From: Streptomyces sclerotialus
Lineage (GTDB): Bacteria; Actinomycetota; Actinomycetes; Streptomycetales; Streptomycetaceae
Direction of reading: 5' to 3'
Assembly: GCF_040907265.1 (NCBI RefSeq)
Contig: NZ_JBFOHP010000002.1
Location: 1 to 64,000 of the forward strand
DNA: 64,000 nt
In this document: in pieces, positions 1 to 64,000 of the stretch
Layout: the number at the start of each line of letters is the position of its first letter
Position numbering within the stretch: the first letter of the stretch is position 1
The notes under the pieces: model-generated
What the model was told of the DNA's origin: nothing
Seen by the model: the letters and a program-made list of their open reading frames with translations, nothing else
Databases searched by the model: none
Translations under genes and position numbers: made by a program

Positions 1-3
1 TGA

Positions 4-161
4 CGCTCCGTCCGCTGCGCTCCCGGAGCGGTGGGGCTACGCCCCAAAACTCCTGACTTCCGCTGCGCTCCAGTCAGGAGCCGGCGGGTCCGCTACGCTC
101 CCCGCCCCCAACGGTCCTTCCGGCTGCGCCTCCAGAACCTGAAGGCCCGTTACACGGGCCT
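4..161. repeat. Telomere-like array of hairpins
   Basis: At least four clear foldbacks are visible. Bases 4-10 pair with 24-30. Bases 32-37 pair with 41-46 around loop TAC. Bases 50-58 pair with 72-80. Bases 83-88 pair with 101-106. Bases 143-150 pair with 154-161 around loop TAC. The first and third strong hairpins share the same 13-nt loop, TCCGCTGCGCTCC (11-23 and 59-71), and the 83-106 hairpin has a near copy. A weaker foldback with a TGC loop lies at 122-130. Closely packed palindromes with 3-nt loops are characteristic of Streptomyces linear replicon ends. The canonical terminal CCCGCGG start is absent, so base 1 may be slightly internal, or this may be a non-archetypal telomere. Confidence 0.65.
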
Positions 162-271
162 GGCTGGCTACGAGGGGAGGGGGTGCTCGTTCGTGTCGAG
201 TTCCAGTGTAGCGGCTGCATCAGGCTGATGCAGCATGTAGCGTTGGCAGAAACATGGTAGAGGGTGGAGCG

Positions 272-940
272 ATGGCGATCAACAATGGTATTCCTGGAGG
301 GATCACCCGCAGAGCTAGGTACTTTATTGGCTGCCATGGCTACTGGACTGGTCGTGGTGATATAGAGCGGTACAGGAGTCGATGGATGGAGCGCGGGGTC
401 CCCGAAGCTCAGATCGATCGGGTGTCCGCCTTCGAGGCTGTCTGGGGTGGCCTGGTCCTTCCTCCTTCTCCTCACTACGACGGGGGGCCTCGGGCGTTCA
501 GCGGAGATGTACCCGAGGGACCGGACCCTGACTGGCGCTTCGGAGCCGGCGCGCAGCGTACGGCTCTTCCCTACTCCTTCATGATCGGTCCGAACGGGGA
601 GTTCGGGCTTCATGCCGGGAAGTGGGTGCCCTTGCACGCCAGCGTCGAAGGGTGGGTGGAAGCCCTCGCCCTGGCAGATCACGCCCGCAGGAGTGCGCGT
701 ACGACCACGACGTATACGGGTGCTGCTGTGGAGGACCTCGAACTGGACGGCTTCGAGGCCGTGCCAGAGATTGCCGGCCTCGCGGACACCTGGTGGCGCG
801 GCGGCGACTCGCTGATCGCCATCTATCGAGGCGAAGCCGAGGTCATGGATGCGCCACAGTGCCTGACCGCCACTGTCTACGCCGGACTCGACGAATGGGG
901 ACTTCGAGGACGTGACGACGTAGACCATCTTTCGTCATAA
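272..940 (+). CDS. Hypothetical protein next to the telomere-like end
   Basis: This 222-residue product has no family I can assign with confidence. It is rich in Trp, Gly and acidic residues, has no signal peptide or membrane segment, and looks cytosolic. The C-terminal part has alternating beta-like stretches ending in an acidic tail, loosely reminiscent of SMI1/KNR4-type immunity proteins, but I see no diagnostic motif. The ATG at 272 is preferred over the ATG at 254 because GGGTGGAG sits just ahead of it. The gene lies directly inside the hairpin array and 40 bp before the helicase gene on the same strand, so the two may be co-transcribed. Confidence 0.55.
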   Translation: MAINNGIPGGITRRARYFIGCHGYWTGRGDIERYRSRWMERGVPEAQIDRVSAFEAVWGGLVLPPSPHYDGGPRAFSGDVPEGPDPDWRFGAGAQRTALPYSFMIGPNGEFGLHAGKWVPLHASVEGWVEALALADHARRSARTTTTYTGAAVEDLELDGFEAVPEIAGLADTWWRGGDSLIAIYRGEAEVMDAPQCLTATVYAGLDEWGLRGRDDVDHLSS

Positions 941-980
941 TCTCGCCCCCTGAGAACCAGCACTGGAAAGGAAGCCGTAA

Positions 981-3626
981 ATGCAGGGAATCTCACTCAG
1001 AGAACACCAGGTCGACCAGAAGTCGGCCTTCCGTGAATGGGTCAGATTCCCTGCAAGATCTTCTGTTCCCCCGGAGGGGGCACGGGGCACGATCGTGTCC
1101 GCGACCGGGTCGGGCAAGACGATCACAGCGGCCGCGTGCGCGCTGGAGTGCTTCTCCGGCCGGCGGATCCTGGTGACGGTGCCGACCCTGGACCTGCTCG
1201 TGCAGACCGCCCAGGCCTGGCGCCTGGTGGGCCACCGGGCGCCGATGGTCGCGGTGTGCTCGCTGGAGAACGACCCGGTGCTCAACTCGCTGAGGGTGCG
1301 CACCACCACCAACCCGATCCAGCTCGCCCTGTGGGCCGCGCACGGGCCGATCGTCGTGTTCGCCACATACGCCTCCCTAGTGGACCGCGAGGACCTCGAC
1401 GCACCCGCGGGCCAGCGGAAGGTCCGCGGGCCGCTGGAGGCCGCTCTGGCGGGCGGCGAGCGGCTGTACGGGCAGCGCATGGACGGCTTCGACCTCGCGA
1501 TCGTGGACGAGGCCCACGGAACCGCCGGTGATCTTGGTCGTCCGTGGGCGGCGATCCACGACAACCAGCGGATCCCCGCCGACTTCCGGCTCTATCTCAC
1601 CGCCACCCCCCGCATCCTCGCCTCTCCCCAGCCGCGAAGGGGCGCGGACGGCCAGGAGCTGGAGCTCGCCAGCATGGCCGACGACCCGGACGGCACGTAC
1701 GGGCCGTGGCTGGCCGAGCTCGGGCTCTCAGAGGCCATCGAGCGCGGCATCCTCGCCGGATTCGAGATCGACGTCCTGGAAATCCGCGACCCCACCCCCG
1801 CCCTCGGGGAATCCGAGGAGGCGCAGCGGGGCCGGCGCCTGGCCCTGTTGCAGACGGCGCTGCTGGAGCACGCGGCGAGGTGGAACCTGCGCACTGTGAT
1901 GACGTTCCACCAGAAGGTCGAGGAGGCGGCGGCCTTTGCGGAGAAGCTGCCAGAGACAGCTGCGGAGCTGTACGCAGGCGACGCCTCCGGCGGGGCCCTG
2001 GCGGCTGCGGACCGGTTGCCGAAATCGTCGATCGACGCGGAGTTCTACGAGCTGGAGGCCGGCCGCCACGTCCCCCCGGACCGGGTGTGGTCAGCCTGGT
2101 TGTGCGGCGACCACCTCGTCTCCGAGCGGCGCGAGGTGCTGCGGCAGTTCGCCAATGGGATCAACGCGGCCGGGCGCCGGGTGCACCGGGCGTTCCTGGC
2201 GAGCGTTCGGGTGCTCGGGGAGGGCGTGGACATCACCGGCGAGCGCGGCGTGGAAGCAGTGTGCTTCGCCGACACCCGCGGCTCCCAGGTCGAGATCGTG
2301 CAGAACATCGGCCGGGCGCTCCGGCTCAACCGCGACGGCAGCACGAAGGTCGCCAGGATCATTGTGCCGGTGTTCCTGGAGCCCGGCGAGGACCCCACCG
2401 ACATGGTCGCCAGCGCCTCGTTTCGCCCCCTTGTGGCCGTTCTCCAGGGCCTGCGCTCACATTCGGAACGCCTCGTCGAACAGCTTGCCAGCCGGGCGCT
2501 GAGCAGCGGGCAGCGGCACGTGCACGTGAAGCGGGACGAGGACGGGCGGATCATCGGCACCACGGCCGGAGGCGAGGGCGGGCAGGACGAGACCGAGGGC
2601 GCGGTGGAGTCGGCGCTGCTGCACTTCTCCACCCCGCGCGACGCCGCCACCATCGCTGCGTTCCTGCGCACCCGGGTCTACCGGCCGGAATCCCTGGTGT
2701 GGCTCGAGGGCTACCAAGCCCTCCTGCGTTGGCGCCAAGAGAACGGGATTACCGGCCTGTACGCGGTGCCGTACGACACCGAGACGACGGTGGGCGTCAC
2801 CAAGGCGTTCCCTCTGGGGCGGTGGGTCCACCAGCAGCGGCGCGTGTACCGTGCGGGCGAACTCGGCGACCACCGCAAGACGCTGCTCGACGAAGCCGGA
2901 ATGGTGTGGGAGCCCGGCGACGAAGCCTGGGAGAGCAAACTCGCCGCGCTGCGCTCCTTCCACCGCGCCCACGGCCACCTCGCCCCTAGGCGGCACGCTG
3001 TATGGGGCGACGCCGACAGTGAGCTGGTCCCGGTCGGGGAGCACATGGCCAACCTCCGCCGCAAGGACGGCCTCGGCAAGAACCCACAGCGTGCGGCAGC
3101 CCGTGCCGCCCAGCTCACCCAGATCGACCCGGACTGGAACTGCCTCTGGCCGCTGGACTGGCAACGCCACTACCGCGTCCTCGCCGACCTGGTCGACGCC
3201 GACGGGGCCGGCGTCCTTGCCGAAATCCAGCGCGGAGTGCTCTTCGAGGGGGATGACCTGGGCAGGTGGCTGCAGCGGCAGAAGCAGCCGAGTACGTGGG
3301 CGCAGCTGACCACCGAGCAGCAGGAGCGGCTGACAGCGCTGGGCGTACAGCCCGATGAAGCGCCGGCTCCCGCCCCGACGGCCAAGGGTACCGGGAAGGC
3401 ATCAGCCTTCCAGCGAGGACTTGCGGCCCTCGCGCAATGGGTGGAGCGGGAGGGCGCGGACCGGCCGGTACCAAGGGGTCACGCCGAAGAAATCGCGGTC
3501 GTTGGCGAGGCCGAGCCGGTGCTTGTGAAGCTGGGCGTGTGGGTCTCGAACACGAAATCGAGGCGCGACAAGCTCACTCACGACCAGCTGAATGCACTGC
3601 GGGAGCTGGGCGTGAAGTGGGCATAG
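981..3626 (+). CDS. Terminal-type DEAH helicase with helicase-associated domain
   Basis: An 881-residue superfamily 2 helicase. Walker A is ATGSGKT at residues 41-47, DEAH at 176-179 and TAT at 207-209. The arginine-finger motif QNIGRALR begins near 441. The C-terminal 250 residues resemble helicase-associated repeats, with WESKLAALRSFHRAHGH near 650 and an IDPDWN..WPLDWQRHY block. It is expected to use ATP to translocate on DNA. This architecture matches the helicase genes found close to Streptomyces telomeres (TtrA-type), which are linked to conjugal transfer or end maintenance. The ATG at 981 has AAAGGAAG 8 bp upstream. A decayed paralogue of the C-terminal part lies at 14.1 kb. Helicase identity is secure; the telomere role is inferred from family and position. 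Confidence 0.85.
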   Translation: MQGISLREHQVDQKSAFREWVRFPARSSVPPEGARGTIVSATGSGKTITAAACALECFSGRRILVTVPTLDLLVQTAQAWRLVGHRAPMVAVCSLENDPVLNSLRVRTTTNPIQLALWAAHGPIVVFATYASLVDREDLDAPAGQRKVRGPLEAALAGGERLYGQRMDGFDLAIVDEAHGTAGDLGRPWAAIHDNQRIPADFRLYLTATPRILASPQPRRGADGQELELASMADDPDGTYGPWLAELGLSEAIERGILAGFEIDVLEIRDPTPALGESEEAQRGRRLALLQTALLEHAARWNLRTVMTFHQKVEEAAAFAEKLPETAAELYAGDASGGALAAADRLPKSSIDAEFYELEAGRHVPPDRVWSAWLCGDHLVSERREVLRQFANGINAAGRRVHRAFLASVRVLGEGVDITGERGVEAVCFADTRGSQVEIVQNIGRALRLNRDGSTKVARIIVPVFLEPGEDPTDMVASASFRPLVAVLQGLRSHSERLVEQLASRALSSGQRHVHVKRDEDGRIIGTTAGGEGGQDETEGAVESALLHFSTPRDAATIAAFLRTRVYRPESLVWLEGYQALLRWRQENGITGLYAVPYDTETTVGVTKAFPLGRWVHQQRRVYRAGELGDHRKTLLDEAGMVWEPGDEAWESKLAALRSFHRAHGHLAPRRHAVWGDADSELVPVGEHMANLRRKDGLGKNPQRAAARAAQLTQIDPDWNCLWPLDWQRHYRVLADLVDADGAGVLAEIQRGVLFEGDDLGRWLQRQKQPSTWAQLTTEQQERLTALGVQPDEAPAPAPTAKGTGKASAFQRGLAALAQWVEREGADRPVPRGHAEEIAVVGEAEPVLVKLGVWVSNTKSRRDKLTHDQLNALRELGVKWA

Positions 3627-3782
3627 CCGCCCTGTCGCCGACGCAGGGGCCCTCTAGCCGATGCCAGCTACTGCTGTTCCGGGAATGCCGCAATCGGCGG
3701 TGAGGGGCGGGGAGTGTGGGAGAACTGACGTCATGGCCGCAGGGTGCCGGCCTTATCGGCTGGCCACTTGGAGGAGGCGGGC

Positions 3783-4341
3783 GTGGGGCATATCGAGCAG
3801 GGGCTGGAGCACGCGTTACGCACCTGGCCCGTTCCCTTGAGCACCGAGGCTCGCCTGCGGTTTCTGCTGGCAACGAATCGGTATTCCACCCGGAGGGTGG
3901 CCGTCGTGCTGGGGGTGTCGCAGCGCACTGTGCAGCGGTGGGTGACGAAGAAGCCCGGAGCGCGCCGCCTGCCGGGGGGCGATGCAGGACCGGGCGATCG
4001 AGGAAGCGGTCTTGGCGCGGTGGCAGCCCCGGATACGGGCTCGTCGGCGTGCCCAGGCCGAAGCGGAGGGCTTCGTCTTCCATACCCGGGCGCGATTCGG
4101 GTTCGCCGCGCCAGCAGGGTCCTCGGACGATCCGCGGGTGCGGTGCATCACCCAGTACCTGCCGGGAGAGGTAGCCCGGGAGTTGTTCGCCGCCCGGGAC
4201 GCCGGCGCGGGCGAGCAGCAGCAGACGGTGATCCTGGCCCGCGCGCTGGGACATGCCTACTTTCGCGAATGGGGCCGCCGCGCCCACGGCTTACGCATCG
4301 CCTTCAGCGACATCGAGTTCGCCGACTTCTCGATCGGATGA
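3783..4341 (+). pseudogene. tpg: Telomere terminal protein Tpg, single frameshift
   Basis: The two reading frames together match Streptomyces Tpg, the protein that covalently caps the 5-prime ends of linear replicons and primes end patching. Frame 1 starts at GTG 3783 after a strong GGAGGAGG and gives IEQGLEHAL, then a helix-turn-helix-like stretch LGVSQRTVQRWV (residues 43-54). Frame 2 (from about 3976 to the stop at 4341) gives ARWQPRIRARRR, TRARFGFAAPAGSSDDPRVR and the acidic FSDIEFADF ending, all hallmarks of Tpg. The break lies in a run of six G at 3974-3979; removing one G joins the frames into a protein of about 185 residues, the normal Tpg length. It may be a sequencing error, a true mutation or a slippage site. 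No tap gene precedes it. Confidence 0.8.
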
Positions 4342-4364
4342 GCTTGCACCTTCGAGCGAACACG

Positions 4365-5500
4365 TCAGGTGTTCAGCGTCGCGTGGTGGGCCTGGCGCGT
4401 CTGGCCGGCATCGCTTCGTACCTCTCAGCTTCCTGCCGCTCCTGCCAGTCCCACTCGACACGGCCGGCCGGGCCTTGGCGGCGGGCCGTGGGTGGCTGGG
4501 GTGGGCGCAGCCTGGCCGTCTCGGCCAGGCGCAGCAGGTGCGCACGGTCACCTGGCGCGGCGAGCAGTTCCTGGCCCTCGCCGGGTACGAGCCGGGCGAA
4601 GCAGGCCGCGGCCCGCAGGAAGATGCCCGCCCAGGGCGGTACGGGGTGGGTGGCGCAGCCGTCGGTGTAGCGGGCGCGGTCGTGCAGGGCGAGTGTGGCC
4701 GCAGCGTCGTCGTAGTCGCGGGGGCGGGCGGTGGCGAGTTGCTGGAGGGAGGCGCCGGTGAACAGCGCGGCGGCGACGGCCGCGGCCAGGCGAGGATGTG
4801 CGGTTGCTGTGCGAAGCCGGTGGGTGACTCGCTGGGCGGTGTGCGGGGTGAGTGGAGCGGGCGGTGGGCGGTGCCGGAAGACGATCGGGGGGCGGCGTGC
4901 ACGGGGCAGTGCAGGGGCGGGGCTGTCGTAGGAGATGAGGCGGTCCAGTGCGGGCAGGGTGAGCCACCGGCTGGCCGGCCAGGCGGGCTCGTCTGCCGGC
5001 GGGGGTTCGGCGATAGGCGTGCCGTAGTAGTGGCGGCGGGGCGGCTTCGAAGTCGGCGGTGACGGAGTAGTCGGCCGTGCGCAGGGCCTGGTGCAGAGCG
5101 GCGGGAAGGTGAGAGCGGTGGCAGATCGGGGTCAGGTGGATATCGGTGAGGGCTTGTAGCTGCAGGGGGCGCATCGTGCGGCGGGCGGGGGGGTGAGGCG
5201 GTGGGCGCGCAGGACGGTCAGCCGGGTCACGGGCAGGGCGGCCATCCAGGCAGTGGCTGCCTGCCGGGCTGGCTGACGGCCGCCGGGAAAGCGGCCCGGG
5301 AGTAGGGGCGGTTTGCCTAGGGCGGCGAGAAGGTCGTGGGCGAGGCCGGTCTCGCTGGTGGTGCCCGGGCCGGGGTGCAGGGTGATCCGGCCGGACGGCG
5401 GATGGTGGGCGGCCAGGGCGGTGTGCGTGTAGATCACATCGTTGCCCGGGTCGATGACCACAGTGACGGGCGGCGGCGCGGCGAGGTGCGTGGCGGTGTG
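4365..5500 (-). pseudogene. Broken conserved hypothetical next to TniB-like relic
   Basis: Three consecutive minus-strand frames read as one former protein of about 370 residues. The first segment begins near 5461 (VIDPGNDVIYTHTAL) and includes LPVTRLTVLRAHRL. The second contains LTDIHLTPICHRSHLPAALH. The third runs to the stop at 4365 and contains WPASRWLTLPALDRLIS and HPVPPWAGIFLRAAACF. The first shift falls in a C7 run near 5190 and the second near a C4 run around 5045, so either decay or homopolymer miscalls could explain them. I do not recognise the family; the last segment has a faint tyrosine-recombinase feel that I cannot support. It lies directly downstream of the TniB-like fragment and probably belonged to the same operon. 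Confidence 0.5.
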
Positions 5501-5504
5501 GTGT

Positions 5505-5936
5505 TCAGGCGAGGCGACTGAAGGCCCAGCGCAGCAGCTCCTGGTTCACGCGGGCGCGGCCGGTGCGGGTCAGGGCGGTGCGGGTGTGGGCGGTCAGTTG
5601 GGCCCAGGCGCGGAAGTTGCCGTGCGCGGCGTGGCTGTCAGCGAAGGTGATGTCCTCGGGATCGGCATCGGCCCGGATCGGGTGGAACAGGGGGATGACG
5701 TCGAGGACCTCGTTGGGGGTGAGGCGGGTGAAGTGCTGCCGGATGAAGATGCGGGAGGAGAGCATCGGTTCGCGGCGCAGCACGGTGTGGCAGCCTTCGC
5801 CGCCGACGAAGATGATCGCGAGCTGGGTGGCTGGTTCGTCCCATAGGTAGCGGAAGTATTCGAAGGCCTCGCCGCCCGCCCAGCCATCAGATCCTCTCAG
5901 GTTGCGATTCATGATCAGTTCACCATCCGCTGTCAA
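5505..5936 (-). pseudogene. C-terminal part of a TniB/TnsC-type AAA ATPase
   Basis: The 143-residue frame carries the second half of a transposition-type AAA ATPase: FRYLWDEPATQLAIIFVGG, then VLRREPMLSSRI, LTPNEVLDVIPLFHPI and AHGNFRAWAQLTAHT. In TniB/TnsC proteins these correspond to the Walker B/sensor 1 strand, the sensor region and the lid. The Walker A half is absent, because the sequence upstream of 5936 has no matching frame, so the gene is 5-prime truncated and presumably inactive. No TniA-type transposase lies beside it. Confidence 0.65.
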
Positions 5937-6044
5937 GCCTCTTAGGTGGCAGCCTGTTGTCTCCAGCTGCCCCCGATGCTGAGCGGCTTCGACCGCCTCA
6001 CCGACGCCTGACTCGCCATCGTCGGTGGGGCCGACGCATCGTGG

Positions 6045-6339
6045 TCAGGGCGTGTCGCCGGAGTAGTAGAAGCGGCAGCTCACTCCAGGGCCCGGTGTGC
6101 GCGGCTCGCCGGGGCGCGGGTCGTACAGGGCGCGGCCGCCGGGCCACCGCGACAGCTCGGTGGACAGGGCCGCGCCGTCCTCGGCTTCCCCCGGCCGCCA
6201 GCCGGTGATGCCCAGCAGGAACCCGTCCAGCGGCCCGCCGACAGCACCGCGTACGTCCGGTGCGGCAGCGGGCCGGGGCCGGGGTGTCGTGGTCGTGGCC
6301 GTAGCCCCGGCCGCGCAGCAGCTGCTCATCGCCGTTCAT
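6045..6339 (-). pseudogene. Conserved Streptomyces hypothetical, frame-disrupted
   Basis: An ATG at 6339 starts MNGDEQLLRGRGYG. The conserved remainder is in another frame: GGPLDGFLLGITGW, AALSTELSRWPGGRALYDPR and FYYSGDTP just before the stop at 6045. Small proteins with a GGPLDG..GW and a GGRALY.PRPG block are common in Streptomyces accessory regions, and their function is unknown. A second, further decayed copy lies at 40500-40712 with about 120 bp missing internally. Two relics of one family 34 kb apart suggest duplication or repeated import. Confidence 0.45.
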
Positions 6340-6504
6340 CCCCAGCCTTGCAGCCACCACCGGCAACGCGGCCGGACGGCAGAGGCCCGGCACCTGGATG
6401 GAGGCCGGGCCCGCTGCCGTGCTCAGCGCGGCGTCGGCAGCGCGGCCAGGTTCCGGCGGTCCTCGCCGTGGCCGACGCCCCGCCACACCGGACGGTCGGG
6501 CCTC

Positions 6505-7414
6505 TACCGGGTCAGCAGGGCCGGGTCGTGGTCGCCACCATAATCCGGTAGTTCACACTCACCACGCGGCGAGCGCGGTCGCAGAACGCGGCCTCCCTCG
6601 TTGCCGGGGCGGCGCGCCGCCGGGCCGGGGCGAAGACGAACAGCACCGGCGGGAAGGGGCGGTGCAGGGTCGGTCCGGCGTAGGTCTCCTGCCAGTGGCT
6701 GCGCGGGACACGGGCGGCGTTGCCTCATCCGCTCGCCGGCGCGCCGCGGTAGGCGTCGTAGCGCTCCAGCTTGGCGAGCAGGCGAGCGTAGGACATCGTG
6801 CGGTCGATCTCCACGAACGCGTGGGAGCCATCGCTCAGGAGCACCGCGCCGTCGGGTATCAGGGGGCCGGCCGGCGTGGGATGGGCGACTTCTACCTGCC
6901 AGTCGGCAGGTCGGCCGTCTGCGCCTGGTGGAAGCAATGCCGGTGCCGACCAGGGCGAGGGCGTGCTCACGCAAGCCGGTCCGCGCGGCTGTGGCCACCC
7001 GCCGCCGCCAGCCGCGCGCATCCCGGGTGGCCCAGCCGGCCCTCGGCGGCAGCTCGCCGGAGGCGGCAGCTTCGGCCAGGCCCGCCGGGACGCAGTACCA
7101 GAAGCTGTGCTGGGCGCGGTGGACCCGAGCAACCAGGGCGTCCGCGCGGAGGTTGCGCAGCGCGCGGCGGAGATAGTCCGTTGCCTGGTGGTCGGCAGCA
7201 GCAACATCTTGAGCTGGCGGGGCATGGCCAGGCGCAGCCGGGCCATGATGCTGTACGCCTGATCGGCGTCGAGCGGAGTGATGGCGGCGCAGGAGCCGAC
7301 GGCTACAGTCAGGCCGCCTGACTGCCCCGCCGCACGACTCGGACACCTCACCGCCACGTCATCCGGCGGAACCGCTGACAACCCGGGCCTACGGGCCGTG
7401 GCCACCGAAGACAT
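6505..7414 (-). pseudogene. Replication-relaxation-type plasmid protein, multiply frameshifted
   Basis: Minus-strand segments in different frames rebuild a plasmid protein of the replication-relaxation type. The N-terminal winged-helix part gives RLRLAMPRQLKMLLLPTTRQ, then YLRRALRNLRADALVARVHR and FWYCVPAGLAEAA. The C-terminal nuclease-like part gives WQVEVAHPTPAGPLIPDGAV and SHAFVEIDRTMSYARLLAKL. Such genes occur on integrative and linear plasmids of Streptomyces. At least three frame changes separate the blocks, so it is a relic. It supports a plasmid-derived origin for this end of the window. Confidence 0.6.
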
Positions 7415-7430
7415 ACTGCCTGATGCGGCG

Positions 7431-8207
7431 CTAGACCGCGGTGAAGCCGCCGTCAGCGGCGACCACGGCTCCTGTGATGAAGCTGGAGCGCGGGGACGCC
7501 AGGAAGCACAGCACCTCGGCGATCTCTTCGGGCTGCGCAACTCGTCCCAGGGGCTGCGCCTCAGCGAAGGACGCCAGGTATGAGCGGCTGTCGGGGCGGA
7601 TCGTGTCGAGGAAATCGGTCTCGATGACGCCTGCGGCAACGAGATTAGCGCGGATGCCCAGTGGCCCGCCCTCGACGGCGAGCACCTTGGTCAGTTGAGC
7701 CAGAGCGCCCTTCGACGCGCTGTAGGCGACGCCTTCGGGCAGGGCGACGGCGCCGGCGTAGGACCCGGTACTGACGATGGCACCGCCGCCGCGGTTCTTC
7801 ATGACCCGAAATGCTTCACGGGCGCAGAAGAACGAGCCGCGGGCGTTGACCGCCATCACAGCGTCCCAGTCCTCGGCGGTGGTTTCGGTGATGGGCTTGT
7901 TCACAGTGCGTCCGGCGTTGTTCACCAGGATGTCCAGCCCTCCGAAGGTGTCCAGGGCCGATTGCACCGCGCGGGCGGCGGTCTCTTCCCGCGTGATGTC
8001 GCCGCGCATCGCGAATACGCCGGGAAACTCGTCCGGCAGCCTCATGATGTCGGGGCGTAGGTCCACGGCTACGACGCGGGCGCCGCGGACGTGGAGAAGC
8101 GCCACGGTCTCCTTGCCCACGCCGCGCGCGGCCCCGGTGACGAGAGCGGTCATCCCAGCGAACTCGGCGGATTCGGATGCTTCGGCGGACGCAGTTGCAG
8201 GTGTCAT
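7431..8207 (-). CDS. SDR family NAD(P)-dependent oxidoreductase
   Basis: A 258-residue classical short-chain dehydrogenase. The cofactor-binding motif is TGAARGVG near residues 25-32, the structural motif NNAG lies mid-protein, and the catalytic pair is YSASK. It is expected to interconvert alcohol and carbonyl groups on a soluble small substrate; specificity cannot be read from sequence. The ATG at 8207 fits the usual family N-terminus and has AGGGA upstream; the open frame extends further but enters a repetitive intergenic stretch. Another SDR (8418-9176) lies upstream on the same strand, suggesting a shared catabolic unit under the regulator at 9723. Confidence 0.85.
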   Translation of the reverse strand: MTPATASAEASESAEFAGMTALVTGAARGVGKETVALLHVRGARVVAVDLRPDIMRLPDEFPGVFAMRGDITREETAARAVQSALDTFGGLDILVNNAGRTVNKPITETTAEDWDAVMAVNARGSFFCAREAFRVMKNRGGGAIVSTGSYAGAVALPEGVAYSASKGALAQLTKVLAVEGGPLGIRANLVAAGVIETDFLDTIRPDSRSYLASFAEAQPLGRVAQPEEIAEVLCFLASPRSSFITGAVVAADGGFTAV

Positions 8208-8288
8208 GGTGCGGTCCCTGGAGAAGGTGAGGTGAGTGCAGGCGCCGGTGCGGGCGGACCTGAGGTGCTGTGCAGTGGCGCGGTGAGC

Positions 8289-8402
8289 GGGCCAGGTAGG
8301 CCAGGCGGGCCAGGTAGGCCAGGTAGGCCAGGACGTTGACGCGGTCACGGGGTGCGGCGTTCACGGCAGGCCGTCGTGGCCGTCGTGGCCGTCGTGGCCG
8401 TC
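8289..8402. repeat. Two 9-bp tandem arrays between SDR genes
   Basis: Bases 8289-8332 hold about five copies of GGCCAGGTA/GGCCAGGCG. Bases 8370-8402 hold nearly four copies of GCCGTCGTG. Both lie between the two SDR genes and outside any supported coding frame. Similar 9-bp arrays recur at 44379 and 57958. Confidence 0.8.
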
Positions 8403-8417
8403 CTACGGCCGGGCTGT

Positions 8418-9176
8418 TCAGTGCGCGGTGAGGCCGCCGTCGACCACCAGCTCCGAGCCGGTGACGAACGAGGAGTCGTCGCAGGCCAGGAAGAGGATCG
8501 CGGAGGCAACCTCGTCGGCGCGGCCGGCTCGGCGCATGGGGGTGCGCCGGATGTCCGGCTGCCGGTCGCCCTGGTCGTCCAGGAGGTCCTGGATCATCGG
8601 CGTGGCGATCACCCCGGGATGCACCGAGTTGACCCGTACTCCCTGCCGGGCGTACTCGACCGCGGCGGTCTTGCTCAGCAGGCGCACGGCCCCCTTGGAC
8701 GCCTGGTAGGCCGCAGCCGCGCCGCTTCCCACCAGGCCGAGTACGGACGAGGTATTGATCACCGAGGCGTTGCCGCTCGCACGCAGGAGCGGCATCGCCG
8801 CCTTCATGCCGAGCCAGGTGCCCTTCTGGTTCACGTCGATGACGCGGTCCCACGCCTCTTCCCGCGTGTCCTCGACACCTGGCCAGTCCAGGATGCCGGC
8901 GAGATTCACGAGCACGTCCAGCGTTCCGAACCGGTCGCGTACGACGGTGATCACTTCGTCCCACTCCCGCGCGGAGGAGACATCGAGGCGGGCAGCGACG
9001 ACCTCTGCGCCGCGTGCCCCGATCCGCTGGGACAGGTCCCGCAGGGGGCCTTCGGCGACATCGGTGACCACCAGCCGGGCGCCTTCGCGGGCGAAGAGTT
9101 CGGCGGTCGCTGTGCCGAGGCCGCCGGTCGCGCCCGTGATCAGCGCGACCTTGCCGTCAAGTCGTTGTCCTGTCAT
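8418..9176 (-). CDS. SDR family oxidoreductase
   Basis: A 252-residue classical SDR starting MTGQRLDGKVALITG. It has TGATGGLG at the nucleotide fold, an N-L-A-G structural motif in place of NNAG, the catalytic Ser in INTSSVLGL, YQASK, and the PG motif VHPGVIATPM. The GSELVVDGGLT ending is typical of the 3-ketoacyl-ACP reductase-like and glucose dehydrogenase-like group. It is a soluble enzyme of unknown substrate. It is upstream of the SDR at 7431-8207 and, with the 94-residue gene at 9299-9583, forms a likely leftward transcription unit divergent from the regulator at 9723. Confidence 0.85.
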   Translation of the reverse strand: MTGQRLDGKVALITGATGGLGTATAELFAREGARLVVTDVAEGPLRDLSQRIGARGAEVVAARLDVSSAREWDEVITVVRDRFGTLDVLVNLAGILDWPGVEDTREEAWDRVIDVNQKGTWLGMKAAMPLLRASGNASVINTSSVLGLVGSGAAAAYQASKGAVRLLSKTAAVEYARQGVRVNSVHPGVIATPMIQDLLDDQGDRQPDIRRTPMRRAGRADEVASAILFLACDDSSFVTGSELVVDGGLTAH

Positions 9177-9203
9177 GGATGTGATCCTTGGTTCTCATTG
9201 ATG

Positions 9204-9226
9204 CTGACTGGCTGACTGGCTGACTG
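9204..9226. repeat. 8-bp tandem repeat before the SDR gene
   Basis: Three copies of CTGACTGG lie directly upstream of the SDR start at 9176, between it and the 9299-9583 gene. Copies of this size may affect translation initiation spacing, but nothing more can be said. Confidence 0.7.
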
Positions 9227-9298
9227 CTGTGCCGGGCTTCTTGGTCCGCCGACGGCGGCTTCGCCCCGGTGACCAGGGCGGCCGCGGCCCGGCCTCCT

Positions 9299-9583
9299 CT
9301 ACGACGACTTCTGCTCCCGGTAGAGCACGAGGTGCTCGTGATAAAGCACTCCGTCCCGGATGTCGTCGGTGGCGGTGAACCCGGTGTCGTCGACGTAGTC
9401 CAGGTGGCTGCCGGTCACCGTGTACCGGCCGGTGTACGCGCTGCGCCGCTCGCCGCGGGCCTCTTCGTAGCGGCCGTCCCGCAGTAGCTCCTGACGGATG
9501 TGCCCGTCCGCGGTCACCCACGTTCCGACCACGCCGACCGTTCCGACCACGTCGACGTGGTCGCTCTCCACGGTCCCGGCCAC
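9299..9583 (-). CDS. Atu4866-family small protein
   Basis: A 94-residue protein with the beta-rich pattern of the Atu4866 domain: GTWVTADGHIRQELL, YTGRYTVTGSHLDYVDDTGF and DGVLYHEHLVLYRE. The family resembles a small lipocalin-like barrel of unknown biochemical role and is often encoded beside SDR oxidoreductases and XRE/MmyB regulators, exactly as here. Translation starts at the first ATG after the divergent promoter region. A palindrome with 16-bp arms (9664-9696) lies about 80 bp upstream and probably controls it. Confidence 0.75.
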   Translation of the reverse strand: MAGTVESDHVDVVGTVGVVGTWVTADGHIRQELLRDGRYEEARGERRSAYTGRYTVTGSHLDYVDDTGFTATDDIRDGVLYHEHLVLYREQKSS

Positions 9584-9663
9584 GGCAAACTCCTCTCCTC
9601 GAACGGTGCGGTCCCTCCCGCTCCACCGAGTCTGGGCAGGTCAGCGGCCACCGACCAGGGCGC

Positions 9664-9696
9664 GTGCTGCCTGGGTGTGCCACACCCAGGCAGCAC
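9664..9696. promoter_or_regulatory. Perfect 33-bp operator-like palindrome
   Basis: Two perfect 16-bp arms (9664-9679 and 9681-9696) flank a single central C. The left arm reads GTGCTGCCTGGGTGTG. It sits between the regulator gene (start 9723) and the leftward gene starting at 9583. This is the normal position for an autoregulatory operator serving both promoters. Arm length and symmetry are well above what is usual for an XRE-family site. Confidence 0.7.
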
Positions 9697-9722
9697 ACCG
9701 GGCCGCCGCCTAGCCTGACCAC

Positions 9723-10604
9723 ATGGACGACAACCACCTGGGAGACTTCCTGCGCGCACGCCGCGCCGGCCTGCAGCCGCAGGACGTCGGCATGACCAGC
9801 TACGGAGCCCGCCGAGTCGCCGGCCTGCGCCGCGAGGAGGTCGCCGTCCTGGCCGGCGTGAACGCCGACTACTACACCCGCCTCGAACAAGGCCGCGAAC
9901 GCAACCCCTCACCCCAGGTGGTCGACGCGCTCAGCCGCGCGCTGCGCCTCGACGCGGACGCCCGCGCGCACCTGTACCGGCTGGCCGGGGCCACGCCAGG
10001 CGAACGGCCCTCCGTCCACGCCGCCGAGCGGGTCAGCCCGGCACTGCGACAGCTGATGGACGGCTACCCGAACACTCCAGCGTTCGTCATGAGCCGGACC
10101 CTGGACCTCCTCGCCGTCAACGCCTTGGCCGATGCCCTCTACGCCCCGTTCGAGCCGGCGGACAACTTGGCCCGCATGACCTTCCTCGACCCCGCGGGCC
10201 GCACCTTCTACACGGACTGGGACCGGGCAGCACAGGCCACCGTCGCCAACCTTCGCGAGGCAACCGGATTCGACCCGGACAATCCACGGCTGCGCGAACT
10301 CGTCCGCACCCTCATCGAGCACAGCGCGGACTTCACCCGCCTCTGGCAGTCCCACACCGTGCGAGGCAAGACCCAGGACGCCAAACACTTCCTCCACCCA
10401 GAGGTCGGCCCGCTCACCCTCACCTACCAAGCATTCGACGTACGCGAGACGCCCGGCCAGCAGCTCGTCATCTACCACGCCGAACCAGGCAGCCCCAGCG
10501 CCCAGTCCCTCAATCTGCTCGGTTCCCTCCACGCCACCCGGCGCCGGCCCGACTCCGGCCCCATCGCTGACCAGCCGACGGAACGTGGAGACCAACGGCG
10601 ATAG
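9723..10604 (+). CDS. XRE-family regulator with MmyB-like ligand domain
   Basis: A 293-residue regulator. The N-terminal helix-turn-helix covers about residues 8-80 (LRARRAGL, RRVAGLRREEVAVLAGV, YYTRLEQGRERNPSPQVVDA). The C-terminal domain from about 100 has the MmyB-like pattern, with PAFVMSRTLDLLAVNALADA and NLARMTFLDP. Such proteins bind small or fatty-acid-like ligands in the C-terminal domain and repress adjacent oxidoreductase genes. It is divergent from the Atu4866 and SDR genes, with the palindrome at 9664-9696 between them. The last dozen residues are probably unstructured. Confidence 0.85.
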   Translation: MDDNHLGDFLRARRAGLQPQDVGMTSYGARRVAGLRREEVAVLAGVNADYYTRLEQGRERNPSPQVVDALSRALRLDADARAHLYRLAGATPGERPSVHAAERVSPALRQLMDGYPNTPAFVMSRTLDLLAVNALADALYAPFEPADNLARMTFLDPAGRTFYTDWDRAAQATVANLREATGFDPDNPRLRELVRTLIEHSADFTRLWQSHTVRGKTQDAKHFLHPEVGPLTLTYQAFDVRETPGQQLVIYHAEPGSPSAQSLNLLGSLHATRRRPDSGPIADQPTERGDQRR

Positions 10605-10610
10605 ATCGGC

Positions 10611-10905
10611 TTCGCCGCCGCCTGTTTCCCAGGTGCCGACGCCGACAGCCGCCCGGAGCTGGAGGCCGCTGCGAAGCTCGCCGGGAGATCCGCTCCTGCG
10701 GCGTCGCCGTGACCCTCGCCGTCCACGAGCACAAGCGACCCGGCTGCGGGATCGAACTCGCCATGCTCGCCCTGCTCGCCCAGGAGCTGACGGCGAGTGA
10801 TGTCGGGCTGGACTTCCTCGCCGAGGAGCTGAAGGGTCCGCACCACCCGTCCGGCATCGTGCTCACCGCGCTCGCCGCCATGTCCGGCCCCGTCACCCAT
10901 CACCC
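10611..10905 (+). pseudogene. Serine recombinase fragment
   Basis: Two adjacent plus frames give RPELEAAAKLAG, then IRSCGVAVTLAVHEHKR and ASDVGLDFLAEELKG..PSGIVLTALAAMSG. This is the mid-section of a resolvase/invertase catalytic domain, including the long helix before the DNA-binding arm. The catalytic Ser region and the DNA-binding domain are missing, and there is a frame change near 10684. It is a relic of a mobile element next to the MmyB regulator. Confidence 0.6.
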
Positions 10906-10923
10906 GTCACCCGTCACCCGTCA
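10890..10923. repeat. 7-bp tandem repeat
   Basis: About four to five copies of CACCCGT (first one CACCCAT) directly follow the recombinase fragment. The remaining 235 bp up to 11158 contain no gene I can support. Confidence 0.75.
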
Positions 10924-11158
10924 TGCGGACGCTCCCCGAACACCACGAGCAGACCGCCACCAAGGCGAGCCCGCCCCCCACTACCCTGCGGCTGGTGTCA
11001 GAGCTGGGACTTCAGAGCCTACTGGCGCAGGGTGTCCCGTTCGGTGCGGTCGGCGGTCAGCTCCCAGCGCAGCTTGGTGCCACCCAGTCGGCTACCTGGC
11101 GGACTCTACGTCGCAGGCGTCTTCCTCTGGTCCGCACGCTGATCCAACATGAAACCGC

Positions 11159-11908
11159 CTAGTACGCGAGCTGCCCGATGCCCCCGTCAACGCGCAGCAC
11201 GGTCCCTGCGGTGTAGGCGGATTCGTCCGAGGCGAGATAGACCGCTGCCTTCGCCAGTTCGGTGGCGGTTCCCAGGCGATGGAGAGGCACGGTCCGCCGG
11301 AGTTCCTCGTAGAGGGCGGCCTGGCGCTCGGGGCCGAGGGGCGCGAACGCGTTGGTGATCGTCGGGCCCGGGCTCAGTCCGTTGACGCGGATCCCTCGGT
11401 CCTTCAGTTCATGGGTCAGCCCGCGCGTGTAGGAGAGCAGGCCCGCCTTGGCCGCGCCGTAGACCGTCGCGTTCTCGTGTCCGATGTACGCGGAGACCGA
11501 GCCGACGAGGATGACCGAGGACTGCTGGGAGAAAAGCGGTAACAGGTCCCTGATCAGGAAGAACGGCGACTTAAGATTGGTCGCGAGGAGCCTGTCGAAC
11601 GCCTCCTCGGTCCATGCCTCGATCGGGAGGTGGGTGACGTCGGCGGCGTTGCTCATCAGGATGTCGAGCTTCGGCCATTCCTCCTGGAGCCGCGCCGCGA
11701 GCGCCGCCTGGCCGGGTACGTCGCCGGCGTCACTGGCGATGGTCAGCAGCGGGCCGTCCAATTGCCGGGCCGCCTCGTCCAGCTTTTCCTGAGAGCGGCC
11801 GGTGATGGCGACAGTCGCTCCCTCGGCGAGGAACTCGCGGGCCGTTTCGAGGCCGATGCCGCTCGTCCCCCCTGTGATCAGCGCGTGCTTTCCCGTAAGA
11901 CGATCCAT
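11159..11908 (-). CDS. SDR family oxidoreductase
   Basis: A 249-residue SDR starting MDRLTGKHALITGG, with TGGTSGIG, the SNAAD equivalent of NNAG, the catalytic Ser in VGSVSAYIG, YGAAK, and a GTVLRVDGGIG ending. The ATG at 11908 has GAGGAGGGA upstream. The preceding SDR relic runs into it in frame without a stop, so a fused product could form if the upstream relic were translated. The strong internal ribosome site makes independent translation more likely. The substrate is unknown. Confidence 0.82.
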   Translation of the reverse strand: MDRLTGKHALITGGTSGIGLETAREFLAEGATVAITGRSQEKLDEAARQLDGPLLTIASDAGDVPGQAALAARLQEEWPKLDILMSNAADVTHLPIEAWTEEAFDRLLATNLKSPFFLIRDLLPLFSQQSSVILVGSVSAYIGHENATVYGAAKAGLLSYTRGLTHELKDRGIRVNGLSPGPTITNAFAPLGPERQAALYEELRRTVPLHRLGTATELAKAAVYLASDESAYTAGTVLRVDGGIGQLAY

Positions 11909-12620
11909 GGTTCTGTCCCTCCTCGGATCTCCTCGGATTGCGGTGCGGCCACCGTCAGCGGCCACGATCGCCCCTGTCATGCAACTGGCCCGGCCACTGA
12001 CGACAAACGCGATCACGTGCGGCACCTCGGCCGGGTCGGAGATGCGCTCGAGTGCGGCGGCCAGGCTCATACCACCGATGTCCGGTCCCACCGCCGCGAC
12101 CACCTTCGAGGTGCGCATCGGGCCCGGAGCGACGGCGCTGACCCGCACGTTCGACTCGGCGAATTCCGCCGCCCAGGTGCGGGTCAGCGATTCGAGCACC
12201 GCCTTGGTCGCGCCGTAGACGGTCATGCCCGGCATGCCGAGACCGGCCGCGGTGGATTGGACGTTGACGATGCTGCCACCGCCCGCGGCCATCTTCTCCG
12301 CGAGCAGAGCGGTGAGCAGGACGGGGCACGCACATTGACCGCGAAGGTGGCGTCGTAACTCGCGAAATCCTGCCCGGTGGCCGGGGAGAACGTCATGACG
12401 CTCGCGTTGTTGAGCAAGATGTCGACGGCTTCGGCAGCCGCGGCCAGCTGTCGCACGCCCGCCGAATCGGACACATCGGCAGCGACGAAACGCACCGTCC
12501 CGGCGGACTCGCCACCGACTGCGCGGAAGCCTTTTACGACCTGGGCACCGCGCTTCGGACCGGTGCCGGTCAGGGCCAGGTCGGCGCCGCCCGCGGCCAG
12601 CACCTTGGCCGTCGCGGGCG
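11909..12620 (-). pseudogene. Truncated, frameshifted SDR relic fused in frame to the next SDR
   Basis: Upstream frame: AKVLAAGGADLALTGTG, VDILLNNAS and TFAVNVRAP. A one-base loss in a C-rich stretch near 12325 moves the rest to another frame, with GGGSIVNVQSTAAGLGMPG, YGATKAVLESLTRTW and TGAIVAADGGRTA. The glycine-rich nucleotide-binding motif at the very N-terminus is missing, because the sequence starts abruptly just after the toxin stop at 12621. No stop codon separates the C-terminus from the SDR at 11908. Loss of the cofactor motif makes activity very unlikely. Confidence 0.75.
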
Positions 12621-13472
12621 TCAGAGTGCGCTGAAGCCGCTCTCCCCCGGTCGGCGGCAGCCAGTGATGGCCGCCAGGGGGATTCCCCCGATGAAATCCA
12701 TTTCCTGGGTCGGGCCGACGGGACCGATGACCGCCGCGGTCGCGGTCTCCAGGGACGTGCTGTTGGCGTAGACCGTCGGCTTGGTCAGGATCTTGCTCCG
12801 CGCGGGCGGCGCGGCGAATTTATGCCAGCCGCTGACCTGGATCCGGTAGAGGTGCCGGTCGTTGCTGGCGTACCCGCCGCAGTCCTCGTCCAGCGCCGTG
12901 GAGACCAAGGTCGGCTTGGGGCTGCTGACATGGGCCCGGGCGTAGGCGATCGGGTCCTCAAGGAACATGGCGAGTTCGGTCGCGACGGACGTGTTGTTCC
13001 GGGACCTCATCCCGTTCGCCTGCCGGATGACCTCAGGGGAGCGCCCATCGGCTCGGAAGAAGACCAGGCTTGCCGATTCGGCGAGCGTGTACCCGTGCGC
13101 GGGGGTGTCGGACTGCGCCTGCGCGGGCTCCGCGGCGGCCGACGTCTGCCCGGCCGAGAGCTTGTCGGGCTTGTTCGGTACGGGCGGCGGCTTCCTTTTC
13201 CCGTCGGTGGGCGCGGTCTGTACGGCGACCGGGCCGCCGCGACCCTCGTGGGCGGCACCGGCGGCGGGGGCAGTCCGTGGCTCCACGGCGCGTTGCACAT
13301 CGCGCGGTGCCTGGTCGGCGCCGCGGAGCATCTGGACGACCGCGGCGTTGCCCACAGCGGCCTGTAGGCCGAGCAGGCCATGCTGTGCGGGCGGGGCGGA
13401 TGCGGGCCGACGGGCAGGGATACGGCTGTTGCCCGCCCCGGTGTGGGAGCCGGCCTTCTCGTGATCGTGCAC
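12621..13472 (-). CDS. Putative ADP-ribosyltransferase toxin with cargo-type N-terminus
   Basis: A 283-residue protein in three parts. Residues 33-50 (LLGLQAAVGNAAVVQMLR) match the short helical motif found at the start of many Streptomyces extracellular contractile injection system and polymorphic-toxin proteins. Residues 51-127 are a low-complexity Pro/Ala/Lys linker. Residues 128-275 resemble scabin/pierisin-type mono-ADP-ribosyltransferases: FFRADGRSP (Arg140), VSTA (190-193) as the STS-like strand, and QEMDFIGGIP at 256-265 as the Glu-containing ARTT loop. The first residue of the usual Q/E-x-E pair is Thr255, so activity may be altered. No signal peptide is seen. GTG 13472 is chosen because AGAGGGG precedes it. 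No immunity or injection-system gene is adjacent. Confidence 0.6.
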   Translation of the reverse strand: MHDHEKAGSHTGAGNSRIPARRPASAPPAQHGLLGLQAAVGNAAVVQMLRGADQAPRDVQRAVEPRTAPAAGAAHEGRGGPVAVQTAPTDGKRKPPPVPNKPDKLSAGQTSAAAEPAQAQSDTPAHGYTLAESASLVFFRADGRSPEVIRQANGMRSRNNTSVATELAMFLEDPIAYARAHVSSPKPTLVSTALDEDCGGYASNDRHLYRIQVSGWHKFAAPPARSKILTKPTVYANSTSLETATAAVIGPVGPTQEMDFIGGIPLAAITGCRRPGESGFSAL

Positions 13473-13509
13473 GGGAGCCCCTCTTCTGGCGTGATCGTCA
13501 GCTTCCATG

Positions 13510-13726
13510 GGTACGTGGCGGAGAGCCGCTGGTGCAAGGTATGGGCGGGCAGCACGCGGTGACCGGACGGGCACATCGGGATGCCGCGATGATCCGCGTG
13601 TGGGCCGGCCTGTTCTCGCCAGGGGGCAGAACGCCCCCGGGGTCCAGGGTGCAGCTGCTCGTAGACGTCATCCGGCACATTGATGCGCAGTTCGTGTCGG
13701 GCCGCGCCCGAATCCTGAGCGTTCAA
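13510..13726 (-). other. Possible short ORF with strong ribosome site
   Basis: A TTG at 13726 preceded by AGGAGGA at good spacing starts LNAQDSGAARHELRINVPDD followed by VYEQLH. After about 40 residues the frame loses coding character and overlaps the toxin gene in another frame. It may be the surviving 5-prime end of a gene co-transcribed with the toxin. Upstream, 13745-14055 is AC-rich on the plus strand, and I see no gene there. Confidence 0.3.
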
Positions 13727-14059
13727 GACGTCTCTCCTCCTGGTTCGGGGAGCCGGCAGGGCAGGTGCGGCGGAGCAGCAGACTCGCCGAGCAACACAAC
13801 CGCCCCGCCCAAGCCCGCCAACCCCCGCCGCCGACCAACACAAACAGTCCCGACCAGCAAAAACGCACACCGAGCCTTTTGGCCCTACCGCTACCTACAA
13901 CGAGCCCATCCCTTCTCCGCACAGAACACATAACCCCAGCTCACACGCGCTGACCTCCCCGTTCAAAGCACTCACTCCGCCCTCAACGAACCAGCAACAC
14001 ACCAGGCCAGCCGCCGCCCCGTACACCAACAACCCCCCTCGAAGCGTCACGCTCGCCGC

Positions 14060-14639
14060 GTCGCGGCCGGCCACCGCCCTGGACCGTCCCGTGGGCCAGT
14101 GGCTCTCGACCTCCGGCGGCCCGGGACGCTGGACGGGCATCCCGAGCGGGCCGCGGCGCTGGCGGCGATCGATCCGGACTGGAACCCGGCCTGGCCGATC
14201 GACTGGCAGCGGCACTACGCCGCCGTACGCGAATGCCTCACCGGCGGGGCCGCGGTCGCCGACCTGCTGCCCGGCGACACGGTCGACGGCGCTGACGTTG
14301 GCCGGTGGCTGGCCCGACAACGCGAGCGCTTGGAGCAGCTCGGCATCGCCCCGTTGCCCGCCCCGGAGAAGACGCCCGCGAAAGGCCGCAGGAGCGGTTC
14401 TGGGGCCTTCGAGCGGGGGGTGGCGGGCCCCCTCTGCGCAGTACAAGGCCCGTACAGGCTCTGTGGGGCCCGTCAGCCGCTCTCACGTTGAGGTGTTGGA
14501 GGAGGGCTGGGACGGGGCCGGCGGCGCAGCCGTAGAGGTTCGGCTGGGCGTATTTCTATCGAACAGCAAGAGCCGGCGCGCCAAGCTCACCGCCGATCAG
14601 CTCGCCCAGCTCGCCCAGCCCGGGTCGGACTGGGCGTAG
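14060..14639 (+). pseudogene. Relic of a second terminal-type helicase (C-terminal domain)
   Basis: The middle segment (from 14099) reads AAALAAIDPDWNPAWPIDWQ and GADVGRWLARQRERLEQLGI, directly comparable to the IDPDWN..WPLDWQRHY and GRWLQRQKQ blocks of the intact helicase at 981-3626. The end reads VRLGVFLSNSKSRRAKLTAD..LAQ, matching the intact protein's VKLGVWVSNTKSRRDKLTHD ending. Frame changes occur near 14098 and 14430, and the ATPase domains are gone. This is a divergent paralogue rather than a recent copy. Confidence 0.75.
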
Positions 14640-14646
14640 GCGACCA

Positions 14647-14912
14647 GAGACCGCTCCCACGCGTACGGGCAGTGGTCCGATGACCAAGTGATCGAAGAAG
14701 GGCCCCGCCTCGTGCGTACGGACTGCGGCTGGGCTGAGGTAGCCCAGTCTGTTCCGTAAAGGGACCGTCCCTGCGCGTACGGGCTGCGGAATGTGCATCT
14801 GGCGCAAGGCTCAGCCTATCCGGGACCGTCCCTGCGCGTACGGGCTGCGGAGCAGCGCCTCCTCCGCCCGACGGGTCAGGGTGGGACCGGTCCCCGCGCG
14901 TACGGGCTGCGG
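14647..14912 (-). CRISPR. Orphan type I-E-like CRISPR relic, five repeats
   Basis: The plus-strand repeat core reads GGGACCGTCCCTGCGCGTAC followed by GGGCTGCGG. It occurs at 14761-14789, 14822-14850 and 14883-14912 (one inserted G), with more diverged copies at 14700-14728 and 14647-14675. The three intervals among the last four repeats are exactly 32 nt, so the 29+32 period of type I-E arrays is kept; the outermost interval is 24 nt. The sequence aligns with actinobacterial I-E repeats, which read TCCC..GGGA..GGTCCC in the opposite orientation. The most decayed repeat lies at 14647, which suits a leader at the 14912 side. That side is now a recombinase relic, and no cas genes are in the window, so the array is presumably inactive. 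Confidence 0.65.
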
Positions 14913-15340
14913 GCTCGGTGAGCGGGCCGGTGAGGAGTTCGAGCTGCACGCCGGCGGCCTGGAGCTGGCCGGAGAGCGTCATCAGCTCGGCCGCGTTGTG
15001 CGCGAGGCGCTTGAGCTCGTGGACGGTGAGGATGGCCTCCTGGCCGGGGGCGGCCTCCTTGATGTCGTAGGCGAGCTTGAGAGCCTTCTCCGGCTCCGGC
15101 CGCGTCCTGATGCGGGTGCTGATCTTGTCGGAGAAGATGCGCTTGCACTCGGCGCGCCCTTGCACTCGGCGCGCTCCAGCGCGTCGAGCTGGCTCTGGAG
15201 CTCCTGCTGGGCGGTCGAGCAGCGGGCGTATCCGATCCGGAACGGCTTCGCGGCGGCGCTCGGCGGGGCCTGCTCGACGGGTGGGCCCGGCGCCCAGGTC
15301 CGGCCCGCGGTCCTCGGGGACGGGGACGGGGACGTCGAGT
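14913..15340 (-). pseudogene. Serine recombinase broken by a 17-bp duplication
   Basis: The upstream frame gives PFRIGYARCSTAQQELQSQL then DALERAECK, with the conserved Arg and catalytic Ser of the resolvase/invertase family. The second frame continues RIFSDKISTRIRTRPE, LTVHELKRLAHNAAELMTLS and LQLEL-like LLTGPLT. The break is a perfect tandem duplication around 15142-15174 of CTTGCACTCGGCGCGC plus one base. Removing one copy restores the frame through AECKRIFSDK. The protein then ends abruptly where the CRISPR repeat begins at 14912, so the DNA-binding domain is lost. Confidence 0.8.
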
Positions 15341-15375
15341 TCCTCGCGGAGCGCGAGGACAGGGGGGACGGACAG

Positions 15376-16497
15376 TCAGCGGAACAGGCGGAAGAAACCG
15401 CGCACCTGCTGGACCAGCGACTCCGGTTGCTCCAGCGCGGCGAAGTGGCCGCCGTGCGGCAGCTCCTCGAACCAGCGCAGGTCGGTGAACCGCAGCTCGG
15501 CCTCCCGCCTCGACGGGCGGGTGATGTCGCGTGGGTAGACCGACAGCCCGGATGGCGCGGTCACCTTGTCCCGGAAGTTGGCGAAGCTCTCCCAGTACAG
15601 GCGCGCCGACGACGTGGCCGACGCGGTGAACCAATAGACCGAGATCTCGTCGAGGATCGTCTGCCGCGACAACGCGTCCTCGGGATGACCGTCGTTGTCC
15701 GTCCACGCCCAGAACTTCTCGGCGATCCAGGCCGCCTGCCCGGCCGGGGAGTCGGTGAGGCCGTAGCCGAGCGTCTGCGGCCGGGTCGCCTGGATCGCCG
15801 AGTATCCCCGGCCGGTGCGCTGCATCTCCTTCTCGGCCTCAAGATTCGCCAGCTCCGCGGGCGTCGGGTCGTCGAACGTGCCCGCCGCCACGGATCCCAG
15901 GTTCAGGTGGACGCCGGCGACCCGATCGGGCGCCACGTCGCCCAGCGCCCCGGACACCGCCGAACCCCAGTCACCGCCCTGCGCGCCGTACCGTTCGTAA
16001 CCCAGCGAGACCATCAAGGTGTCCCAGGCGCGCGCGATACGAGTGATGCCCCACCCGGTCGTCGACGGCTTGTCACTCCAGCCGTACCCGGGCAGCGACG
16101 GTGCGACCACGTGGAACGCGTCCGCCGGGTCACCGCCGTGCGCGCGGGGGTCGGTCAGCGGGCCGAGGACCTCCAGGAACTCGAGCACCGAACCCGGCCA
16201 CCCGTGCGTGAGTACGAGCGGGAACGCGTCCGGCTCCGGCGAGCGGACGTGCAGGAAGTGGATGCCCAGCCCGTCGATGGTGTCGCGGTACTGCGGAAAC
16301 ACGTTCAGCCGCTCGGCGAACCCGAAGTCGTAGTCCTCGGCCCAGCTGCGGCACAGCTCCTGCGCATACGCCAGCGGCAGCCCCTGTGACCAGTCGTCCA
16401 CCGGCTCGCGCTCGGGCCACCGTGTCCGTCGCAGTCGTTCACGCAGGTCCGCGATTTCGGCTTCGGTGATGCTGACCTCGAATGGCTCGGCGGACAT
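15376..16497 (-). CDS. Epoxide hydrolase, alpha/beta-hydrolase fold
   Basis: A 373-residue protein with the N-terminal epoxide hydrolase region (residues 1-100, WPEREPVDDWSQGLPLAYAQ) and an alpha/beta-hydrolase core. HGWPGS supplies the oxyanion-hole motif, and GGDWGS carries the nucleophile Asp with the flanking Trp typical of epoxide hydrolases. PHGGHFAALEQPE near the C-terminus carries the catalytic His. It should open epoxides to diols in the cytoplasm; the substrate is unknown. It is immediately downstream of the MFS exporter gene at 16550-17995 on the same strand, so both may form a detoxification unit. Confidence 0.9.
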   Translation of the reverse strand: MSAEPFEVSITEAEIADLRERLRRTRWPEREPVDDWSQGLPLAYAQELCRSWAEDYDFGFAERLNVFPQYRDTIDGLGIHFLHVRSPEPDAFPLVLTHGWPGSVLEFLEVLGPLTDPRAHGGDPADAFHVVAPSLPGYGWSDKPSTTGWGITRIARAWDTLMVSLGYERYGAQGGDWGSAVSGALGDVAPDRVAGVHLNLGSVAAGTFDDPTPAELANLEAEKEMQRTGRGYSAIQATRPQTLGYGLTDSPAGQAAWIAEKFWAWTDNDGHPEDALSRQTILDEISVYWFTASATSSARLYWESFANFRDKVTAPSGLSVYPRDITRPSRREAELRFTDLRWFEELPHGGHFAALEQPESLVQQVRGFFRLFR

Positions 16498-16549
16498 GAC
16501 AAGGCTCCTTGCTGGTCGAGGCGTTGTCGGATCAGATGCAGGTGGACTG

Positions 16550-17995
16550 TCAGCGCGGGCTCCCCCGCGTGGCGTCGGGTTCGGAGCGGCGGTCGGCGGT
16601 TGGGCGCCGGGTCAGGCTGAGGACGAGTCCGGCCAGGGGAAGCGCCGCGAGCACGGCGAGGGCCACCGGCGCCGGCACGATGCCGGACAGACCTGCGACA
16701 GCGGCCGGACCGATCCCGCCGCCCAGGACGTTCATGAAGTTGAGCAGGCCCTGTGCGGTGTGGCGGTCGTCCGCGGCGACCAGGTCCGGCGCGAGGCTCA
16801 CCAGTACGGCTTGGGCACCGGCGAACCCGCATACGGTCAGGGCCGTGCCGAGGACGATCGGGGCCGGCGCGGTGGAGGCCGCGACCACGAGCACGCCGAT
16901 GACGGTGAGTGCCGCAAGCCCGGCCGACACCTGCCAGCCGGTGAACCGGTCGGTCAAGGTGCCGACCAGCCGCCCGGCCAGCACCGAGCAGGCGGCGGCC
17001 GGGACCAGGAGCACGCCGGCTTCCAGGGGGCCACCGCCCGTGGCCTGCTCGATCAGGGACGGGGCGCGGAACAGCACCCCGTAGTAGCCGGCGAAGACGG
17101 TCCCGCCGATGAGCCCGGCCGCCAGGAAGCCGCGGGATGCGATCACCCGCCGAGGCACGAACCCGTCGGGCGTGCTGCGCACGCGCCACCACAGTCCCAC
17201 GGCGGCGAGCGCCCCGGCGGCGGCCACGACGAGCGTGAGCGGAGCGTGCAGGCCGACCGAGTGTGCCTGCAGCAACGTGATCAAGGAACCGGCGAGTACC
17301 GACAGCACGGCCGCGCCGACGATATCGAGTCGCTCGGTCGAGCCGTTGCGCTCGCCGCTACCGCTCCGCGTCAGCGCGCGCCTGCTCGGCAATGCGGCCA
17401 GCAGAAGGGGCAGTGCGAGGACCGGGATTGCGAGCACGGCACGCCACCCGAGCCATGCGGTCACCGCTCCGCCTATCAGTGTCCCGCACCCCGACGCCGT
17501 CGCGCTGGCCGCCGCGATGATTCCCAGCACGCGGACCCGTTGCCGCCCGGGAAGGGCGGTGGCCGCGGCAAAGACGGCGATCACCGTCGCGCCCGCCCCA
17601 GCGCCGCCGATCAGTCGGCCGACGATCACGACGGACAGTGCCGGCCCGGCGCCGGCGAGCGCGGAGCCCGCGGCGAGCGCCACGACCCCGGCGACCAGGA
17701 CCTGGAAGGGGCTCCAGCGGACCAGCAGCCGACCCGCGACCGGCATCGCGAGCGCGGAGGTCAGCGACCACGCGGCGAGAATCCATGCGGTGGCCCCGAA
17801 CGGCACCGCGAGTGCGCGGCCGATGGCCGGCAGGGCCACCGACGGCGCTCCCAGTGCCACGTACATCGGCAGCACCAGCATCCCCAGGGTCAGCCCCAGC
17901 CGACGCCCGCCCGGGGCATCCGTTCGCTCCGGTGCCGGAGCACCTCCAAGCGGGATCGTCTGCGGCGCCGTCCCCTGCCGGGTACGTTGTGACAT
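16550..17995 (-). CDS. MFS drug-efflux-type transporter
   Basis: A 481-residue polytopic membrane protein with about 14 hydrophobic segments, starting near LGLTLGMLVLPMYVALG. It has the MFS motif A-like LVGTLTDRFTG and a proline/glycine-rich motif C region in the fifth helix, consistent with proton-antiport drug exporters of the DHA2 group. The first 35 residues are a hydrophilic N-terminal tail. It is divergent from the CGNR regulator at 18047, with the GTAACGTTAC palindrome between them. A fragment of another MFS exporter lies at 18794-19114. Confidence 0.87.
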   Translation of the reverse strand: MSQRTRQGTAPQTIPLGGAPAPERTDAPGGRRLGLTLGMLVLPMYVALGAPSVALPAIGRALAVPFGATAWILAAWSLTSALAMPVAGRLLVRWSPFQVLVAGVVALAAGSALAGAGPALSVVIVGRLIGGAGAGATVIAVFAAATALPGRQRVRVLGIIAAASATASGCGTLIGGAVTAWLGWRAVLAIPVLALPLLLAALPSRRALTRSGSGERNGSTERLDIVGAAVLSVLAGSLITLLQAHSVGLHAPLTLVVAAAGALAAVGLWWRVRSTPDGFVPRRVIASRGFLAAGLIGGTVFAGYYGVLFRAPSLIEQATGGGPLEAGVLLVPAAACSVLAGRLVGTLTDRFTGWQVSAGLAALTVIGVLVVAASTAPAPIVLGTALTVCGFAGAQAVLVSLAPDLVAADDRHTAQGLLNFMNVLGGGIGPAAVAGLSGIVPAPVALAVLAALPLAGLVLSLTRRPTADRRSEPDATRGSPR

Positions 17996-18013
17996 GTGAA
18001 AGCTCCTTTGCGT

Positions 18014-18023
18014 GTAACGTTAC
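18014..18023. promoter_or_regulatory. Operator-like palindrome between MFS and CGNR genes
   Basis: GTAACGTTAC is a perfect 10-bp palindrome inside the 51-bp gap between the divergent MFS start (17995) and the chosen regulator start (18047). It is a candidate binding site for the regulator. Confidence 0.45.
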
Positions 18024-18046
18024 GGAGCAGTGAGGAGATACGTCAA

Positions 18047-18631
18047 TTGCGGAATGCGTATTACAGCCCCTTGGTGGTCCAGACGGCCGTCGATCTGGCC
18101 AACACCTTGCGGCCGGTCAAGGGAGAGGACGCGCTGGAGACCGTGGAGCAGCTCCGGGACTTCCTTGACGACCATCCCGCGGCTGAGCCTCCGAGTTCGG
18201 CAGCGAACCAAGGGACCGGTCAGCGGCATCTCACCCGCGCCGACCTGACGGAAGTCCGCGCGTTGCGCGAGACGGTGCGTGAGGTGCTCGAACGCGCGAA
18301 CACGGACGCGGTCGAGGCTGCGGCTCTGATCAATGACGGTCTGCGTCGCAGCCGCGCCACCCCCGTACTGCGCCACGAGGACGACCGCTGGTGGACCGAG
18401 GTGACCTCCGACACCGACCGCTGCGCGGCGCACCTTGCCGCGACTACGCTCAGCGCACTGGCCTCCGTGATCGCCACGCTCGGTCCCGCTCGTCTCGGCG
18501 TATGTGCCGGGCCGACCTGCCGGGCCACTTTCGTGGACCTCTCGCGCAACGGCTCGAAGCAGTACTGCACCCGAACCTGCGCACACCGGGCCAGCGTCGC
18601 GGCCTACCGGAGCCGACGCAGCCCGCGTTGA
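18047..18631 (+). CDS. ABATE/CGNR zinc-finger transcriptional regulator
   Basis: A 194-residue protein with the N-terminal ABATE domain (residues 1-140: AVDLANTLRP, LTRADLTEVRALRETVREVL) and a C-terminal CGNR zinc finger. The C-terminal Cys set is visible as GVCAGPTCRATFVDLSRNG and YCTRTCAHRASVAAYR. These proteins act as stress-responsive transcription regulators. The TTG at 18047 is preferred because GAGGAG lies 9 bp upstream; a GTG start at 17996 would leave no gap to the divergent MFS gene. It probably represses that exporter. Confidence 0.8.
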   Translation: MRNAYYSPLVVQTAVDLANTLRPVKGEDALETVEQLRDFLDDHPAAEPPSSAANQGTGQRHLTRADLTEVRALRETVREVLERANTDAVEAAALINDGLRRSRATPVLRHEDDRWWTEVTSDTDRCAAHLAATTLSALASVIATLGPARLGVCAGPTCRATFVDLSRNGSKQYCTRTCAHRASVAAYRSRRSPR

Positions 18632-18793
18632 GCACCGGCACCCGACCCTGCCAGGCCGACTCCGGGTTTCGTCCGGGCCCGCCTTCGACGAACTCGTTCG
18701 TGCCTCCGAGGGCGTTCCTCGCGATGCCCCTGCATCGCAGCGAAAGCCGCAATGCAGGCCCGAGACCGCACGTAGGCGGCCACCGCGGCGAAG

Positions 18794-19114
18794 GTGATGA
18801 GGGCTCCGGTGGTACTGATCGGCTTCGGCCTCGGCATGATCGGCGGCCCGCTCGCCGACATGTCACTGGCCAAGGTCCCGCACGAGGACGCCGGCTCGGC
18901 CTCGGGCCTGTTCAACACCGTCATGCACCTGGGCATCGCCCTCGGTACCGCGCTGACCGCCCTGGTGTTCTTCCGCCACCACCGGCGGCTCACCCGACGC
19001 CGGCCTCAACCGCGACGCGTTCCTCACCGTGCTGTGGTGGGACGGCGGCCTCCTCGCCCTGATGTGGACCCGATGTTCTGCCTGCCCAAGCAGGCGAACA
19101 TCTCGGCTGACTGA
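18794..19114 (+). pseudogene. C-terminal fragment of an MFS exporter
   Basis: The frame reads VVLIGFGLGMIGGPLADMSL then DAGSASGLFNTVMHLGIALG, corresponding to the last helices of a DHA2-type exporter, followed in another frame by GLNRDAFLTVLWWDGGLLAL. The N-terminal ten or more helices are missing. The piece is not from the neighbouring MFS gene, which lies on the other strand and differs in sequence. Confidence 0.6.
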
Positions 19115-19479
19115 GCCACCCAGCAGGTCGGCTCAGGCACTTTCGGGTGCCCGGGCCGACAGCCGTCCTCGTCCTGACCGTCTTCGGCGGCATCGGGGTC
19201 CCGGAAGGGGTGCAGGGCCCCGACCCGAGAAGCTGGAGGTGATGTTGAACAGGCAGCGGCCCAGGAAGGTGGTGTGACAGCGTCCAGGTGGCCATAGCTC
19301 ACGAGATCAACGGTTAGGGTCAGCCGCTGCCTGCTTCCCGTACGCCGCGTACGGCCTCGCGCAGGTCGAGGACCTTTACCCCGTCGATCTGCTCGATGCT
19401 CCCGGAGCCGAACCGCACCCACAGCGGGACGGCGCCGGCGTCGCGGGCGAAGGCGAGCTTCTGCCGAGATCATCGCCGC

Positions 19480-19804
19480 GCACCGGCTACCCACGCTCTC
19501 GCCGCTGGCCGCTGGCCGCGCTGACCATCGCCCGCCGCTCAGTATGGGTGACCTGCGAGGACGGCACGGTGTTCCTGGCGCCGCAGACCGGCGGCGGCTA
19601 CACCTACGGCTATGGGGGCGGCGGCCGATGGCCCTGGCCCGGCTCATCGGCCTGCTGCTGGACGACATCACCCACGCTGCGCCCGGGTACGACGGAATCC
19701 GCCCCGCGGCCGGCCTGCGCCGCGCCGTGGAAGAGGACTGGAAGGGACGCCCCGCGCCCTTCACCCTGCCCCGGGCGGAACTCGAAGCGCTGCGCGACGG
19801 ATGA
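19480..19804 (+). pseudogene. Degraded hypothetical
   Basis: Two overlapping frames give VTCEDGTVFLAPQTGGGYTY and then LARLIGLLLDDITHAAPGYD with LEALRDG before the stop at 19804. Coding character is good but split near 19615 in a G/C-rich run. I do not recognise the family. The region 19115-19480 holds nothing I can support. Confidence 0.3.
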
Positions 19805-19939
19805 CCATCTCCCGGATGTCGGGCCGCGGCCCGGCCGTTGAGCGCGGTCGGCCCGCGCGTCCGTCACGGGTGACGACGCACAACGAAGGGCCGGCCCGGA
19901 CGCTTGAGTTCCAGTGGTCGTTGCAACACCCCAGTTCAG

Positions 19940-20445
19940 GGGATGCAGAGGACTTCGAGATCCGTGGGGACCGGACGGCTCAGTGGCCTGTGAAGCTGAG
20001 CCGGGAGCGCGCGGAATACTCCCGGCTCATGCAGCAGGGCTACAGCAACAAGGAAGCCTGCCGGGCGGTCGGTATCAACGCCCGGACCGGCAGGAAGTGG
20101 CGCAACGGCCGTAGTGCCGACCGTAGGCAGAAGGCGGCACCACCGATCAATGCGGTGGTGCCGCCTTCCGGCCCGTCCCGGTATCTGAGTGTGGCCGACC
20201 GGATCTACATCGCCGACCGACTGCGGGAGAAGGCGACGGTCCGGGCGATCGCCGCGGAGCTGGGCCGCAGCCCGTCCACCATCAGCCGGGAGATCCACCG
20301 CAACCGCACCGCCGGCGCCCGTGGCCAGTGGCACTACCGCCCGCACGCCGCGCAGGCCCGGGCCGACGCCCGCCGGCCCCACCTCAAGCCGAGGAAGATC
20401 GGACAGGACCCCGAGCTGCGAGAGTTCATGCAGAAGCGGCTCGGC
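19940..20445 (+). mobile_element. IS30-family transposase, 5-prime half
   Basis: The frame gives the two N-terminal helix-turn-helix units of IS30 transposases: RLMQQGYSNKEACRAVGINA with RTGRKWRNGR, then YLSVADRIYIADRLREKATV and ELGRSPSTISREIHRNR. It continues YRPHAAQARADARRPHLKP up to about 20445, where homology stops before the DDE catalytic domain. The element is therefore a deletion derivative without transposition ability. I did not find its inverted repeats. Confidence 0.75.
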
Positions 20446-20559
20446 GTCGGGGGAGGCCGGCGCGGCGCAGGAACTCCACGATGTCCATGTCCCTGTGGGC
20501 GAGGCCAAGGATGGTGCCGTCGATGTGGACGCGGCGGCCGCCGGTGCCGGTGGGCGGGT

Positions 20560-20640
20560 GGTGAACCGGGCAAGGAGAGCCGGGGCCGCAAGCGGGGCAT
20601 CGCCACCGACATCCTGGGGCTGCTCATCGCAGTGGGCGCA
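20560..20640 (+). mobile_element. IS5-type transposase scrap
   Basis: A short frame reads GRKRGIATDILGLLIAVG, which matches the strand after the first catalytic Asp region in IS5/DUF4096-type transposases. Only about 25 residues remain. It is an insertion-sequence scar next to the IS30 relic. Confidence 0.45.
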
Positions 20641-20786
20641 GACCCCCATCACAGACGCCTACACCCTCGATTTGTGCTATCTGTGACCTCCCAAGGACGA
20701 AGAGGGTGAAGGTGCCGGAGAGGATGAAGGCGTCGAAAAGGAGCAGTGACCTCCGCGGCACGCTGCTGTCCTCAAGGCCGACGACG

Positions 20787-22142
20787 TCAGGTCACCAGGC
20801 GTATCGCCAGCCCGATGAGGGCAAGTACTGCGACGCCCAGGACGCTCGCGCCGACCATGGTCCACAGGTCTTGCAGTCGGCTCTGGCGGCGCCACCAGTT
20901 TCGTACGCTCGGTGCGTCGGCTGCGCCCGCCAGGCACAACAGCAGGGAGAGACCGGCTCCGAGGAGGCACACTCCCGTCCACCCGGCGTGGGCATGTACT
21001 ACGCCGACCAGGGCTGAGCCGATCGCGCCGCCGGCGAAGTAACACGTCATGTATGCCGAGGTGATACGCCCGCGTGCCTCCGGCCGCAGGGCGTAGATCA
21101 GCGATTGGTTGGTGATGTGTACCCCCTGGTGGGCTAGGTCCAAGAGGACGATGCCGACGATGAGTGCGGCCAGATGGTGTGCCCCCAGGGCCAGCAGTCC
21201 CCATGAGCCGAGCAGGAGGATGGCTGCCGTCATCGTGGTCAGTGTGGTGCGTCCTCGGTCTGCCAGCCGCCCGGCGAGCTGGGCGGCGACTGCGCCCGCG
21301 GCGCCGGCGAGACCGAGCAGCCCGATCTCGCCGTCCGACCAGCCGTAATCGGGGCCGGAGAGGAGAAAGGCCAGCGACGTCCACAACGCGCTGAAGCAGG
21401 CGAAGGCCAGGAGACCAAGGGCGGCACGGGCTCTGAGGACCGGTTCCTCGACCAGGAGACGTGCGGTGGAGCGCAGCAGTCGCGTGTAGCGCAGACCGGC
21501 CGATACCTGGAACTGCGGCAGTGCCCGGCGCAGGGCGACGGTGAGAACGAGCATCGCCGCGGTCGCGGCCCAGTACACGGTGCGCCAGCCGCCGACGGCG
21601 GCCAGGGCACCGGATGCCGTGCGGGCCAGGAGCATGCCCAGCACCAGCCCGCTCATGACCGTTCCTACGATCTGGCCGCGCCGGTGCGGCGCGGCCAGAT
21701 CGGCGGCGAACGGCACCAGGACCTGGGCGGTCACCGACAGCAGACCGGTCAGCGCGGTGCCCATCAGCAACAGTGGGGCGCTGGGAGCAACCGCTGTCAG
21801 CGCCAGGGAGCACGCCGTGGCCAGCGTCAGGCCGCACACCAGCCGGCGCCGTTCCAGCAGGTCGCCCAGCGGCAGGAGGAAGACCAGTCCGAGTGCGTAT
21901 CCGACCTGAGCGACCGTCACCACCAGCGCGGCCGAGGTGGCCGACAGCCCCAGGTCTGCGGCGATGGTGTCCAACAGCGGCTGGGCATAGTAGTTGCTCG
22001 CCACGCACAGGCCGACGGCCACGGACATCACGGTGATCGTGCCGCGCCCCGGGCCGTCGGTGGTGGCATTTCCTGCGGGGTGCCCGGCCGCGCCTGCGGC
22101 AGGTGGTGGTTGTGCGGCTGAGGAAGCCGGGGGACAGGCCAT
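20787..22142 (-). CDS. MFS transporter
   Basis: A 451-residue MFS protein with 12 hydrophobic segments and a 30-residue Pro/Ala-rich N-terminal tail. VASNYYAQPLLDTIAADLGL in the first helix and loop, and LVFLLPLGDLLERRRLV as MFS motif A, match the YybF/CynX-like group of small-molecule exporters. The ATG at 22142 is preferred because GGAAGG lies 8 bp upstream and the longer frame runs into repeats. It is divergent from the LysR gene at 22372, with an array of direct repeats in the gap, so LysR control is likely. Confidence 0.87.
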   Translation of the reverse strand: MACPPASSAAQPPPAAGAAGHPAGNATTDGPGRGTITVMSVAVGLCVASNYYAQPLLDTIAADLGLSATSAALVVTVAQVGYALGLVFLLPLGDLLERRRLVCGLTLATACSLALTAVAPSAPLLLMGTALTGLLSVTAQVLVPFAADLAAPHRRGQIVGTVMSGLVLGMLLARTASGALAAVGGWRTVYWAATAAMLVLTVALRRALPQFQVSAGLRYTRLLRSTARLLVEEPVLRARAALGLLAFACFSALWTSLAFLLSGPDYGWSDGEIGLLGLAGAAGAVAAQLAGRLADRGRTTLTTMTAAILLLGSWGLLALGAHHLAALIVGIVLLDLAHQGVHITNQSLIYALRPEARGRITSAYMTCYFAGGAIGSALVGVVHAHAGWTGVCLLGAGLSLLLCLAGAADAPSVRNWWRRQSRLQDLWTMVGASVLGVAVLALIGLAIRLVT

Positions 22143-22158
22143 ATGCGTCGCCTTCCGG

Positions 22159-22249
22159 TGTCGTTCGTCGGCAAAGTACGTCTGTGGTTCGTCCGTCGGT
22201 ACACGGAACCTGTGGTTCGTCTGTCGGCACACAAAATCTGTGGCTCGTC
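22159..22249. repeat. 28-bp-spaced direct repeats between divergent MFS and LysR genes
   Basis: CTGTGGTTCGTC occurs at 22182-22193 and 22210-22221, with CTGTGGCTCGTC at 22238-22249, spaced exactly 28 bp apart. A fourth, weaker copy (TGTCGTTCGTC) starts at 22159. The similarity extends into the flanks (GTCGG.ACAC), so these are tandem 28-bp units. They lie upstream of the MFS start at 22142. Confidence 0.75.
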
Positions 22250-22342
22250 GGCGATGAGCGGTGCAGTGTCCGCGCCGCCCGTCGGATGGGGCCGGTTTCA
22301 TGCTCTCCGCACTGTTCGCATGAATCCAACAGATGGTTGTCA

Positions 22343-22356
22343 TGCGATCGATCGCA
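22343..22356. promoter_or_regulatory. Palindrome just upstream of the LysR gene
   Basis: TGCGATCGATCGCA is a perfect 14-bp palindrome located 16 bp before the chosen LysR start at 22372. It may be the autoregulatory site. If the longer start at 22333 were used, it would lie inside the gene. Confidence 0.4.
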
Positions 22357-22371
22357 ATCCACGATGGATGG

Positions 22372-23307
22372 GTGGAACTCCGTCAGCTCACCTACGTCGT
22401 TGCCGTCGCCGAAACGGGCAGCTTCACTCGCGCCGCACATCGCTGTTTCGTGGTTCAGTCCGCGCTCAGTCACCAAATCGCCCGACTGGAGCAGGAGTTG
22501 GGTACCCGGCTGTTCGAGCGGACGAGCCGGCGGGTGCGGGTGACTGCGGCCGGCGAGGCTTTCCTCGGGCCCGCACGCGAGGCCCTGGCCGCTGTGGAAC
22601 GAGCCGGTGCCGAGGCAGTGGCCTGCGGCAGTGAGGTGCGCGGTCAGTTGAGCCTCGGCATCATCGCCCCGCTCACCGCGGTGGATTTGCCGGGCCTGCT
22701 CGCTGCCTACCGGGGCCGGCACCCGGATGTGCACGTCACCCTGCGTGCCCGACCGGTCCGGGACTTGTTGCAGCAGGTACGCGAGGACGCCCTCGACCTC
22801 GCATTCGTCGATATGGGTCCCGGCCGGCTTCCCGCCGGACTGGCCGGGCGGGAGCTCGCACACGAAGACCTGGTCGCCATCGTCCCGCACGGACACCGGC
22901 TGGCCGATACGGCGCAGGCTACGCTCGGCCGGCTGGCCGAGGAAACAATGATCGACATGCCTCCGGGCTCCGGCATCCGCCGGCACAACGACACGGCGTT
23001 CGCGACGGCGGGCGTTCCCCGCACCGTCGCCTTCGAGGCCGACACCATGGCGCTGCTGGAGGAGCTCGTGGGGCGCGGCCTGGGCATAGGTCTGGTACCC
23101 GCTGCCGCCGCCACGCGTATGCCCCAGGTGAGCGCGGTAACCGTGACGGATGTGGCCCCGCGAACGGTGGGCGCCGTCTGGAAGGCTTCCACGGCAACAC
23201 CCGCTGCCCGTGCCTTCCTCCAACTCCTGCAGCACCACATGCCGCACATGTCTCCCTCTTTTCCCGAGGGAGATGCTCCAGGAACGGCCCGAGGCGCGCC
23301 GAGCTGA
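22372..23307 (+). CDS. LysR-family transcriptional regulator
   Basis: A 311-residue LysR protein. The winged helix-turn-helix (LRQLTYVVAVAETGSFTRAA, QSALSHQIARLEQELGTRLF) covers residues 1-65, and a periplasmic-binding-like effector domain follows. The GTG at 22372 gives the standard family N-terminus. It is divergent from the MFS exporter at 20787-22142 and most likely controls it. The short Pro/Arg-rich tail after residue 300 runs into the downstream relic region. Confidence 0.87.
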   Translation: MELRQLTYVVAVAETGSFTRAAHRCFVVQSALSHQIARLEQELGTRLFERTSRRVRVTAAGEAFLGPAREALAAVERAGAEAVACGSEVRGQLSLGIIAPLTAVDLPGLLAAYRGRHPDVHVTLRARPVRDLLQQVREDALDLAFVDMGPGRLPAGLAGRELAHEDLVAIVPHGHRLADTAQATLGRLAEETMIDMPPGSGIRRHNDTAFATAGVPRTVAFEADTMALLEELVGRGLGIGLVPAAAATRMPQVSAVTVTDVAPRTVGAVWKASTATPAARAFLQLLQHHMPHMSPSFPEGDAPGTARGAPS

Positions 23308-23374
23308 GATACCGGTTGGGGCTGGCCACCCGTACGCGTCGCGGGCAGCAGGCAGCTTCGAGCTCAGCTCGCGA

Positions 23375-23800
23375 ACATCAGCCATCCGCCAACAGCTATT
23401 TCGAGCACCGGGTGCGGCACTACGACTCCCGGTACACCGAAGAGATCACCGACCAGCTCGCTTCCCTGACCATGCCGGTCCGTATCCTCCGGGGCGAGCG
23501 CGACCAGTGGCAGCCCCAGGCCTACGCGCGCCGGCTCGCCGAGGACATCCCCCGGCGCCCGCCTCACCGTCACCCCCAGGGCCGGACACTTCTTGATGGA
23601 GGACGCACCCGAGCGCGTCACGGAAGAGCTCCTCGACTTCCTTGCCGACCAGCGCTCCTGTGGTCACCGCAAGACGGCCTGGAGGATCTGTACGGAGATC
23701 CCCGCGCGATCCGGCGCCGGTGGGCCCACAACGTCCGCGGCCACGGCATCGACTCCGGGCACCACTGCTCACCGCCGCGACCGGCGACCAGTATCGTCCG
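23375..23800 (+). pseudogene. Two alpha/beta-hydrolase C-terminal fragments
   Basis: The first frame reads HYDSRYTEEITDQLASLTMP, VRILRGERDQWQPQAYARRL, then after a shift HFLMEDAPERVTEELLDFLA. This is the acid-to-histidine end of a haloperoxidase-like hydrolase. Another frame then gives GLEDLYGDPRAIRRRWAHNV and RGHGIDSGHH, which resembles the corresponding end of a haloacetate-dehalogenase-like enzyme. Both lack their N-terminal nucleophile regions. Two hydrolase tails in sequence point to recombination between paralogues. Confidence 0.5.
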
Positions 23801-23814
23801 CGGTCGGCTCTCCC

Positions 23815-24288
23815 ACCGGGCGACCGGCGCTCCTACGGCCACACCCTGCTGGTCTCCGACCTCACCGCCGTCCCGCCGGAGGTGTGGCTCGGCCTCGTGC
23901 CGGCCCTCACATGCCTGGGCATCGGCGCGCTCTTCGCCTTCCCCCTCCGGTTCCCCCTCCGGGTCCGCAACGTCACCGTCGGCGCGCTCACCGGCCACCG
24001 CACCCACGCGCAGCCGCTGACCTCTCGCCAGCTGACCGACGCCCTCGCCCTCGCCGACGCCACCGCACACGCCGCCTTGAGCCAGCCTTGCTGGCTCACC
24101 GACCTCTTCGCCCTCCCCTTCTCCCCCGCCCACCAAGCCGCCGGTATCCTCGCCCAGCACCACGGCCTCTCCCCCGAACACGCCCTGGCTGCGCCTGCGC
24201 AGCCACGCCCTCACCCACGACCGCGCCCTCCTGGCCACCGCCCGCGCCGCCTTGAGCGGCGACCTCCTGCTGGAGGAGACCGACTGAC
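23815..24288 (+). pseudogene. Degraded hypothetical
   Basis: One frame gives LLVSDLTAVPPEVWLGLVPA, RVRNVTVGALTGHRTHAQPL and LTDALALADATAHAALSQPC. Near 24180 it shifts to WLRLRSHALTHDRALLATAR ending LLLEETD at 24288. Codon character is good across both parts. I do not recognise the family. Confidence 0.35.
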
Positions 24289-24300
24289 CACGGCGGCGCC

Positions 24301-24322
24301 CGCGAGTGTGGCCACACTCGCG
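24301..24322. terminator. 22-bp perfect inverted repeat
   Basis: Arms CGCGAGTGTGG and CCACACTCGCG meet without a loop, 12 bp after the stop of the degraded gene at 24288. It may be a remnant of a factor-independent terminator, although there is no T-run. Confidence 0.4.
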
Positions 24323-24652
24323 GCTCAGAGTCTGGCCGCAGGTCCGCTGGCTGCCATGGAGTGGCCACAGAGTCCCCGAAAGCCGAGTAGCCGAGTCCGG
24401 GTCGCGCACAGGCTCTGTCAAGGGGCGTTGAAGTCGAACCGTGCCAGGAGCGTGCGTCTCGCGCGGCCGCACCCACGGTCGATGCGGCTACGGGCTCTGC
24501 GGTCCTGCTACCTCGCCCTGGGCCGTCCAGGTCTTCAGGACGCGCTCGCAGCCGTCGGTGTCCTCACCAGCCGGATCACCACGGTCGAGACGCTGCCGTA
24601 GCGCCCGCAGATTGTCGTGCTTCGGGAGTCACTTCGACCTTTCCGCCCATCG

Positions 24653-25456
24653 TCATGCCCCCTTGGCGGTGAGCCGGCCGATGGCCCGGATGACCTGGCG
24701 CCGGGTGGCCAGGCGGCGGGCGAGGAAGGCCATTATCCGGTTCATGCGGCCTGCGATGACGCTGGGCGGCGGGTTCCTGCGGTCCAGGGCGGCCAGCGCG
24801 GTGCGGACGACGTCGACGGGTGAGGCGAGCCTGGTCCCTCCGGCGGCCTGTGGGGTGCCCACGACGTCGAAGAACTCGGTCCGGGTCGCGCCGGGGGACA
24901 GGGCCAGTACCCGTAGACCGGTGCCGCGTGACTCCTCCCACAGAGCCTCGGTGAGGCTGAGCACGAACGCCTTGGTCGCCCCGTAGAGCGCCATGCGCGG
25001 GTTGGGCTGGTAGGCGGCCATGCTCGCCACGTTGACCAGTACCCCGCGGCCCGCGGTACGCAGTTGGTCGATGAAGGCACGGCTGATGTCGGCGACCGCG
25101 GTCACATCGACCGCGATCTCCCGGCGCAGCCGGTCCGGGTCCGCCTGGTGGAAAGGGCCGAAGGTGGCGAACCCGGCGTTGTTGATCAGGCTCGTGACGT
25201 GCAGGCCGAGCTGGGCCACCTGCGCGGCCAGCGCCTGCCCCGGGTGGTCCGTGGCCAGGTCCATCTCCACCACGTGCACCTGGATCCGATGCTGTTCGCG
25301 CAGCTCGGTGGCCAGCTTCTCCAGGCGTTCCCTGCGGCGGGCGACCAGCACCAGGTCGGAGCCGCGGGCGGCGAGCTGGCGGGCGAACTCGGCGCCGAGG
25401 CCCGCGCTGGCCCCGGTGATGAGGGTGGTGTGTCCGTGGTAGTCGACGGCCGACAT
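24653..25456 (-). CDS. SDR family oxidoreductase (DltE/YqjQ-like)
   Basis: A 267-residue SDR starting MSAVDYHGHTTLITGASAGL with TGASAGLG, INNAG, NVASMAAYQPNPRM around the catalytic Ser, YGATK, and LSPGATRTEF. The C-terminal 60 residues contain a basic Arg-rich segment (MAFLARRLATRRQVIRAIG), as in the atypical SDRs of the DltE type, possibly membrane-associated. The ATG at 25456 is preferred to the ATG at 25462 for better spacing from AGAAGG. It is divergent from the TetR gene at 25539. Confidence 0.85.
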   Translation of the reverse strand: MSAVDYHGHTTLITGASAGLGAEFARQLAARGSDLVLVARRRERLEKLATELREQHRIQVHVVEMDLATDHPGQALAAQVAQLGLHVTSLINNAGFATFGPFHQADPDRLRREIAVDVTAVADISRAFIDQLRTAGRGVLVNVASMAAYQPNPRMALYGATKAFVLSLTEALWEESRGTGLRVLALSPGATRTEFFDVVGTPQAAGGTRLASPVDVVRTALAALDRRNPPPSVIAGRMNRIMAFLARRLATRRQVIRAIGRLTAKGA

Positions 25457-25485
25457 GGTCATCCTTCTTTCAGTCGCTGCCTTCC

Positions 25486-25500
25486 TGGCAGTTAATGCCA
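25486..25500. promoter_or_regulatory. TetR operator candidate TGGCA-N5-TGCCA
   Basis: An inverted repeat TGGCA-GTTAA-TGCCA lies in the 82-bp gap between the divergent SDR and TetR genes. Its position and symmetry suit an autoregulatory TetR site. Confidence 0.5.
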
Positions 25501-25538
25501 AGTAGGCGGTCGCTGTCCAGAGGCATATCCTGACGTCC

Positions 25539-26126
25539 ATGACGACCTTGTGGGAGCGTTCGCGACAGGTCGCCGTCCAGGCGATCCTGGATACGGCGGT
25601 ACGCCTGTTCGCCGAGCAGGGCTACGAGCAGACGACGATCGCGCAGATCGCGCGGGAGGCGGGGGTCTCGCAGCGCTCCCTCTTCCGCTACTTCGGAACC
25701 AAGGAGGACCTGGTCTGCGGCGACCAGGAGGCGCTGGGCGAGCTGCTGAAACGGACCGTCGAGCAGCAACCGGCCGAGATGTCCGCCTGGGATGCCCTGC
25801 GCGCCGGATTCGAGGTCATTCTGACCGCCAACCACCCCCCTGAGCGTGCGCTGGAACTCTCCCGCCTCATCTTCGACACGCCCTCGCTGCATGCCCGCTA
25901 CATCGAGAAGCGACTGCGCTGGCAGGCCGAACTCGTCCCCATCATCCGGGCGCGGCTGGGCAACGGCTCCGGCCGCCCGGCTCCCGACACGCAGGCCAAG
26001 GCGATCGTCGCGACGGTCTTCGCCTGTATCGACACGGCAACCGAACTCTGGGCCGGACATGACGGACGGATCGACCTGGCAGATCTCTACGACCAGTGCC
26101 TCGCGGCGGTGCGGGACCACGGCTGA
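25539..26126 (+). CDS. TetR-family regulator
   Basis: A 195-residue TetR protein. The DNA-binding domain covers residues 10-60 (ILDTAVRLFAEQGYEQTTIA, AGVSQRSLFRYFGTKEDL), followed by a helical ligand domain. It is divergent from the SDR at 24653-25456 and presumably controls it through the TGGCA-N5-TGCCA site. Confidence 0.88.
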   Translation: MTTLWERSRQVAVQAILDTAVRLFAEQGYEQTTIAQIAREAGVSQRSLFRYFGTKEDLVCGDQEALGELLKRTVEQQPAEMSAWDALRAGFEVILTANHPPERALELSRLIFDTPSLHARYIEKRLRWQAELVPIIRARLGNGSGRPAPDTQAKAIVATVFACIDTATELWAGHDGRIDLADLYDQCLAAVRDHG

Positions 26127-26169
26127 GGCACGTATCCCCGCCACGCCTTCGCGCAGAACCCGACGTCAC

Positions 26170-26845
26170 CGCGCGTTTGCCTGCGACGCGAGCATCTGAT
26201 CGGCGTCGAGGGGCCGCGAGCGCAGGATGCGGCCGGCTGCGCGCAAGGGGGCCGTGTCCCGTGGAAGGACGGTCTCGATGTCTCGGCGCCGGTCATACAG
26301 GACGGCCGGCTCGGCGGCGGGATGGCGTGGTGGGCCGTGCAGCGTGGTGACCGGATGGTGCTGGGGCGACGGGTGCCGTCCATGGCGGTCCGGCTGTCCC
26401 GGCAGCTGATCACCCGCAGGGAGCAGGGAGAGGTCGGTGGACCTCGGCCGCACCGGCCGCGGCGCAATCCAGCAGGTCAGCCGGTCATCGGAGTAGCGGG
26501 CAGTGACCATGCTGAGATGGGTGCCCTCGGACAACAGCCGCCCGTTCCGCACCCGTCACAGCAGATCGGGGTCGACGGCCTCCCGCGGGGCCTCCAAGCC
26601 GTCGTAGCAGCGTCGGCCAGCAGCATGCCGGGCCGCAGCGACGACGGCAGTCCTCGGATCTGCGGCTGTTCGGTGTGGCCGTGGCCGAAGACGGCGCCGA
26701 CCGCGGCCCGGCTGCCGCACTCGCCCAGGACTGGGAGCCGCAGCCGGGGGCAGCCGGCTGGATGAGGCGGACCTTCGGGGGCGCCTTTCGTTCGGCTCGC
26801 TGCTCTGACCGAGTCGCTCATCCCGTGTGCAGTCCCTGCTCCACG
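26170..26845 (-). mobile_element. Degenerate IS4-type transposase relic
   Basis: Minus frames give LPVLGECGSRAAVGAVFG and then LPSSLRPGMLLADA, followed in another frame by VRNGRLLSEGTHLSMV. IS4-type DDE transposases contain an SLRPGMLLLADR strand followed by a LLWRV stretch in this order. Several frame changes and substitutions make this a relic. The assignment rests on motif order only and is moderate. Confidence 0.4.
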
Positions 26846-26852
26846 GATGAGG

Positions 26853-27428
26853 TCAGGCCTGGCCCTCATTCAGGGCAGCTTGGGCGGCGGTCTGCGCGTC
26901 CGCGCCCAGCACCTGGTGCACAGCCATACCTGGCAACGCGGGAAGGTACGCCCAGTGCGTCACGGATTCGCTGCAGGGACGGCCGTAGGGCAGACGGACG
27001 ACACGATCGGAGTCGACGAAGCAATCGCGGTACTCGGTTCCGTCGTCGCCGACGTGGAGTGTGGTGAAGTGCATGGGCAGCACCAGCCAGAAGTCCTCCC
27101 CGGCCGCCGCATCGGACTCCGCCGTACTGTCGGGCGGATAGCGACCCCATGTCGCCGCTGCCACGGGCAGCCCCTCCTCCGGCAGTCCCTCATCAACGTT
27201 CACCCACTTGACCACTGCTTCCACGGCTGCTCCCGAGTTCGGTCCTTCTGGACTGCCCCACTCCGCAGAGATCAGCAGTCTCGTCTCAGGCGGACTACCG
27301 GGGAACTCTGTCACTGCCCCCGTGCTGTCCGTATTCGGCTGACGGTACACCCCGAACTCTGCCAGAACCGCTGCTCGCAGCTGCCGGCCTTTTGCTCGCC
27401 CGTCCGGAGACCAGAAGTGCGGGGGCAT
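26853..27428 (-). CDS. Hypothetical protein
   Basis: A 191-residue acidic protein beginning MPPHFWSPDGRAKGRQLRAA with recognisable coding character: TRLLISAEWGSPEGP, FWLVLPMHFTTLHVGDD and LPYGRPCSESVTHWAYL. No signal peptide or membrane helix is visible, and I do not recognise a family. The alternating beta-like stretches suggest a single alpha/beta domain. It lies upstream of the IS4-like relic and downstream of the TetR gene at 27675, with no obvious operon partner. Confidence 0.5.
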   Translation of the reverse strand: MPPHFWSPDGRAKGRQLRAAVLAEFGVYRQPNTDSTGAVTEFPGSPPETRLLISAEWGSPEGPNSGAAVEAVVKWVNVDEGLPEEGLPVAAATWGRYPPDSTAESDAAAGEDFWLVLPMHFTTLHVGDDGTEYRDCFVDSDRVVRLPYGRPCSESVTHWAYLPALPGMAVHQVLGADAQTAAQAALNEGQA

Positions 27429-27674
27429 GCGCCAAGCGACGTTCTGGCATCCGTGGTACGCGTAGTGCGCTGCCTCCCGGCGGCTCCAGCCAAGCCGCCT
27501 GTCCCGACCGCGCCCGGGTCCCCCTCACGGTGGCCATCGCCCATACGCGCGAGCCGGCGTAGGGGGTGCATCGTGGGCGTGCACTCCTCCATTGAGTCTT
27601 GTCCAACCTGGCTGCGGCAGGGCCCCGATACGGCTGTCGGCCTGCACGGATCGGCAGTCCTCCTGGTAGCGGGC

Positions 27675-28319
27675 TCACGGCGTGCTGGGCGAGTGCGTGA
27701 GTTGCAGGCGTGGAGCCGGTGGCAGCGGCGCAGGGGCTCCCTCCTCCGGTACGGCGCGGAACGCCTCGATCACATAGGCCGCGAAGCGGCGGGAGGCTGT
27801 GATCCGGGCGGCACGCGGCGTGTCTTGGAGGCCCCGGTGGGCCATGAGCATGAGGATCAGGTCGTCGACGACGAAGCCGGGGCGGAGCCGGCCCGACTCC
27901 TGGGCACGGCGCGCCAGTTCGGCGACCGCGCGCAGAGTCCGCTCCCGGTCGGCGGCGAAGTCCATGGCCTCGGGGAATTCCCTCATGAAGGCGTCGGCGA
28001 ATCCCCGGCTGTGCGCGTGGAGTTCGCAGATCCGCTCGACCAGGCTCCGGAATCCGTGCCACGGGTCCGAGTCCGCGAGGGCGTCGCTGACGGCGGCATG
28101 GCAGGCTCGCCGCTGCTCGGCGAAGGTCTCCACGATCAGGTCCTGCTTGGTCGGGAAGTGCCGGTACAGCGTGGCGGGGCCGACGCCTGCGTGCCGGGCG
28201 ACCTCGCGCATGGGCGCACTCAGGCCCTCCTCGCCGAACACCGCGCGGGCGGAATCCAGGATACGGGCCCGGTTGTCGCGGGCGTCGGAGCGCACGGTCC
28301 GAGGCAAGTGGCCGGTCAT
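27675..28319 (-). CDS. TetR-family regulator
   Basis: A 214-residue regulator. The helix-turn-helix domain is at residues 15-65 (ARILDSARAVFGEEGLSAPM, AGVGPATLYRHFPTKQDLIV), and the C-terminal domain has the TetR_C_33-like pattern. It is divergent from the oxidoreductase at 28485, with an inverted repeat in the gap, and probably represses that gene. The last 20 residues are Pro-rich and disordered. Confidence 0.88.
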   Translation of the reverse strand: MTGHLPRTVRSDARDNRARILDSARAVFGEEGLSAPMREVARHAGVGPATLYRHFPTKQDLIVETFAEQRRACHAAVSDALADSDPWHGFRSLVERICELHAHSRGFADAFMREFPEAMDFAADRERTLRAVAELARRAQESGRLRPGFVVDDLILMLMAHRGLQDTPRAARITASRRFAAYVIEAFRAVPEEGAPAPLPPAPRLQLTHSPSTP

Positions 28320-28339
28320 CGTCTCTCACTTTACTCAAC

Positions 28340-28355
28340 CGGACGGGGGCGTCCG
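28340..28355. promoter_or_regulatory. TetR operator candidate
   Basis: CGGACG-GGGG-CGTCCG forms an inverted repeat with 6-bp arms, 20 bp upstream of the TetR start and 130 bp before the divergent oxidoreductase gene. Confidence 0.4.
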
Positions 28356-28484
28356 TTACGTTCCGATGGCGGTGGCACCACCCCGCCCCGGCGCTCTGCC
28401 GGTGACGCCCCGGCTGCGGGGCCGACTCGACGCCCACGACCGCAACAGCCGCGGTCCGTCCCACCACCGACCCGAGGAGCAGCG

Positions 28485-29450
28485 ATGAAAGCCGTCGTCA
28501 TCAGGACGTTCGGAGACCCCGACGGCCTGGAGGTCGTCGACCTGCCCGTGCCCGTTCCTGCCCCGGGGCAGGTGCAAATAGCGACGGAGGCGATCGGGGT
28601 GGGCGGCGTGGACGCCATGATCCGCCGGGACACGCTCGCCGCGTACGGCTTCCGGGAGGGCCATCTCCTCGGCAGCGAGGTGGCGGGAAGGGTCACCGCG
28701 GTGGGAGAGGGCGTGGACGCCTCGTGGCTCGGGCGGCGGGTGTGGGCATTCACCGGATTGTCCGGTGGGTACGCCGAGCAGGCCGTCACCGCGGTCGAGG
28801 ACGTCCTTCCCCTGCCCGACGGCCTGACCGGCGCCGATGCGGTGACTCTCGGCGGCTCCGGCGTGGTCGCCCACTTCGCCCTGGACCGGGCCCGTTTCCT
28901 CCCCGGCGAAACGGTGCTGGTGCGCGGTGCGGCGGGCAGCATCGGGATCACGGCCGTCCAGCTCGCAGCCAAAGGCGGCGCGGGCGCCGTGGCGGTCACC
29001 ACCTCATCGGCGGAGCGTGGCGCCCGCCTGCGGGACCTGGGCGCGTCCCATGTCCTCGACCGCTCCGGCGAGGGCGGCGGTCCGGACGCGCCGACGGGCT
29101 TCGACGTGGTGATCGATGTCGTAGCGGGACCCCAGCTGTCCCCCTTCCTGGACAAGTTGAACTCCAACGGGCGGTATGTGGCTGTCGGTCTGGTCGGTGG
29201 ACAGCCGCCGGCGGACTTCGGCGTGCGCCTGATGGGCGCCTTCCGCAGGTCGCTGTCGTTCGCCACCTTCAGCTCCGACACCGTGCCCGGCCCCGACCGG
29301 CAGACCGTACGGTCATCCCAGTTCGCCGATGCCGCACACGGGAACCTGCGCACGGTCGTGCACGAGGTGCTGCCGCTGGACCAGGCGGTGCTGGCCCACC
29401 GCGAAATGGATGCGGGCAAGGTGTTCGGCAGGGTCGTGCTGGCACCCTGA
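28485..29450 (+). CDS. NADP-dependent quinone oxidoreductase (zinc-free MDR)
   Basis: A 321-residue medium-chain dehydrogenase of the quinone reductase branch: MKAVVIRTFGDPDGLEVVDL at the start, EVAGRVTAVGEGVD in the GroES-like domain and VLVRGAAGSIGITAVQLAA as the nucleotide fold. DKLNSNGRYVAVGLVGG and GKVFGRVVL close the domain. The structural zinc cysteines of alcohol dehydrogenases are absent, as expected for this branch. GAGGAG lies just before the ATG at 28485. It is controlled by the divergent TetR gene at 27675, by inference. Confidence 0.88.
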   Translation: MKAVVIRTFGDPDGLEVVDLPVPVPAPGQVQIATEAIGVGGVDAMIRRDTLAAYGFREGHLLGSEVAGRVTAVGEGVDASWLGRRVWAFTGLSGGYAEQAVTAVEDVLPLPDGLTGADAVTLGGSGVVAHFALDRARFLPGETVLVRGAAGSIGITAVQLAAKGGAGAVAVTTSSAERGARLRDLGASHVLDRSGEGGGPDAPTGFDVVIDVVAGPQLSPFLDKLNSNGRYVAVGLVGGQPPADFGVRLMGAFRRSLSFATFSSDTVPGPDRQTVRSSQFADAAHGNLRTVVHEVLPLDQAVLAHREMDAGKVFGRVVLAP

Positions 29451-29805
29451 GCCCGGCACGAATTCGCGGCTCCAGGTAACGGAACGGGACCCGCTCGGGT
29501 CGTGGCCGACGCCCACCGCCGACTGTCGCCACCGCCAGCGGCCGGGCACGTACGTGGCATGGTCGATCACCGCTGTCTTCGCCCGGCGTCAGCACGCGGG
29601 CGCCTCGGGGCAGCGCCCGTACCGCTGCACGCCGAGCCTCGGACAGGGCGAGTAGGCCGGACAAGTAGCGCAGGGTCGCGCTGGACAGATCGATTGCCGA
29701 GGGATGGACAAGTACGCGAAGCGCCTGCCGATCGGTCAGGTCGGAAGCGGCTCCTTATCAGCACCGGTCGCCCGGCGATGGCGGTCTGCGTGACCGCGAA
29801 TGTGG
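29451..29805. other. Intergenic region without a supported gene
   Basis: The 355 bp between the oxidoreductase and the SGNH hydrolase (convergent genes) show no frame with family features. A minus-strand stretch LRYLSGLLALSEARRAAVRA looks coding-like but has no start, no extent and no recognised family. Confidence 0.5.
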
Positions 29806-30984
29806 TCAGCCGGTCTTGGTGGCGAAAGGACCGCCGTCGCCGAACGCAAGCCGCCCGAAGTTCTCGCCGATGCGGCGGTGTCCTGCCGTATCAGGGTGGA
29901 CCTCGTCCGGCATGGGAAATTGTGCGTAGTCCCGCTCGCCGTACAGATCACGGCCGTCGAGGTAGTGCAGGTTCGCATCGTGAGCCGCCCGCTGTTCGAC
30001 GATCCGGGCGAGTTCATCACGGATGACGTTGAGTGTCAGGCGCCCGGCGGCGCGTTCGGCCGGATCACCGGTGGCCCTGAATCGCACGGTCCCGCCGTCG
30101 AAATCGGGGCCGAGCGGGCCTGGGGTGTCTTCGTGGATCGGACAGAGGACGGGAGACACAACCAGCAGCGGCGTGGTCGGATGCCCCTCGCGGATGGTGT
30201 CGAGGAAACCGTGGACCGCAGGGGCGAAGGCGCGCAGGCGCATGGCGTCGGCGGTGACGACATTGATGCCCACCTTGACGCTGATCAGGTCGGCAGGGGT
30301 GTCCCGCATCGCACGGGCGGTGAACGCATCCAGCAGTGCACTGCCGCCGAACCCCATGTTGACCAGCTCCACGTCGCCTTGGGCGGCTGCCAGGGCCGGC
30401 CAGATGGCGGTCGGGTGGGTGGCGTTCGAGCCGTGGCTGATGGAACTGCCATGGTGCAGCCACACCCTGCGCCCGCTGTCCGGTACCGGCTCGACAGGGG
30501 CGTCGGTGCGCAGGGCGATCAGCTCGGTGATCTCCGTATGCGGGAGCCAGATCTCAACGTCCTTGTCCACCGCCGGCAGACCGGTGAACCGGGCGGTGCC
30601 GGCAGGCCCCTCCGACAGCTCGGAGGACTGGGTGAACATGTCGGTGACCGTGCGCACGTTTCCGCCGGCCACCGTGGCCTGAGCAGCGAGACGGCCGTCG
30701 ACCAGCAGGTCGTACACGCCGTCCGCCGGAGCCGGGAAACCCGGGTAGACCCGCTTGGTGGGCAGCGTGTCCAGCTCGACCGTGGTGGCCCGGGTGCGGA
30801 AAACCACCCGCACGCCGGAGGACTGGGCCTCGGATACGGCCAGCATGTCGTCAGGGATCTGCCGGCGCGCCCAGGCGGGCAGCCGATGCGGCAGCAGACC
30901 GTGCACAGTCGCTTCCACATCGAGTGAACCGCGCAGGATGTCGACGGTGACAGGTGTGGTGATCGTGGCGTGCTCAGTATTCAT
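29806..30984 (-). CDS. SGNH/GDSL-type esterase
   Basis: A 392-residue two-domain protein. The N-terminal 150 residues are a beta-rich accessory domain (RVVFRTRATTVELDTLPTKR), as in SGNH hydrolases of the carbohydrate-esterase type. The catalytic domain shows HHGSSISHG with the nucleophile Ser near residue 180, GFGGSALLDAF with the block II Gly, KVGIN in place of the GxND block, and DEVHPDTAGH with the Asp-His pair. There is no signal peptide, so it is probably cytoplasmic; acyl-ester hydrolysis is expected. The ATG at 30984 gives the usual N-terminus with GGTGGAAG upstream. The longer open frame upstream is Pro-rich and not credible. Confidence 0.85.
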   Translation of the reverse strand: MNTEHATITTPVTVDILRGSLDVEATVHGLLPHRLPAWARRQIPDDMLAVSEAQSSGVRVVFRTRATTVELDTLPTKRVYPGFPAPADGVYDLLVDGRLAAQATVAGGNVRTVTDMFTQSSELSEGPAGTARFTGLPAVDKDVEIWLPHTEITELIALRTDAPVEPVPDSGRRVWLHHGSSISHGSNATHPTAIWPALAAAQGDVELVNMGFGGSALLDAFTARAMRDTPADLISVKVGINVVTADAMRLRAFAPAVHGFLDTIREGHPTTPLLVVSPVLCPIHEDTPGPLGPDFDGGTVRFRATGDPAERAAGRLTLNVIRDELARIVEQRAAHDANLHYLDGRDLYGERDYAQFPMPDEVHPDTAGHRRIGENFGRLAFGDGGPFATKTG

Positions 30985-31402
30985 CGCTTCCACCTGGATC
31001 AGCGTTTCGGGAGTACGAAGATGCGCCGGTGCCGGCGCGGGGACCGTATCCGGTGGTGTGTCCCTCATCCGGTCAGGGCGTGGTCCGGTTCCGGAGCTGA
31101 GCGTCGAGGGAATCCGCGCTCCAGACCCAGGATTGCTGTGCGCCGGGGATGCTGGAAGCCTCCGGCCGACTCCGGGCTGACGGACGTCAGGGCGCGGGGG
31201 TGCCTCTGTTTCGTCGGACGGTTGGTGGTGGGAGCGCGGGGGGGTCCGGGAGGGAGTGTGTATGCCGGTGGTGGGTGCATGGCGGTGCGGGGGCTGGGGT
31301 GCTGGGGGCGGTAGCGTCGGGTGTGGTGGAGAGGCTCGTCCCGCAGTGTTTTTCTGTGTGGTGACTCCCTGCCCTCTTGCCGAGCACGAATGAAGGAGCA
31401 CT
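30985..31402. other. Divergent intergenic region
   Basis: This 418-bp gap separates the SGNH esterase (leftward) from the PobA-like gene (rightward). It must hold both promoters, but I see no strong palindrome or recognisable boxes. No regulator gene is adjacent. The stretch 31180-31320 is very G-rich on the plus strand. Confidence 0.5.
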
Positions 31403-31405
31403 GTG

Positions 31406-32605
31406 GTGGGGACCATCGAGACCCAGGTGGCTGTCGTCGGTGCCGGGCCTGCGGGCCTGACGCTGGCGACGCTGCTGCACGAGCGGGGTGTGGACTGTGT
31501 AGTGGTGGACAAGTTCGACCATGAGCAGCTGGTGGCCCGGGCCCGGGCCGGTTTTCTGGAGCGCCGTACCGTGCAGCTGCTGGACCGTTTGGGGCGTTCG
31601 AAGCGGTTGCGTGCCGAGGGGCTGCCGCACACCGCGTGCGAGTTCCGGTATGACGGTGAGGTGGTGCGGCTGGATTACGGGGAGCTGTGCGGTGACGCGC
31701 CGAGCTTTGTGTATCCGCAGCAGGAGGTGGTGGCCGATCTGCTGGAGGGGTATCAGGCGGCGGGTGGATCTGTGCTGCTGGGACACCCTGTGGTCGGTCT
31801 GGGCGATGAGCGGGGGCTGCCGGTGGTGCGGTGTGCGGAGGGCACAGTGGTGCGAGCCGAGGTGGTGGTGGAGGCGGCCGGTCAGTACGGTCCGGTGCGC
31901 GGCGCCCTGCCTGCTGAGGCGTTCACCGAGTACGACGTGCGGCACGGTGTTCGGCTGCTGGGTGTGCTGGCGCAGACGCCGCCTTTCGCGCCGCATACCG
32001 TCTACGGCCAGCACGGCGACGGGTTCGCAGGGCAGATGCTGCGTTCGCCGGAGGTGACGCGCCTGTACGTGGAGGTGGCCGAGGGCGAGGGCGTGGCGGA
32101 CTGGCCTGAGGAGCGGTTGTGGCGGGAGCTGGAGGGCCGGCTGGCACTGCCGCCGGGGGTGCTGCGGCGGGGGCCGGTGCTGGAGCGGTCGCTGGTGGAG
32201 ATGCGGACGCGGGTGGTGGAGCCCATGCATCTGGGGCGGGTGGCGCTGGTGGGGGATGCGGCGCACATCGTGCCACCGTCCGGTGGAAAGGGGATGAACC
32301 TGGCCATGGCCGATGCGGCCGATCTCGCGGTCGCCCTGGGCCGGTACTTCTGTGGTGGTGCCGGTGGGGAGGTGGGCGAGGTGCTGGCGGCCTACTCGCG
32401 GCGGCGCCTGGCCGATGTGTGGCAGGTGCAGGAGTTCAGCCACTTCATGCTGCATCTCCAGCACGGTCCGCGGCCCGGTACCCCGGATGCGGAGTATCTG
32501 GAGCGGCTGCGACGGGCCCGGCTGTTCCGGCTGCGGGAGGATCCGGCCTACGCGCGTGCCTTTCTGGAGCGTTACATGGGGCCGGAGCTCGCGCCGGAGA
32601 TCTGA
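31406..32605 (+). CDS. pobA: 4-hydroxybenzoate 3-monooxygenase-like flavoprotein
   Basis: A 399-residue FAD-dependent aromatic hydroxylase. GAGPAGLTLATLLHERGVD is the N-terminal dinucleotide fold, ARARAGFLERRTVQLLDRLG is typical of the PobA group, and GDAAHIVPPSGGKGMNLAM is the second FAD motif. The end, AYARAFLERYMGPEL, also fits PobA. It would convert 4-hydroxybenzoate to protocatechuate with NAD(P)H and oxygen. No protocatechuate ring-cleavage genes are adjacent, so the substrate may be a secondary metabolite. Starts at GTG 31403 and 31406 are both possible after AAGGAG; 31406 has better spacing. Confidence 0.78.
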   Translation: MGTIETQVAVVGAGPAGLTLATLLHERGVDCVVVDKFDHEQLVARARAGFLERRTVQLLDRLGRSKRLRAEGLPHTACEFRYDGEVVRLDYGELCGDAPSFVYPQQEVVADLLEGYQAAGGSVLLGHPVVGLGDERGLPVVRCAEGTVVRAEVVVEAAGQYGPVRGALPAEAFTEYDVRHGVRLLGVLAQTPPFAPHTVYGQHGDGFAGQMLRSPEVTRLYVEVAEGEGVADWPEERLWRELEGRLALPPGVLRRGPVLERSLVEMRTRVVEPMHLGRVALVGDAAHIVPPSGGKGMNLAMADAADLAVALGRYFCGGAGGEVGEVLAAYSRRRLADVWQVQEFSHFMLHLQHGPRPGTPDAEYLERLRRARLFRLREDPAYARAFLERYMGPELAPEI

Positions 32606-32673
32606 AACCCGCGGGTACGGGAGGGCCTCTTCATCCGGTTCCGGGGGTGCCGCGGGGGTGGCTTCTGGGGCGG

Positions 32674-33120
32674 TCAGGCGTCCGGTGGCGGGGACTGCCG
32701 GGCGAGGAACTCGGCAAATGCCGCGCTCTGTTGGGGGCTCATCCGGCCCTGCCGGCCGATCCTCGCAAGGTCTTGCAGGCGGTCGAACTCGGCGGCCGGC
32801 AGCAGGACGGCGACCGCCACGCCGTCATCCTGGGTGAAGGTGATGCCCTCGCCGTCCGTGTGGGCGTGTCTGAGGAAGGGCCCGGCCTTCATCGGCGCAC
32901 GCATAACGGCTTCGTCGTCCGTCTTCGGCAGCCGGTCGGCGACCGGCGCGCCGTGGCCGGCGGCGGCCTGCTCGTCCAGTTCGGTCAGTTCCGCCGCCGG
33001 CAGGAGGACGGCGGCCGGTTCGCCGCCGGCGGTGAGCGTCAGGCGCCGGCCGGTGTCGTGCACCCGGCGTACCAGGGCGGCGAAGTCGGCCACGGCCTCC
33101 GCCATCTCCACGCTGCTCAT
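32674..33120 (-). CDS. Tandem Phd/YefM-like antitoxin domain protein
   Basis: A 148-residue protein with two copies of the same short pattern. Residues 10-48 read FAALVRRVHDTGRRLTLTAG then EPAAVLLPAAELTELDE. The region around residues 90-120 reads GITFTQDDGVAVAVLLPAAE and FDRLQDL. This R/T-A-V-L-L-P-A-A-E-F/L pattern is found in Phd/YefM-type antitoxins, where it precedes the toxin-binding tail. Two domains in one chain and no adjacent toxin ORF are unusual. It could act as a stand-alone DNA-binding protein. Confidence 0.6.
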   Translation of the reverse strand: MSSVEMAEAVADFAALVRRVHDTGRRLTLTAGGEPAAVLLPAAELTELDEQAAAGHGAPVADRLPKTDDEAVMRAPMKAGPFLRHAHTDGEGITFTQDDGVAVAVLLPAAEFDRLQDLARIGRQGRMSPQQSAAFAEFLARQSPPPDA

Positions 33121-33662
33121 GTCCGTGAACCTACCGGAAGAGCTGGAGGGGCGGTGCGCAGGTACAGGTGGCTCGTACCGGGCATGGTCGCCGCCCAGCC
33201 GGGGCCCTGCTGGAGCGGATATGAGAGGTCATCGCCGCCTGCGTTTCTCCGATGCGCGGGGCGCTCGCGGGGCTCGGAGGGTGCGGCGGCCGGCGAAAGG
33301 CGGGGGGCTAGCGCAAAGGAACGCATCGACAGTGCGAAGGAGCGGGTCGGCAGTGCGAAAGATCGGGGCGGCAGTGTGGCCTGATACGGATGCCTCGCGC
33401 CGCGCCGACGTTCCTTGCCAACGTTCCCTGCCAACGTTCCTTGTCAACCGGTTCCCTGCCCGGAGAAGAGGCCTTTCACCGTCGTCCCCGTCCTCGCCCT
33501 CGTACCCGTCCTTGCACCCGGGGGCCTTTCGTCTTCCTTTCAAGAAGAGGACACCGCGTGCTGGGCTGGAGCGGGCCCTGGCGAAGCCTGGTGGCGCTGC
33601 TCAACACCAAAAAGGGCGTTCTCTGTGGCGACCTGCGTCTGTTTTCGTGTGGCGGGCGGACC
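33121..33662. other. Intergenic region with two tandem arrays
   Basis: No gene is supported. Bases 33310-33372 hold three 21-bp units (AGTGCGAAGGAGCGGGTCGG plus C as the middle copy). Bases 33408-33460 hold three to four 13-bp units of ACGTTCCTTGCCA. The 21-bp units would encode SAKERVG-like heptads in one frame, but that frame has no start or domain context. Confidence 0.7.
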
Positions 33663-34184
33663 TCAGCTCTTGACGGCCTCTGCGATCTGCACAGCCGCCT
33701 GCGCGGGGGTGAGGTGTGTGGTGTCGACGACCTCGGCCGCGTCGTGCAGCCACGTACGGGCCGCCTCGGCATAGGGCTGGAGGTACGCCAGGCGGAACGG
33801 GGAGGGGCCAAGGACAGTGTCCCCCTCGATGCGCCCGCGGAGGGTGCCTTGGTCAGCGTGTAGGACGAAGTGCCGTACAGGGATGGCGTGTTGGGCGAGG
33901 CCCGTGCTGATCTCGCGCCAGTACTGCTCGACCAGGACCGTCATGGGCACCACCAACGTGCCGCCGGTGTAGTCAAGGACGCGGCGGGCGGTCTCAACGA
34001 CGAGGGGCCGCCACGGCGGCCAGTGCTGGAAATTGTCCGTCGCAGGCAGCCCCGGCGTGATGTCCATGAGTGTCTCGCCGACCTTCTCGGCATCGAACAC
34101 CCGTGAATCCGGGAGCAGAGCCGGCAGGAGTGCACTGGTCGTCGTCTTGCCCGCGCCGTGGGTGCCGTTGAGCCATACGATCAC
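33663..34184 (-). CDS. TmrB-like P-loop ATPase/kinase
   Basis: A 173-residue P-loop protein starting VIVWLNGTHGAGKTTTSALL, with Walker A GTHGAGKT at residues 7-14. TGGTLVVPMTVLVEQYW and HFVLHADQGTLRGRI align with TmrB-type proteins and related small-molecule kinases, where the second strand carries V/I-V-P-M-T. TmrB confers tunicamycin resistance by binding the drug; other members are kinases of uncertain substrate. The GTG at 34184 gives the family start. It lies alone, facing the 880-bp noncoding gap. Confidence 0.7.
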   Translation of the reverse strand: MIVWLNGTHGAGKTTTSALLPALLPDSRVFDAEKVGETLMDITPGLPATDNFQHWPPWRPLVVETARRVLDYTGGTLVVPMTVLVEQYWREISTGLAQHAIPVRHFVLHADQGTLRGRIEGDTVLGPSPFRLAYLQPYAEAARTWLHDAAEVVDTTHLTPAQAAVQIAEAVKS

Positions 34185-35069
34185 ACACCCCACGCTAGCG
34201 CGGTGCAAGGTCATGACGTACGGACACCGCAGAAAACCAGCACGGTGACTCCGTTGCTCGGCAGGCCACCGCGCGGCCACCCAGCGAGAGGTGCGGACCG
34301 TATGGAAGGACAGCCCGACCTCCTCAGCGGACCAGCGGACCAGCGGACCAGCGGATCAGCGAAGCAGCGAAGCAGCGAAGCAGCGAAGGAACCGTAACAA
34401 CGGGACGGTCTCCAGCGCCGCCTCACTCACTGCGAGCTGACACCGCGTCATGGCGTTCGCTGCTTCACCGCGTTCGTCACCAGCTCATCGAACCGGATGC
34501 GCAGCACGTTGCCGACCGACCATCTGGGCCCCGGTTCTCACCCCTCACGAACCGAAGCGCCGGCCCTTGCCGAACGGGGAGGCCCCGGGTAGGACGGCTA
34601 CTCAGAGCGGGCCCGCGATATCAGCGGACCGGAGCACGTCAGTGCGGGGGGAACTTCAGCAAGGTCGGCAGGGCGCTCACCGAGGGCCTTCACACCCCTC
34701 CGTCGCCGATCGCGACAGAGGAGGAGCAAACCCGCGTTCGGAACTCGAACGCGAGTACCATTTCCGGGCAGACCGGTCGAGTGAGGCATTTCGGCCGACA
34801 CGCCTCCGCCATGGGGTCACCGCCGGACCGCCCCCGAGGCGGTTCATGGCCCCAACCTGCCTAAATGTCAGGAAAATATGCCAGCGGGAAGACGGAGCCT
34901 TCGGGCAGGTCATCCGCCGTCCGCGAGGCCAGACACGCAATCAGGCCGTTTATACGCTCGGAGCGCGGGTTACAGGTCGGCCTTGTCGGCTCCCCACATT
35001 TCGGAGCGGGCCACCAGCTCTTCACGGTCTTGCCCGGGAGCGGTGCACGACAAGGTGCAAGGACTGACT
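34185..35069. other. Long intergenic region upstream of the sugar operon
   Basis: No gene is supported in 885 bp. Bases 34326-34389 are an 8-bp tandem array, first about four AGCGGACC units and then about four AGCGAAGC units. Bases 34855-34960 are less GC-rich than the surroundings and are the likeliest site for the promoter of the operon starting at 35070. Confidence 0.6.
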
Positions 35070-36374
35070 GTGTCGAAGACGACCCTTCCACGTGCCGCCG
35101 AACACTGTCGACCACCAGACGCCGAGACACTGCTCGCCCGGCCGTCCTGGCCTCTTCGTACCGGCGAGGAAGAGGCCCTGCTGCGCGGCAGGCGGGTCCT
35201 GGTGACCGGGGCCGGCGGCACCATCGGCGGCGCCCTCGCACGCAGAGCCGTCGACTGCGGGGCGGGCCCGGTCTTCCTGCTGGACCAGGACGAGTACGCC
35301 CTGCACAGCACGGTGCTGGCGCTGAACGGCAGGGGGTTCCACGAGGACGACCGTGCTCTGCTGGCGGACATCCGGGATGCGGCCAGGATGCAGCGGCTCT
35401 TCCGGCGGACCCGGCCGGAGATCGTCTACCACGCCGCCGCGCTGAAGCATCTGCCACTGCTGGAACGCAACCCGGCCGAAGCGGTCAAGACCAACGTGCT
35501 GGGCACCCAGAACCTGGTCGATGCCGCATTGCAGACAGGTGTCGAACGATTCACCCTCGTCTCCACCGATAAAGCTGCCGATCCGGCTTCGGTGCTCGGG
35601 GCGACGAAGCGTTTGGCCGAGGAGGTTCTACGGGCGGGCGCGGGGCAGGGTGCGCGACGCATCGCGTTCGCCTCGGTACGTTTCGGCAACGTCCTGGGCA
35701 GCCGTGGTTCCTTCCTCGGCACCGTGCTGGAGCAGCTGCGGCGTGGACTGCCGATCACGGTGACCGACCCCGAGGCGACCCGGTTCTTCATGTCCGTCTC
35801 GGAAGCCGTGTCCCTGCTGATCCAGGCATCGGCCATGGCGTCACATGGCGAGGTGTACTCACTGGACATGGGCGAACCGGTCCGGATCATCCAGCTCGTC
35901 GAGCGGCTGGCCGCCTTCCAGGGCATCAGCATGCCACCGGTCCGGGTCACCGGCCTGCAGCCGGGCGAGAAACTGCGCGAGGAGCTCGTCGGAACGCAGG
36001 AGCTGCGCAATCCAACCGCTCACCCACGCATCTGGAGCCTCGGCCTGAAGCCGGTACAGCCCGATCTGGCCCGGCGACTGGACGAACTGCGGGCCGCGGC
36101 CGAGCAGGGACACCGTAAGGCGCTCATCCGCACGCTCGGCGAACTCTTCGACACCTACCGGCCCCCGGCCGAGCCCCCTGCGCCACCGGCCGGCAGCACG
36201 ACACCGGCACCATGGACGGCCATCCGGCCGACCGGCGGCACTGCACCGCGGAAGGAACCGCCCCGGGCCCGGCAGGAGCTGATCCACGAACCGGGCAGCG
36301 TCACCTCCGCTCCGGCCGCGGTGCGCCCGGAGCGCACCATGGCTCCCGCCCCGGCCGCAGCAGCGGAGTGGTGA
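35070..36374 (+). CDS. CapD/FlaA1-type nucleotide-sugar dehydratase/epimerase
   Basis: A 434-residue extended SDR of the polysaccharide biosynthesis family. VLVTGAGGTIGGALARRA binds NAD(P), YHAAALKHLPLLERNPAEA is diagnostic of the CapD group, and STDKA followed by LGATKRLAEEVL supplies the M/L-x-x-x-K catalytic site. LQPGEKLREEL is the family C-terminal motif. It likely acts as UDP-GlcNAc 4,6-dehydratase or C5-epimerase to make the sugar precursor for the operon. The membrane domain of large CapD proteins is absent. A Pro/Ala-rich tail of about 70 residues follows. GTG 35070 has AAGGA 6 bp upstream. Confidence 0.83.
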   Translation: MSKTTLPRAAEHCRPPDAETLLARPSWPLRTGEEEALLRGRRVLVTGAGGTIGGALARRAVDCGAGPVFLLDQDEYALHSTVLALNGRGFHEDDRALLADIRDAARMQRLFRRTRPEIVYHAAALKHLPLLERNPAEAVKTNVLGTQNLVDAALQTGVERFTLVSTDKAADPASVLGATKRLAEEVLRAGAGQGARRIAFASVRFGNVLGSRGSFLGTVLEQLRRGLPITVTDPEATRFFMSVSEAVSLLIQASAMASHGEVYSLDMGEPVRIIQLVERLAAFQGISMPPVRVTGLQPGEKLREELVGTQELRNPTAHPRIWSLGLKPVQPDLARRLDELRAAAEQGHRKALIRTLGELFDTYRPPAEPPAPPAGSTTPAPWTAIRPTGGTAPRKEPPRARQELIHEPGSVTSAPAAVRPERTMAPAPAAAAEW

Positions 36375-36380
36375 CCGGTC

Positions 36381-37538
36381 GTGCCGGCCGCCCTGCTGAT
36401 CGCCATGGTGGTGCTCCCCGCTGCGGTGGCGGCCATCGATCTGCTGACGCCACTGTTCGCCGACCGGGAGCGCCTCGTCGACATCGGGCCGTGGACGCGG
36501 CCCTGCCAGGACTTCGAGGTCCTGGTGCCGATCTACGGAAGCATCTCGTACCTGGAGAACGTCGAGTTCCTGCGCCCCTACGGCAGTCGCGTGCTGCTGT
36601 GCACCACCGACTCCGAGACGGACGAGTTCTACACCGGTCTGATGTCGGTGGCTCGTGCGCACGGCTTCCGGGTGATGCGCCAGGAGGTCCGGGATGCCGG
36701 GCGGGTGACGGGCGGGCGTCGCCGGGTGTCCGGGACGGTGCGGGACTGTCTGATCAGGGAGGCCCTGCGCATCGTGCGAGCCCCGTACGAGGTCTGCATC
36801 GATGCGGACACCGTGACCAAGGAGCCGCTGGAGCTGCTGATGGGCGCTTTCCGGGACAGTGGCCGGGACTTCGCTTCGGTACGGTTGGTCCCGACCGGTA
36901 CGCCCGGACTGCTGCTGCGGTTGCAGAGACACGAATACCGACTGGCCATGCGACGTCGGATGACCCACCCGTGGATGGTCTCCGGGGCCTGCCACATCGC
37001 GCGTACCGAGGCACACCTCGCCATCATGGAGCGGCACTCGTTGTTCTTCCAGGGCAACGACGTGGAGATGGGCCTGCTGGGTGACGCGCTGGGCTACACC
37101 TCCACGCATCTGCGCACCGAGGTGCTGACCACCGTACCGGACGAGCTGGGCCCTTGGCTGCGCCAGCGGCTTGCGTGGGCGGGCGGCGAGTTCCGGGTAC
37201 TGGGCGTGAACGCCTTCGTGCTGCTCCGGCATCCGGGCGTGCTGCTGTACGGCCTGGGGATCACCATCGCGCTGACCCCGTGGCGGTGGAACTCCGTCGT
37301 GGCGTTCAGCTGGCCGCTGCTGTCCGTGTACCTGGTGTACGCGGGCATGCTGGCGGTGTGCGACCGGCGTCACCTGGACTGGACGTTGCTGTTCTATCCC
37401 CTCTACGCGGTGGTCAACGGGCTGGTACTGGTGCCCTTCGGGTGGATCTGGTACCTGAAGATGGCCGTTCAGGACAGGAATGCCGGTGTCATCCGGGTCG
37501 GTCCTCGTCCGGCAGCGGTCCGATCGGCCGGGCGATGA
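36381..37538 (+). CDS. Membrane-bound processive-type glycosyltransferase (GT2-like)
   Basis: A 385-residue protein. One N-terminal helix (LLIAMVVLPAAVAAIDLL) and three C-terminal helices (about residues 285-365) flank a GT-A-like domain. CIDADTVTKEPLELL holds the DxD metal site, QGNDVEMGLLGDALGY carries the acidic acceptor region, and LRQRLAWAGGEF is the Q-x-x-R-W-like motif typical of processive synthases such as hyaluronan and chitin synthases. It probably polymerises or transfers the sugar made by the upstream SDR at the membrane. It starts 7 bp after that gene and its stop overlaps the next start (ATGA), indicating one transcript. Confidence 0.8.
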   Translation: MPAALLIAMVVLPAAVAAIDLLTPLFADRERLVDIGPWTRPCQDFEVLVPIYGSISYLENVEFLRPYGSRVLLCTTDSETDEFYTGLMSVARAHGFRVMRQEVRDAGRVTGGRRRVSGTVRDCLIREALRIVRAPYEVCIDADTVTKEPLELLMGAFRDSGRDFASVRLVPTGTPGLLLRLQRHEYRLAMRRRMTHPWMVSGACHIARTEAHLAIMERHSLFFQGNDVEMGLLGDALGYTSTHLRTEVLTTVPDELGPWLRQRLAWAGGEFRVLGVNAFVLLRHPGVLLYGLGITIALTPWRWNSVVAFSWPLLSVYLVYAGMLAVCDRRHLDWTLLFYPLYAVVNGLVLVPFGWIWYLKMAVQDRNAGVIRVGPRPAAVRSAGR

Positions 37539-38539
37539 CGATGAGGGCCGGCATCCGCTGGGGCGGGCTGCTGCTGGCGTTCGTCCTGTCCCTCGCCGCG
37601 GTGAGCGCGACCGCTTGGCACGACCGGGTTCCGGAGGCCGCACGCGGGCACGTGGGGCAGCCGCAGGCCGTGCCGGGGCACCACGCGCCGGGGCCGGACA
37701 CCGGTCGTCCGGTACCCACCTCGTCCGCCGACTGGGACGAGGTGGGAAACCTCCTCGGCCGGCCGGGAAAGATCACGCCGGACAACCTCACCTACCGGGT
37801 CTTCTTTCCTCGCAGCGACCTCTCCGTCACCACCCTAGGCGTACAACTGGCCCTCGGCACGGACCTCACCAACTTCGCCGCCTTCACCGTGTACGCCGAC
37901 GGCCAGGTGATGATGATGGGTGATCTGGTGGTGACCGAGCAGGAGTTGGAGCCGGTGATCGATGCCATCCAGGCTGGTGATTTCGCCCAGCACGGCATCC
38001 ACAAGCACCTGCTCTCGTCCCGGCCCGCCCTGTGGTGGCTGCACTTCGACGGCATGGGCGGTGCCGGGTCACTCGCCCGGAGATTCATGTCCGTCCTGCG
38101 CGCCACCGGCACTCCCCTGGCCCCGACGCCCGCCGGGCGGCCGGTGACCGGCCTGGACACGGCAGGTATCAACACCGCCCTGGGATACAAGGGTTCCTCC
38201 CTTTTCGGTACCTACGTACTGGAACCCCCGCGTCGCGACACCTTCGCCCACCACCGCAGGGTGCTGCCTCCCGTCCCGGGCCCGGCGAGTTCACTGCGCT
38301 TCCAGCCCCTGCCGGGCGGCCGGGCACTGGCCAACGGGGACATCGCCGTACGGGAGCAAGAGGTGCAGCCCGTCCTCCGGGCCCTGCGTGCCGCTCGTAT
38401 CACCGTGGTCAGCATGCACAATCACTTCCTGGACATCAGGCCCTCCTTGTACTTCACCCACTTCTGGGCCGTCGGTGACGAGGTGCGGCTGGCCCGGGTG
38501 TTGCGGAAGGTTCTCGACCGGACGAACAGCCCACGATGA
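37535..38539 (+). CDS. Tandem DUF1259 protein with signal peptide
   Basis: A 334-residue protein. A signal-type hydrophobic segment (LLLAFVLSLAAVSATAWH) is followed by two DUF1259-like repeats. The first has ITPDNLTYRVFFPRSDLSVT, GDLVVTEQELEPVIDAIQAG and HKHLLSSRPALWWLHFDGMG. The second has ANGDIAVREQEVQPVLRALR and MHNHFLDIRPSLYFTHFWAV. The repeated H-x-H/N-H motifs look like metal-binding sites, but the function of DUF1259 is not established. The start overlaps the glycosyltransferase stop and the stop overlaps the next gene start (both ATGA), so it is translationally coupled in the operon and probably exported. Confidence 0.78.
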   Translation: MTMRAGIRWGGLLLAFVLSLAAVSATAWHDRVPEAARGHVGQPQAVPGHHAPGPDTGRPVPTSSADWDEVGNLLGRPGKITPDNLTYRVFFPRSDLSVTTLGVQLALGTDLTNFAAFTVYADGQVMMMGDLVVTEQELEPVIDAIQAGDFAQHGIHKHLLSSRPALWWLHFDGMGGAGSLARRFMSVLRATGTPLAPTPAGRPVTGLDTAGINTALGYKGSSLFGTYVLEPPRRDTFAHHRRVLPPVPGPASSLRFQPLPGGRALANGDIAVREQEVQPVLRALRAARITVVSMHNHFLDIRPSLYFTHFWAVGDEVRLARVLRKVLDRTNSPR

Positions 38540-39987
38540 CGGGCCCGCCGTTCCTGGACGCCCTGCGCCGCGCGCTGCCCGGCCGGGTGCTCGGCCGGGA
38601 CAACGTTCCCGGAGTCGACAACGGCCGAGTGCGGCTCACCCCCGCCTGTACCGTCCGCCCCGAGTCGGCCGAGGACATCGGGACGGCCCTGCGGTACGCG
38701 CGGGACGAGGGACTGCCGCTGACCGTACGGGGCGGTGGCCACAGCACCGCCGGGTACTGCCTCAACAGAACCGGCGTCGTCCTGGACATGTCGTCCATGC
38801 GGGGCGTACGGCTGGACGCCGACCGGCAGACCGTCCGGGTCGGCGGCGGGGCCCGCTGGCAGGACATCCACCCTCACCTGAGGGGCGACCGTCAGCGGCT
38901 CATTGCGGTCGGCTGCAGCAGCCCGCAGGTGGGGGTGGCGGGCGCGCTGCTGGGCGGCGGCTTGAGCTTCGCCTCCCGCGCACACGGCCTCGGCAGTGAC
39001 AATGTCACCGCGATCGAACTGGTCCTGGCGGACGGGGCCCGCACTCGTGTCGAAGAGCACTCCATCAGCCCGGCCGACCGAGAGCTGTTCTGGGCCTGCC
39101 GCGGTGGCGGGGGAGGCAACTTCGGCGTCGTCACCGCCATGGAACTGCGTCTGCACCGACCACGAACGGAACGCATGTTCGGCGGCCAGATCGTCTTTCC
39201 GTTGCAGCGGGCACCGGACATCCTGCCCTTGTACGGCGAGTGGACCGCAGCACTGCCCGACACACTGGCGGCGTACCTCCACATCAGCAACCGGCGAGAT
39301 ACCCGCGAACGCACCCGGCGGCTGTGGGCCATGACGATCACGGTGATTCACGACGGCGTCCGCGAGGAGGCCACCGAGCTGCTGCGCCCTTTGCTGACCG
39401 CCGGACCACTCCAGGCATGGTCGGCGACGGCGCCCCTGCACGACTGGGAGGCCCGGGTGGGGGCCGCGTCCGCCGTCGCGCACCGGCTCGCCTACATCCG
39501 CTCCGGCGTCCTGCCGGCCCGGGCCTTCACCCCGGACTTCGTGGACACTGTCTGCGACTTCATGCCCCGGTCCCCCTCACCGGAGTCCTTCTTGCTCTGG
39601 GTCCACACCGGGGGCCGGATGGCGAGAGCCCCGGTCGCAGGCGCCTACCCGCACCGCAGCAGCGGTTCCGTCTACGAGCTGAAGTCCATCTGGCGGGACG
39701 AGACCGCCGCGCGGGCGAACGTGACCTGGGCGTACGACTTCGGCGAGGCGCTGCGGCCCCACGGCACCGGCGCCTACGTCAACCAGCACGATCCGCTGCT
39801 GACGGGCTGGCGCACGGCGTACCACGGCCCGCACTACGACCGGCTGGTCGCCGTCAAACGACGGGTCGACCCCGCCCGCGTTCTGCGCTTCCCGCAGGCC
39901 ATCGGGTCCACCTACGAGCCTCCCGGTACCTCCCCTCCTGACCTGCATCTGCTGGATCCCGACCCCGCGCGCCTCCGTGGCCGGTGA
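38536..39987 (+). CDS. FAD-linked oxidase, berberine-bridge type
   Basis: A 483-residue PCMH-fold flavoprotein. VRGGGHSTAGYC carries the histidine usually bound covalently to FAD, and VGCSSPQVGVAGALLGGG supplies the second covalent Cys, giving a bicovalent flavin site. YVNQHDPLLTGWRTAYHGPH and the C-terminal VDPARVLRFPQAI belong to the BBE domain. Such enzymes oxidise sugars or secondary metabolites with oxygen. No signal peptide is evident. It is the last gene of the four-gene operon and may oxidise the terminal sugar of the product. Confidence 0.85.
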   Translation: MTGPPFLDALRRALPGRVLGRDNVPGVDNGRVRLTPACTVRPESAEDIGTALRYARDEGLPLTVRGGGHSTAGYCLNRTGVVLDMSSMRGVRLDADRQTVRVGGGARWQDIHPHLRGDRQRLIAVGCSSPQVGVAGALLGGGLSFASRAHGLGSDNVTAIELVLADGARTRVEEHSISPADRELFWACRGGGGGNFGVVTAMELRLHRPRTERMFGGQIVFPLQRAPDILPLYGEWTAALPDTLAAYLHISNRRDTRERTRRLWAMTITVIHDGVREEATELLRPLLTAGPLQAWSATAPLHDWEARVGAASAVAHRLAYIRSGVLPARAFTPDFVDTVCDFMPRSPSPESFLLWVHTGGRMARAPVAGAYPHRSSGSVYELKSIWRDETAARANVTWAYDFGEALRPHGTGAYVNQHDPLLTGWRTAYHGPHYDRLVAVKRRVDPARVLRFPQAIGSTYEPPGTSPPDLHLLDPDPARLRGR

Positions 39988-40140
39988 GCTGCCCCTATCG
40001 TCCGCGAATGTCTGCCCCGCGCACCACACCCTGCTCGGTCTGCGGGACCGCGGTGCGTCTCTCAACCGGAGCCTTCCGCCCTCCGGTACGTCTTCGGCCG
40101 CCCGGCCGGGTGACCGGGTGACCGAAGGCGTGACCAGGGG

Positions 40141-40389
40141 TCATTCCGCCATATGAGCAGCGCCCATCGGGAACGGGATGACGCTCGCTCCGTTGTAGAT
40201 GCCGCCTTTGCAGAGAGTCTCACGGGTGTAGGTGTTGCTGGACACGAGATGTCCGCCCCCAGTGATGCACTGGAGGGAGTCGACGGGATTGTCGTAGGGA
40301 TCGGCGGACGCGCCGGGCGCGGCAGTGAGAGCCACGCCGACCGCGGTCACGGCCGCGACGGCGAAGGACACGAGACGTTGACGTTGCAC
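40141..40389 (-). CDS. Small secreted protein, two Cys
   Basis: An 82-residue protein with a Sec signal peptide (RQRLVSFAVAAVTAVGVALT, cleavage near ASA-DPY) and a mature part of about 50 residues. The mature part has two Cys in LQCITGGGHLVSSNTYTRE and LCKGGIYNG, probably forming a disulfide. The GTG at 40389 has GGAGG in good position. I do not recognise the family; it may belong to the loose group of small secreted actinobacterial proteins also seen at 47560 and 48828. Confidence 0.6.
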   Translation of the reverse strand: MQRQRLVSFAVAAVTAVGVALTAAPGASADPYDNPVDSLQCITGGGHLVSSNTYTRETLCKGGIYNGASVIPFPMGAAHMAE

Positions 40390-40499
40390 AGGACCTCCAG
40401 GGTCCGGGAAGGGGTGTACCTTCCGCCTACGCTGCTGGGCCGCCGCCTTTGGTGCGCCCTGGACTCGTCCGTCCCAGTGACCGGACCAGGCTGACGCGG

Positions 40500-40712
40500 C
40501 TTCGAAGGCGGTGGTCAGGGTGTCGCCGGAGTGGCAGAAGCGGCAGCTCACGCCCGGGCCGGCAGGCTAGCCTGCGGTGTCCAGCAGTAGCCCGTCCAGC
40601 GGCCGGCCCATGAGCGCCGCGTACGTCCGGTGCGGCAGCGGGCCGGGCCCGAGGCGGGGCGTTGTGGTCGTGGCCGCAGCCCCGGCCGCGCAGCGGCTGC
40701 TCATCCCCGTTC
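40500..40712 (-). pseudogene. Second copy of the GGPLDG-type hypothetical, decayed
   Basis: The sequence 40519-40712 matches 6055-6340 over most of its length (for example TACGTCCGGTGCGGCAGCGG in both) but lacks about 120 bp internally. In frame it reads PHRTYAALMGRPLDGLLLD, then an early stop. It is a relic. Confidence 0.45.
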
Positions 40713-41356
40713 ACCCATCCAGCCTTCGCCCGTTCGGAGAGACGTCGGCACTGGTCTCGGCCACCGCCTCGGGCTGAACCAGGGGGCCATTCGGCGTGTC
40801 GTTGGTTCCCCCGCCCGCGCTGAACATACGCCCTGTGGTGAGCGACACCGGTCCCGGGAACTCGGACCTGGTTCCCCTTCATGGAGACGGGTGCGGCCGA
40901 GCCACCTCAACCAATCCGCGGCGCTTGACGATGACTCCGACCACGGAAGCGCGGACCACAGCGTTCGACTCTCGGCACGAGTGCGGTGAAGCTCCAGCTG
41001 GACGGCGGTGCGGTCTCCAGGGAACCGCTCTCACCTGACCCGTTGTGTGACGCTCGGACCCTGCCCCGTGGTAGGGGCCATGTCGTGTTCGGCGGCCCGT
41101 TCAAACTGATCACTACCCAGATTCGTCCATGCGTCTCGGCCTCTGCCACGACCTGGCTCAGCGCGCCATACTGATGGCACCGCAACACACTTCGGGAAAG
41201 CGCGTGGCGAGCCAACTGCACCGGTGGGCGCAACCGCCGCCGGAAGACGCGGCGTCACTTCGCCTTCTCGGTGCAACAGTCGTCGGCCCACTCACCGCGC
41301 GGATTTCTGGGATGCGGCCGGCGCAGGCATGACGTGCCGGTCCAGGAGCCACGGCG
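40713..41356. other. Intergenic region upstream of the STAND gene
   Basis: No gene with recognisable features is visible in 644 bp. Bases 40900-41130 are slightly less GC-rich and may hold the promoter of the STAND gene. Confidence 0.5.
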
Positions 41357-43858
41357 ATGAACGGCGAGGACGACCTCCGACCTACGAGCCTGCGACAGGA
41401 TGCGCGGGCCCAAGGCAGCGGTGAGGTGCAGCAGGCCGGCCGTGACCTGTTTCGGATCACCTATCTCGCGCCTGCCCCGTCACCACCGACGGCCCGGCAG
41501 TGCTTGCCGCGGGATACAGCCGCCTTCACCGGCCGCGACATCGAACTGAGGCAGCTGCTGGATGCTGCCGGACCGAACCACGTGGCAGCCGTCCATACGA
41601 TCAGCGGCATGCCGGGCGTAGGGAAGACCGCCTTGGTCACCCGGGCCGCCCACCTGCTGGCCGACCGCTTCCCCGACGGCCAGTTCTTCGTCGCCCTCAA
41701 GGCCCATACCTCCGGCCAGTCTGCCGCCGATCCCGCCGATGTCCTCACCACACTGCTTACCGCCCTCGGCATCGCCCCCGGTCGCATTCCGCCGTCGCTG
41801 GAGGGCCGCGCCGCGCTGTGGCGCGACCGGCTCGCCGACAAGCGGGCGCTGCTCGTCCTGGACGACGCAGCCGACCATGCGCAGATTGAACCTCTGTTGC
41901 CTGGCACCTCTCATTGCCTGACGCTGATCACCAGTCGGCGCCGTCTCATCGCCCTGGACGACGCGGACTTCCTGCCGTTGGACGTCCTATCCGACGCCGA
42001 GGCCGTCTCCCTTTTCACCCGACTCGCGCACCGCTCCCCCACCGCCCTCGAGCAACGGGCGGTCAGCGACATCGTGACGTGGTGCGGCTGCTTGCCGCTT
42101 GCCGTCGTCCTGCTCGCCGGGCGTCTCGCCCATCACCCCACTTGGACCATCGAGCAGTTCGCCGCCGACTTCGCCGCCACCAGACACCGGCTGGCCGATC
42201 TCGGCGCAGGCGACCGTACAGCCGCCGCAGCCTTCGACATGTCCTACCGCGACCTGCCGGCCGGCCGCCAACGCGTCTTCCGCGCTTTGGGCCTGCTTCC
42301 CGGCCCGGAAACCGATGCCCACGCCACCGCCGCCCTCACCGGTCTCTCTGTGTCTCAGGCCCGCCACGAGTTAGAAGCCCTCTACACCGACCACCTTCTC
42401 GATGAACCCGCCCCCGGCCGCTACCGCCTCCACCACCTACTACGCACCTATGCCCTCGACCAAGCCAGGCACGACCGAGCCGAAGACCGCGAACAGGCCA
42501 CCGAGCGACTCCTGAACTACTACGAACATGCCGCGGAGACCGCGGACCGCCATTTCGTACGTATGGCACGCTTTTGGGTTCCGCCCCCCTTCCGCCCCCT
42601 GGCCGCCATGCCAGACCTGACCACGCGCGAAAGGGCCCTTGACTGGATGCGTCAGGAGCTCCCCAACGTGCTGGCCTGCGTTGAGCACGCCGTCCTTCAT
42701 GGACAGGACCGCCACGTCATCCGTCTCACTGCCGGCTTCGCTGCCTTCCTCTACTTGGAGGGACTGTGGCCGCAGGCCGTGAAACTGCACCAGGCTGCCG
42801 CGGACGCCGCCAACCGGACCGGCAACCGTCACGACGAGGCCATGGCGATGTGGCAGCTGAGCGTTATGACGTATCTGATGGGAGACAGGCTGGCGGTGGA
42901 AGAGGCGCTGGCGCGCGCGTTGACGCTGTTCCGTGAGGCGAATGATGCGCAAGGCGAGGCGTACGTCCTGTTTCTGCTGAGTATCGTCCGGTACGAGGCT
43001 GGGGATATGTCAGGGGCGTTCCCACTGCTGGGGCGCGCGCTGACCACCTTCGGTGAGCTCAAGGACCGCCAGGGCGAGGCATACGGGCGTCTGTTGCTGG
43101 GGTTGATGCGGCAGCGAACGGGTGAGCTCAGGGCGACCTTCCGGCTGCTGGAGGAATCCCTCACACTGTTCGGCGACGTCGGGGACCGCCTCGGCGAGGC
43201 CGTCGTCATCCTGGAACTAGGCCATGCACAGGCGCTGGTCGGCGATCTGCCGTTGGCGGCCGAGCTGGAGGAACAGGCCCTTGCGCTGACCCGCGACCTC
43301 GGCAGCCGGATCGGCGAAGCGTATGCCCTCTGCAACCTGGGCCACATACGTGCTCTGGCGGGTGACCCGTCCGCGGCAGCCCAGTTGCTGGAGCAGGCTG
43401 TGGCGCAGCTCCGCGATCTCGGCGATCGCCGAGGCGAGGCGCACGCTCTGGGGAACCTGGGCCACGTACGGCAGCTGGCCGGTGACCACTCAACGGCAAC
43501 CCGACTACTGGAAGAAGCCCTGGCTCTGTCCCAGGAGCTCGGCAACCTCCATGAACAGGGCGAAGTACTCCTCCACATGGGTGCGCTGCGGGCCGAGACG
43601 GCCGGGGCCCTTGAAGCGCTCGATGTGTACCGGCAGGCGCTGCGGCTCGCGCGCCAAGTACGCAACCCTTTGCAAACAGCACGGGCACTGGAAGGCGCGG
43701 CCCGATGCCAAGTCGGTCACGGCGGCCATGAACCCGCGCTGGCCGACTTGCAGGAGGCAGTTTCGATCTATCAGCGCATCGGAGCTGCTGAAGCCGAACC
43801 GGCCGCCGAGTACCTGGCGACGCTGAGAACCCACATTCGCGGTGCTACCGACACCTAG
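41357..43858 (+). CDS. STAND NTPase with C-terminal TPR-like repeats
   Basis: An 833-residue signal-transducing ATPase. The first 50 residues (SGEVQQAGRDLFRITYLAP) are an effector-associated linker often seen in actinobacterial STAND proteins. The NB-ARC core follows: Walker A GMPGVGKT near residues 82-89, a Walker B-like LLVLDDAADHAQI, a TSRRRL sensor and a GCLPLAVVLLAGRL helix. Winged-helix and superhelical parts follow (MSYRDLPAGRQRVFRALGLL, RYRLHHLLRTYALDQAR). From about residue 490 there are seven or eight 40-residue TPR-like repeats of the GEAYALCNLGHIRALAGD type. There is no SARP DNA-binding domain. The role could be regulation or phage defence. Confidence 0.83.
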   Translation: MNGEDDLRPTSLRQDARAQGSGEVQQAGRDLFRITYLAPAPSPPTARQCLPRDTAAFTGRDIELRQLLDAAGPNHVAAVHTISGMPGVGKTALVTRAAHLLADRFPDGQFFVALKAHTSGQSAADPADVLTTLLTALGIAPGRIPPSLEGRAALWRDRLADKRALLVLDDAADHAQIEPLLPGTSHCLTLITSRRRLIALDDADFLPLDVLSDAEAVSLFTRLAHRSPTALEQRAVSDIVTWCGCLPLAVVLLAGRLAHHPTWTIEQFAADFAATRHRLADLGAGDRTAAAAFDMSYRDLPAGRQRVFRALGLLPGPETDAHATAALTGLSVSQARHELEALYTDHLLDEPAPGRYRLHHLLRTYALDQARHDRAEDREQATERLLNYYEHAAETADRHFVRMARFWVPPPFRPLAAMPDLTTRERALDWMRQELPNVLACVEHAVLHGQDRHVIRLTAGFAAFLYLEGLWPQAVKLHQAAADAANRTGNRHDEAMAMWQLSVMTYLMGDRLAVEEALARALTLFREANDAQGEAYVLFLLSIVRYEAGDMSGAFPLLGRALTTFGELKDRQGEAYGRLLLGLMRQRTGELRATFRLLEESLTLFGDVGDRLGEAVVILELGHAQALVGDLPLAAELEEQALALTRDLGSRIGEAYALCNLGHIRALAGDPSAAAQLLEQAVAQLRDLGDRRGEAHALGNLGHVRQLAGDHSTATRLLEEALALSQELGNLHEQGEVLLHMGALRAETAGALEALDVYRQALRLARQVRNPLQTARALEGAARCQVGHGGHEPALADLQEAVSIYQRIGAAEAEPAAEYLATLRTHIRGATDT

Positions 43859-44508
43859 TGAGGCATGTGCGAGCAGACGGTGCGGCAACCACAAGCCTCG
43901 AAGCCGGGCTTTGGACTCAGCTGACCCCTACGCTCGAACAACACGCTCACCGTTCCTCGACTTACCGCGACCCCGGCTGTGCCCCCCCGAAGCCTGTGAG
44001 CCAGAGCCGCACTGATGCGGCGTAACGTCCGACCAGAAGCGATGAGATGAGCACGGCGCGAAGGCGGCTGAGCGGTATCCACATGTGGACCAGCTGGCGA
44101 AGCCGGCCTTGTACATGCGGATTCCGTAGCGCTCGCGAACTTGCGCGCTTCCGTCCATGGTTGAGGCCGTGCGTGCGTTCCGCCGCTCACAGCGACAGCG
44201 CGGCGCTCATGTCCGGGCGAACGGCCGTGGACTTGCCCGGCTGGCGCGGTGACAGCTCGGCGGCAACAGGTCACCGCAGTGAACGGTATGCCTCTGGTGT
44301 TGTGGTGACCGTGGCCGCCGGAGAACCGCGCGCCCTGGAAGTCTCCGCCGCCGGAGGCAGCCCCGGTGAAGTTCAGGGAGCCCAGGAAGCCCAGGAAGCC
44401 CAGGCTGCGCCGCACCACATTGTCTCCGCCATGGGGCTTTGGAAGCGATCGCGAATAGTGCGGTTGATGGCGAGCCGGGCTTTCTCGCACGATGAGCGTC
44501 GCGCTCAG
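43859..44508. other. Intergenic region with 9-bp repeats
   Basis: No gene is supported in the 650 bp between the STAND gene and the LysR gene, which converge on it. Bases 44379-44410 hold three copies of AGCCCAGGA. Confidence 0.55.
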
Positions 44509-45396
44509 TTACCTGTGGAAGTGGCGTACGACTTGGGCTGCGACGGTGCGCGCCGCGCGGGAGGGGTGGCGGCGGCGGTGACGTGCCAGATGGATGGAGA
44601 CATCGGGCAGGGAGGGGCCGGGTACTGCGGCGAGTCGGCCATCGCGCAGCGATTCGGTGACGTTGGCGCGCGGGAGAATGGTCAGGCCCAGTCCGGCTGC
44701 CACACAGGAGCGGGTCGCTTCGATGCCGCCGAATCGCGTCAGCCGGGGCTGGGCGCCGGCGACGGCCAGCAGACGTTGAGCGAGCCAGTCGCTGTAGGAG
44801 CAGCCTTGCTCGTGGAGGAAGAAGTTCTCCCGCGCCAGTTCCTGCCAGGTAGCGGGCTTTTCGCGGCCGGCGAGGGGATGGCTGGGGGCGCACAGCAGGA
44901 CGAGGGGCTGGTCGGCGATGCGCTCAGCCGTGATCTCCGGGTGGTCGATCTCCTCCTCCAGCAGCAGAGCGCAGTCCAGTCCCCCTGCTCGCAGCCCTTC
45001 TATGGCAGAGGCGGTGCTGCACGGCTGCAGGTGTACCTCGATCTCCGGGTGGTGGCTGCGTAGCGCGGCGATCACGGTCGGCAGGTGGGCCGAGCACAGG
45101 GTCTCGCCGGCGCCCACCCTCACCGTTCCGGTGACCGGGCCGTCTTCGGTGGCGGCCGCTAGCAAGCGTGACTCGGCCTCCAGGACTTCTTCGGCCAGGG
45201 TGAGCATCCGTCGGCCGGCGTCTGTGAGCAGTGCGCCTCTGGCGAGTCGGTCGAAGAGCCGGGTGCCCAGCGTCTTCTCAAGGGCTTTGATCTGCACGGT
45301 GACCGTGGACTGCGCGAGCTGCAGTTCAGCGGCGGCACCGGTGAAGCTCCCCGCCCTCGCGAGTGCGGTGAAGGTCTGCAGCAGCCGGGTGTCCAT
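44509..45396 (-). CDS. LysR-family regulator
   Basis: A 295-residue LysR protein starting MDTRLLQTFTALARAGSFTG, with AQSTVTVQIKALEKTLGTRL as the recognition helix and the effector domain from about residue 90. It is divergent from the PhzF-family gene at 45488, and the GCTAAC-N10-GTTAGC site in the gap fits a LysR box, so it probably controls that gene. The substrate is unknown. Confidence 0.88.
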   Translation of the reverse strand: MDTRLLQTFTALARAGSFTGAAAELQLAQSTVTVQIKALEKTLGTRLFDRLARGALLTDAGRRMLTLAEEVLEAESRLLAAATEDGPVTGTVRVGAGETLCSAHLPTVIAALRSHHPEIEVHLQPCSTASAIEGLRAGGLDCALLLEEEIDHPEITAERIADQPLVLLCAPSHPLAGREKPATWQELARENFFLHEQGCSYSDWLAQRLLAVAGAQPRLTRFGGIEATRSCVAAGLGLTILPRANVTESLRDGRLAAVPGPSLPDVSIHLARHRRRHPSRAARTVAAQVVRHFHR

Positions 45397-45404
45397 GCCC
45401 GGAT

Positions 45405-45426
45405 GCTAACAAGTCATTACGTTAGC
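45405..45426. promoter_or_regulatory. LysR-box candidate GCTAAC-N10-GTTAGC
   Basis: A perfect inverted repeat with 6-bp arms (45405-45410 and 45421-45426) and 10-bp spacing contains the T-N11-A core of LysR sites. It lies just upstream of the LysR start at 45396 and 62 bp before the divergent PhzF gene. Confidence 0.6.
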
Positions 45427-45487
45427 CGATCGATCTCATGAGTAACTATCGTTGGTAATAATGTGGCGTGGGCAGGAGCATGAAGGC

Positions 45488-46351
45488 ATGACTTCCTCAA
45501 CGACTGTCACTGTCCTGCGCTACGCCGCGTTCACCTCCCATCCCGGCGGCGGAAACCCGGCCGGCGTCGTCCTCGATGCCGCGCCACTGGACGAGGAACA
45601 GATGCTGGCGATCGCCGCCGAGGTCGGATACTCCGAGACCGCCTTCCTCACCTCCCGGGACGAGCAGCGCCGCCGGTTCACACTGCGCTACTTCAGCCCC
45701 CTCGCCGAGGTCGCCTTCTGCGGCCACGCCACCGTTGCCGCGGCGGTGGCTCTCGCCGGCCGCATAGGCCCCGGTGACCTGGTCTTCGACACCCCGGCCG
45801 GCGAGATCGGCGTGGAGACCGTGGCCGATGGCCAGGGTGCTGTGCGGGCGACGCTCACCAGCGTCCCCACCCGGTCCCGTCCGGCGTCGGCCGCCGAAGT
45901 GGGCGCCGCGCTGTCAGCCCTGAGGTGGGACGCAGCCGACCTCGACCCGGCGCTGCCGCCGCACGTTGCCTTTGCCGGCAATGAACACCTGGTTCTCGCG
46001 GCCGGCTCCCGGGCCCGGCTGGCCGACCTGAACTACGACTTCGCAGCCCTCACCGGTGTCATGGAGACCTACGGCTGGACGACGGTGCACCTGGTCTGGC
46101 GCGAGAGCGATGACCGGTTCCACGCGCGGGACCCGTTCCCTGTCGGCGGCGTCACCGAGGACCCCGCCACCGGAGCAGCGGCAGCCGCGTTCGGAGGCTA
46201 CCTGCGCACGCTCGGCCTGGCGCCCGCAGCTGGTGCGATCACTATCCGTCAGGGTGAGGACATGGGACGCCCCAGCGAACTGAGGGTCGAGGTGTCCCCA
46301 CACGACGCCCGGATGCGCGTCACAGGCCATGCCGTCCCGATCGCCGAATGA
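45488..46351 (+). CDS. PhzF-family isomerase/epimerase
   Basis: A 287-residue PhzF protein. HPGGGNPAGVVLDA holds the conserved NPAGV site, EVGYSETAFLTSRDEQRRRF carries the catalytic Glu, EVAFCGHATVAAAVAL is the second diagnostic block, and TEDPATGAAAAAFGGYL the third. PhzF enzymes catalyse proton shifts such as diene isomerisation; other members act on amino-acid derivatives. The ATG at 45488 follows AGGAG with a spacer of about 9 bp; a four-codon mini-frame ATG AAG GCA TGA overlaps it. It is controlled by the divergent LysR gene, by inference. Confidence 0.88.
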   Translation: MTSSTTVTVLRYAAFTSHPGGGNPAGVVLDAAPLDEEQMLAIAAEVGYSETAFLTSRDEQRRRFTLRYFSPLAEVAFCGHATVAAAVALAGRIGPGDLVFDTPAGEIGVETVADGQGAVRATLTSVPTRSRPASAAEVGAALSALRWDAADLDPALPPHVAFAGNEHLVLAAGSRARLADLNYDFAALTGVMETYGWTTVHLVWRESDDRFHARDPFPVGGVTEDPATGAAAAAFGGYLRTLGLAPAAGAITIRQGEDMGRPSELRVEVSPHDARMRVTGHAVPIAE

Positions 46352-46414
46352 TGACTGCCGGACCGCGATACCGGTCCAAGGCACCGCCGAACTGGCGTCA
46401 CGCCACGCAGGCGC

Positions 46415-46530
46415 CCCGATGAGGTCCCTCGCCGGAGCGCCGCCTCGATGAAGATCCTCGCCGGAGCGCCGCCTCGATGAAGATCCTCGCCGGGGCGCCG
46501 CCTCGATGAGGCCCCTCGCGGGGGGCGTCG
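46415..46530. repeat. 29-bp tandem repeat, four units
   Basis: Units start at 46415, 46444, 46473 and 46502, exactly 29 bp apart. The middle copies read CTCGATGAAGATCCTCGCCG followed by GAGCGCCGC; the last is partial. The array lies 60 bp after the PhzF stop and has no spacers, so it is not a CRISPR. Confidence 0.85.
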
Positions 46531-47559
46531 TGGCGCGGATCCTGTCCGAGGACGGTCAGGCACGAAGCCGTGTTCCTCTGGACGGCCGGCCCACTGCCGC
46601 CGGCCTTCGGCCCGGGGGTACGCGAACAGTTCGCTTTCCTGTTCCTGGTGCGGGTCAGTCACTGCCGACATCTGGCGCCGGCTCGCTCCGACGGCCGGCC
46701 GCGTCCTCGAAGGCGGCTCGCACCCGGGCCACGTCCATGTCGTCCAGGTCGGCACCGCACTGGCGAAGCAGGCGTTGCACCTGACCGACACCGAAGCCAC
46801 CGCCTGGGCCCCGGCGGCCCGTAGAGCACGATTGACGTAACCGAACTCGGGCACGCCGCGGGCCCTGGGATCAGCCACCGACACCTCTCCTCTCTCTTCA
46901 CAGCCCGGCCAGGCCCAGGGGCGCGAGTGGCGTTGTCGAGGATGTCCGGGGCCGTGTCCTGCCCGTGGTCGGGCAGCTCCCGGATGTCCTGGCCGACCTT
47001 CGCGAACAGCCGGACCGCCCATGCCGCATCGCTCACAAGCGGGGCCCGAGGACGTCGTCCAGGACGCGGAAGTCGGAGTCGTCCCTGCCGGAGTCGAGGA
47101 AGAAGTCCACGGTCGGCGCGGTGTCGAGGCGGATCTGTCCATGCGCGGCGGACGGCGTCGTACAGCGGGCCGGGCTGTGGCTGTGCCGGGAGTCCTCCGG
47201 TGCCCCTGCCCAGTCGCGCTCGAAGGCCGGCGCCCAGCGGTCGGCGCGGCGGTCGCCGCGGCTTCGCGCGAGCAGCTGCGCGGCGGCCGCCGGGGCCGGA
47301 ACCGACGGCGAGTCAGGGCATGCTCGGAGTTGCGCTCAGGCAGGTGGTTGTCCAGGCGGTTTCGTTGGCACGGTACGCGGCCGCGGCAGGGACCAAGAAA
47401 GGGTTCGCCGCTTCGGTGAGCCATCGGCAGGGGCGAAACCAGCCTGTCCGGGAACGGTTCACTCACGCGGCTGATCGTCCCCCGCGCTGGATTGCCGATC
47501 ACTCAGCAGGTGCAAGGTCCCGTCGGAACGCATCGCCCACCTTGGACAAAGGAATTCAC
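46531..47559 (-). other. Region of decayed minus-strand coding sequence
   Basis: No intact gene is seen. Coding-like pieces in different minus frames include GVPEFGYVNRALRAAGAQAV followed by LLRQCGADLDDMDVARVRAA (46690-46850), MSDAAWAVRLFAKVGQDIRE (near 47036), and IRLDTAPTVDFFLDSGRDDS with FRVLDDVLGPRL (near 47040-47150). A similar Arg/Gly-rich string with CTCG.GAGCTGCGCGGCGGCC recurs near 48045. I do not recognise the families. Confidence 0.35.
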
Positions 47560-47880
47560 ATGCAGCGACGACGACACATAGCCGCCACCCTGGGCACGCT
47601 CGCCATGGCGGGGGTTCTGGCCCTCGCCGTGCCGAGTTCTGCGTACGCGGCCACCGGAACACTGACCGTGGAAAATTTGCTCACCGGTGAGAAGACGCCT
47701 CACGTGAATCCCAGTGACTGCTACACCCTCGGGGTTACCGAGGCCCTTTCCCGCATCAACAACGACACCGACATGGCGGTCTTCGTCTACAACGGGCCGG
47801 ACTGCCAGCTGGGTAACCTTCTGACCATCGGCCCCGGAGAATCGGCCGTCACTGCGGGTCTCAGCTTCGCCATTCCCTAA
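47560..47880 (+). CDS. Small secreted protein
   Basis: A 106-residue protein with a Sec signal peptide (TLGTLAMAGVLALAVPSSAY, cleavage after AYA). The mature part of about 80 residues starts ATGTLTVENLLTGEKTPHVN and has two Cys in SDCYTLG and DCQLGN. The composition suggests a small beta-sandwich. The sequence VENLLTGEKTP resembles ANMLEGEHTP in the secreted protein at 48828-49034. ATG 47560 has AAAGGA at good distance. Function unknown. Confidence 0.65.
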   Translation: MQRRRHIAATLGTLAMAGVLALAVPSSAYAATGTLTVENLLTGEKTPHVNPSDCYTLGVTEALSRINNDTDMAVFVYNGPDCQLGNLLTIGPGESAVTAGLSFAIP

Positions 47881-48161
47881 CACATCCACGCGCCCACTGC
47901 GCCGGCTCCAGCAGCTTCTGACTGCAACGAGCTCGCCCACTCGCACCCGCAGGTCGGACGGGTCTGGCTCACAGTGGCCGAACATGACGAAGGCCCCTCC
48001 CATTCCCATGCACGGACGGGGCGGTGGTCAGCGAGGATCCGCGCGAGGAGCTGCTCGGCGGCCACCGGAGCCGGGGCCGGGGCCGGGGCCGACGGCCCGG
48101 CGAGGGCGTGCTCGGGAGTACACGGCCGCGGCTCGGGCCAAGAAGGGGACCGCCACCTTGG

Positions 48162-48420
48162 CTACCACGGCTCCGGGCCGGGCGTGGCCGGGCGCGTCAG
48201 GTCCTGGGCGGTGGCCAGGTCGGTGACGATGGCGACCAGCTTCCAGCGCTCCCGTACCAGCGGACCACCGCGCGAGGCACGTCGGGGTCCAAGTGCGCGG
48301 CGCGCGGCGGGCCGGGGGTGAGGGTGAGGGCGCGCATGCGGCCTGGTTGGTAGGTGCGCTGCTGCAGGCGCCGGCCGAAGCGTGCGTCGCCCCACTCACT
48401 CGTCGTCGCCGCCCCACTCA
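48162..48420 (-). pseudogene. Frameshifted hypothetical
   Basis: One minus frame gives DARFGRRLQQRTYQPGRMRA and LDPDVPRAVVRWY, and a second continues RERWKLVAIVTDLATAQDLT to the stop at 48162. The shift is near 48255. The combined protein has good coding character but no family I recognise. The flanks 47881-48160 and 48421-48827 hold no gene I can support. Confidence 0.4.
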
Positions 48421-48827
48421 CTCGTGGTCGCCGCCCTGGTCCTGGTCGTCGCCGGGGATTTCGATGAGCATTCCGCCGAGGCTGGCGCGCTCTGCTTCGG
48501 TGAGTGCGCCGTTGCTCTCGGCGTCCTCCCGTCACGTACCGGCACTGTCCTGCGCACCACACGCCGTGTCAGCCCTGCCGTACCGGATGCCTTTGGGCGC
48601 CGTAGACAGCGGTCATCCACGGCGCCCAAAGGTGTAGGCAATTCCCGCCCGGCTCAGAAGCTTTTCCTCACCCGTCGGGACGACTCGGATTCTGTCAGTT
48701 CTGCCAGCCGCCGCAGAACGTCACCGGGGGCCCGGGCAGGCATGCACATCCCATAGCCTCATCCGGCATCCTTCAAGGCATTCTGTCCAACGGGCCGCGG
48801 GATGAGACCCGGTCGGCGAACAGGAAG

Positions 48828-49034
48828 TCAGGAGCAGATAGTCGCAGCCGGAGTGGCCCAGAGGTCCCGGTAGCAAGGCGGAGTGTGCTCGCCCTCCAGC
48901 ATGTTGGCCATGGTCAGCACGTATTTGGGACGGTCGTCTGTAGGGGCAGCGGCGGCTGCGCCAGCGCTGACCAGCAGTGATGCGGTAGACAGCGCGGTCA
49001 GGACGGCCGCGGCGAGTGCGGTACGAGTACGCAC
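48828..49034 (-). CDS. Small secreted protein
   Basis: A 68-residue protein. The GTG at 49034, directly after GGAGG, starts a classical signal peptide (TALAAAVLTALSTASLLVSA, cleavage after AAA). A mature stretch of about 38 residues contains YVLTMANMLEGEHTPPCYRD and a C-terminal Cys, giving two Cys. It shares the N-x-L-x-GE-x-TP pattern with 47560-47880. Function unknown. Confidence 0.6.
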   Translation of the reverse strand: MRTRTALAAAVLTALSTASLLVSAGAAAAAPTDDRPKYVLTMANMLEGEHTPPCYRDLWATPAATICS

Positions 49035-49234
49035 GATTCCTCCCGGGTTCCACCCGCCCCGTTGGCGGGTACGCAGGGGTACTTCCGCATCCCCTTCCGT
49101 CCCAGTCGCGAGGGCACACTGATCCACTCGAACGCCGCACTCAAGACAAATACGGCAACCAAGCAGAGGCCGGTCATAGAGGCGGAGCCTGCCGTCCCGT
49201 CACCTGTGAGGTTATTTCGGTCGCCCCAGGTCTC

Positions 49235-49400
49235 CGCACGGGGGACGGTCAGCCGCCGGAACCGGCCGTCGTCGGTCGTGCCGAGGGAGCGGTGTTGCCG
49301 AAGCGGGCGCGCGTTTCGATGGTGATGATGCCGACGGTGGTGGCGGCCTGTTCGCGGTGGCGCTGCCGAACCCGCTTCTGCGCGAGCTGCACGGCTGCCG
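49235..49400 (-). pseudogene. Relic of a second tpg (terminal protein) gene
   Basis: One minus frame reads QLAQKRVRQRHREQAATTVG and IITIETRARFGNTAP, the central Tpg signature of a basic helix followed by the T/I-x-TRARFG strand. After a one-base shift the next frame continues LGTTDDGRFRRLTV, again as in Tpg. The N-terminal helix-turn-helix and the acidic C-terminus are missing. It differs from the copy at 3783, so it is an independent remnant of a linear-replicon end gene. Confidence 0.6.
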
Positions 49401-49566
49401 TCGACGAGCTCCGGGCGAAGGCCACGGGCCTGTTATCGGCGCGCGCGTGCCAGGCACGGGGCAGCCAACGGGGGGCCCGTGTTCCAGCCCGGCCGCCTCC
49501 TCTCCCGGGCACGGCACGCTTGTCGGCATGCTGCCCGCAGTGAGCATGATGCGTTCGCCGGTGGGG

Positions 49567-49642
49567 CTCAGTTCGGCGAGGCTCGGTTCGGCGAGGCCCG
49601 GCTCGGCTCGGCTCGGCGAGACCCGGTTCGGCGGGCTTCGGC
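49567..49642. repeat. Low-complexity GCTCGGCGAG repeats
   Basis: A string of degenerate 5- to 15-bp units (CTCGGTTCGGCGAGGC and GGCTCGGCT types) lies between the tpg relic and the LysR gene. Confidence 0.7.
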
Positions 49643-49673
49643 ATGAGCCTGACGCGCCGTCACGGCCCGCGGC

Positions 49674-50588
49674 TCAGGTTCGGGTACCGGCGTTCTCGGC
49701 TCCGGCGGCCAGGACCGTCGTACGGAACGAGGCGACGACCGGGCGCAGATCGGTCCGGTGCCACACGGCCCACAGAGGAGCGGACCTCTGGAACCAGGGC
49801 AGTTCGCGGACGGTCACGCCCGAGAGGTCGCCGTGCAGCATGCTCTTCTGTACGAAGGCGTTGCCGAGTCCGGAGGCTACGAGGCCCAGGGCGGTGAGGG
49901 GTTCTGGGGCCTCGAAGCGGATGTCGGGGGTGAAGCCGGCGGCGGCGCACGCCGCGACGAAGTCGTCTCGCCACACGTGGTCCTGGTTGTCCTCGACGGC
50001 GATCCACGGCTGGCCGTCGAGGTCCTCGGGCCCGATCTCTGCCACGTCGGCGAGCGGGCGGCCGCTGGGCATCGCCAGCAGCACGGGATCCTTCAGCAGC
50101 AGCGTGCTGCGCAGGTCCGGGTCCGACTCGGGCGGGGCTTCGGGGACCAGGGCGATGTCCAGGCTGCGCTGGTGCAGGCCCTCGAACTGCTGGGCGGCGG
50201 TGAGGTCGTAGAGGGCGACGTGGATGCCGGGGCGTTCCTCGTTCAGGGTACGCAGGGCCCGCGGCAGCAGACCGGTGTGCATGGCGTCGCCCACGTACCC
50301 GATGCACAGGCCGCCCTCGTCACCGCGGCCGAGGCGTCGGCCCAGGTTCTCCAGACGGTCCGCGTGCCGCAGCAGGGCCGTGGCCTCGGCGAGGAAGACG
50401 CGGCCGTCGGAGGTGAGCCGGATACGCTGCTGGCTGCGCTCGAAGAGCGTCAGGCCCAGATTCTTCTCGAGCTGCGCGATCTGCCGACTGAGCGGGGACT
50501 GCGAGAGGTGCAGGCGTTCGGCAGCCCGCCCGACGTGCTCCTCTTCGGCCACGGTCACGAAATAGCGAAGTTGTCGCAGGTCAAGCAT
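49674..50588 (-). CDS. LysR-family regulator
   Basis: A 304-residue LysR protein starting MLDLRQLRYFVTVAEEEHVG, with SQSPLSRQIAQLEKNLGLTL as the recognition helix and an effector domain after residue 90. It is divergent from the aldo/keto reductase gene at 50732 and probably controls it; the gap (50589-50731) contains AAGT-rich short repeats but no clear palindrome. The ATG at 50588 gives the family start. Confidence 0.88.
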   Translation of the reverse strand: MLDLRQLRYFVTVAEEEHVGRAAERLHLSQSPLSRQIAQLEKNLGLTLFERSQQRIRLTSDGRVFLAEATALLRHADRLENLGRRLGRGDEGGLCIGYVGDAMHTGLLPRALRTLNEERPGIHVALYDLTAAQQFEGLHQRSLDIALVPEAPPESDPDLRSTLLLKDPVLLAMPSGRPLADVAEIGPEDLDGQPWIAVEDNQDHVWRDDFVAACAAAGFTPDIRFEAPEPLTALGLVASGLGNAFVQKSMLHGDLSGVTVRELPWFQRSAPLWAVWHRTDLRPVVASFRTTVLAAGAENAGTRT

Positions 50589-50731
50589 GTAAGACCTCGG
50601 AGGACTCAAGTATGTCCAAGCAAGTCTTGGACAGTCTGACCCCACGATCCTAACCTCGGTGGAGCAAGAGGCGCGGACCAGGAGAAACCTCCTCAATGCC
50701 GCGCATCACCATCGAGACAAGGATCTTTCCC

Positions 50732-51742
50732 ATGGGCATCAAGTCCCTCCTCCCCGGGCGGCTCGGCTTCGGTACCGCCCCGCTCGGCAACATGTTCCGC
50801 GCGATCCCCGACGACGAGGCCCGCGCCACCGTGGAGGCCGCCTGGGACCAGGGCATCCGCTACTACGACACCGCTCCCTTCTACGGGGCGGGCCTTGCCG
50901 AGGAGCGCCTGGGCGAGGTGCTCTCGGGCAAGCCCCGCGACTCCTACGTGCTGTCCACCAAGGTCGGGCGGGTCATCCTCGACGAGCACGAGACCGCCAC
51001 TCCCGACTTCGGCGAGAAGGGCGGACTGTTCGAGCACGGCAATCCCAACAAGATCATCCATGAGTGGACCGCCGAGGCCACCGAGCGCTCCATCGAGGAC
51101 AGCCTCAAGCGCCTGGGCACCGACCGCCTCGACATCGTCTGGGTGCACGACATCGCCCAGGACTTCCACGGCGACGCGTGGCTGAGCAAGTTCGAGGAGG
51201 CCCGCACCGGCGCCTTCCGCGTCCTGTCCCGGCTGCGCGACGAGGGCGTCATCAAGGCCTGGGGTCTGGGCGTCAACAAGACCGAGCCCATCGAGCTGAC
51301 CCTCGCCCTGGACGAGCCGCAGCCCGACGGGTTCCTCCTCGCCGGCCGCTACACCCTCCTGGACCACGACCACGCCCTCGGGCGCCTCCTGCCCATGGCC
51401 CAGGAACAGAGCGTCGACATGGTCGTCGGCGGCCCCTACAGCTCCGGCATCCTCGCCGGCGGCACCCACTTCGAGTACCAGGAGGCCCCGGCCGAGATCG
51501 TCGAGCGCGTCGGCAAGCTCAAGGCGCTCGCGGCGAAGCACGGCGTCGGCATCAAGGCCGCCGCCCTGCAGTTCTCCCTCGCCCACCCGGCAGCCGCGGC
51601 CGTCATCCCCGGCGCCACACGCCCCAGCCGCATCGCCGAGGACACCGCCGCCCTGAACGAGAACATCCCGGCCGCGTTCTGGACCGACCTGCGTGCCGCC
51701 GGACTCGTCAGCCCGGCCGCCCCGCTCCCGAACGGCGCCTGA
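50732..51742 (+). CDS. Aldo/keto reductase
   Basis: A 336-residue TIM-barrel oxidoreductase of the fucose/aldose dehydrogenase-like group. GRLGFGTAPLGNMFRAIPDD is at the N-terminus, the catalytic Asp/Tyr are in GIRYYDTAPFYGAGLAEERL, Lys is in VLSTKVGR, and His is in DIVWVHDI. NADPH-dependent reduction of aldehydes or sugars is expected. ATG 50732 is chosen because AAGGA lies 9 bp upstream; an earlier ATG at 50696 is possible. The SRPBCC gene 36 bp downstream suggests an operon. Confidence 0.87.
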   Translation: MGIKSLLPGRLGFGTAPLGNMFRAIPDDEARATVEAAWDQGIRYYDTAPFYGAGLAEERLGEVLSGKPRDSYVLSTKVGRVILDEHETATPDFGEKGGLFEHGNPNKIIHEWTAEATERSIEDSLKRLGTDRLDIVWVHDIAQDFHGDAWLSKFEEARTGAFRVLSRLRDEGVIKAWGLGVNKTEPIELTLALDEPQPDGFLLAGRYTLLDHDHALGRLLPMAQEQSVDMVVGGPYSSGILAGGTHFEYQEAPAEIVERVGKLKALAAKHGVGIKAAALQFSLAHPAAAAVIPGATRPSRIAEDTAALNENIPAAFWTDLRAAGLVSPAAPLPNGA

Positions 51743-51777
51743 CCCCCGCCCCCGGCACGATCAGCAGGAGAAAGACC

Positions 51778-52197
51778 ATGGCATCCACCTCTGTCAGCCG
51801 CGTCCTGCCCGCCTCCCCCCAGAAGGTGTGGGACCTCATCGGCGGCTTCGACGCCCTGCCCGACTGGCTCCCCTACATCCCCGAAAGCACCCCGCTCCAA
51901 GGCGGCCGCGTCCGCAAGCTGACCAACCCGGACGGCGACGTCATCGTCGAGCGCCTGGTCGGCTTCAACGAGGCCGAGCGCCACTACACCTACGCCATCG
52001 TCGAAGCCCCGTTCCCCGTCACCGGTTACCTTTCCACCCTGCGCGTCCACCCGGTCGACGGCCGGGACGACCTCGCCGAGGTCCAGTGGTCCGGACGCTT
52101 CACCCCCAACGGTGTCGGCGACACCGAGGCAGAGGAGTTGTTCACCGGGATATACGCGGACGGCCTCGACGCCCTGAGCCAGGCCCTTTCCGCCTGA
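51778..52197 (+). CDS. SRPBCC-family protein
   Basis: A 139-residue START-like (polyketide cyclase/dehydrase) protein: SVSRVLPASPQKVWDLIGGF, LPDWLPYIPESTPLQGGRVR and FTGIYADGLDALSQAL. These proteins form a hydrophobic cavity and bind small lipophilic ligands; some are aromatase/cyclases. It is in a likely operon with the aldo/keto reductase and follows AGGAG. Confidence 0.85.
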   Translation: MASTSVSRVLPASPQKVWDLIGGFDALPDWLPYIPESTPLQGGRVRKLTNPDGDVIVERLVGFNEAERHYTYAIVEAPFPVTGYLSTLRVHPVDGRDDLAEVQWSGRFTPNGVGDTEAEELFTGIYADGLDALSQALSA

Positions 52198-52317
52198 CCC
52201 CCGACGGGCAGGACACTGCCGAACCGCACAGCCCGGGCACGCCTCACGCGGGTCCGGGCTGCGGTGTCACCGCACCCCGGGCCCGTCCTCGCCGAGAACG
52301 GGGCACGAACTGCCCGT

Positions 52318-52470
52318 CTCGTGCACATCGCGTGCACATCGCGTGCACGCGATGCGCATTGCGTGCCCATCACGTACCTATCGCGTGCGCATCGCATCGG
52401 TGCTCTCGAACAGCTCCTCGCGCCGCTTGGTCAGGCAGGCACATAGATCGGTCAGGCAGACACATAGAGA
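52318..52470. repeat. Two short tandem arrays
   Basis: Bases 52318-52400 contain degenerate 11- to 12-bp units of CATCGCGTGCA type. Bases 52429-52470 contain two 21-bp units of GGTCAGGCAGACACATAGAT type. They fill the gap between the SRPBCC gene and the secreted-protein relic. Confidence 0.7.
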
Positions 52471-52499
52471 AGTCGTCCAGCAGTCGTCCGGAAGCGGCA

Positions 52500-52958
52500 C
52501 GCTTGCGCGAACGCTTCCCGCCCGGTCCCGGACACAAGAGCACACTCATTGCCACGGCACGAATGCAGCCGTTACCTCCGCGCGCCCCGTCCCTCCCATC
52601 GTTGGACTCACCGACCACACCGCCCCTGCCGCCGGCACCGCCACCGCCGCCGGGCACCGCCGCCGGGCACCGCCACCGCCGCCGCCTCCAGCACCGACCG
52701 CCGCAACCGTGGCCTCTATCACCCCCTCAGGCACCTCACAGGTGTACGTGCCCGACAGGTGTACGTGCCCGCATCGCTGTAGCTCTTCGTAATCGGCGTC
52801 ATCGGTGCAAGGGCATCGGCGCGCGCCGTGGAAACAGGCGCGGCCGCTTCGGCGTTCGTCACGCCCAGGGCAGCGAGCAGGACCGCCGCGCCGGCGGCCA
52901 CGACTACGGCCCGACATGACCGGGAGAGCCCACCACTCCCCCGAGGTCCGCTTGCCAC
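52500..52958 (-). pseudogene. Secreted Gly-rich protein broken by a 17-bp duplication
   Basis: The first frame starts with a signal peptide (SRSCRAVVVAAGAAVLLAAL, cleavage near AEA) and reads TPITKSYSDAGTYTC. A perfect 17-bp tandem duplication at 52738-52754 and 52755-52771 (unit ACAGGTGTACGTGCCCG) shifts the frame. The other frame then gives TYTCEVPEGVIEATVAAVGA followed by a glycine run. This layout (T-Y-T-V-P-G-V then poly-Gly) is that of secreted Gly-rich proteins. Removing one copy restores GTYTCEVPEG. Confidence 0.65.
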
Positions 52959-52998
52959 GCGAACACCCTGGGCAGTGGCCAGCGGTGCCCGGCGGTCG

Positions 52999-53874
52999 TC
53001 AGGCGTCGAAGCTGGCGAAGTAGCCGGCGGCCATGTCCTTGTCGCCGTGGCCCTGCGTCGAGGCTCGCTGGAAGCGCTGGTGGCCGGCTTCGACGGTATC
53101 CATGCGGACGCCGGTGCGCTGTGCTGCCTCCAGGACCAGCCGGGCGTCCTTCTTAGCGTTGTCCACGGAGAAGCTCGTGGTGTAGTCGCCGGAGAGGACG
53201 GCGGCGGACTTGCTCCGGAAGTAGCCGTTGTCCATCGGCCCGCCGGTGACGACGTCGATGAAATGCTGCGGGTCGACCTGGAGCTGCTTGGCCAACGCGA
53301 GAGCCTCGCCCACGCCGTGGGTCAGCGCTACCACCCAGGTGTTCAGAACGAGCTTCAGGCGACTGGCCGCGCCGGTGGTGCCGTCCTCGCCGACCCACAG
53401 GGTGCGCGAGCCGATGGCGTCGAAGAGCGGCTGCACGGTGGGGCGCACGCTGGTGGGCCCAGCGGCCATGACCACGAGCTTGCCCAGCTCGGCCGGCCGG
53501 CGGGTGCCTTGTACAGGGGCGTCGACGAAGATCAGCCCGGCCTCGGTGGCGTGGATGGCCAGCTCGTCGACGGCCTCCCCGACCGTGCTGACCTGGACCC
53601 AGATGGTGCCCTCGGTCAGACCCGGCGCGGCGGCCTCGATGGCTTCCAGCACTCGGGGGCCGTCGTTGAGGACGGTCAGCACCACATCGGCGCCCGTGAC
53701 CGCCTCGGCGGGGGTGGCCGCGGCGTGGATGCCGTCGGCGGTCAGGGCCTCAGCCTTGCTCGCGGTGCGGTTCCAGGCCCGAACGGTGAAGCCGTTGTTG
53801 CTCAGGTTGCGGGCCACGGGCGCTCCGATGATGCCGGTGCCCAGCACGGCGATGACCGGCTGTGCGGTAGTCAT
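52999..53874 (-). CDS. 3-hydroxyisobutyrate dehydrogenase-like NAD(P)-dependent enzyme
   Basis: A 291-residue beta-hydroxyacid dehydrogenase family protein. GTGIIGAPVARNLSNNGF is the Rossmann glycine motif, DAPVQGTRRPAELGKLVVMA carries the substrate-binding loop, and SRLKLVLNTWVVAL holds the catalytic Lys. The imine-reductase-like branch is possible. It is the last gene of the unit TetR-MFS-dehydrogenase, transcribed leftward and starting 105 bp after the MFS stop. Confidence 0.85.
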   Translation of the reverse strand: MTTAQPVIAVLGTGIIGAPVARNLSNNGFTVRAWNRTASKAEALTADGIHAAATPAEAVTGADVVLTVLNDGPRVLEAIEAAAPGLTEGTIWVQVSTVGEAVDELAIHATEAGLIFVDAPVQGTRRPAELGKLVVMAAGPTSVRPTVQPLFDAIGSRTLWVGEDGTTGAASRLKLVLNTWVVALTHGVGEALALAKQLQVDPQHFIDVVTGGPMDNGYFRSKSAAVLSGDYTTSFSVDNAKKDARLVLEAAQRTGVRMDTVEAGHQRFQRASTQGHGDKDMAAGYFASFDA

Positions 53875-53978
53875 TCATGCACTCCTTGCAGTTCGAGAGA
53901 TTGAGAGATGGTGAAGCGCGTCGGCCCGCCACGTAGGGAGAAGGCGAGGGGGCCGGCGCCGTCTGAGGTCCCGGCGCG

Positions 53979-55184
53979 TCAACCCGACTTGGCGGGCGTG
54001 GGCCAAGCCGCGCTGTTCGGCCTCCGTTCTCCGGCGGGCGCTGCACGGCGCTGCAGTACGCCGGAGACAGTGGCCGTCCCCAGCCCCGCTACGGCCAGCA
54101 GGGCGCCGGTCCAGGCGGGAGCGGTGTAGCCCAGGCCGGCGCTGATGGCGCTGCCGCCGAGCCACGGGCCGATGGTGTTGCCGACGTTGAAGGCCGAGGT
54201 GTTGGTGGTGGTGGCCAGCGTCGGGGCGTCCCCGGCCTCGCGCATCACCTGTGCCTGCAGGGCGGGGTTGATGGAGAACGCCGCCACGCCGAAGACGGCG
54301 ATCGTCATCACGGTGGCGATCCGGTTGTGCGCGGTGAGGGTCAGCAGGGCCAGCACGAGTGCCATGGCGCCGATTCCGACGTAGAGGTTGGGCAGCAGGT
54401 AGCGGTCGGCGAGTTTTCCTCCCACGATGCTGCCGGCGAAGCAGCCGACGCCGAAGAGGACGAGCAGCAGCGGCACGGCCCCCTCAGGGAAGCCGCTGAC
54501 GTCGGTGAACAAGGGCGAGAGGTAGCTGAAACAGCAGAAGACGGCCGCCTGGGTCAGCATGGAGGTGGCCAGCGCCACCCAGACCCGTGGGTTGCGGAAC
54601 GCGGCAAGCTCCGCACGGACGCCCACGTAGGGCTCGTTGGGGCGGCGCGGCACGAAGAAGATGACGCCGAGCAGGGCCAGGACGGCCAGGGTGTCCACCA
54701 CCCAGAAGCTCGCCCGCCACCCCGCATGCTGGCTGAGAAAGGTTCCCGCGGGCACGCCGAAGACGTTGGCCACGGTCAGGCCGGCGAACATGATGGCCAG
54801 GGCCTGCCCGCGCCGCTGCTGACCGGCCAGGTCGACGGCCACCACCGAGCCGATGCCGAAGAAGGCCCCCTGCGCCAGGGCGGCGATCACCCGGCCCGTC
54901 ATCAGCACTCCGTAATCCGGCGCCAGCGCCCCCATGGTCTGCCCCAGGACGAAGAGCAGCAGCAGGCCGATCAGGGAGGTCTTGCGGTTGATACGCAGGG
55001 TGGCGACCGTCAGCACCGGGCCACCGATGACGACGCCCAACGCATAGCCGGAGATCAGCAGACCCACGGTCGGGACGGTCACCGACAGGTCGCGGGCCAG
55101 GTCCGGCAGCAGCCCGGAAATCATGAACTCGGTCGTCCCGATGCAGAACACGGTCAGACCGAGGACGTACACGGCGATGGGCAT
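53979..55184 (-). CDS. MFS transporter
   Basis: A 401-residue 12-helix MFS exporter starting MPIAVYVLGLTVFCIGTTEF with the sugar-efflux/AraJ-type pattern (TTEFMISGLLPDLARDL) and MFS motif A at KLADRYLL. It is preceded by CAAGGAG. It lies downstream of the TetR gene at 55303 on the same strand and upstream of the dehydrogenase at 52999. The shared box at 55202-55218 indicates direct TetR control. Confidence 0.88.
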   Translation of the reverse strand: MPIAVYVLGLTVFCIGTTEFMISGLLPDLARDLSVTVPTVGLLISGYALGVVIGGPVLTVATLRINRKTSLIGLLLLFVLGQTMGALAPDYGVLMTGRVIAALAQGAFFGIGSVVAVDLAGQQRRGQALAIMFAGLTVANVFGVPAGTFLSQHAGWRASFWVVDTLAVLALLGVIFFVPRRPNEPYVGVRAELAAFRNPRVWVALATSMLTQAAVFCCFSYLSPLFTDVSGFPEGAVPLLLVLFGVGCFAGSIVGGKLADRYLLPNLYVGIGAMALVLALLTLTAHNRIATVMTIAVFGVAAFSINPALQAQVMREAGDAPTLATTTNTSAFNVGNTIGPWLGGSAISAGLGYTAPAWTGALLAVAGLGTATVSGVLQRRAAPAGERRPNSAAWPTPAKSG

Positions 55185-55201
55185 CGTTGCTCCTTGCCTT
55201 G

Positions 55202-55218
55202 TATTTGAATAACCATTA
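55202..55218. promoter_or_regulatory. Candidate TetR site shared with 55899-55915
   Basis: TATTTGAATAACCATTA lies 17 bp upstream of the MFS start. TTATGGAACGAGCATTA lies 17 bp upstream of the TetR start (55899-55915). Eleven of 17 positions match, including GAA..A.CATTA. A common binding site for the TetR protein is plausible. Confidence 0.45.
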
Positions 55219-55302
55219 CAGAACTTGGTCAAAAAGAACGACCGACGGCACCGCCGGTCGTTCACGGCCCGCTGCGGAAGTGGATCTGACGCAGCGCGAC
55301 AC

Positions 55303-55881
55303 TCAAAGGCTTTGCAGGACTTGGTCGACGATTCCGGTCAACGTCCGGCGATCGGCCACCTTGCCCAGGACACGCAAGCCGTACATGGAGCTGAGCAGGT
55401 ACTGCGCCAGCTGCCGGGCATCCCGGGTCTTGTCGATCTCCCCCGCACGCTGCGCCCGCTGGATGGCCGCACACAGCGCCTCCTCCATACGCGCGAAGAT
55501 ATGCCGCACGAGGCCGGTGACCTCTTCGTCCTGCCCGGCCAGCTCCATCGCCGAGTTCACCGCCAGACAGCCCCGGTGGCCGGACGAGGGAGCCGACTCC
55601 TCCTCCACCACCGTCATCAGGACTGCCCGGATGCGGTCCCGGACCGGCCCCTCCCCCTCCAGCACCTCCACCTGGCGAGAGGTCCACACGGCGTCGTACC
55701 GGCGCAGCGCGGCCGCGAACAGACCGTGCTTGCTGTGGAAGGTGTTGTACAGACTGCCACGTCCGAGCCCGGTACCGTCCACCAGATCCTGGGCCGAGGT
55801 GGCGGTATAGCCCTTGTCCCAAAAGACGGACATGGCCGCATCGAGCGCGTGATCAAGGTCGAAACCTCTGGGGCGAGACAT
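55303..55881 (-). CDS. TetR-family regulator
   Basis: A 192-residue TetR protein beginning MSRPRGFDLDHALDAAMSVF, with GLGRGSLYNTFHSKHGLFAA as the recognition helix and a TetR_C-type ligand domain. It heads the leftward unit TetR-MFS-dehydrogenase, with a 118-bp gap to the MFS gene, and probably represses both genes. Confidence 0.88.
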   Translation of the reverse strand: MSRPRGFDLDHALDAAMSVFWDKGYTATSAQDLVDGTGLGRGSLYNTFHSKHGLFAAALRRYDAVWTSRQVEVLEGEGPVRDRIRAVLMTVVEEESAPSSGHRGCLAVNSAMELAGQDEEVTGLVRHIFARMEEALCAAIQRAQRAGEIDKTRDARQLAQYLLSSMYGLRVLGKVADRRTLTGIVDQVLQSL

Positions 55882-56197
55882 GACAGGGAGCGTAGCAGTT
55901 ATGGAACGAGCATTAAAATAGAGTTCGGGAAGGCCCCTGCAAGACAAAGCCACGCCCGTCTGCCACCCCAGCACCTCCCCGGAACGAAAGCGGCCCCCGT
56001 CTCGCCCGTCCGGCGCCCCGCGTCTTGGCACGCCTGGTGATGAGTGCGCGACCGCGAAAGACCGGTGTGAACAGCTCGCGCCGGCGCTGGTACTCCGCTT
56101 CCTCGGGCCATGAAGGAGAAACCGGTGCCGAACATCGAGCACAGGAAGGGGTGGGCGGCACCGATGGACAGCATGGTCTCGGAGCGGGCGGTGTCCC

Positions 56198-56365
56198 GGC
56201 GGCGAGCAGACCGAGCAGCGCCTACGCGGTCTGGGAGACGGTGGACGGGCCCCTGCCCCACCAGGCGGGGTCGGCATACGACTCCCACCGCTCGCCCCAG
56301 CCGCCGTCGGCGTTGGCGTGCTCCTCCAGCCGGCGCACACCGCGTTGCACCGCGCCACCCCGCCG
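56198..56365 (-). pseudogene. Squalene-hopene cyclase C-terminal relic
   Basis: The frame reads RGVRRLEEHANADGGWGERW, then ESYADPAWWGRGPSTVSQTA, then an in-frame TAG at 56222-56224 where the family has Trp, then ALLGLLAAG. The GGWGE motif and the S-x-TAWALLGL helix are hallmarks of the cyclase QW repeats. The remaining 550 residues are absent. Between 55899 and 56190 another frame shows EYQRRRELFTPVFRGRAL, faintly like a P450 N-terminus, which I do not call. Confidence 0.6.
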
Positions 56366-56375
56366 TCCTGCATCC

Positions 56376-57641
56376 CTACGGGTCCGCGGTGGGCCGGGGG
56401 CTCGGGTTCCGGACCGGGGCGCCTTCGTAGTCCGTCCCGGGCAGGACCGGTGGAAGAGCCGCAGTGGTACGCGGGCGGGGGCGAGCGGCGGAGAAGCGGC
56501 GCATGCAGGGACGTTCCACGCGCGAGTACAGGAGCCAGGACACCGCCAGCGCCACGATGAACGAGACGCAGGCGACCCGGCCCGTTCCCCATGCGCCGCC
56601 CCCGTAGAACAGGACGACCGCGATCACCGTGGCATGCACCAGGTAGAAGGCGTACGAGAGGTTGCCGAGGAAGACCATGCCCGGCTCCCGCAGCAGGGAT
56701 CTCCCGCCGCGCACGTCCACCGCCGCCGTCGCCCGGACCAGCAGCGCGACGGGTACCACCGTGGCGGCGGTGAGCAGGAACGGCGCGGGAAGCAGCGCGA
56801 TGCCGAGGAACAGGGCCGCGCACAGCAGGCCTGCCGCCGGGAGGACGCCGATCCGGACCGGGAACCCGCTCAGGTGCATCCGGGCAAGGATCATGCCCAG
56901 GACGAACTCCGGCAGCCGGCTCGGTGGGAACATGTATACGAACAACAACTGAGGCTGGGTGACGTCCCCGGGCAGGGAGCTCTGTTCGAACGGCGGTCCG
57001 CCCAGGCCCAGCGAAACCATGGGGACCGCCCAGGCCGCCACCGTCGCGGCGCCGGCCGCCACCGGAAGCCACCCCGTGCGAACGCGCCTGACCAGCGGCA
57101 GCAGCAGCGGGAAGAGCAGGTAGAACAGCAGTTCGCAGGTGAGCGACCAGGCGACGCCGTTGCCTGCCAGGCCGAACTGCGGCAGCGGGATGAGGGTGTG
57201 CACCAACAGGGCGTTGGCCACATCACCCAGCACTGTAGGGGCAACCACAGCATCGGTGACCGGACGAGGCATCCCCATGCCACGGAAGAGCAGCATGATG
57301 AGTACCCAGACCACCAGGTGGCTGGGGTAGATCTTGACGATGCGCCGGCGCCAGAAGCTGCGGGCCGTGTCCGTCTCCCGCGCCGAGCAGGTCAGCACGA
57401 ATCCGCTGAGGACGAAGAACAGCGAGACGCCGACCGGGCCCAGCAGGAAGAAGGCCGGGGCCGACCAGCTGCCCTTGCGTGCGGCCTCCAGGGTGGCCAC
57501 GTGGCAGACGAACACACCGAACGCGGCAACGAATCGCAACCCGGTCAGGGAGGGCAACCACGCGCACGTGGCCGCCAGGGGTACGGCCGTACCGCTTCTG
57601 GGATGTTCTTTGCCCACCGGCCCAGCGTCCGGGCCGGACAC
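56376..57641 (-). CDS. Membrane acyltransferase (acyltransferase-3 family)
   Basis: A protein of about 421 residues with ten hydrophobic segments. LPSLTGLRFVAAFGVFVCHV begins the family domain and carries its conserved His, while GVSLFFVLSGFVLT, RRRIVKIYPSHLVVWVLIML and WSLTCELLFYLLFPLLL contain the family Arg/His/Glu motifs. Members O-acylate sugars, peptidoglycan or antibiotics at the membrane. The start is uncertain; GTG 57641 is used, but the conserved part begins about 40 residues later. The C-terminal 40 residues are Pro-rich. Confidence 0.8.
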   Translation of the reverse strand: MSGPDAGPVGKEHPRSGTAVPLAATCAWLPSLTGLRFVAAFGVFVCHVATLEAARKGSWSAPAFFLLGPVGVSLFFVLSGFVLTCSARETDTARSFWRRRIVKIYPSHLVVWVLIMLLFRGMGMPRPVTDAVVAPTVLGDVANALLVHTLIPLPQFGLAGNGVAWSLTCELLFYLLFPLLLPLVRRVRTGWLPVAAGAATVAAWAVPMVSLGLGGPPFEQSSLPGDVTQPQLLFVYMFPPSRLPEFVLGMILARMHLSGFPVRIGVLPAAGLLCAALFLGIALLPAPFLLTAATVVPVALLVRATAAVDVRGGRSLLREPGMVFLGNLSYAFYLVHATVIAVVLFYGGGAWGTGRVACVSFIVALAVSWLLYSRVERPCMRRFSAARPRPRTTAALPPVLPGTDYEGAPVRNPSPRPTADP

Positions 57642-58224
57642 CCTCCGCCCACCCCGACCCGCGCGACAGCTCACCGGATCGGGCGTAACCGGCGGGGCCG
57701 AACGGCTGGCTCGACGGCCCCGAGGCGCACACCGCGGATTCCGGCGGCCGCGGTCCGTAGCGTCCTGGCGTGCCACACACGTCACCGCAGAAGTCCGTCA
57801 CGACGCCCGTCATGACGAAGAGATACGCCTGACGAAGGAATCTGCCACGACGACGGAAAGCCGCCGTGACGTAGGAAAGCCGCCGTGACCGCGCCGGCCT
57901 TCGAGGTACTGGCACCGCCCGGCACGAATTGCACCGCCGATCCGTATCCGGTCCACGTACTCCTGGCACTCCTGGCACTCCTGGCACTCCTGCACAAGCG
58001 GGGTCCCATGCACCGCGTCACCACGAGGACAGGGACGAGAACGGGGATTGGGCCGGGGACTGGGACGGGGACTGGGACGGGGACGGGAACATCATGGGCT
58101 CGCCTCCTCCTCCGCCTGCGCCGCGCCCTGGCCCCTGGAAAACCGGTTATGGCCGATGACCCGTCAACTACTCTCGGCGCCCAGGCCCTTCGCGGACCCG
58201 GGCCCGGAAATGAGGGAGGCCGGT
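57642..58224. other. Divergent intergenic region with tandem repeats
   Basis: No gene is supported. Bases 57958-57994 hold four 9-bp units (CACTCCTGG), and bases 58026-58090 hold GGGACGGGGACTGG-type units. The region lies between the acyltransferase (leftward) and the phosphotransferase (rightward). Confidence 0.65.
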
Positions 58225-59067
58225 ATGGAGCCATGGGAACTCCGTCGCGCTGTTGAGGCAGGACGGACGACCGCTTCACGGCTGGGCTTGCAGGTCGACG
58301 ATGTGATCGTCATCCACAACTCGGACCGCGTCGTCCTGCGCCTGGTCCCGTGTGATGTTCTGGCTCGGGTCGCGCCTTCGGGTCATCTGGCTGGTTCCGA
58401 GTTCGAAGTAGAGGTTGCTCGCCGTCTCGCCGACATCGACGCCCCGGTGGCTGAGCTCGAGCCTCGGGTCGAGCCCCGAGTCCATGTGCGTGATGCCTTC
58501 GCCATCTCGCTCTGGACCTACTACGAACCTGTGCGATCAGAGATCGCGCCGGACGACTACGCGAACGTACTCATGCAACACCACGCCGCTCTGCGCCAGA
58601 TCGATCTGGCCGCACCGCATTTCACCGATCGAGTGGCCGGGGCGCTGAGCGAGGTGAACGACCGCGAGCGGTCCCCCGAACTGCCCGACCTCGACCGGGA
58701 GTTCCTCAGCACCACGCTCAGCGGCCTGAGCGCAGCAGTCAGCGTCGAGAAGGCCGGTGACCAGCTGTTGCACGGCGAACCACATCCAGGCAACCTCCTG
58801 AACACGAGGAGAGGGCCGCTTCTCGTAGACCTCGCCACGTGCTGCCGCGGGCCCGTTGAGTTCGACCTCGCCCATGCCCCCGAGGACGCAGGAAAGCACT
58901 ACGCGGGGGCCGACCTGGACCTGATTCACCAGTGCCGCGCCCTGAACTGGGCGCTGTTCTCGGCCTGGCGCTGGCGCCGGAACGACCAAATGCCCGACCG
59001 GGACCACTGGAGGGTGGAGGGGCTCAACCGGGTGCGGGCCGCTGTCGGTCGCTGCGAACTGGGCTGA
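58225..59067 (+). CDS. Aminoglycoside phosphotransferase-like protein
   Basis: A 280-residue kinase-fold protein. LVPCDVLARVAP is the N-lobe strand, LLHGEPHPGNLL is the catalytic loop (HGE in place of the usual HGD, with the metal-binding Asn), and LLVDLATCCRGPVEFDLAHA is the DFG-equivalent region. These proteins phosphorylate small molecules such as aminoglycosides, choline or homoserine. The HGE variant is a known feature of one actinobacterial branch but could lower activity. ATG 58225 has GGGAGG 7 bp upstream. Confidence 0.78.
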   Translation: MEPWELRRAVEAGRTTASRLGLQVDDVIVIHNSDRVVLRLVPCDVLARVAPSGHLAGSEFEVEVARRLADIDAPVAELEPRVEPRVHVRDAFAISLWTYYEPVRSEIAPDDYANVLMQHHAALRQIDLAAPHFTDRVAGALSEVNDRERSPELPDLDREFLSTTLSGLSAAVSVEKAGDQLLHGEPHPGNLLNTRRGPLLVDLATCCRGPVEFDLAHAPEDAGKHYAGADLDLIHQCRALNWALFSAWRWRRNDQMPDRDHWRVEGLNRVRAAVGRCELG

Positions 59068-59190
59068 GCTCGAGACAGAGAGATGCCGGGTCCACGTCCG
59101 CTGCACCGTGCGCGGCAACCAATGAGCTGTGGCGGGCCTGCCTCCGGCCCCGTGACAGGGTCGCGCTGAGCCCCCGCGGAAGATCGTCGA

Positions 59191-59910
59191 TCAGTGGTGA
59201 GGGGCGGCGCCTGTTCGTGGCGTGCCTTCCTGCTCAGGGCTTCCGTCGTACAGCAGTGTGGCCGAGTCGGTGACGGCGTGCTGCCGCCCGGGGGTGGTGT
59301 AGGCCATGTTGAGCACCGCGCGCCGCAGACCGGGGTGGCGCAGAGGGGTGACACGGTGGGCGGTGGTGTCGCTGCGCAGGAGGTAGGCGTCGCCGCTGCG
59401 GTGGTGGGCCCGGCGTGCCGAGCGGGTGCCCAGGGCATCGAGGGTGCTGGCGTGCGGGGTGTATTCGAGTAGGCCGCCGTCGCGATGATGCGCGGGGGCG
59501 TGCAGGAAGAGGACCAGGGCAAGGGGATAGTCATCGATGTGGGCGCCGTGGGTGTCGCCTGGCTGGTGCAGGACGTTGAGGACGTGCCGTTCGACCGGTT
59601 CGTGCACGGTCGTGATGTCCAGTCCGGTGAGGCGGCCGAGGAAGGTGAGCAGGCCCGGCTCTCGGTAGAGGGCGGGGATGAGCGAGGAGTGCTGCGCAAT
59701 GCTCTGTCCGCCGACCACGGTCAGGTGCCGGGGCGAGTCGTTCATGCAGGCCATGGTGAAATCCCGGCGAACGGCGAGAGTGGCCAGCCGCTGAAGTTCG
59801 GCGCGCAGCCGTGCCAGCAGAGCGGCGCTCAGCAGGCCGGGCAGGGGCAGGTAGCCGTCATCGGTGAAGCGGGAGGCGAGGGCGTCATCCGGCGCAGGCA
59901 GGATCAGCAC
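59191..59910 (-). CDS. Fe(II)/2-oxoglutarate-dependent oxygenase, BesD/HalB-like fold
   Basis: A 239-residue protein. LNVLHQPGDTHGAHIDDYPL carries the H-x-D part of the iron triad; the third ligand His is in DTTAHRVTPLRHPGLRRAVL, followed by the Arg that binds 2-oxoglutarate. GGLLEYTPHASTLDALG fits the amino-acid hydroxylase/halogenase group related to BesD. Halogenases of that group replace the Asp with Gly, so the Asp here (H-I-D) points to a hydroxylase. The substrate is probably a free amino acid. It stands alone, transcribed leftward. Confidence 0.72.
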   Translation of the reverse strand: MLILPAPDDALASRFTDDGYLPLPGLLSAALLARLRAELQRLATLAVRRDFTMACMNDSPRHLTVVGGQSIAQHSSLIPALYREPGLLTFLGRLTGLDITTVHEPVERHVLNVLHQPGDTHGAHIDDYPLALVLFLHAPAHHRDGGLLEYTPHASTLDALGTRSARRAHHRSGDAYLLRSDTTAHRVTPLRHPGLRRAVLNMAYTTPGRQHAVTDSATLLYDGSPEQEGTPRTGAAPHH

Positions 59911-60254
59911 ACCATGCCCTTACCCCGCCCGCACGATCAGCATCCACGAAGGTCTGCACGCAGCAACCACGAAGATCTCCACGCCGCCGTGCCGGGGCGC
60001 TGGTGCCCGGGCGGTGCAGCCAGTACACCGTCGTCGGCGAAGACACGGTCGACAGCGGGAACCTCTGCGAGGACGCCTTGACGGCTACATGGGAGAGCCG
60101 GCTATGGGAGAGCCCGAGAGGCATACCACGGTAGCGCGGCAGGGCTCGGGCAGACTCGGGCCCGCACCGCTCTTCGACTGGCCCCGCCCCCGATCCGCGG
60201 AGTGCCACCGAGTCGAGGCCGGCCGGACGACACGACCCGGGGGCGGCCGACAGG

Positions 60255-60690
60255 TCAGGCGGCCCGGCGCTTGTCCTGGTCGTCGCAGGGAAGTTCGGCG
60301 GCGGTGTAGGGGGCAGACGTTCCTCGCGTTCGTCGGACCGCTCGTTGTCGGCGGCGATCAGCATCCCGAACACCGGCTCGCCCTCCAGAGGGCGGAAAGC
60401 GCGGCGGACGTCCGTCGACCACACGCTCGCTGCCATGGAGCCCTTGCCGTCGGCCATCCGCCGCCACTCCTGCGTGCGTACCGCGCGGGCGTAGCACGCG
60501 GCATCAGCCTGGATCCGTTTCCGTTCCGTCCGGGGAGCGTACTCGGCGGTCTCGATGAGCTGGTCCAGTGCTCGGGCCTCCCCGCGAGAGGCGACCTCGG
60601 CTTTGCCGTACGAGTTTGCCGTACGAGCCGTTGGCGGTGACCAGGACGAACCCGGTGAGATGCCTGTGGCTCGAAAAACACCGCCGGCCA
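60255..60690 (-). pseudogene. Hypothetical broken by a 13-bp duplication
   Basis: The upstream frame HLTGFVLVTANGSYGK is separated from GEARALDQLIETAEYAPRTE and RRMADGKGSMAASVWSTDVR by a perfect tandem duplication TTTGCCGTACGAG (60602-60614 and 60615-60627). Near 60300 a C5 run shifts the frame again before PYTAAELPCDDQDKRRAA at the stop. The two lesions account for all frame changes. Family not recognised. The flanking stretches 59911-60254 and 60691-60825 show nothing I can support. Confidence 0.5.
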
Positions 60691-60825
60691 GCTGACCGAA
60701 GCAGGCCGTAGCCGGCGGGGCTCGGCGCACGTTCTGGCGTCGATGTTCCTCGACCCGTCGGCCGGTTCGGCGGCCCGGCCTACGCGCTGCCTCCTGCTTC
60801 AAGTTGGGGCGGCCTCTGCTGCGTC

Positions 60826-60919
60826 GGCGCGGCAGACGGTACGCGCGGCAGCCGAACGCGCGGCAGACCGTACGCGCGGCAGACCGTACGCGCGGCAGAC
60901 CGTACGCGCGGCAGACCGT
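60826..60919. repeat. 16-bp minisatellite
   Basis: Four perfect copies of ACGCGCGGCAGACCGT run from 60856 to 60919, preceded by a 15-bp variant (60841-60855) and a partial copy from 60826. The array lies in the 680-bp gap before the GAF-ANTAR gene, which otherwise holds no gene I can support. Confidence 0.9.
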
Positions 60920-61365
60920 CCGGCAGGTGTGTGGTGCGTGCGTGGTGGTGAGGCGCGTCGAGGGCTTCTCCTGGAGCGCGCCTGTCCGGGTAGAGCACCG
61001 GCAGTGCGTAGACGGCAGGCAGCTGTGACAGCAGGCATCTGCCGTGCAACCGGGCACGTGGGAAAACGTGCAGCTGGGCACGCGGGAGAAACTGCAGAGA
61101 TCCCGAGGAAATTCGTGTTTGGAAGCGGCCGGGCGAGGGGAGGCGCAGGTCGAACCGTGAGGCTGTCCAGTACCGGTTCGGAATCGGCCGTGTGGCAGTC
61201 TTGGACGGGCGAGCCGAGGGATGAGGCGAGCTGGAGCACCCTCCCGTCAGCGGACACCATCCGGCTATCGGAAAAGGCCGGTCCACTTCTTGTCCCGCCC
61301 CCTGGCGGAGTTGCCCTGACCCTGCCACCGCCACGGAGGCGGACGCCAATGATGGGCGGTCCGCT

Positions 61366-62091
61366 GTGTTCAACACCGAGCGCGAGGCGCATATCGCGCA
61401 GGCCGTTTTCGACCTCGCTCACCGTCCGGCGGACTTCGATCCGCTGGAGCTGCTGCACGACCTGACCGCACAGGCGGTCGAGCTGCTGCCGGTGCGCGGC
61501 GCCAGCATCACCATCCTGGACAACGATCGGGTCAACTACATCACCGCCTCCGACGAGGTGTGCCGCGAGCTGACCGAGAACCAGGTCAACCTGGACGAGG
61601 GGCCGTGTCTGGACAGTGCCCGCACCCGAAAGCCGCTGGAACCGGCCGAACTGGTCGAACTGGCCGAGCGCTGGCCCCACTTCGCTCCGTACGCCCATGA
61701 GGCCGACATCACAGCGATAGCCGCGGTGAGCCTACGCCTGCCCCAGATGCTGCTGGGCGCGCTCAACCTGTTCATGAGCCGCCCGCCCTACATGGGCACC
61801 CCGGACATGCAGCTGGCCCAGACCCTGGCCGACACCGTCGGCGGCACCTTGGCCCATCGGCATGAACTGGCCGACAAGGACACCGTCCTGGCTCAGTTGC
61901 AGACCGCGCTGGACGGCCGCGTGATCGTCGAACAGGCCAAGGGCCTGCTCGTCGGCCGCTTCGGTATCGACATGGATGAGGCCTTCATCCAACTGCGCAA
62001 CTACGCCCGCTCTCAGCGGCGGAAACTGTCCGACCTTGCGGCCCAGATCGCCCGCGGGAACGTACCCGACGAGTTCTATCCGGCCCGGTGA
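61366..62091 (+). CDS. GAF-ANTAR antitermination regulator
   Basis: A 241-residue protein. The GAF sensor covers residues 10-165 (DLTAQAVELLPVRGASITIL, NQVNLDEGPCLDSARTRKPL). The RNA-binding ANTAR domain is at the C-terminus, with VIVEQAKGLLVGRFGIDMDE and AFIQLRNYARSQRRKLSDLA. ANTAR proteins bind paired RNA hairpins in leaders and prevent termination. The RNA target is not visible here. A second GAF-ANTAR gene follows 118 bp downstream on the same strand. Confidence 0.88.
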   Translation: MFNTEREAHIAQAVFDLAHRPADFDPLELLHDLTAQAVELLPVRGASITILDNDRVNYITASDEVCRELTENQVNLDEGPCLDSARTRKPLEPAELVELAERWPHFAPYAHEADITAIAAVSLRLPQMLLGALNLFMSRPPYMGTPDMQLAQTLADTVGGTLAHRHELADKDTVLAQLQTALDGRVIVEQAKGLLVGRFGIDMDEAFIQLRNYARSQRRKLSDLAAQIARGNVPDEFYPAR

Positions 62092-62209
62092 GGCCCGGCC
62101 CAACCATCGCCGGACTTCCTTCGCACCTTCCTTCTCCCGCCGCCTGCAGGAGACGAGCCCGCCCTGCTGCTGCGGGTGAGGAAGCCTATGGCTGTCCGCC
62201 GGGGGCGTA

Positions 62210-62980
62210 ATGTCCCACGATGAGTTCACCCGATTTCTCAAGAGCCTGCGCCAGGCCGCCGATGACGGATATGGCCTGTCCGCCGTCTCCGCCGTCTCCG
62301 CCGCCCACCTGCTGCAGCTACAGGCCCTGACCCTGAACCTGCGCGCCCGGTCGGGCTCGCTGGAACTGCTGTGGGGCACCTTGGCCGACGGCGGTCTCGG
62401 CTCCGCCCTGGAAGACCTGCAGTACACCCTCGGCGAGGGCCCCACCCTGGACGCCGCCCGTACCGGAGAGACCATCACCGAAACCGACCTGTCCACCCAG
62501 GCCGCCGGCGAACGCTGGCCCGCCTTCACCTCCGCCGCATACGGCACATCGGCCCGCGCCGTCATCGCCGTCCCCCTGCGCCTGGGCGTGGCCACCGCCG
62601 GCGTCCTGACCGGCTACCGCACCACCGCGGGCCTCTTTCCCTTGGGCCAGCGGCTCGACCTCGACATCTTCGCCCGCGCCGCCCTGGTCCTGCTGCTGAA
62701 CACCCCGCCCCAGGCCGTAGCCGCCGACACTGACATCGACACTGACATCGACATCGACATCGACATCGACGCCGACACCGACACAGGACCGCGACCGAGT
62801 CCGCCCCTGTACCACGCCAAAGTCCACCAGGCCACAGGTTTCCTCAGCAGCCGGCTCGGCATCCCGCTGGAAGACGCCCTGCTACGTCTGCGCGCCTACG
62901 CCTTCAGCCACAACCGCCGCCTGGTTGACGTCGCCCGCGACGTCCTCGACGAGCGCCTCCACTTCACCCCTGACACCTGA
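62210..62980 (+). CDS. GAF-ANTAR regulator with Asp-Ile/Asp-Thr repeat linker
   Basis: A 256-residue protein. The GAF-like domain is at residues 20-165 (ALEDLQYTLGEGPTLDAART, AVIAVPLRLGVATAGVLTGY). A linker at about 172-194 is built of TDID/DIDI repeats encoded by GACATC units (62724-62784). The ANTAR domain is at 200-250 (YHAKVHQATGFLSSRLGIPL, RLRAYAFSHNRRLVDVARDV). The ANTAR core lacks some of the residues common at the RNA face (the V-E-Q-A-K stretch is V-H-Q-A-T). The acidic linker length should vary by slippage, as for a microsatellite. It may be co-transcribed with the upstream ANTAR gene. Confidence 0.85.
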   Translation: MSHDEFTRFLKSLRQAADDGYGLSAVSAVSAAHLLQLQALTLNLRARSGSLELLWGTLADGGLGSALEDLQYTLGEGPTLDAARTGETITETDLSTQAAGERWPAFTSAAYGTSARAVIAVPLRLGVATAGVLTGYRTTAGLFPLGQRLDLDIFARAALVLLLNTPPQAVAADTDIDTDIDIDIDIDADTDTGPRPSPPLYHAKVHQATGFLSSRLGIPLEDALLRLRAYAFSHNRRLVDVARDVLDERLHFTPDT

Positions 62981-62998
62981 CACCTGACACCTGACACC
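62970..62998. repeat. 7-bp tandem repeat at the ANTAR gene end
   Basis: Four copies of CTGACAC span the last codon and stop of the gene at 62980, so repeat length can shift the stop context. Confidence 0.75.
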
Positions 62999-63096
62999 AC
63001 CATCAGGCCATCGGGTCCCAGTCGGGGTCAGAACTGCACCGGCCCCGTGCGACCGTTCGGGTCCGCGTGCGACGGCCGGAGGCATGTGGGTGCCGG

Positions 63097-64000
63097 TCAG
63101 TGCGGGATGCGGCGGCCGAGGAACGCAGCTACCTGGTCAAGGGCCGGGGCCCGCTCGGGTGCGGGCTGTGCCGGAGCGATGGATCCGCCGGCGGTACGCG
63201 GCAGGTCGCCGTAGATCTCCCGTACGACTGGCAGGGCGGCGCGCGCGATGCCGGGCTCCAGGTCGCGGTCGCGGCCGAGCGCGGTCGCGAGGTCCCAGCC
63301 ATGCACGAGCAGCTCGACGAGGAGTTGCTCGACCACGCGGCGGCCGGGAGCAGGACCGAAGGTGCGGTCCAGCATGCCCGGTTGCCGGAACGCGTCGCGA
63401 GCCTTGGCGGCAGCGGTCTCGAAGGCGGCGATGTGGTTGTCGCCGAGGTGATCCTTGCCGTGGTCGCTGGTGGGGGGCGTGCCCTGTGCCAGGCCGCCCC
63501 AGATGATGTTCTCCCACACCAGATGGTCGACCAGGTCCCGTACGGTCCAGTCCTTGCAGGGGGTCGGCAGGCCGAACTGGTCCGGCGCCGTTGCGCGTAC
63601 GAGTGTGCCGACGGTGCCCTGGACGCGTGTGAAAGCGTCCAGGACACCGCCCGGCCAGGGGTCGGTGTCGTCCGTGTAGAGGGCTTCGAGCCGGGCGTTG
63701 CGTACGCCGGGCGCGGGGTTGGCGCGCAGCGCGGTGGCGAGCCACTGCCCTTCCGCGGCAATTCCGGCGGGTGCGGGACGGCCGCCGAGGACGCACAGCA
63801 GTTGCCAGAAGCGCTCGACGGCGGGCTCGGCCGCGGCGGTCAGCTGCTCACGCAGGAGTGTGCGGGCCTCGGTGCCGTCGCCGGTCACGGCCGGGTCGGA
63901 ATTCGCGCGGCTGGGCAGCCAGGCGGCGATGATGTCAGCGACGACCTGGTCGGCAGCCGGGGAGTCCGCCGCGGTGCCGGCCTGCATCGCCTCGCGGACG
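63097..64000 (-). CDS. TipAS-like/TIGR03086 (maleylpyruvate isomerase-type) fusion, partial
   Basis: The C-terminal part has the mycothiol-dependent maleylpyruvate isomerase-like fold of TIGR03086: LPTPCKDWTVRDLVDHLVWE with the metal-ligand His region, and VEQLLVELLVHGWDLATALG. The upstream part (VREAMQAGTAADSPAADQVV, AVERFWQLLCVLGG) resembles the C-terminal antibiotic-binding segment of TipA-like MerR regulators. The frame stays open to the window end at 64000, so the start lies outside the window. Catalytic role and substrate are unknown. Confidence 0.65.
   Translation of the reverse strand, partial: VREAMQAGTAADSPAADQVVADIIAAWLPSRANSDPAVTGDGTEARTLLREQLTAAAEPAVERFWQLLCVLGGRPAPAGIAAEGQWLATALRANPAPGVRNARLEALYTDDTDPWPGGVLDAFTRVQGTVGTLVRATAPDQFGLPTPCKDWTVRDLVDHLVWENIIWGGLAQGTPPTSDHGKDHLGDNHIAAFETAAAKARDAFRQPGMLDRTFGPAPGRRVVEQLLVELLVHGWDLATALGRDRDLEPGIARAALPVVREIYGDLPRTAGGSIAPAQPAPERAPALDQVAAFLGRRIPH

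Follow-up and report, generated by a model that had tools for sequence, protein, structure and literature searches.

Hairpins at the left end of a Streptomyces sclerotialus contig as the probable inner part of an archetypal telomere

Hairpins and genes at the left contig end

The window, that is the whole stretch of 64,000 nucleotides analysed, comprises bases 1-64000 of contig C2 (8,261,949 bp). It opens with a cluster of hairpins, followed by a conserved block, an orphan gene, a helicase gene and a remnant of tpg, all lying within a terminal inverted repeat (TIR). The features are listed under the names they carry in the reading favoured here, in which V-VII follow the palindrome order along the sequence and VIII-XI are our own numbering for the inner hairpins.

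1-12616: left TIR copy of the linear chromosome; right copy inverted at G000:C2:8249264-8261878 (blastn)
4-30: archetypal-telomere palindrome VII; 7-bp stem (4-10/24-30), 13-nt loop TCCGCTGCGCTCC at 11-23 (census)
32-46: inner telomere hairpin VIII; 6 bp, loop TAC, GTA on the opposite strand (census)
50-80: inner telomere hairpin IX; 9 bp, same 13-nt loop as 4-30 (census)
83-106: inner telomere hairpin X; 6 bp, 12-nt loop TCCGCTACGCTC (census)
143-161: innermost telomere hairpin XI; 8 bp, loop TAC (census)
178-262, plus strand: conserved subtelomeric block, whose core GATGCANCATGTANNNTTGGC (227-247) overlaps a dyad (214-234)
272-940, plus strand: first gene from the end, 222-aa protein of a widespread orphan family
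981-3626, plus strand, inward: ttrA-type terminal helicase; ResIII/DEAD, Helicase_C and HA repeats (Pfam)
3807-4332, plus strand: relic of a broken tpg, matching Tpg profile positions 7-58 in one frame and 66-182 in another

The census (perfect stems of at least 6 bp, loops of 3-14 nt) finds five hairpins in 1-161 and bears out the preliminary description, which had noted five strong hairpins, two with identical 13-nt loops and two with TAC loops. The identical 13-mer occupies positions 11-23 and 59-71; on the 3′-ended strand the loop of hairpin 4-30 reads GGAGCGCAGCGGA, and the loop centres of the window hairpins on that strand are GCA in two cases and GTA in three. By the same census the density over the whole 64 kb is 0.73 hairpins per 161 nt, none of 3182 other stretches (sampled every 20 nt past base 200) contains five or more, the maximum being three, and 500 dinucleotide shuffles of 1-161 give a mean of 0.62 and likewise a maximum of three. 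Folding as DNA, suggested earlier as a check, shows 1-161 to be more stable than its shuffled versions, with z −3.72 on one strand and −2.98 on the other (0 of 200 as stable in each case). Of 796 other stretches in this GC-rich window, however, 136 reach an equal or better folding energy; folding energy was therefore dropped as weak evidence, and it is the density of regular hairpins that is unusual.

The block at 178-262 is matched by 71 plasmid records. Its core occurs at 32 places in 25 of 199 genomes, with no occurrence of the reversed-pattern control, and its plus-strand places number 16, of which 15 are no more than 1.1 kb from a contig start and one (G314) is 10.9 kb in. The motif is oriented, is also found beside ends with diverged outer palindromes (L042, L046, L048), and is perhaps a candidate control site of the ttrA unit.

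The product of 272-940, which is 184 aa long in a database entry, has no Pfam, NCBIfam, PHROG or PADLOC match. It has 295 relatives at E≤0.001, those named among the 120 listed being actinobacterial; one source labels a relative as SMI1/KNR4. The predicted model is confident (pLDDT 90) and finds no PDB fold match at E≤0.001. A telomere role was considered for this protein and rejected: since it has neither domain nor fold match, and since 7 of 16 loci encoding relatives are not situated at an inward-reading contig end, it is treated as a bystander.

Of the two genes that the preliminary description had placed behind the hairpins, the terminal-type helicase is present at 981-3626. It is matched by 711 plasmid records, 484 of them covering at least 80%, and the best 20 relatives of these 711 are 81-83% identical and lie, without exception, within 2 kb of the record end and read inward. 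A terminal, inward placement is also described for ttrA (PMC8743542). The second gene, tpg, stood only in part: the Tpg profile does match 3807-4332, but in two different frames (3807-3953 with 37.5 bits, under the cut-off, and 3982-4332 with 131.7 bits), so that this copy is a broken relic, the intact tpg lying outside the window. An identical relic is located in the right TIR copy (C2 8257546-8258071). With an intact tap-tpg pair elsewhere in the genome, the relic in both copies may be left over from an earlier telomere or plasmid-arm exchange. A further weak Tpg-profile fragment is seen outside the TIR at 49282-49389 on the minus strand (29.2 bits, under the cut-off).

The intact genes adjoin each other on one strand and lie outside the TIR, at 27 kb from the right end, with Tap at C2:8232067-8234280 (1114.6 bits, cut-off 600) and Tpg at C2:8234333-8234878 (301.4 bits, cut-off 90). 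Of 14 control genomes none is matched by the Tpg model and four are matched by the Tap model, all below its cut-off.

Both contig ends and their missing outer parts

The TIR copies agree in 12613 of 12618 blastn columns (99.96%), with no substitution and five gap bases at four G/C runs. Identity ends at 12616 and the arms differ immediately from 12617, as after arm replacement. The window lies at a real end of a linear chromosome, ordinary in kind, and the replicon terminus proposed earlier is supported by the 12.6-kb TIR, by similar sequence at other Streptomyces replicon ends, by the inward ttrA-type helicase and by tap-tpg. As the right copy reaches 71 bases farther out than base 1 of the window, base 1 is not the physical end. 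Continuation of base 1 into ordinary chromosomal sequence for many kilobases had been named as a possible refutation; the sequence does continue outward for these 71 nt, but into telomere palindromes and not into ordinary chromosome. The additional bases hold three more palindromes (IV-VI), whose 3-nt loops on the 3′ strand are GCA in V and VI and TCC in IV.

The 14.2-kb contig C1 was considered as a telomere piece or a second linear replicon and rejected, as it has no exact end overlap and no TIR. Its matches to the window are two short weak ones of 25 and 34 nt, and of its 187 inverted pairs the 25 longest are just 70-84% complementary.

A query of 322 nt, made up of the right contig end and the window, matches 159 plasmid records, 158 from Streptomyces and one named [Kitasatospora] papulosa, which its own taxonomy also assigns to Streptomyces. 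In 39 of the 40 records listed of these 159 the match lies no more than 175 nt from the record end. The exception, NZ_CP101398.1, has the telomere sequence in mid-record (about 97597 of 194662), which suggests that a linear plasmid was joined head to head in the assembly. Within the family, 59 of 249 genomes, a sample including the genome studied here, match at E≤0.001; the 41 measured of 45 places at E≤1.1e-10 are all located within 365 nt of a contig end, and some weaker matches fall inside contigs. The 190 genomes without a match, in a first look that scored only two candidates per genome, may be drafts lacking ends or carry other classes.

The alignment with 13 plasmid ends, 12 of them longer than the right contig end and one cut likewise, follows palindromes IV, V, VI and VII as well as the inner hairpins. 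In genome G237 the 9,025,608-bp contig carries palindrome I at both ends, and the right contig end begins at its nt 68; the alignments to the two G237 ends score 175 and 214, against shuffled maxima of 56 and 52. Bases 1-29 of the window recur as 29 unchanged bases at the left end of this large contig. The two G237 contigs (9,025,608 and 94,287 bp) fit by length the S. avermitilis chromosome and its plasmid SAP1, and the 94,287-bp contig has the same match positions as SAP1 (NC_004719.1). The chromosome telomeres of S. coelicolor and S. avermitilis are described as archetypal in PMC7205883.

Several marks of the archetypal class are found here: a position at a linear replicon's end that carries terminal inverted repeats (12,616 nt, at both contig ends), a tight row of further palindromes whose order and spacing are conserved (seen against the 13 plasmid ends and both G237 ends), stable 3-nt loops, which in this class are mainly GCA on the 3′ strand, and a tap-tpg operon encoded in the genome. 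With a probability of about 95%, the window hairpins represent the inner stretch of an archetypal Streptomyces telomere that is missing its outermost bases in this assembly. Because palindromes I-III occur at neither assembly end, the assignment to the class relies on IV-VII, on the inner hairpins and on the proteins. Palindrome I together with Tap/Tpg would not by themselves prove the class, as non-archetypal telomeres, too, may possess palindrome I and be accompanied by Tap/Tpg homologues (PMC7205883).

The preliminary description was correct in that the canonical Streptomyces end sequence is absent: palindrome I (CCCGCGGAGCGGG, 13 nt) has no copy in the window, in the right-hand 40 kb or in C1, and palindromes II and III, the Tap sites, would lie beyond the assembled sequence at both ends. 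Palindrome I stands at or near the outer edge in 16 rows of the comparison (one plasmid end appearing twice, as L042 and L080). Nine of these place the start of the right contig end at telomere nt 68 and one places it at nt 69; in the other six the match is shifted by insertions or divergence. Since the complete ends place the right end at nt 68, it is short by 67 nt and the window by 138 nt, and it is this truncation that explains the missing canonical sequence. The window thereby lacks palindromes I-VI save the last two bases of VI, and judged from the alignment 4-161 would correspond roughly to nt 142-299 of the archetypal telomere. The palindrome I sequence given in PMC7205883 and the nucleotide order given in PMC4513846 agree with the complete ends seen here.

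The class suggested earlier, a non-archetypal telomere, did not hold, since the sequence aligns with archetypal ends whose outer 138 or 67 nt are cut off here; on these alignments it is not a new telomere class. A non-archetypal or new class would account for the absence of the canonical outermost sequence from the window and both contig ends and might find support in the inverted loop of palindrome IV at the right end. It is nevertheless highly improbable in view of the alignment, through IV-VII and the inner hairpins, to ends opening with palindrome I, including both G237 ends, and of the encoded Tap and Tpg above curated cut-offs. The non-matching left end of pSHJG1, which we take to be the plasmid's non-archetypal end, scores 43, not above 100 shuffles with a mean of 37.7 and a maximum of 60, its right end scoring 350. 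A search with the pSHJG1 left end returns six plasmid records, none of a named telomere class. PMC8743542 names the right-hand end of pSHJG1 as Sg2247, and in CP003276.1 the right end begins with palindrome I; the two orientations appear to differ.

About equally improbable is a chromosome that became circular or arm-fused after telomere erosion and was cut open as a contig in assembly, a history with which the lack of palindromes I-III at both ends and the unequal lengths missing would agree. Joining two 12.6-kb inverted copies would, however, create a giant palindrome, which is expected from general knowledge to be unstable. Moreover, other deposited ends are cut likewise or farther in (L013, L047, L067, NZ_CP065256.1), and polishing may truncate extreme ends (PMC11260486). 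Least probable of all is that the hairpins, although they lie upstream of the 272-940/ttrA unit, are only terminators, REP-like repeats or regulatory structures of the adjoining gene, as no terminator-like site is found in 1-1000 (0.3 expected) and the hairpins of relatives stand at replicon ends ahead of differing annotated genes.

The archetypal reading carries a caution beyond this locus, namely that a telomere of non-archetypal appearance in a stretch of genome may belong to the archetypal class, its outermost palindromes having been lost in assembly, and that a comparison of the two contig ends settles the matter.

Stem covariation and the inverted loop of palindrome IV

The alignments also yield a small quantitative picture of covariation in the inner hairpin stems. 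In 28 of 52 loci examined, picked by score, the five stems (36 pairs, 938 cells) are paired in 86.1% of cells, and 22 of the 36 pairs show changes on both sides. Double changes occupy 95 of the 938 cells, compared with 31.6 ± 3.9 after shuffling (0 of 500 reach this value), a count that is not a probability because the sequences are related, and with at most 24 when the partner is slid, a comparison in which slide 0 is favoured because the structure came from the own sequence.

Hairpins 4-30 and 32-46 are paired in 92.9% and 95.2% of cells, with changes on both sides in five of seven and four of six pairs, respectively. For hairpin 50-80 the values are 86.8% and eight of nine pairs, several of which are gap-rich, and for hairpin 143-161 they are 89.7% and three of eight. 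Hairpin 83-106 is paired in only 63.7% of cells because it is one C shorter than most aligned relatives, which brings its 3′ arm out of register. Hairpin 4-30 has the exact 13-mer loop in 19 of the 28 sequences and hairpin 83-106 in 25, the rest differing at no more than two positions; the loop of hairpin 50-80 is more variable and exact in just three of 28. The stems vary yet stay paired, the pattern to be expected of a structure under selection.

At the right contig end the outermost 21 nt (G000:C2:8261929-8261949; L033/L004) contain palindrome IV with an inverted loop, the 5′ strand reading GGA and not TCC. Among 34 readable fetched ends, a set biased in that the pattern search itself brought in L082 and L083, the loop is normal in 30 and inverted in four, namely the right contig end, both ends of S. 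glaucescens pSglau1 (L053, L081) and genome G534 (L083). Across 392 genomes of the genus, exact copies of the normal pattern stand at 39 places, spread over 32 genomes, and the inverted one is seen in two genomes. One of these two, G264, has a normal palindrome read from the opposite strand and was not counted. The chromosome end in the genome of the pSglau1 strain has the normal loop. Inversion is not confined to palindrome IV, as the loop of palindrome III is inverted in L055 (GCGCGCAGCGCG instead of the usual GCGCTGCGC).

Palindrome I is described as complementary to part of palindrome IV (PMC4513846). Compared with the complement of palindrome I, inverted IV has mismatches at 5 of 13 positions and normal IV at 0-2; in all four ends with inverted IV, palindrome I is incomplete. 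At the right end the inverted palindrome may be a fold-back artefact, because it occupies the extreme edge of the contig. An archetypal telomere with a naturally inverted palindrome IV loop is put forward tentatively, as a reading with somewhat less than an even chance. The same inversion in the pSglau1 ends and in G534 suggests that pairing between I and IV may be dispensable, or that palindrome I may flip along with IV. If genuine, such rare natural inversions bear on the fold-back model of end patching and would let its I:IV pairing be tested.

End patching and known telomere systems

According to published work, bidirectional replication leaves about 300 nt of the 3′-ended strand single-stranded, which folds into a row of hairpins, and sheared G:A pairs close the telomere hairpins. 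Palindromes II and III are bound by Tap, which together with Tpg carries out Tpg-primed synthesis of 13 nt in vitro, followed by fill-in (PMC4513846). Class membership and the intact tap-tpg pair suggest the same scheme here. By analogy, Tap on II and III together with Tpg would use protein priming to copy the initial 13 nt on palindrome I, and a polymerase would then fill the remaining gap. The window hairpins would form the inner half of the overhang and would pack and protect this inner part.

Among known systems, the SCP1 type likewise has a protein-capped linear replicon end. It is set apart by its description, a start with a G run and the use of Tac/Tpc (PMC4513846). The Sg2247 type of S. 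rimosus and S. albidoflavus resembles the present end in its rows of hairpins with GGA, GAA and GTA loops at replicon ends (PMC8743542). In the genomes with Sg2247-type chromosomes that paper reports no Tap, Tpg, Tac or Tpc, an observation that is not a strict rule, strains with hybrid plasmids carrying tap and tpg according to the same source; here, both Tap and Tpg are present. From the non-archetypal telomeres as described in PMC7205883 the present end differs by its alignment to archetypal ends and by its GCA and GTA loops. From the archetypal telomere with Tap/Tpg it differs in that I-III are not assembled, the right-end IV loop is inverted and a second, broken tpg lies in the TIR. With that telomere, as described in PMC7205883, PMC4513846 and PMC8743542, it shares the order and spacing of IV-VII, the inner hairpins and the GCA/GTA loops, together with the TIR, an inward ttrA and adjacent tap and tpg.
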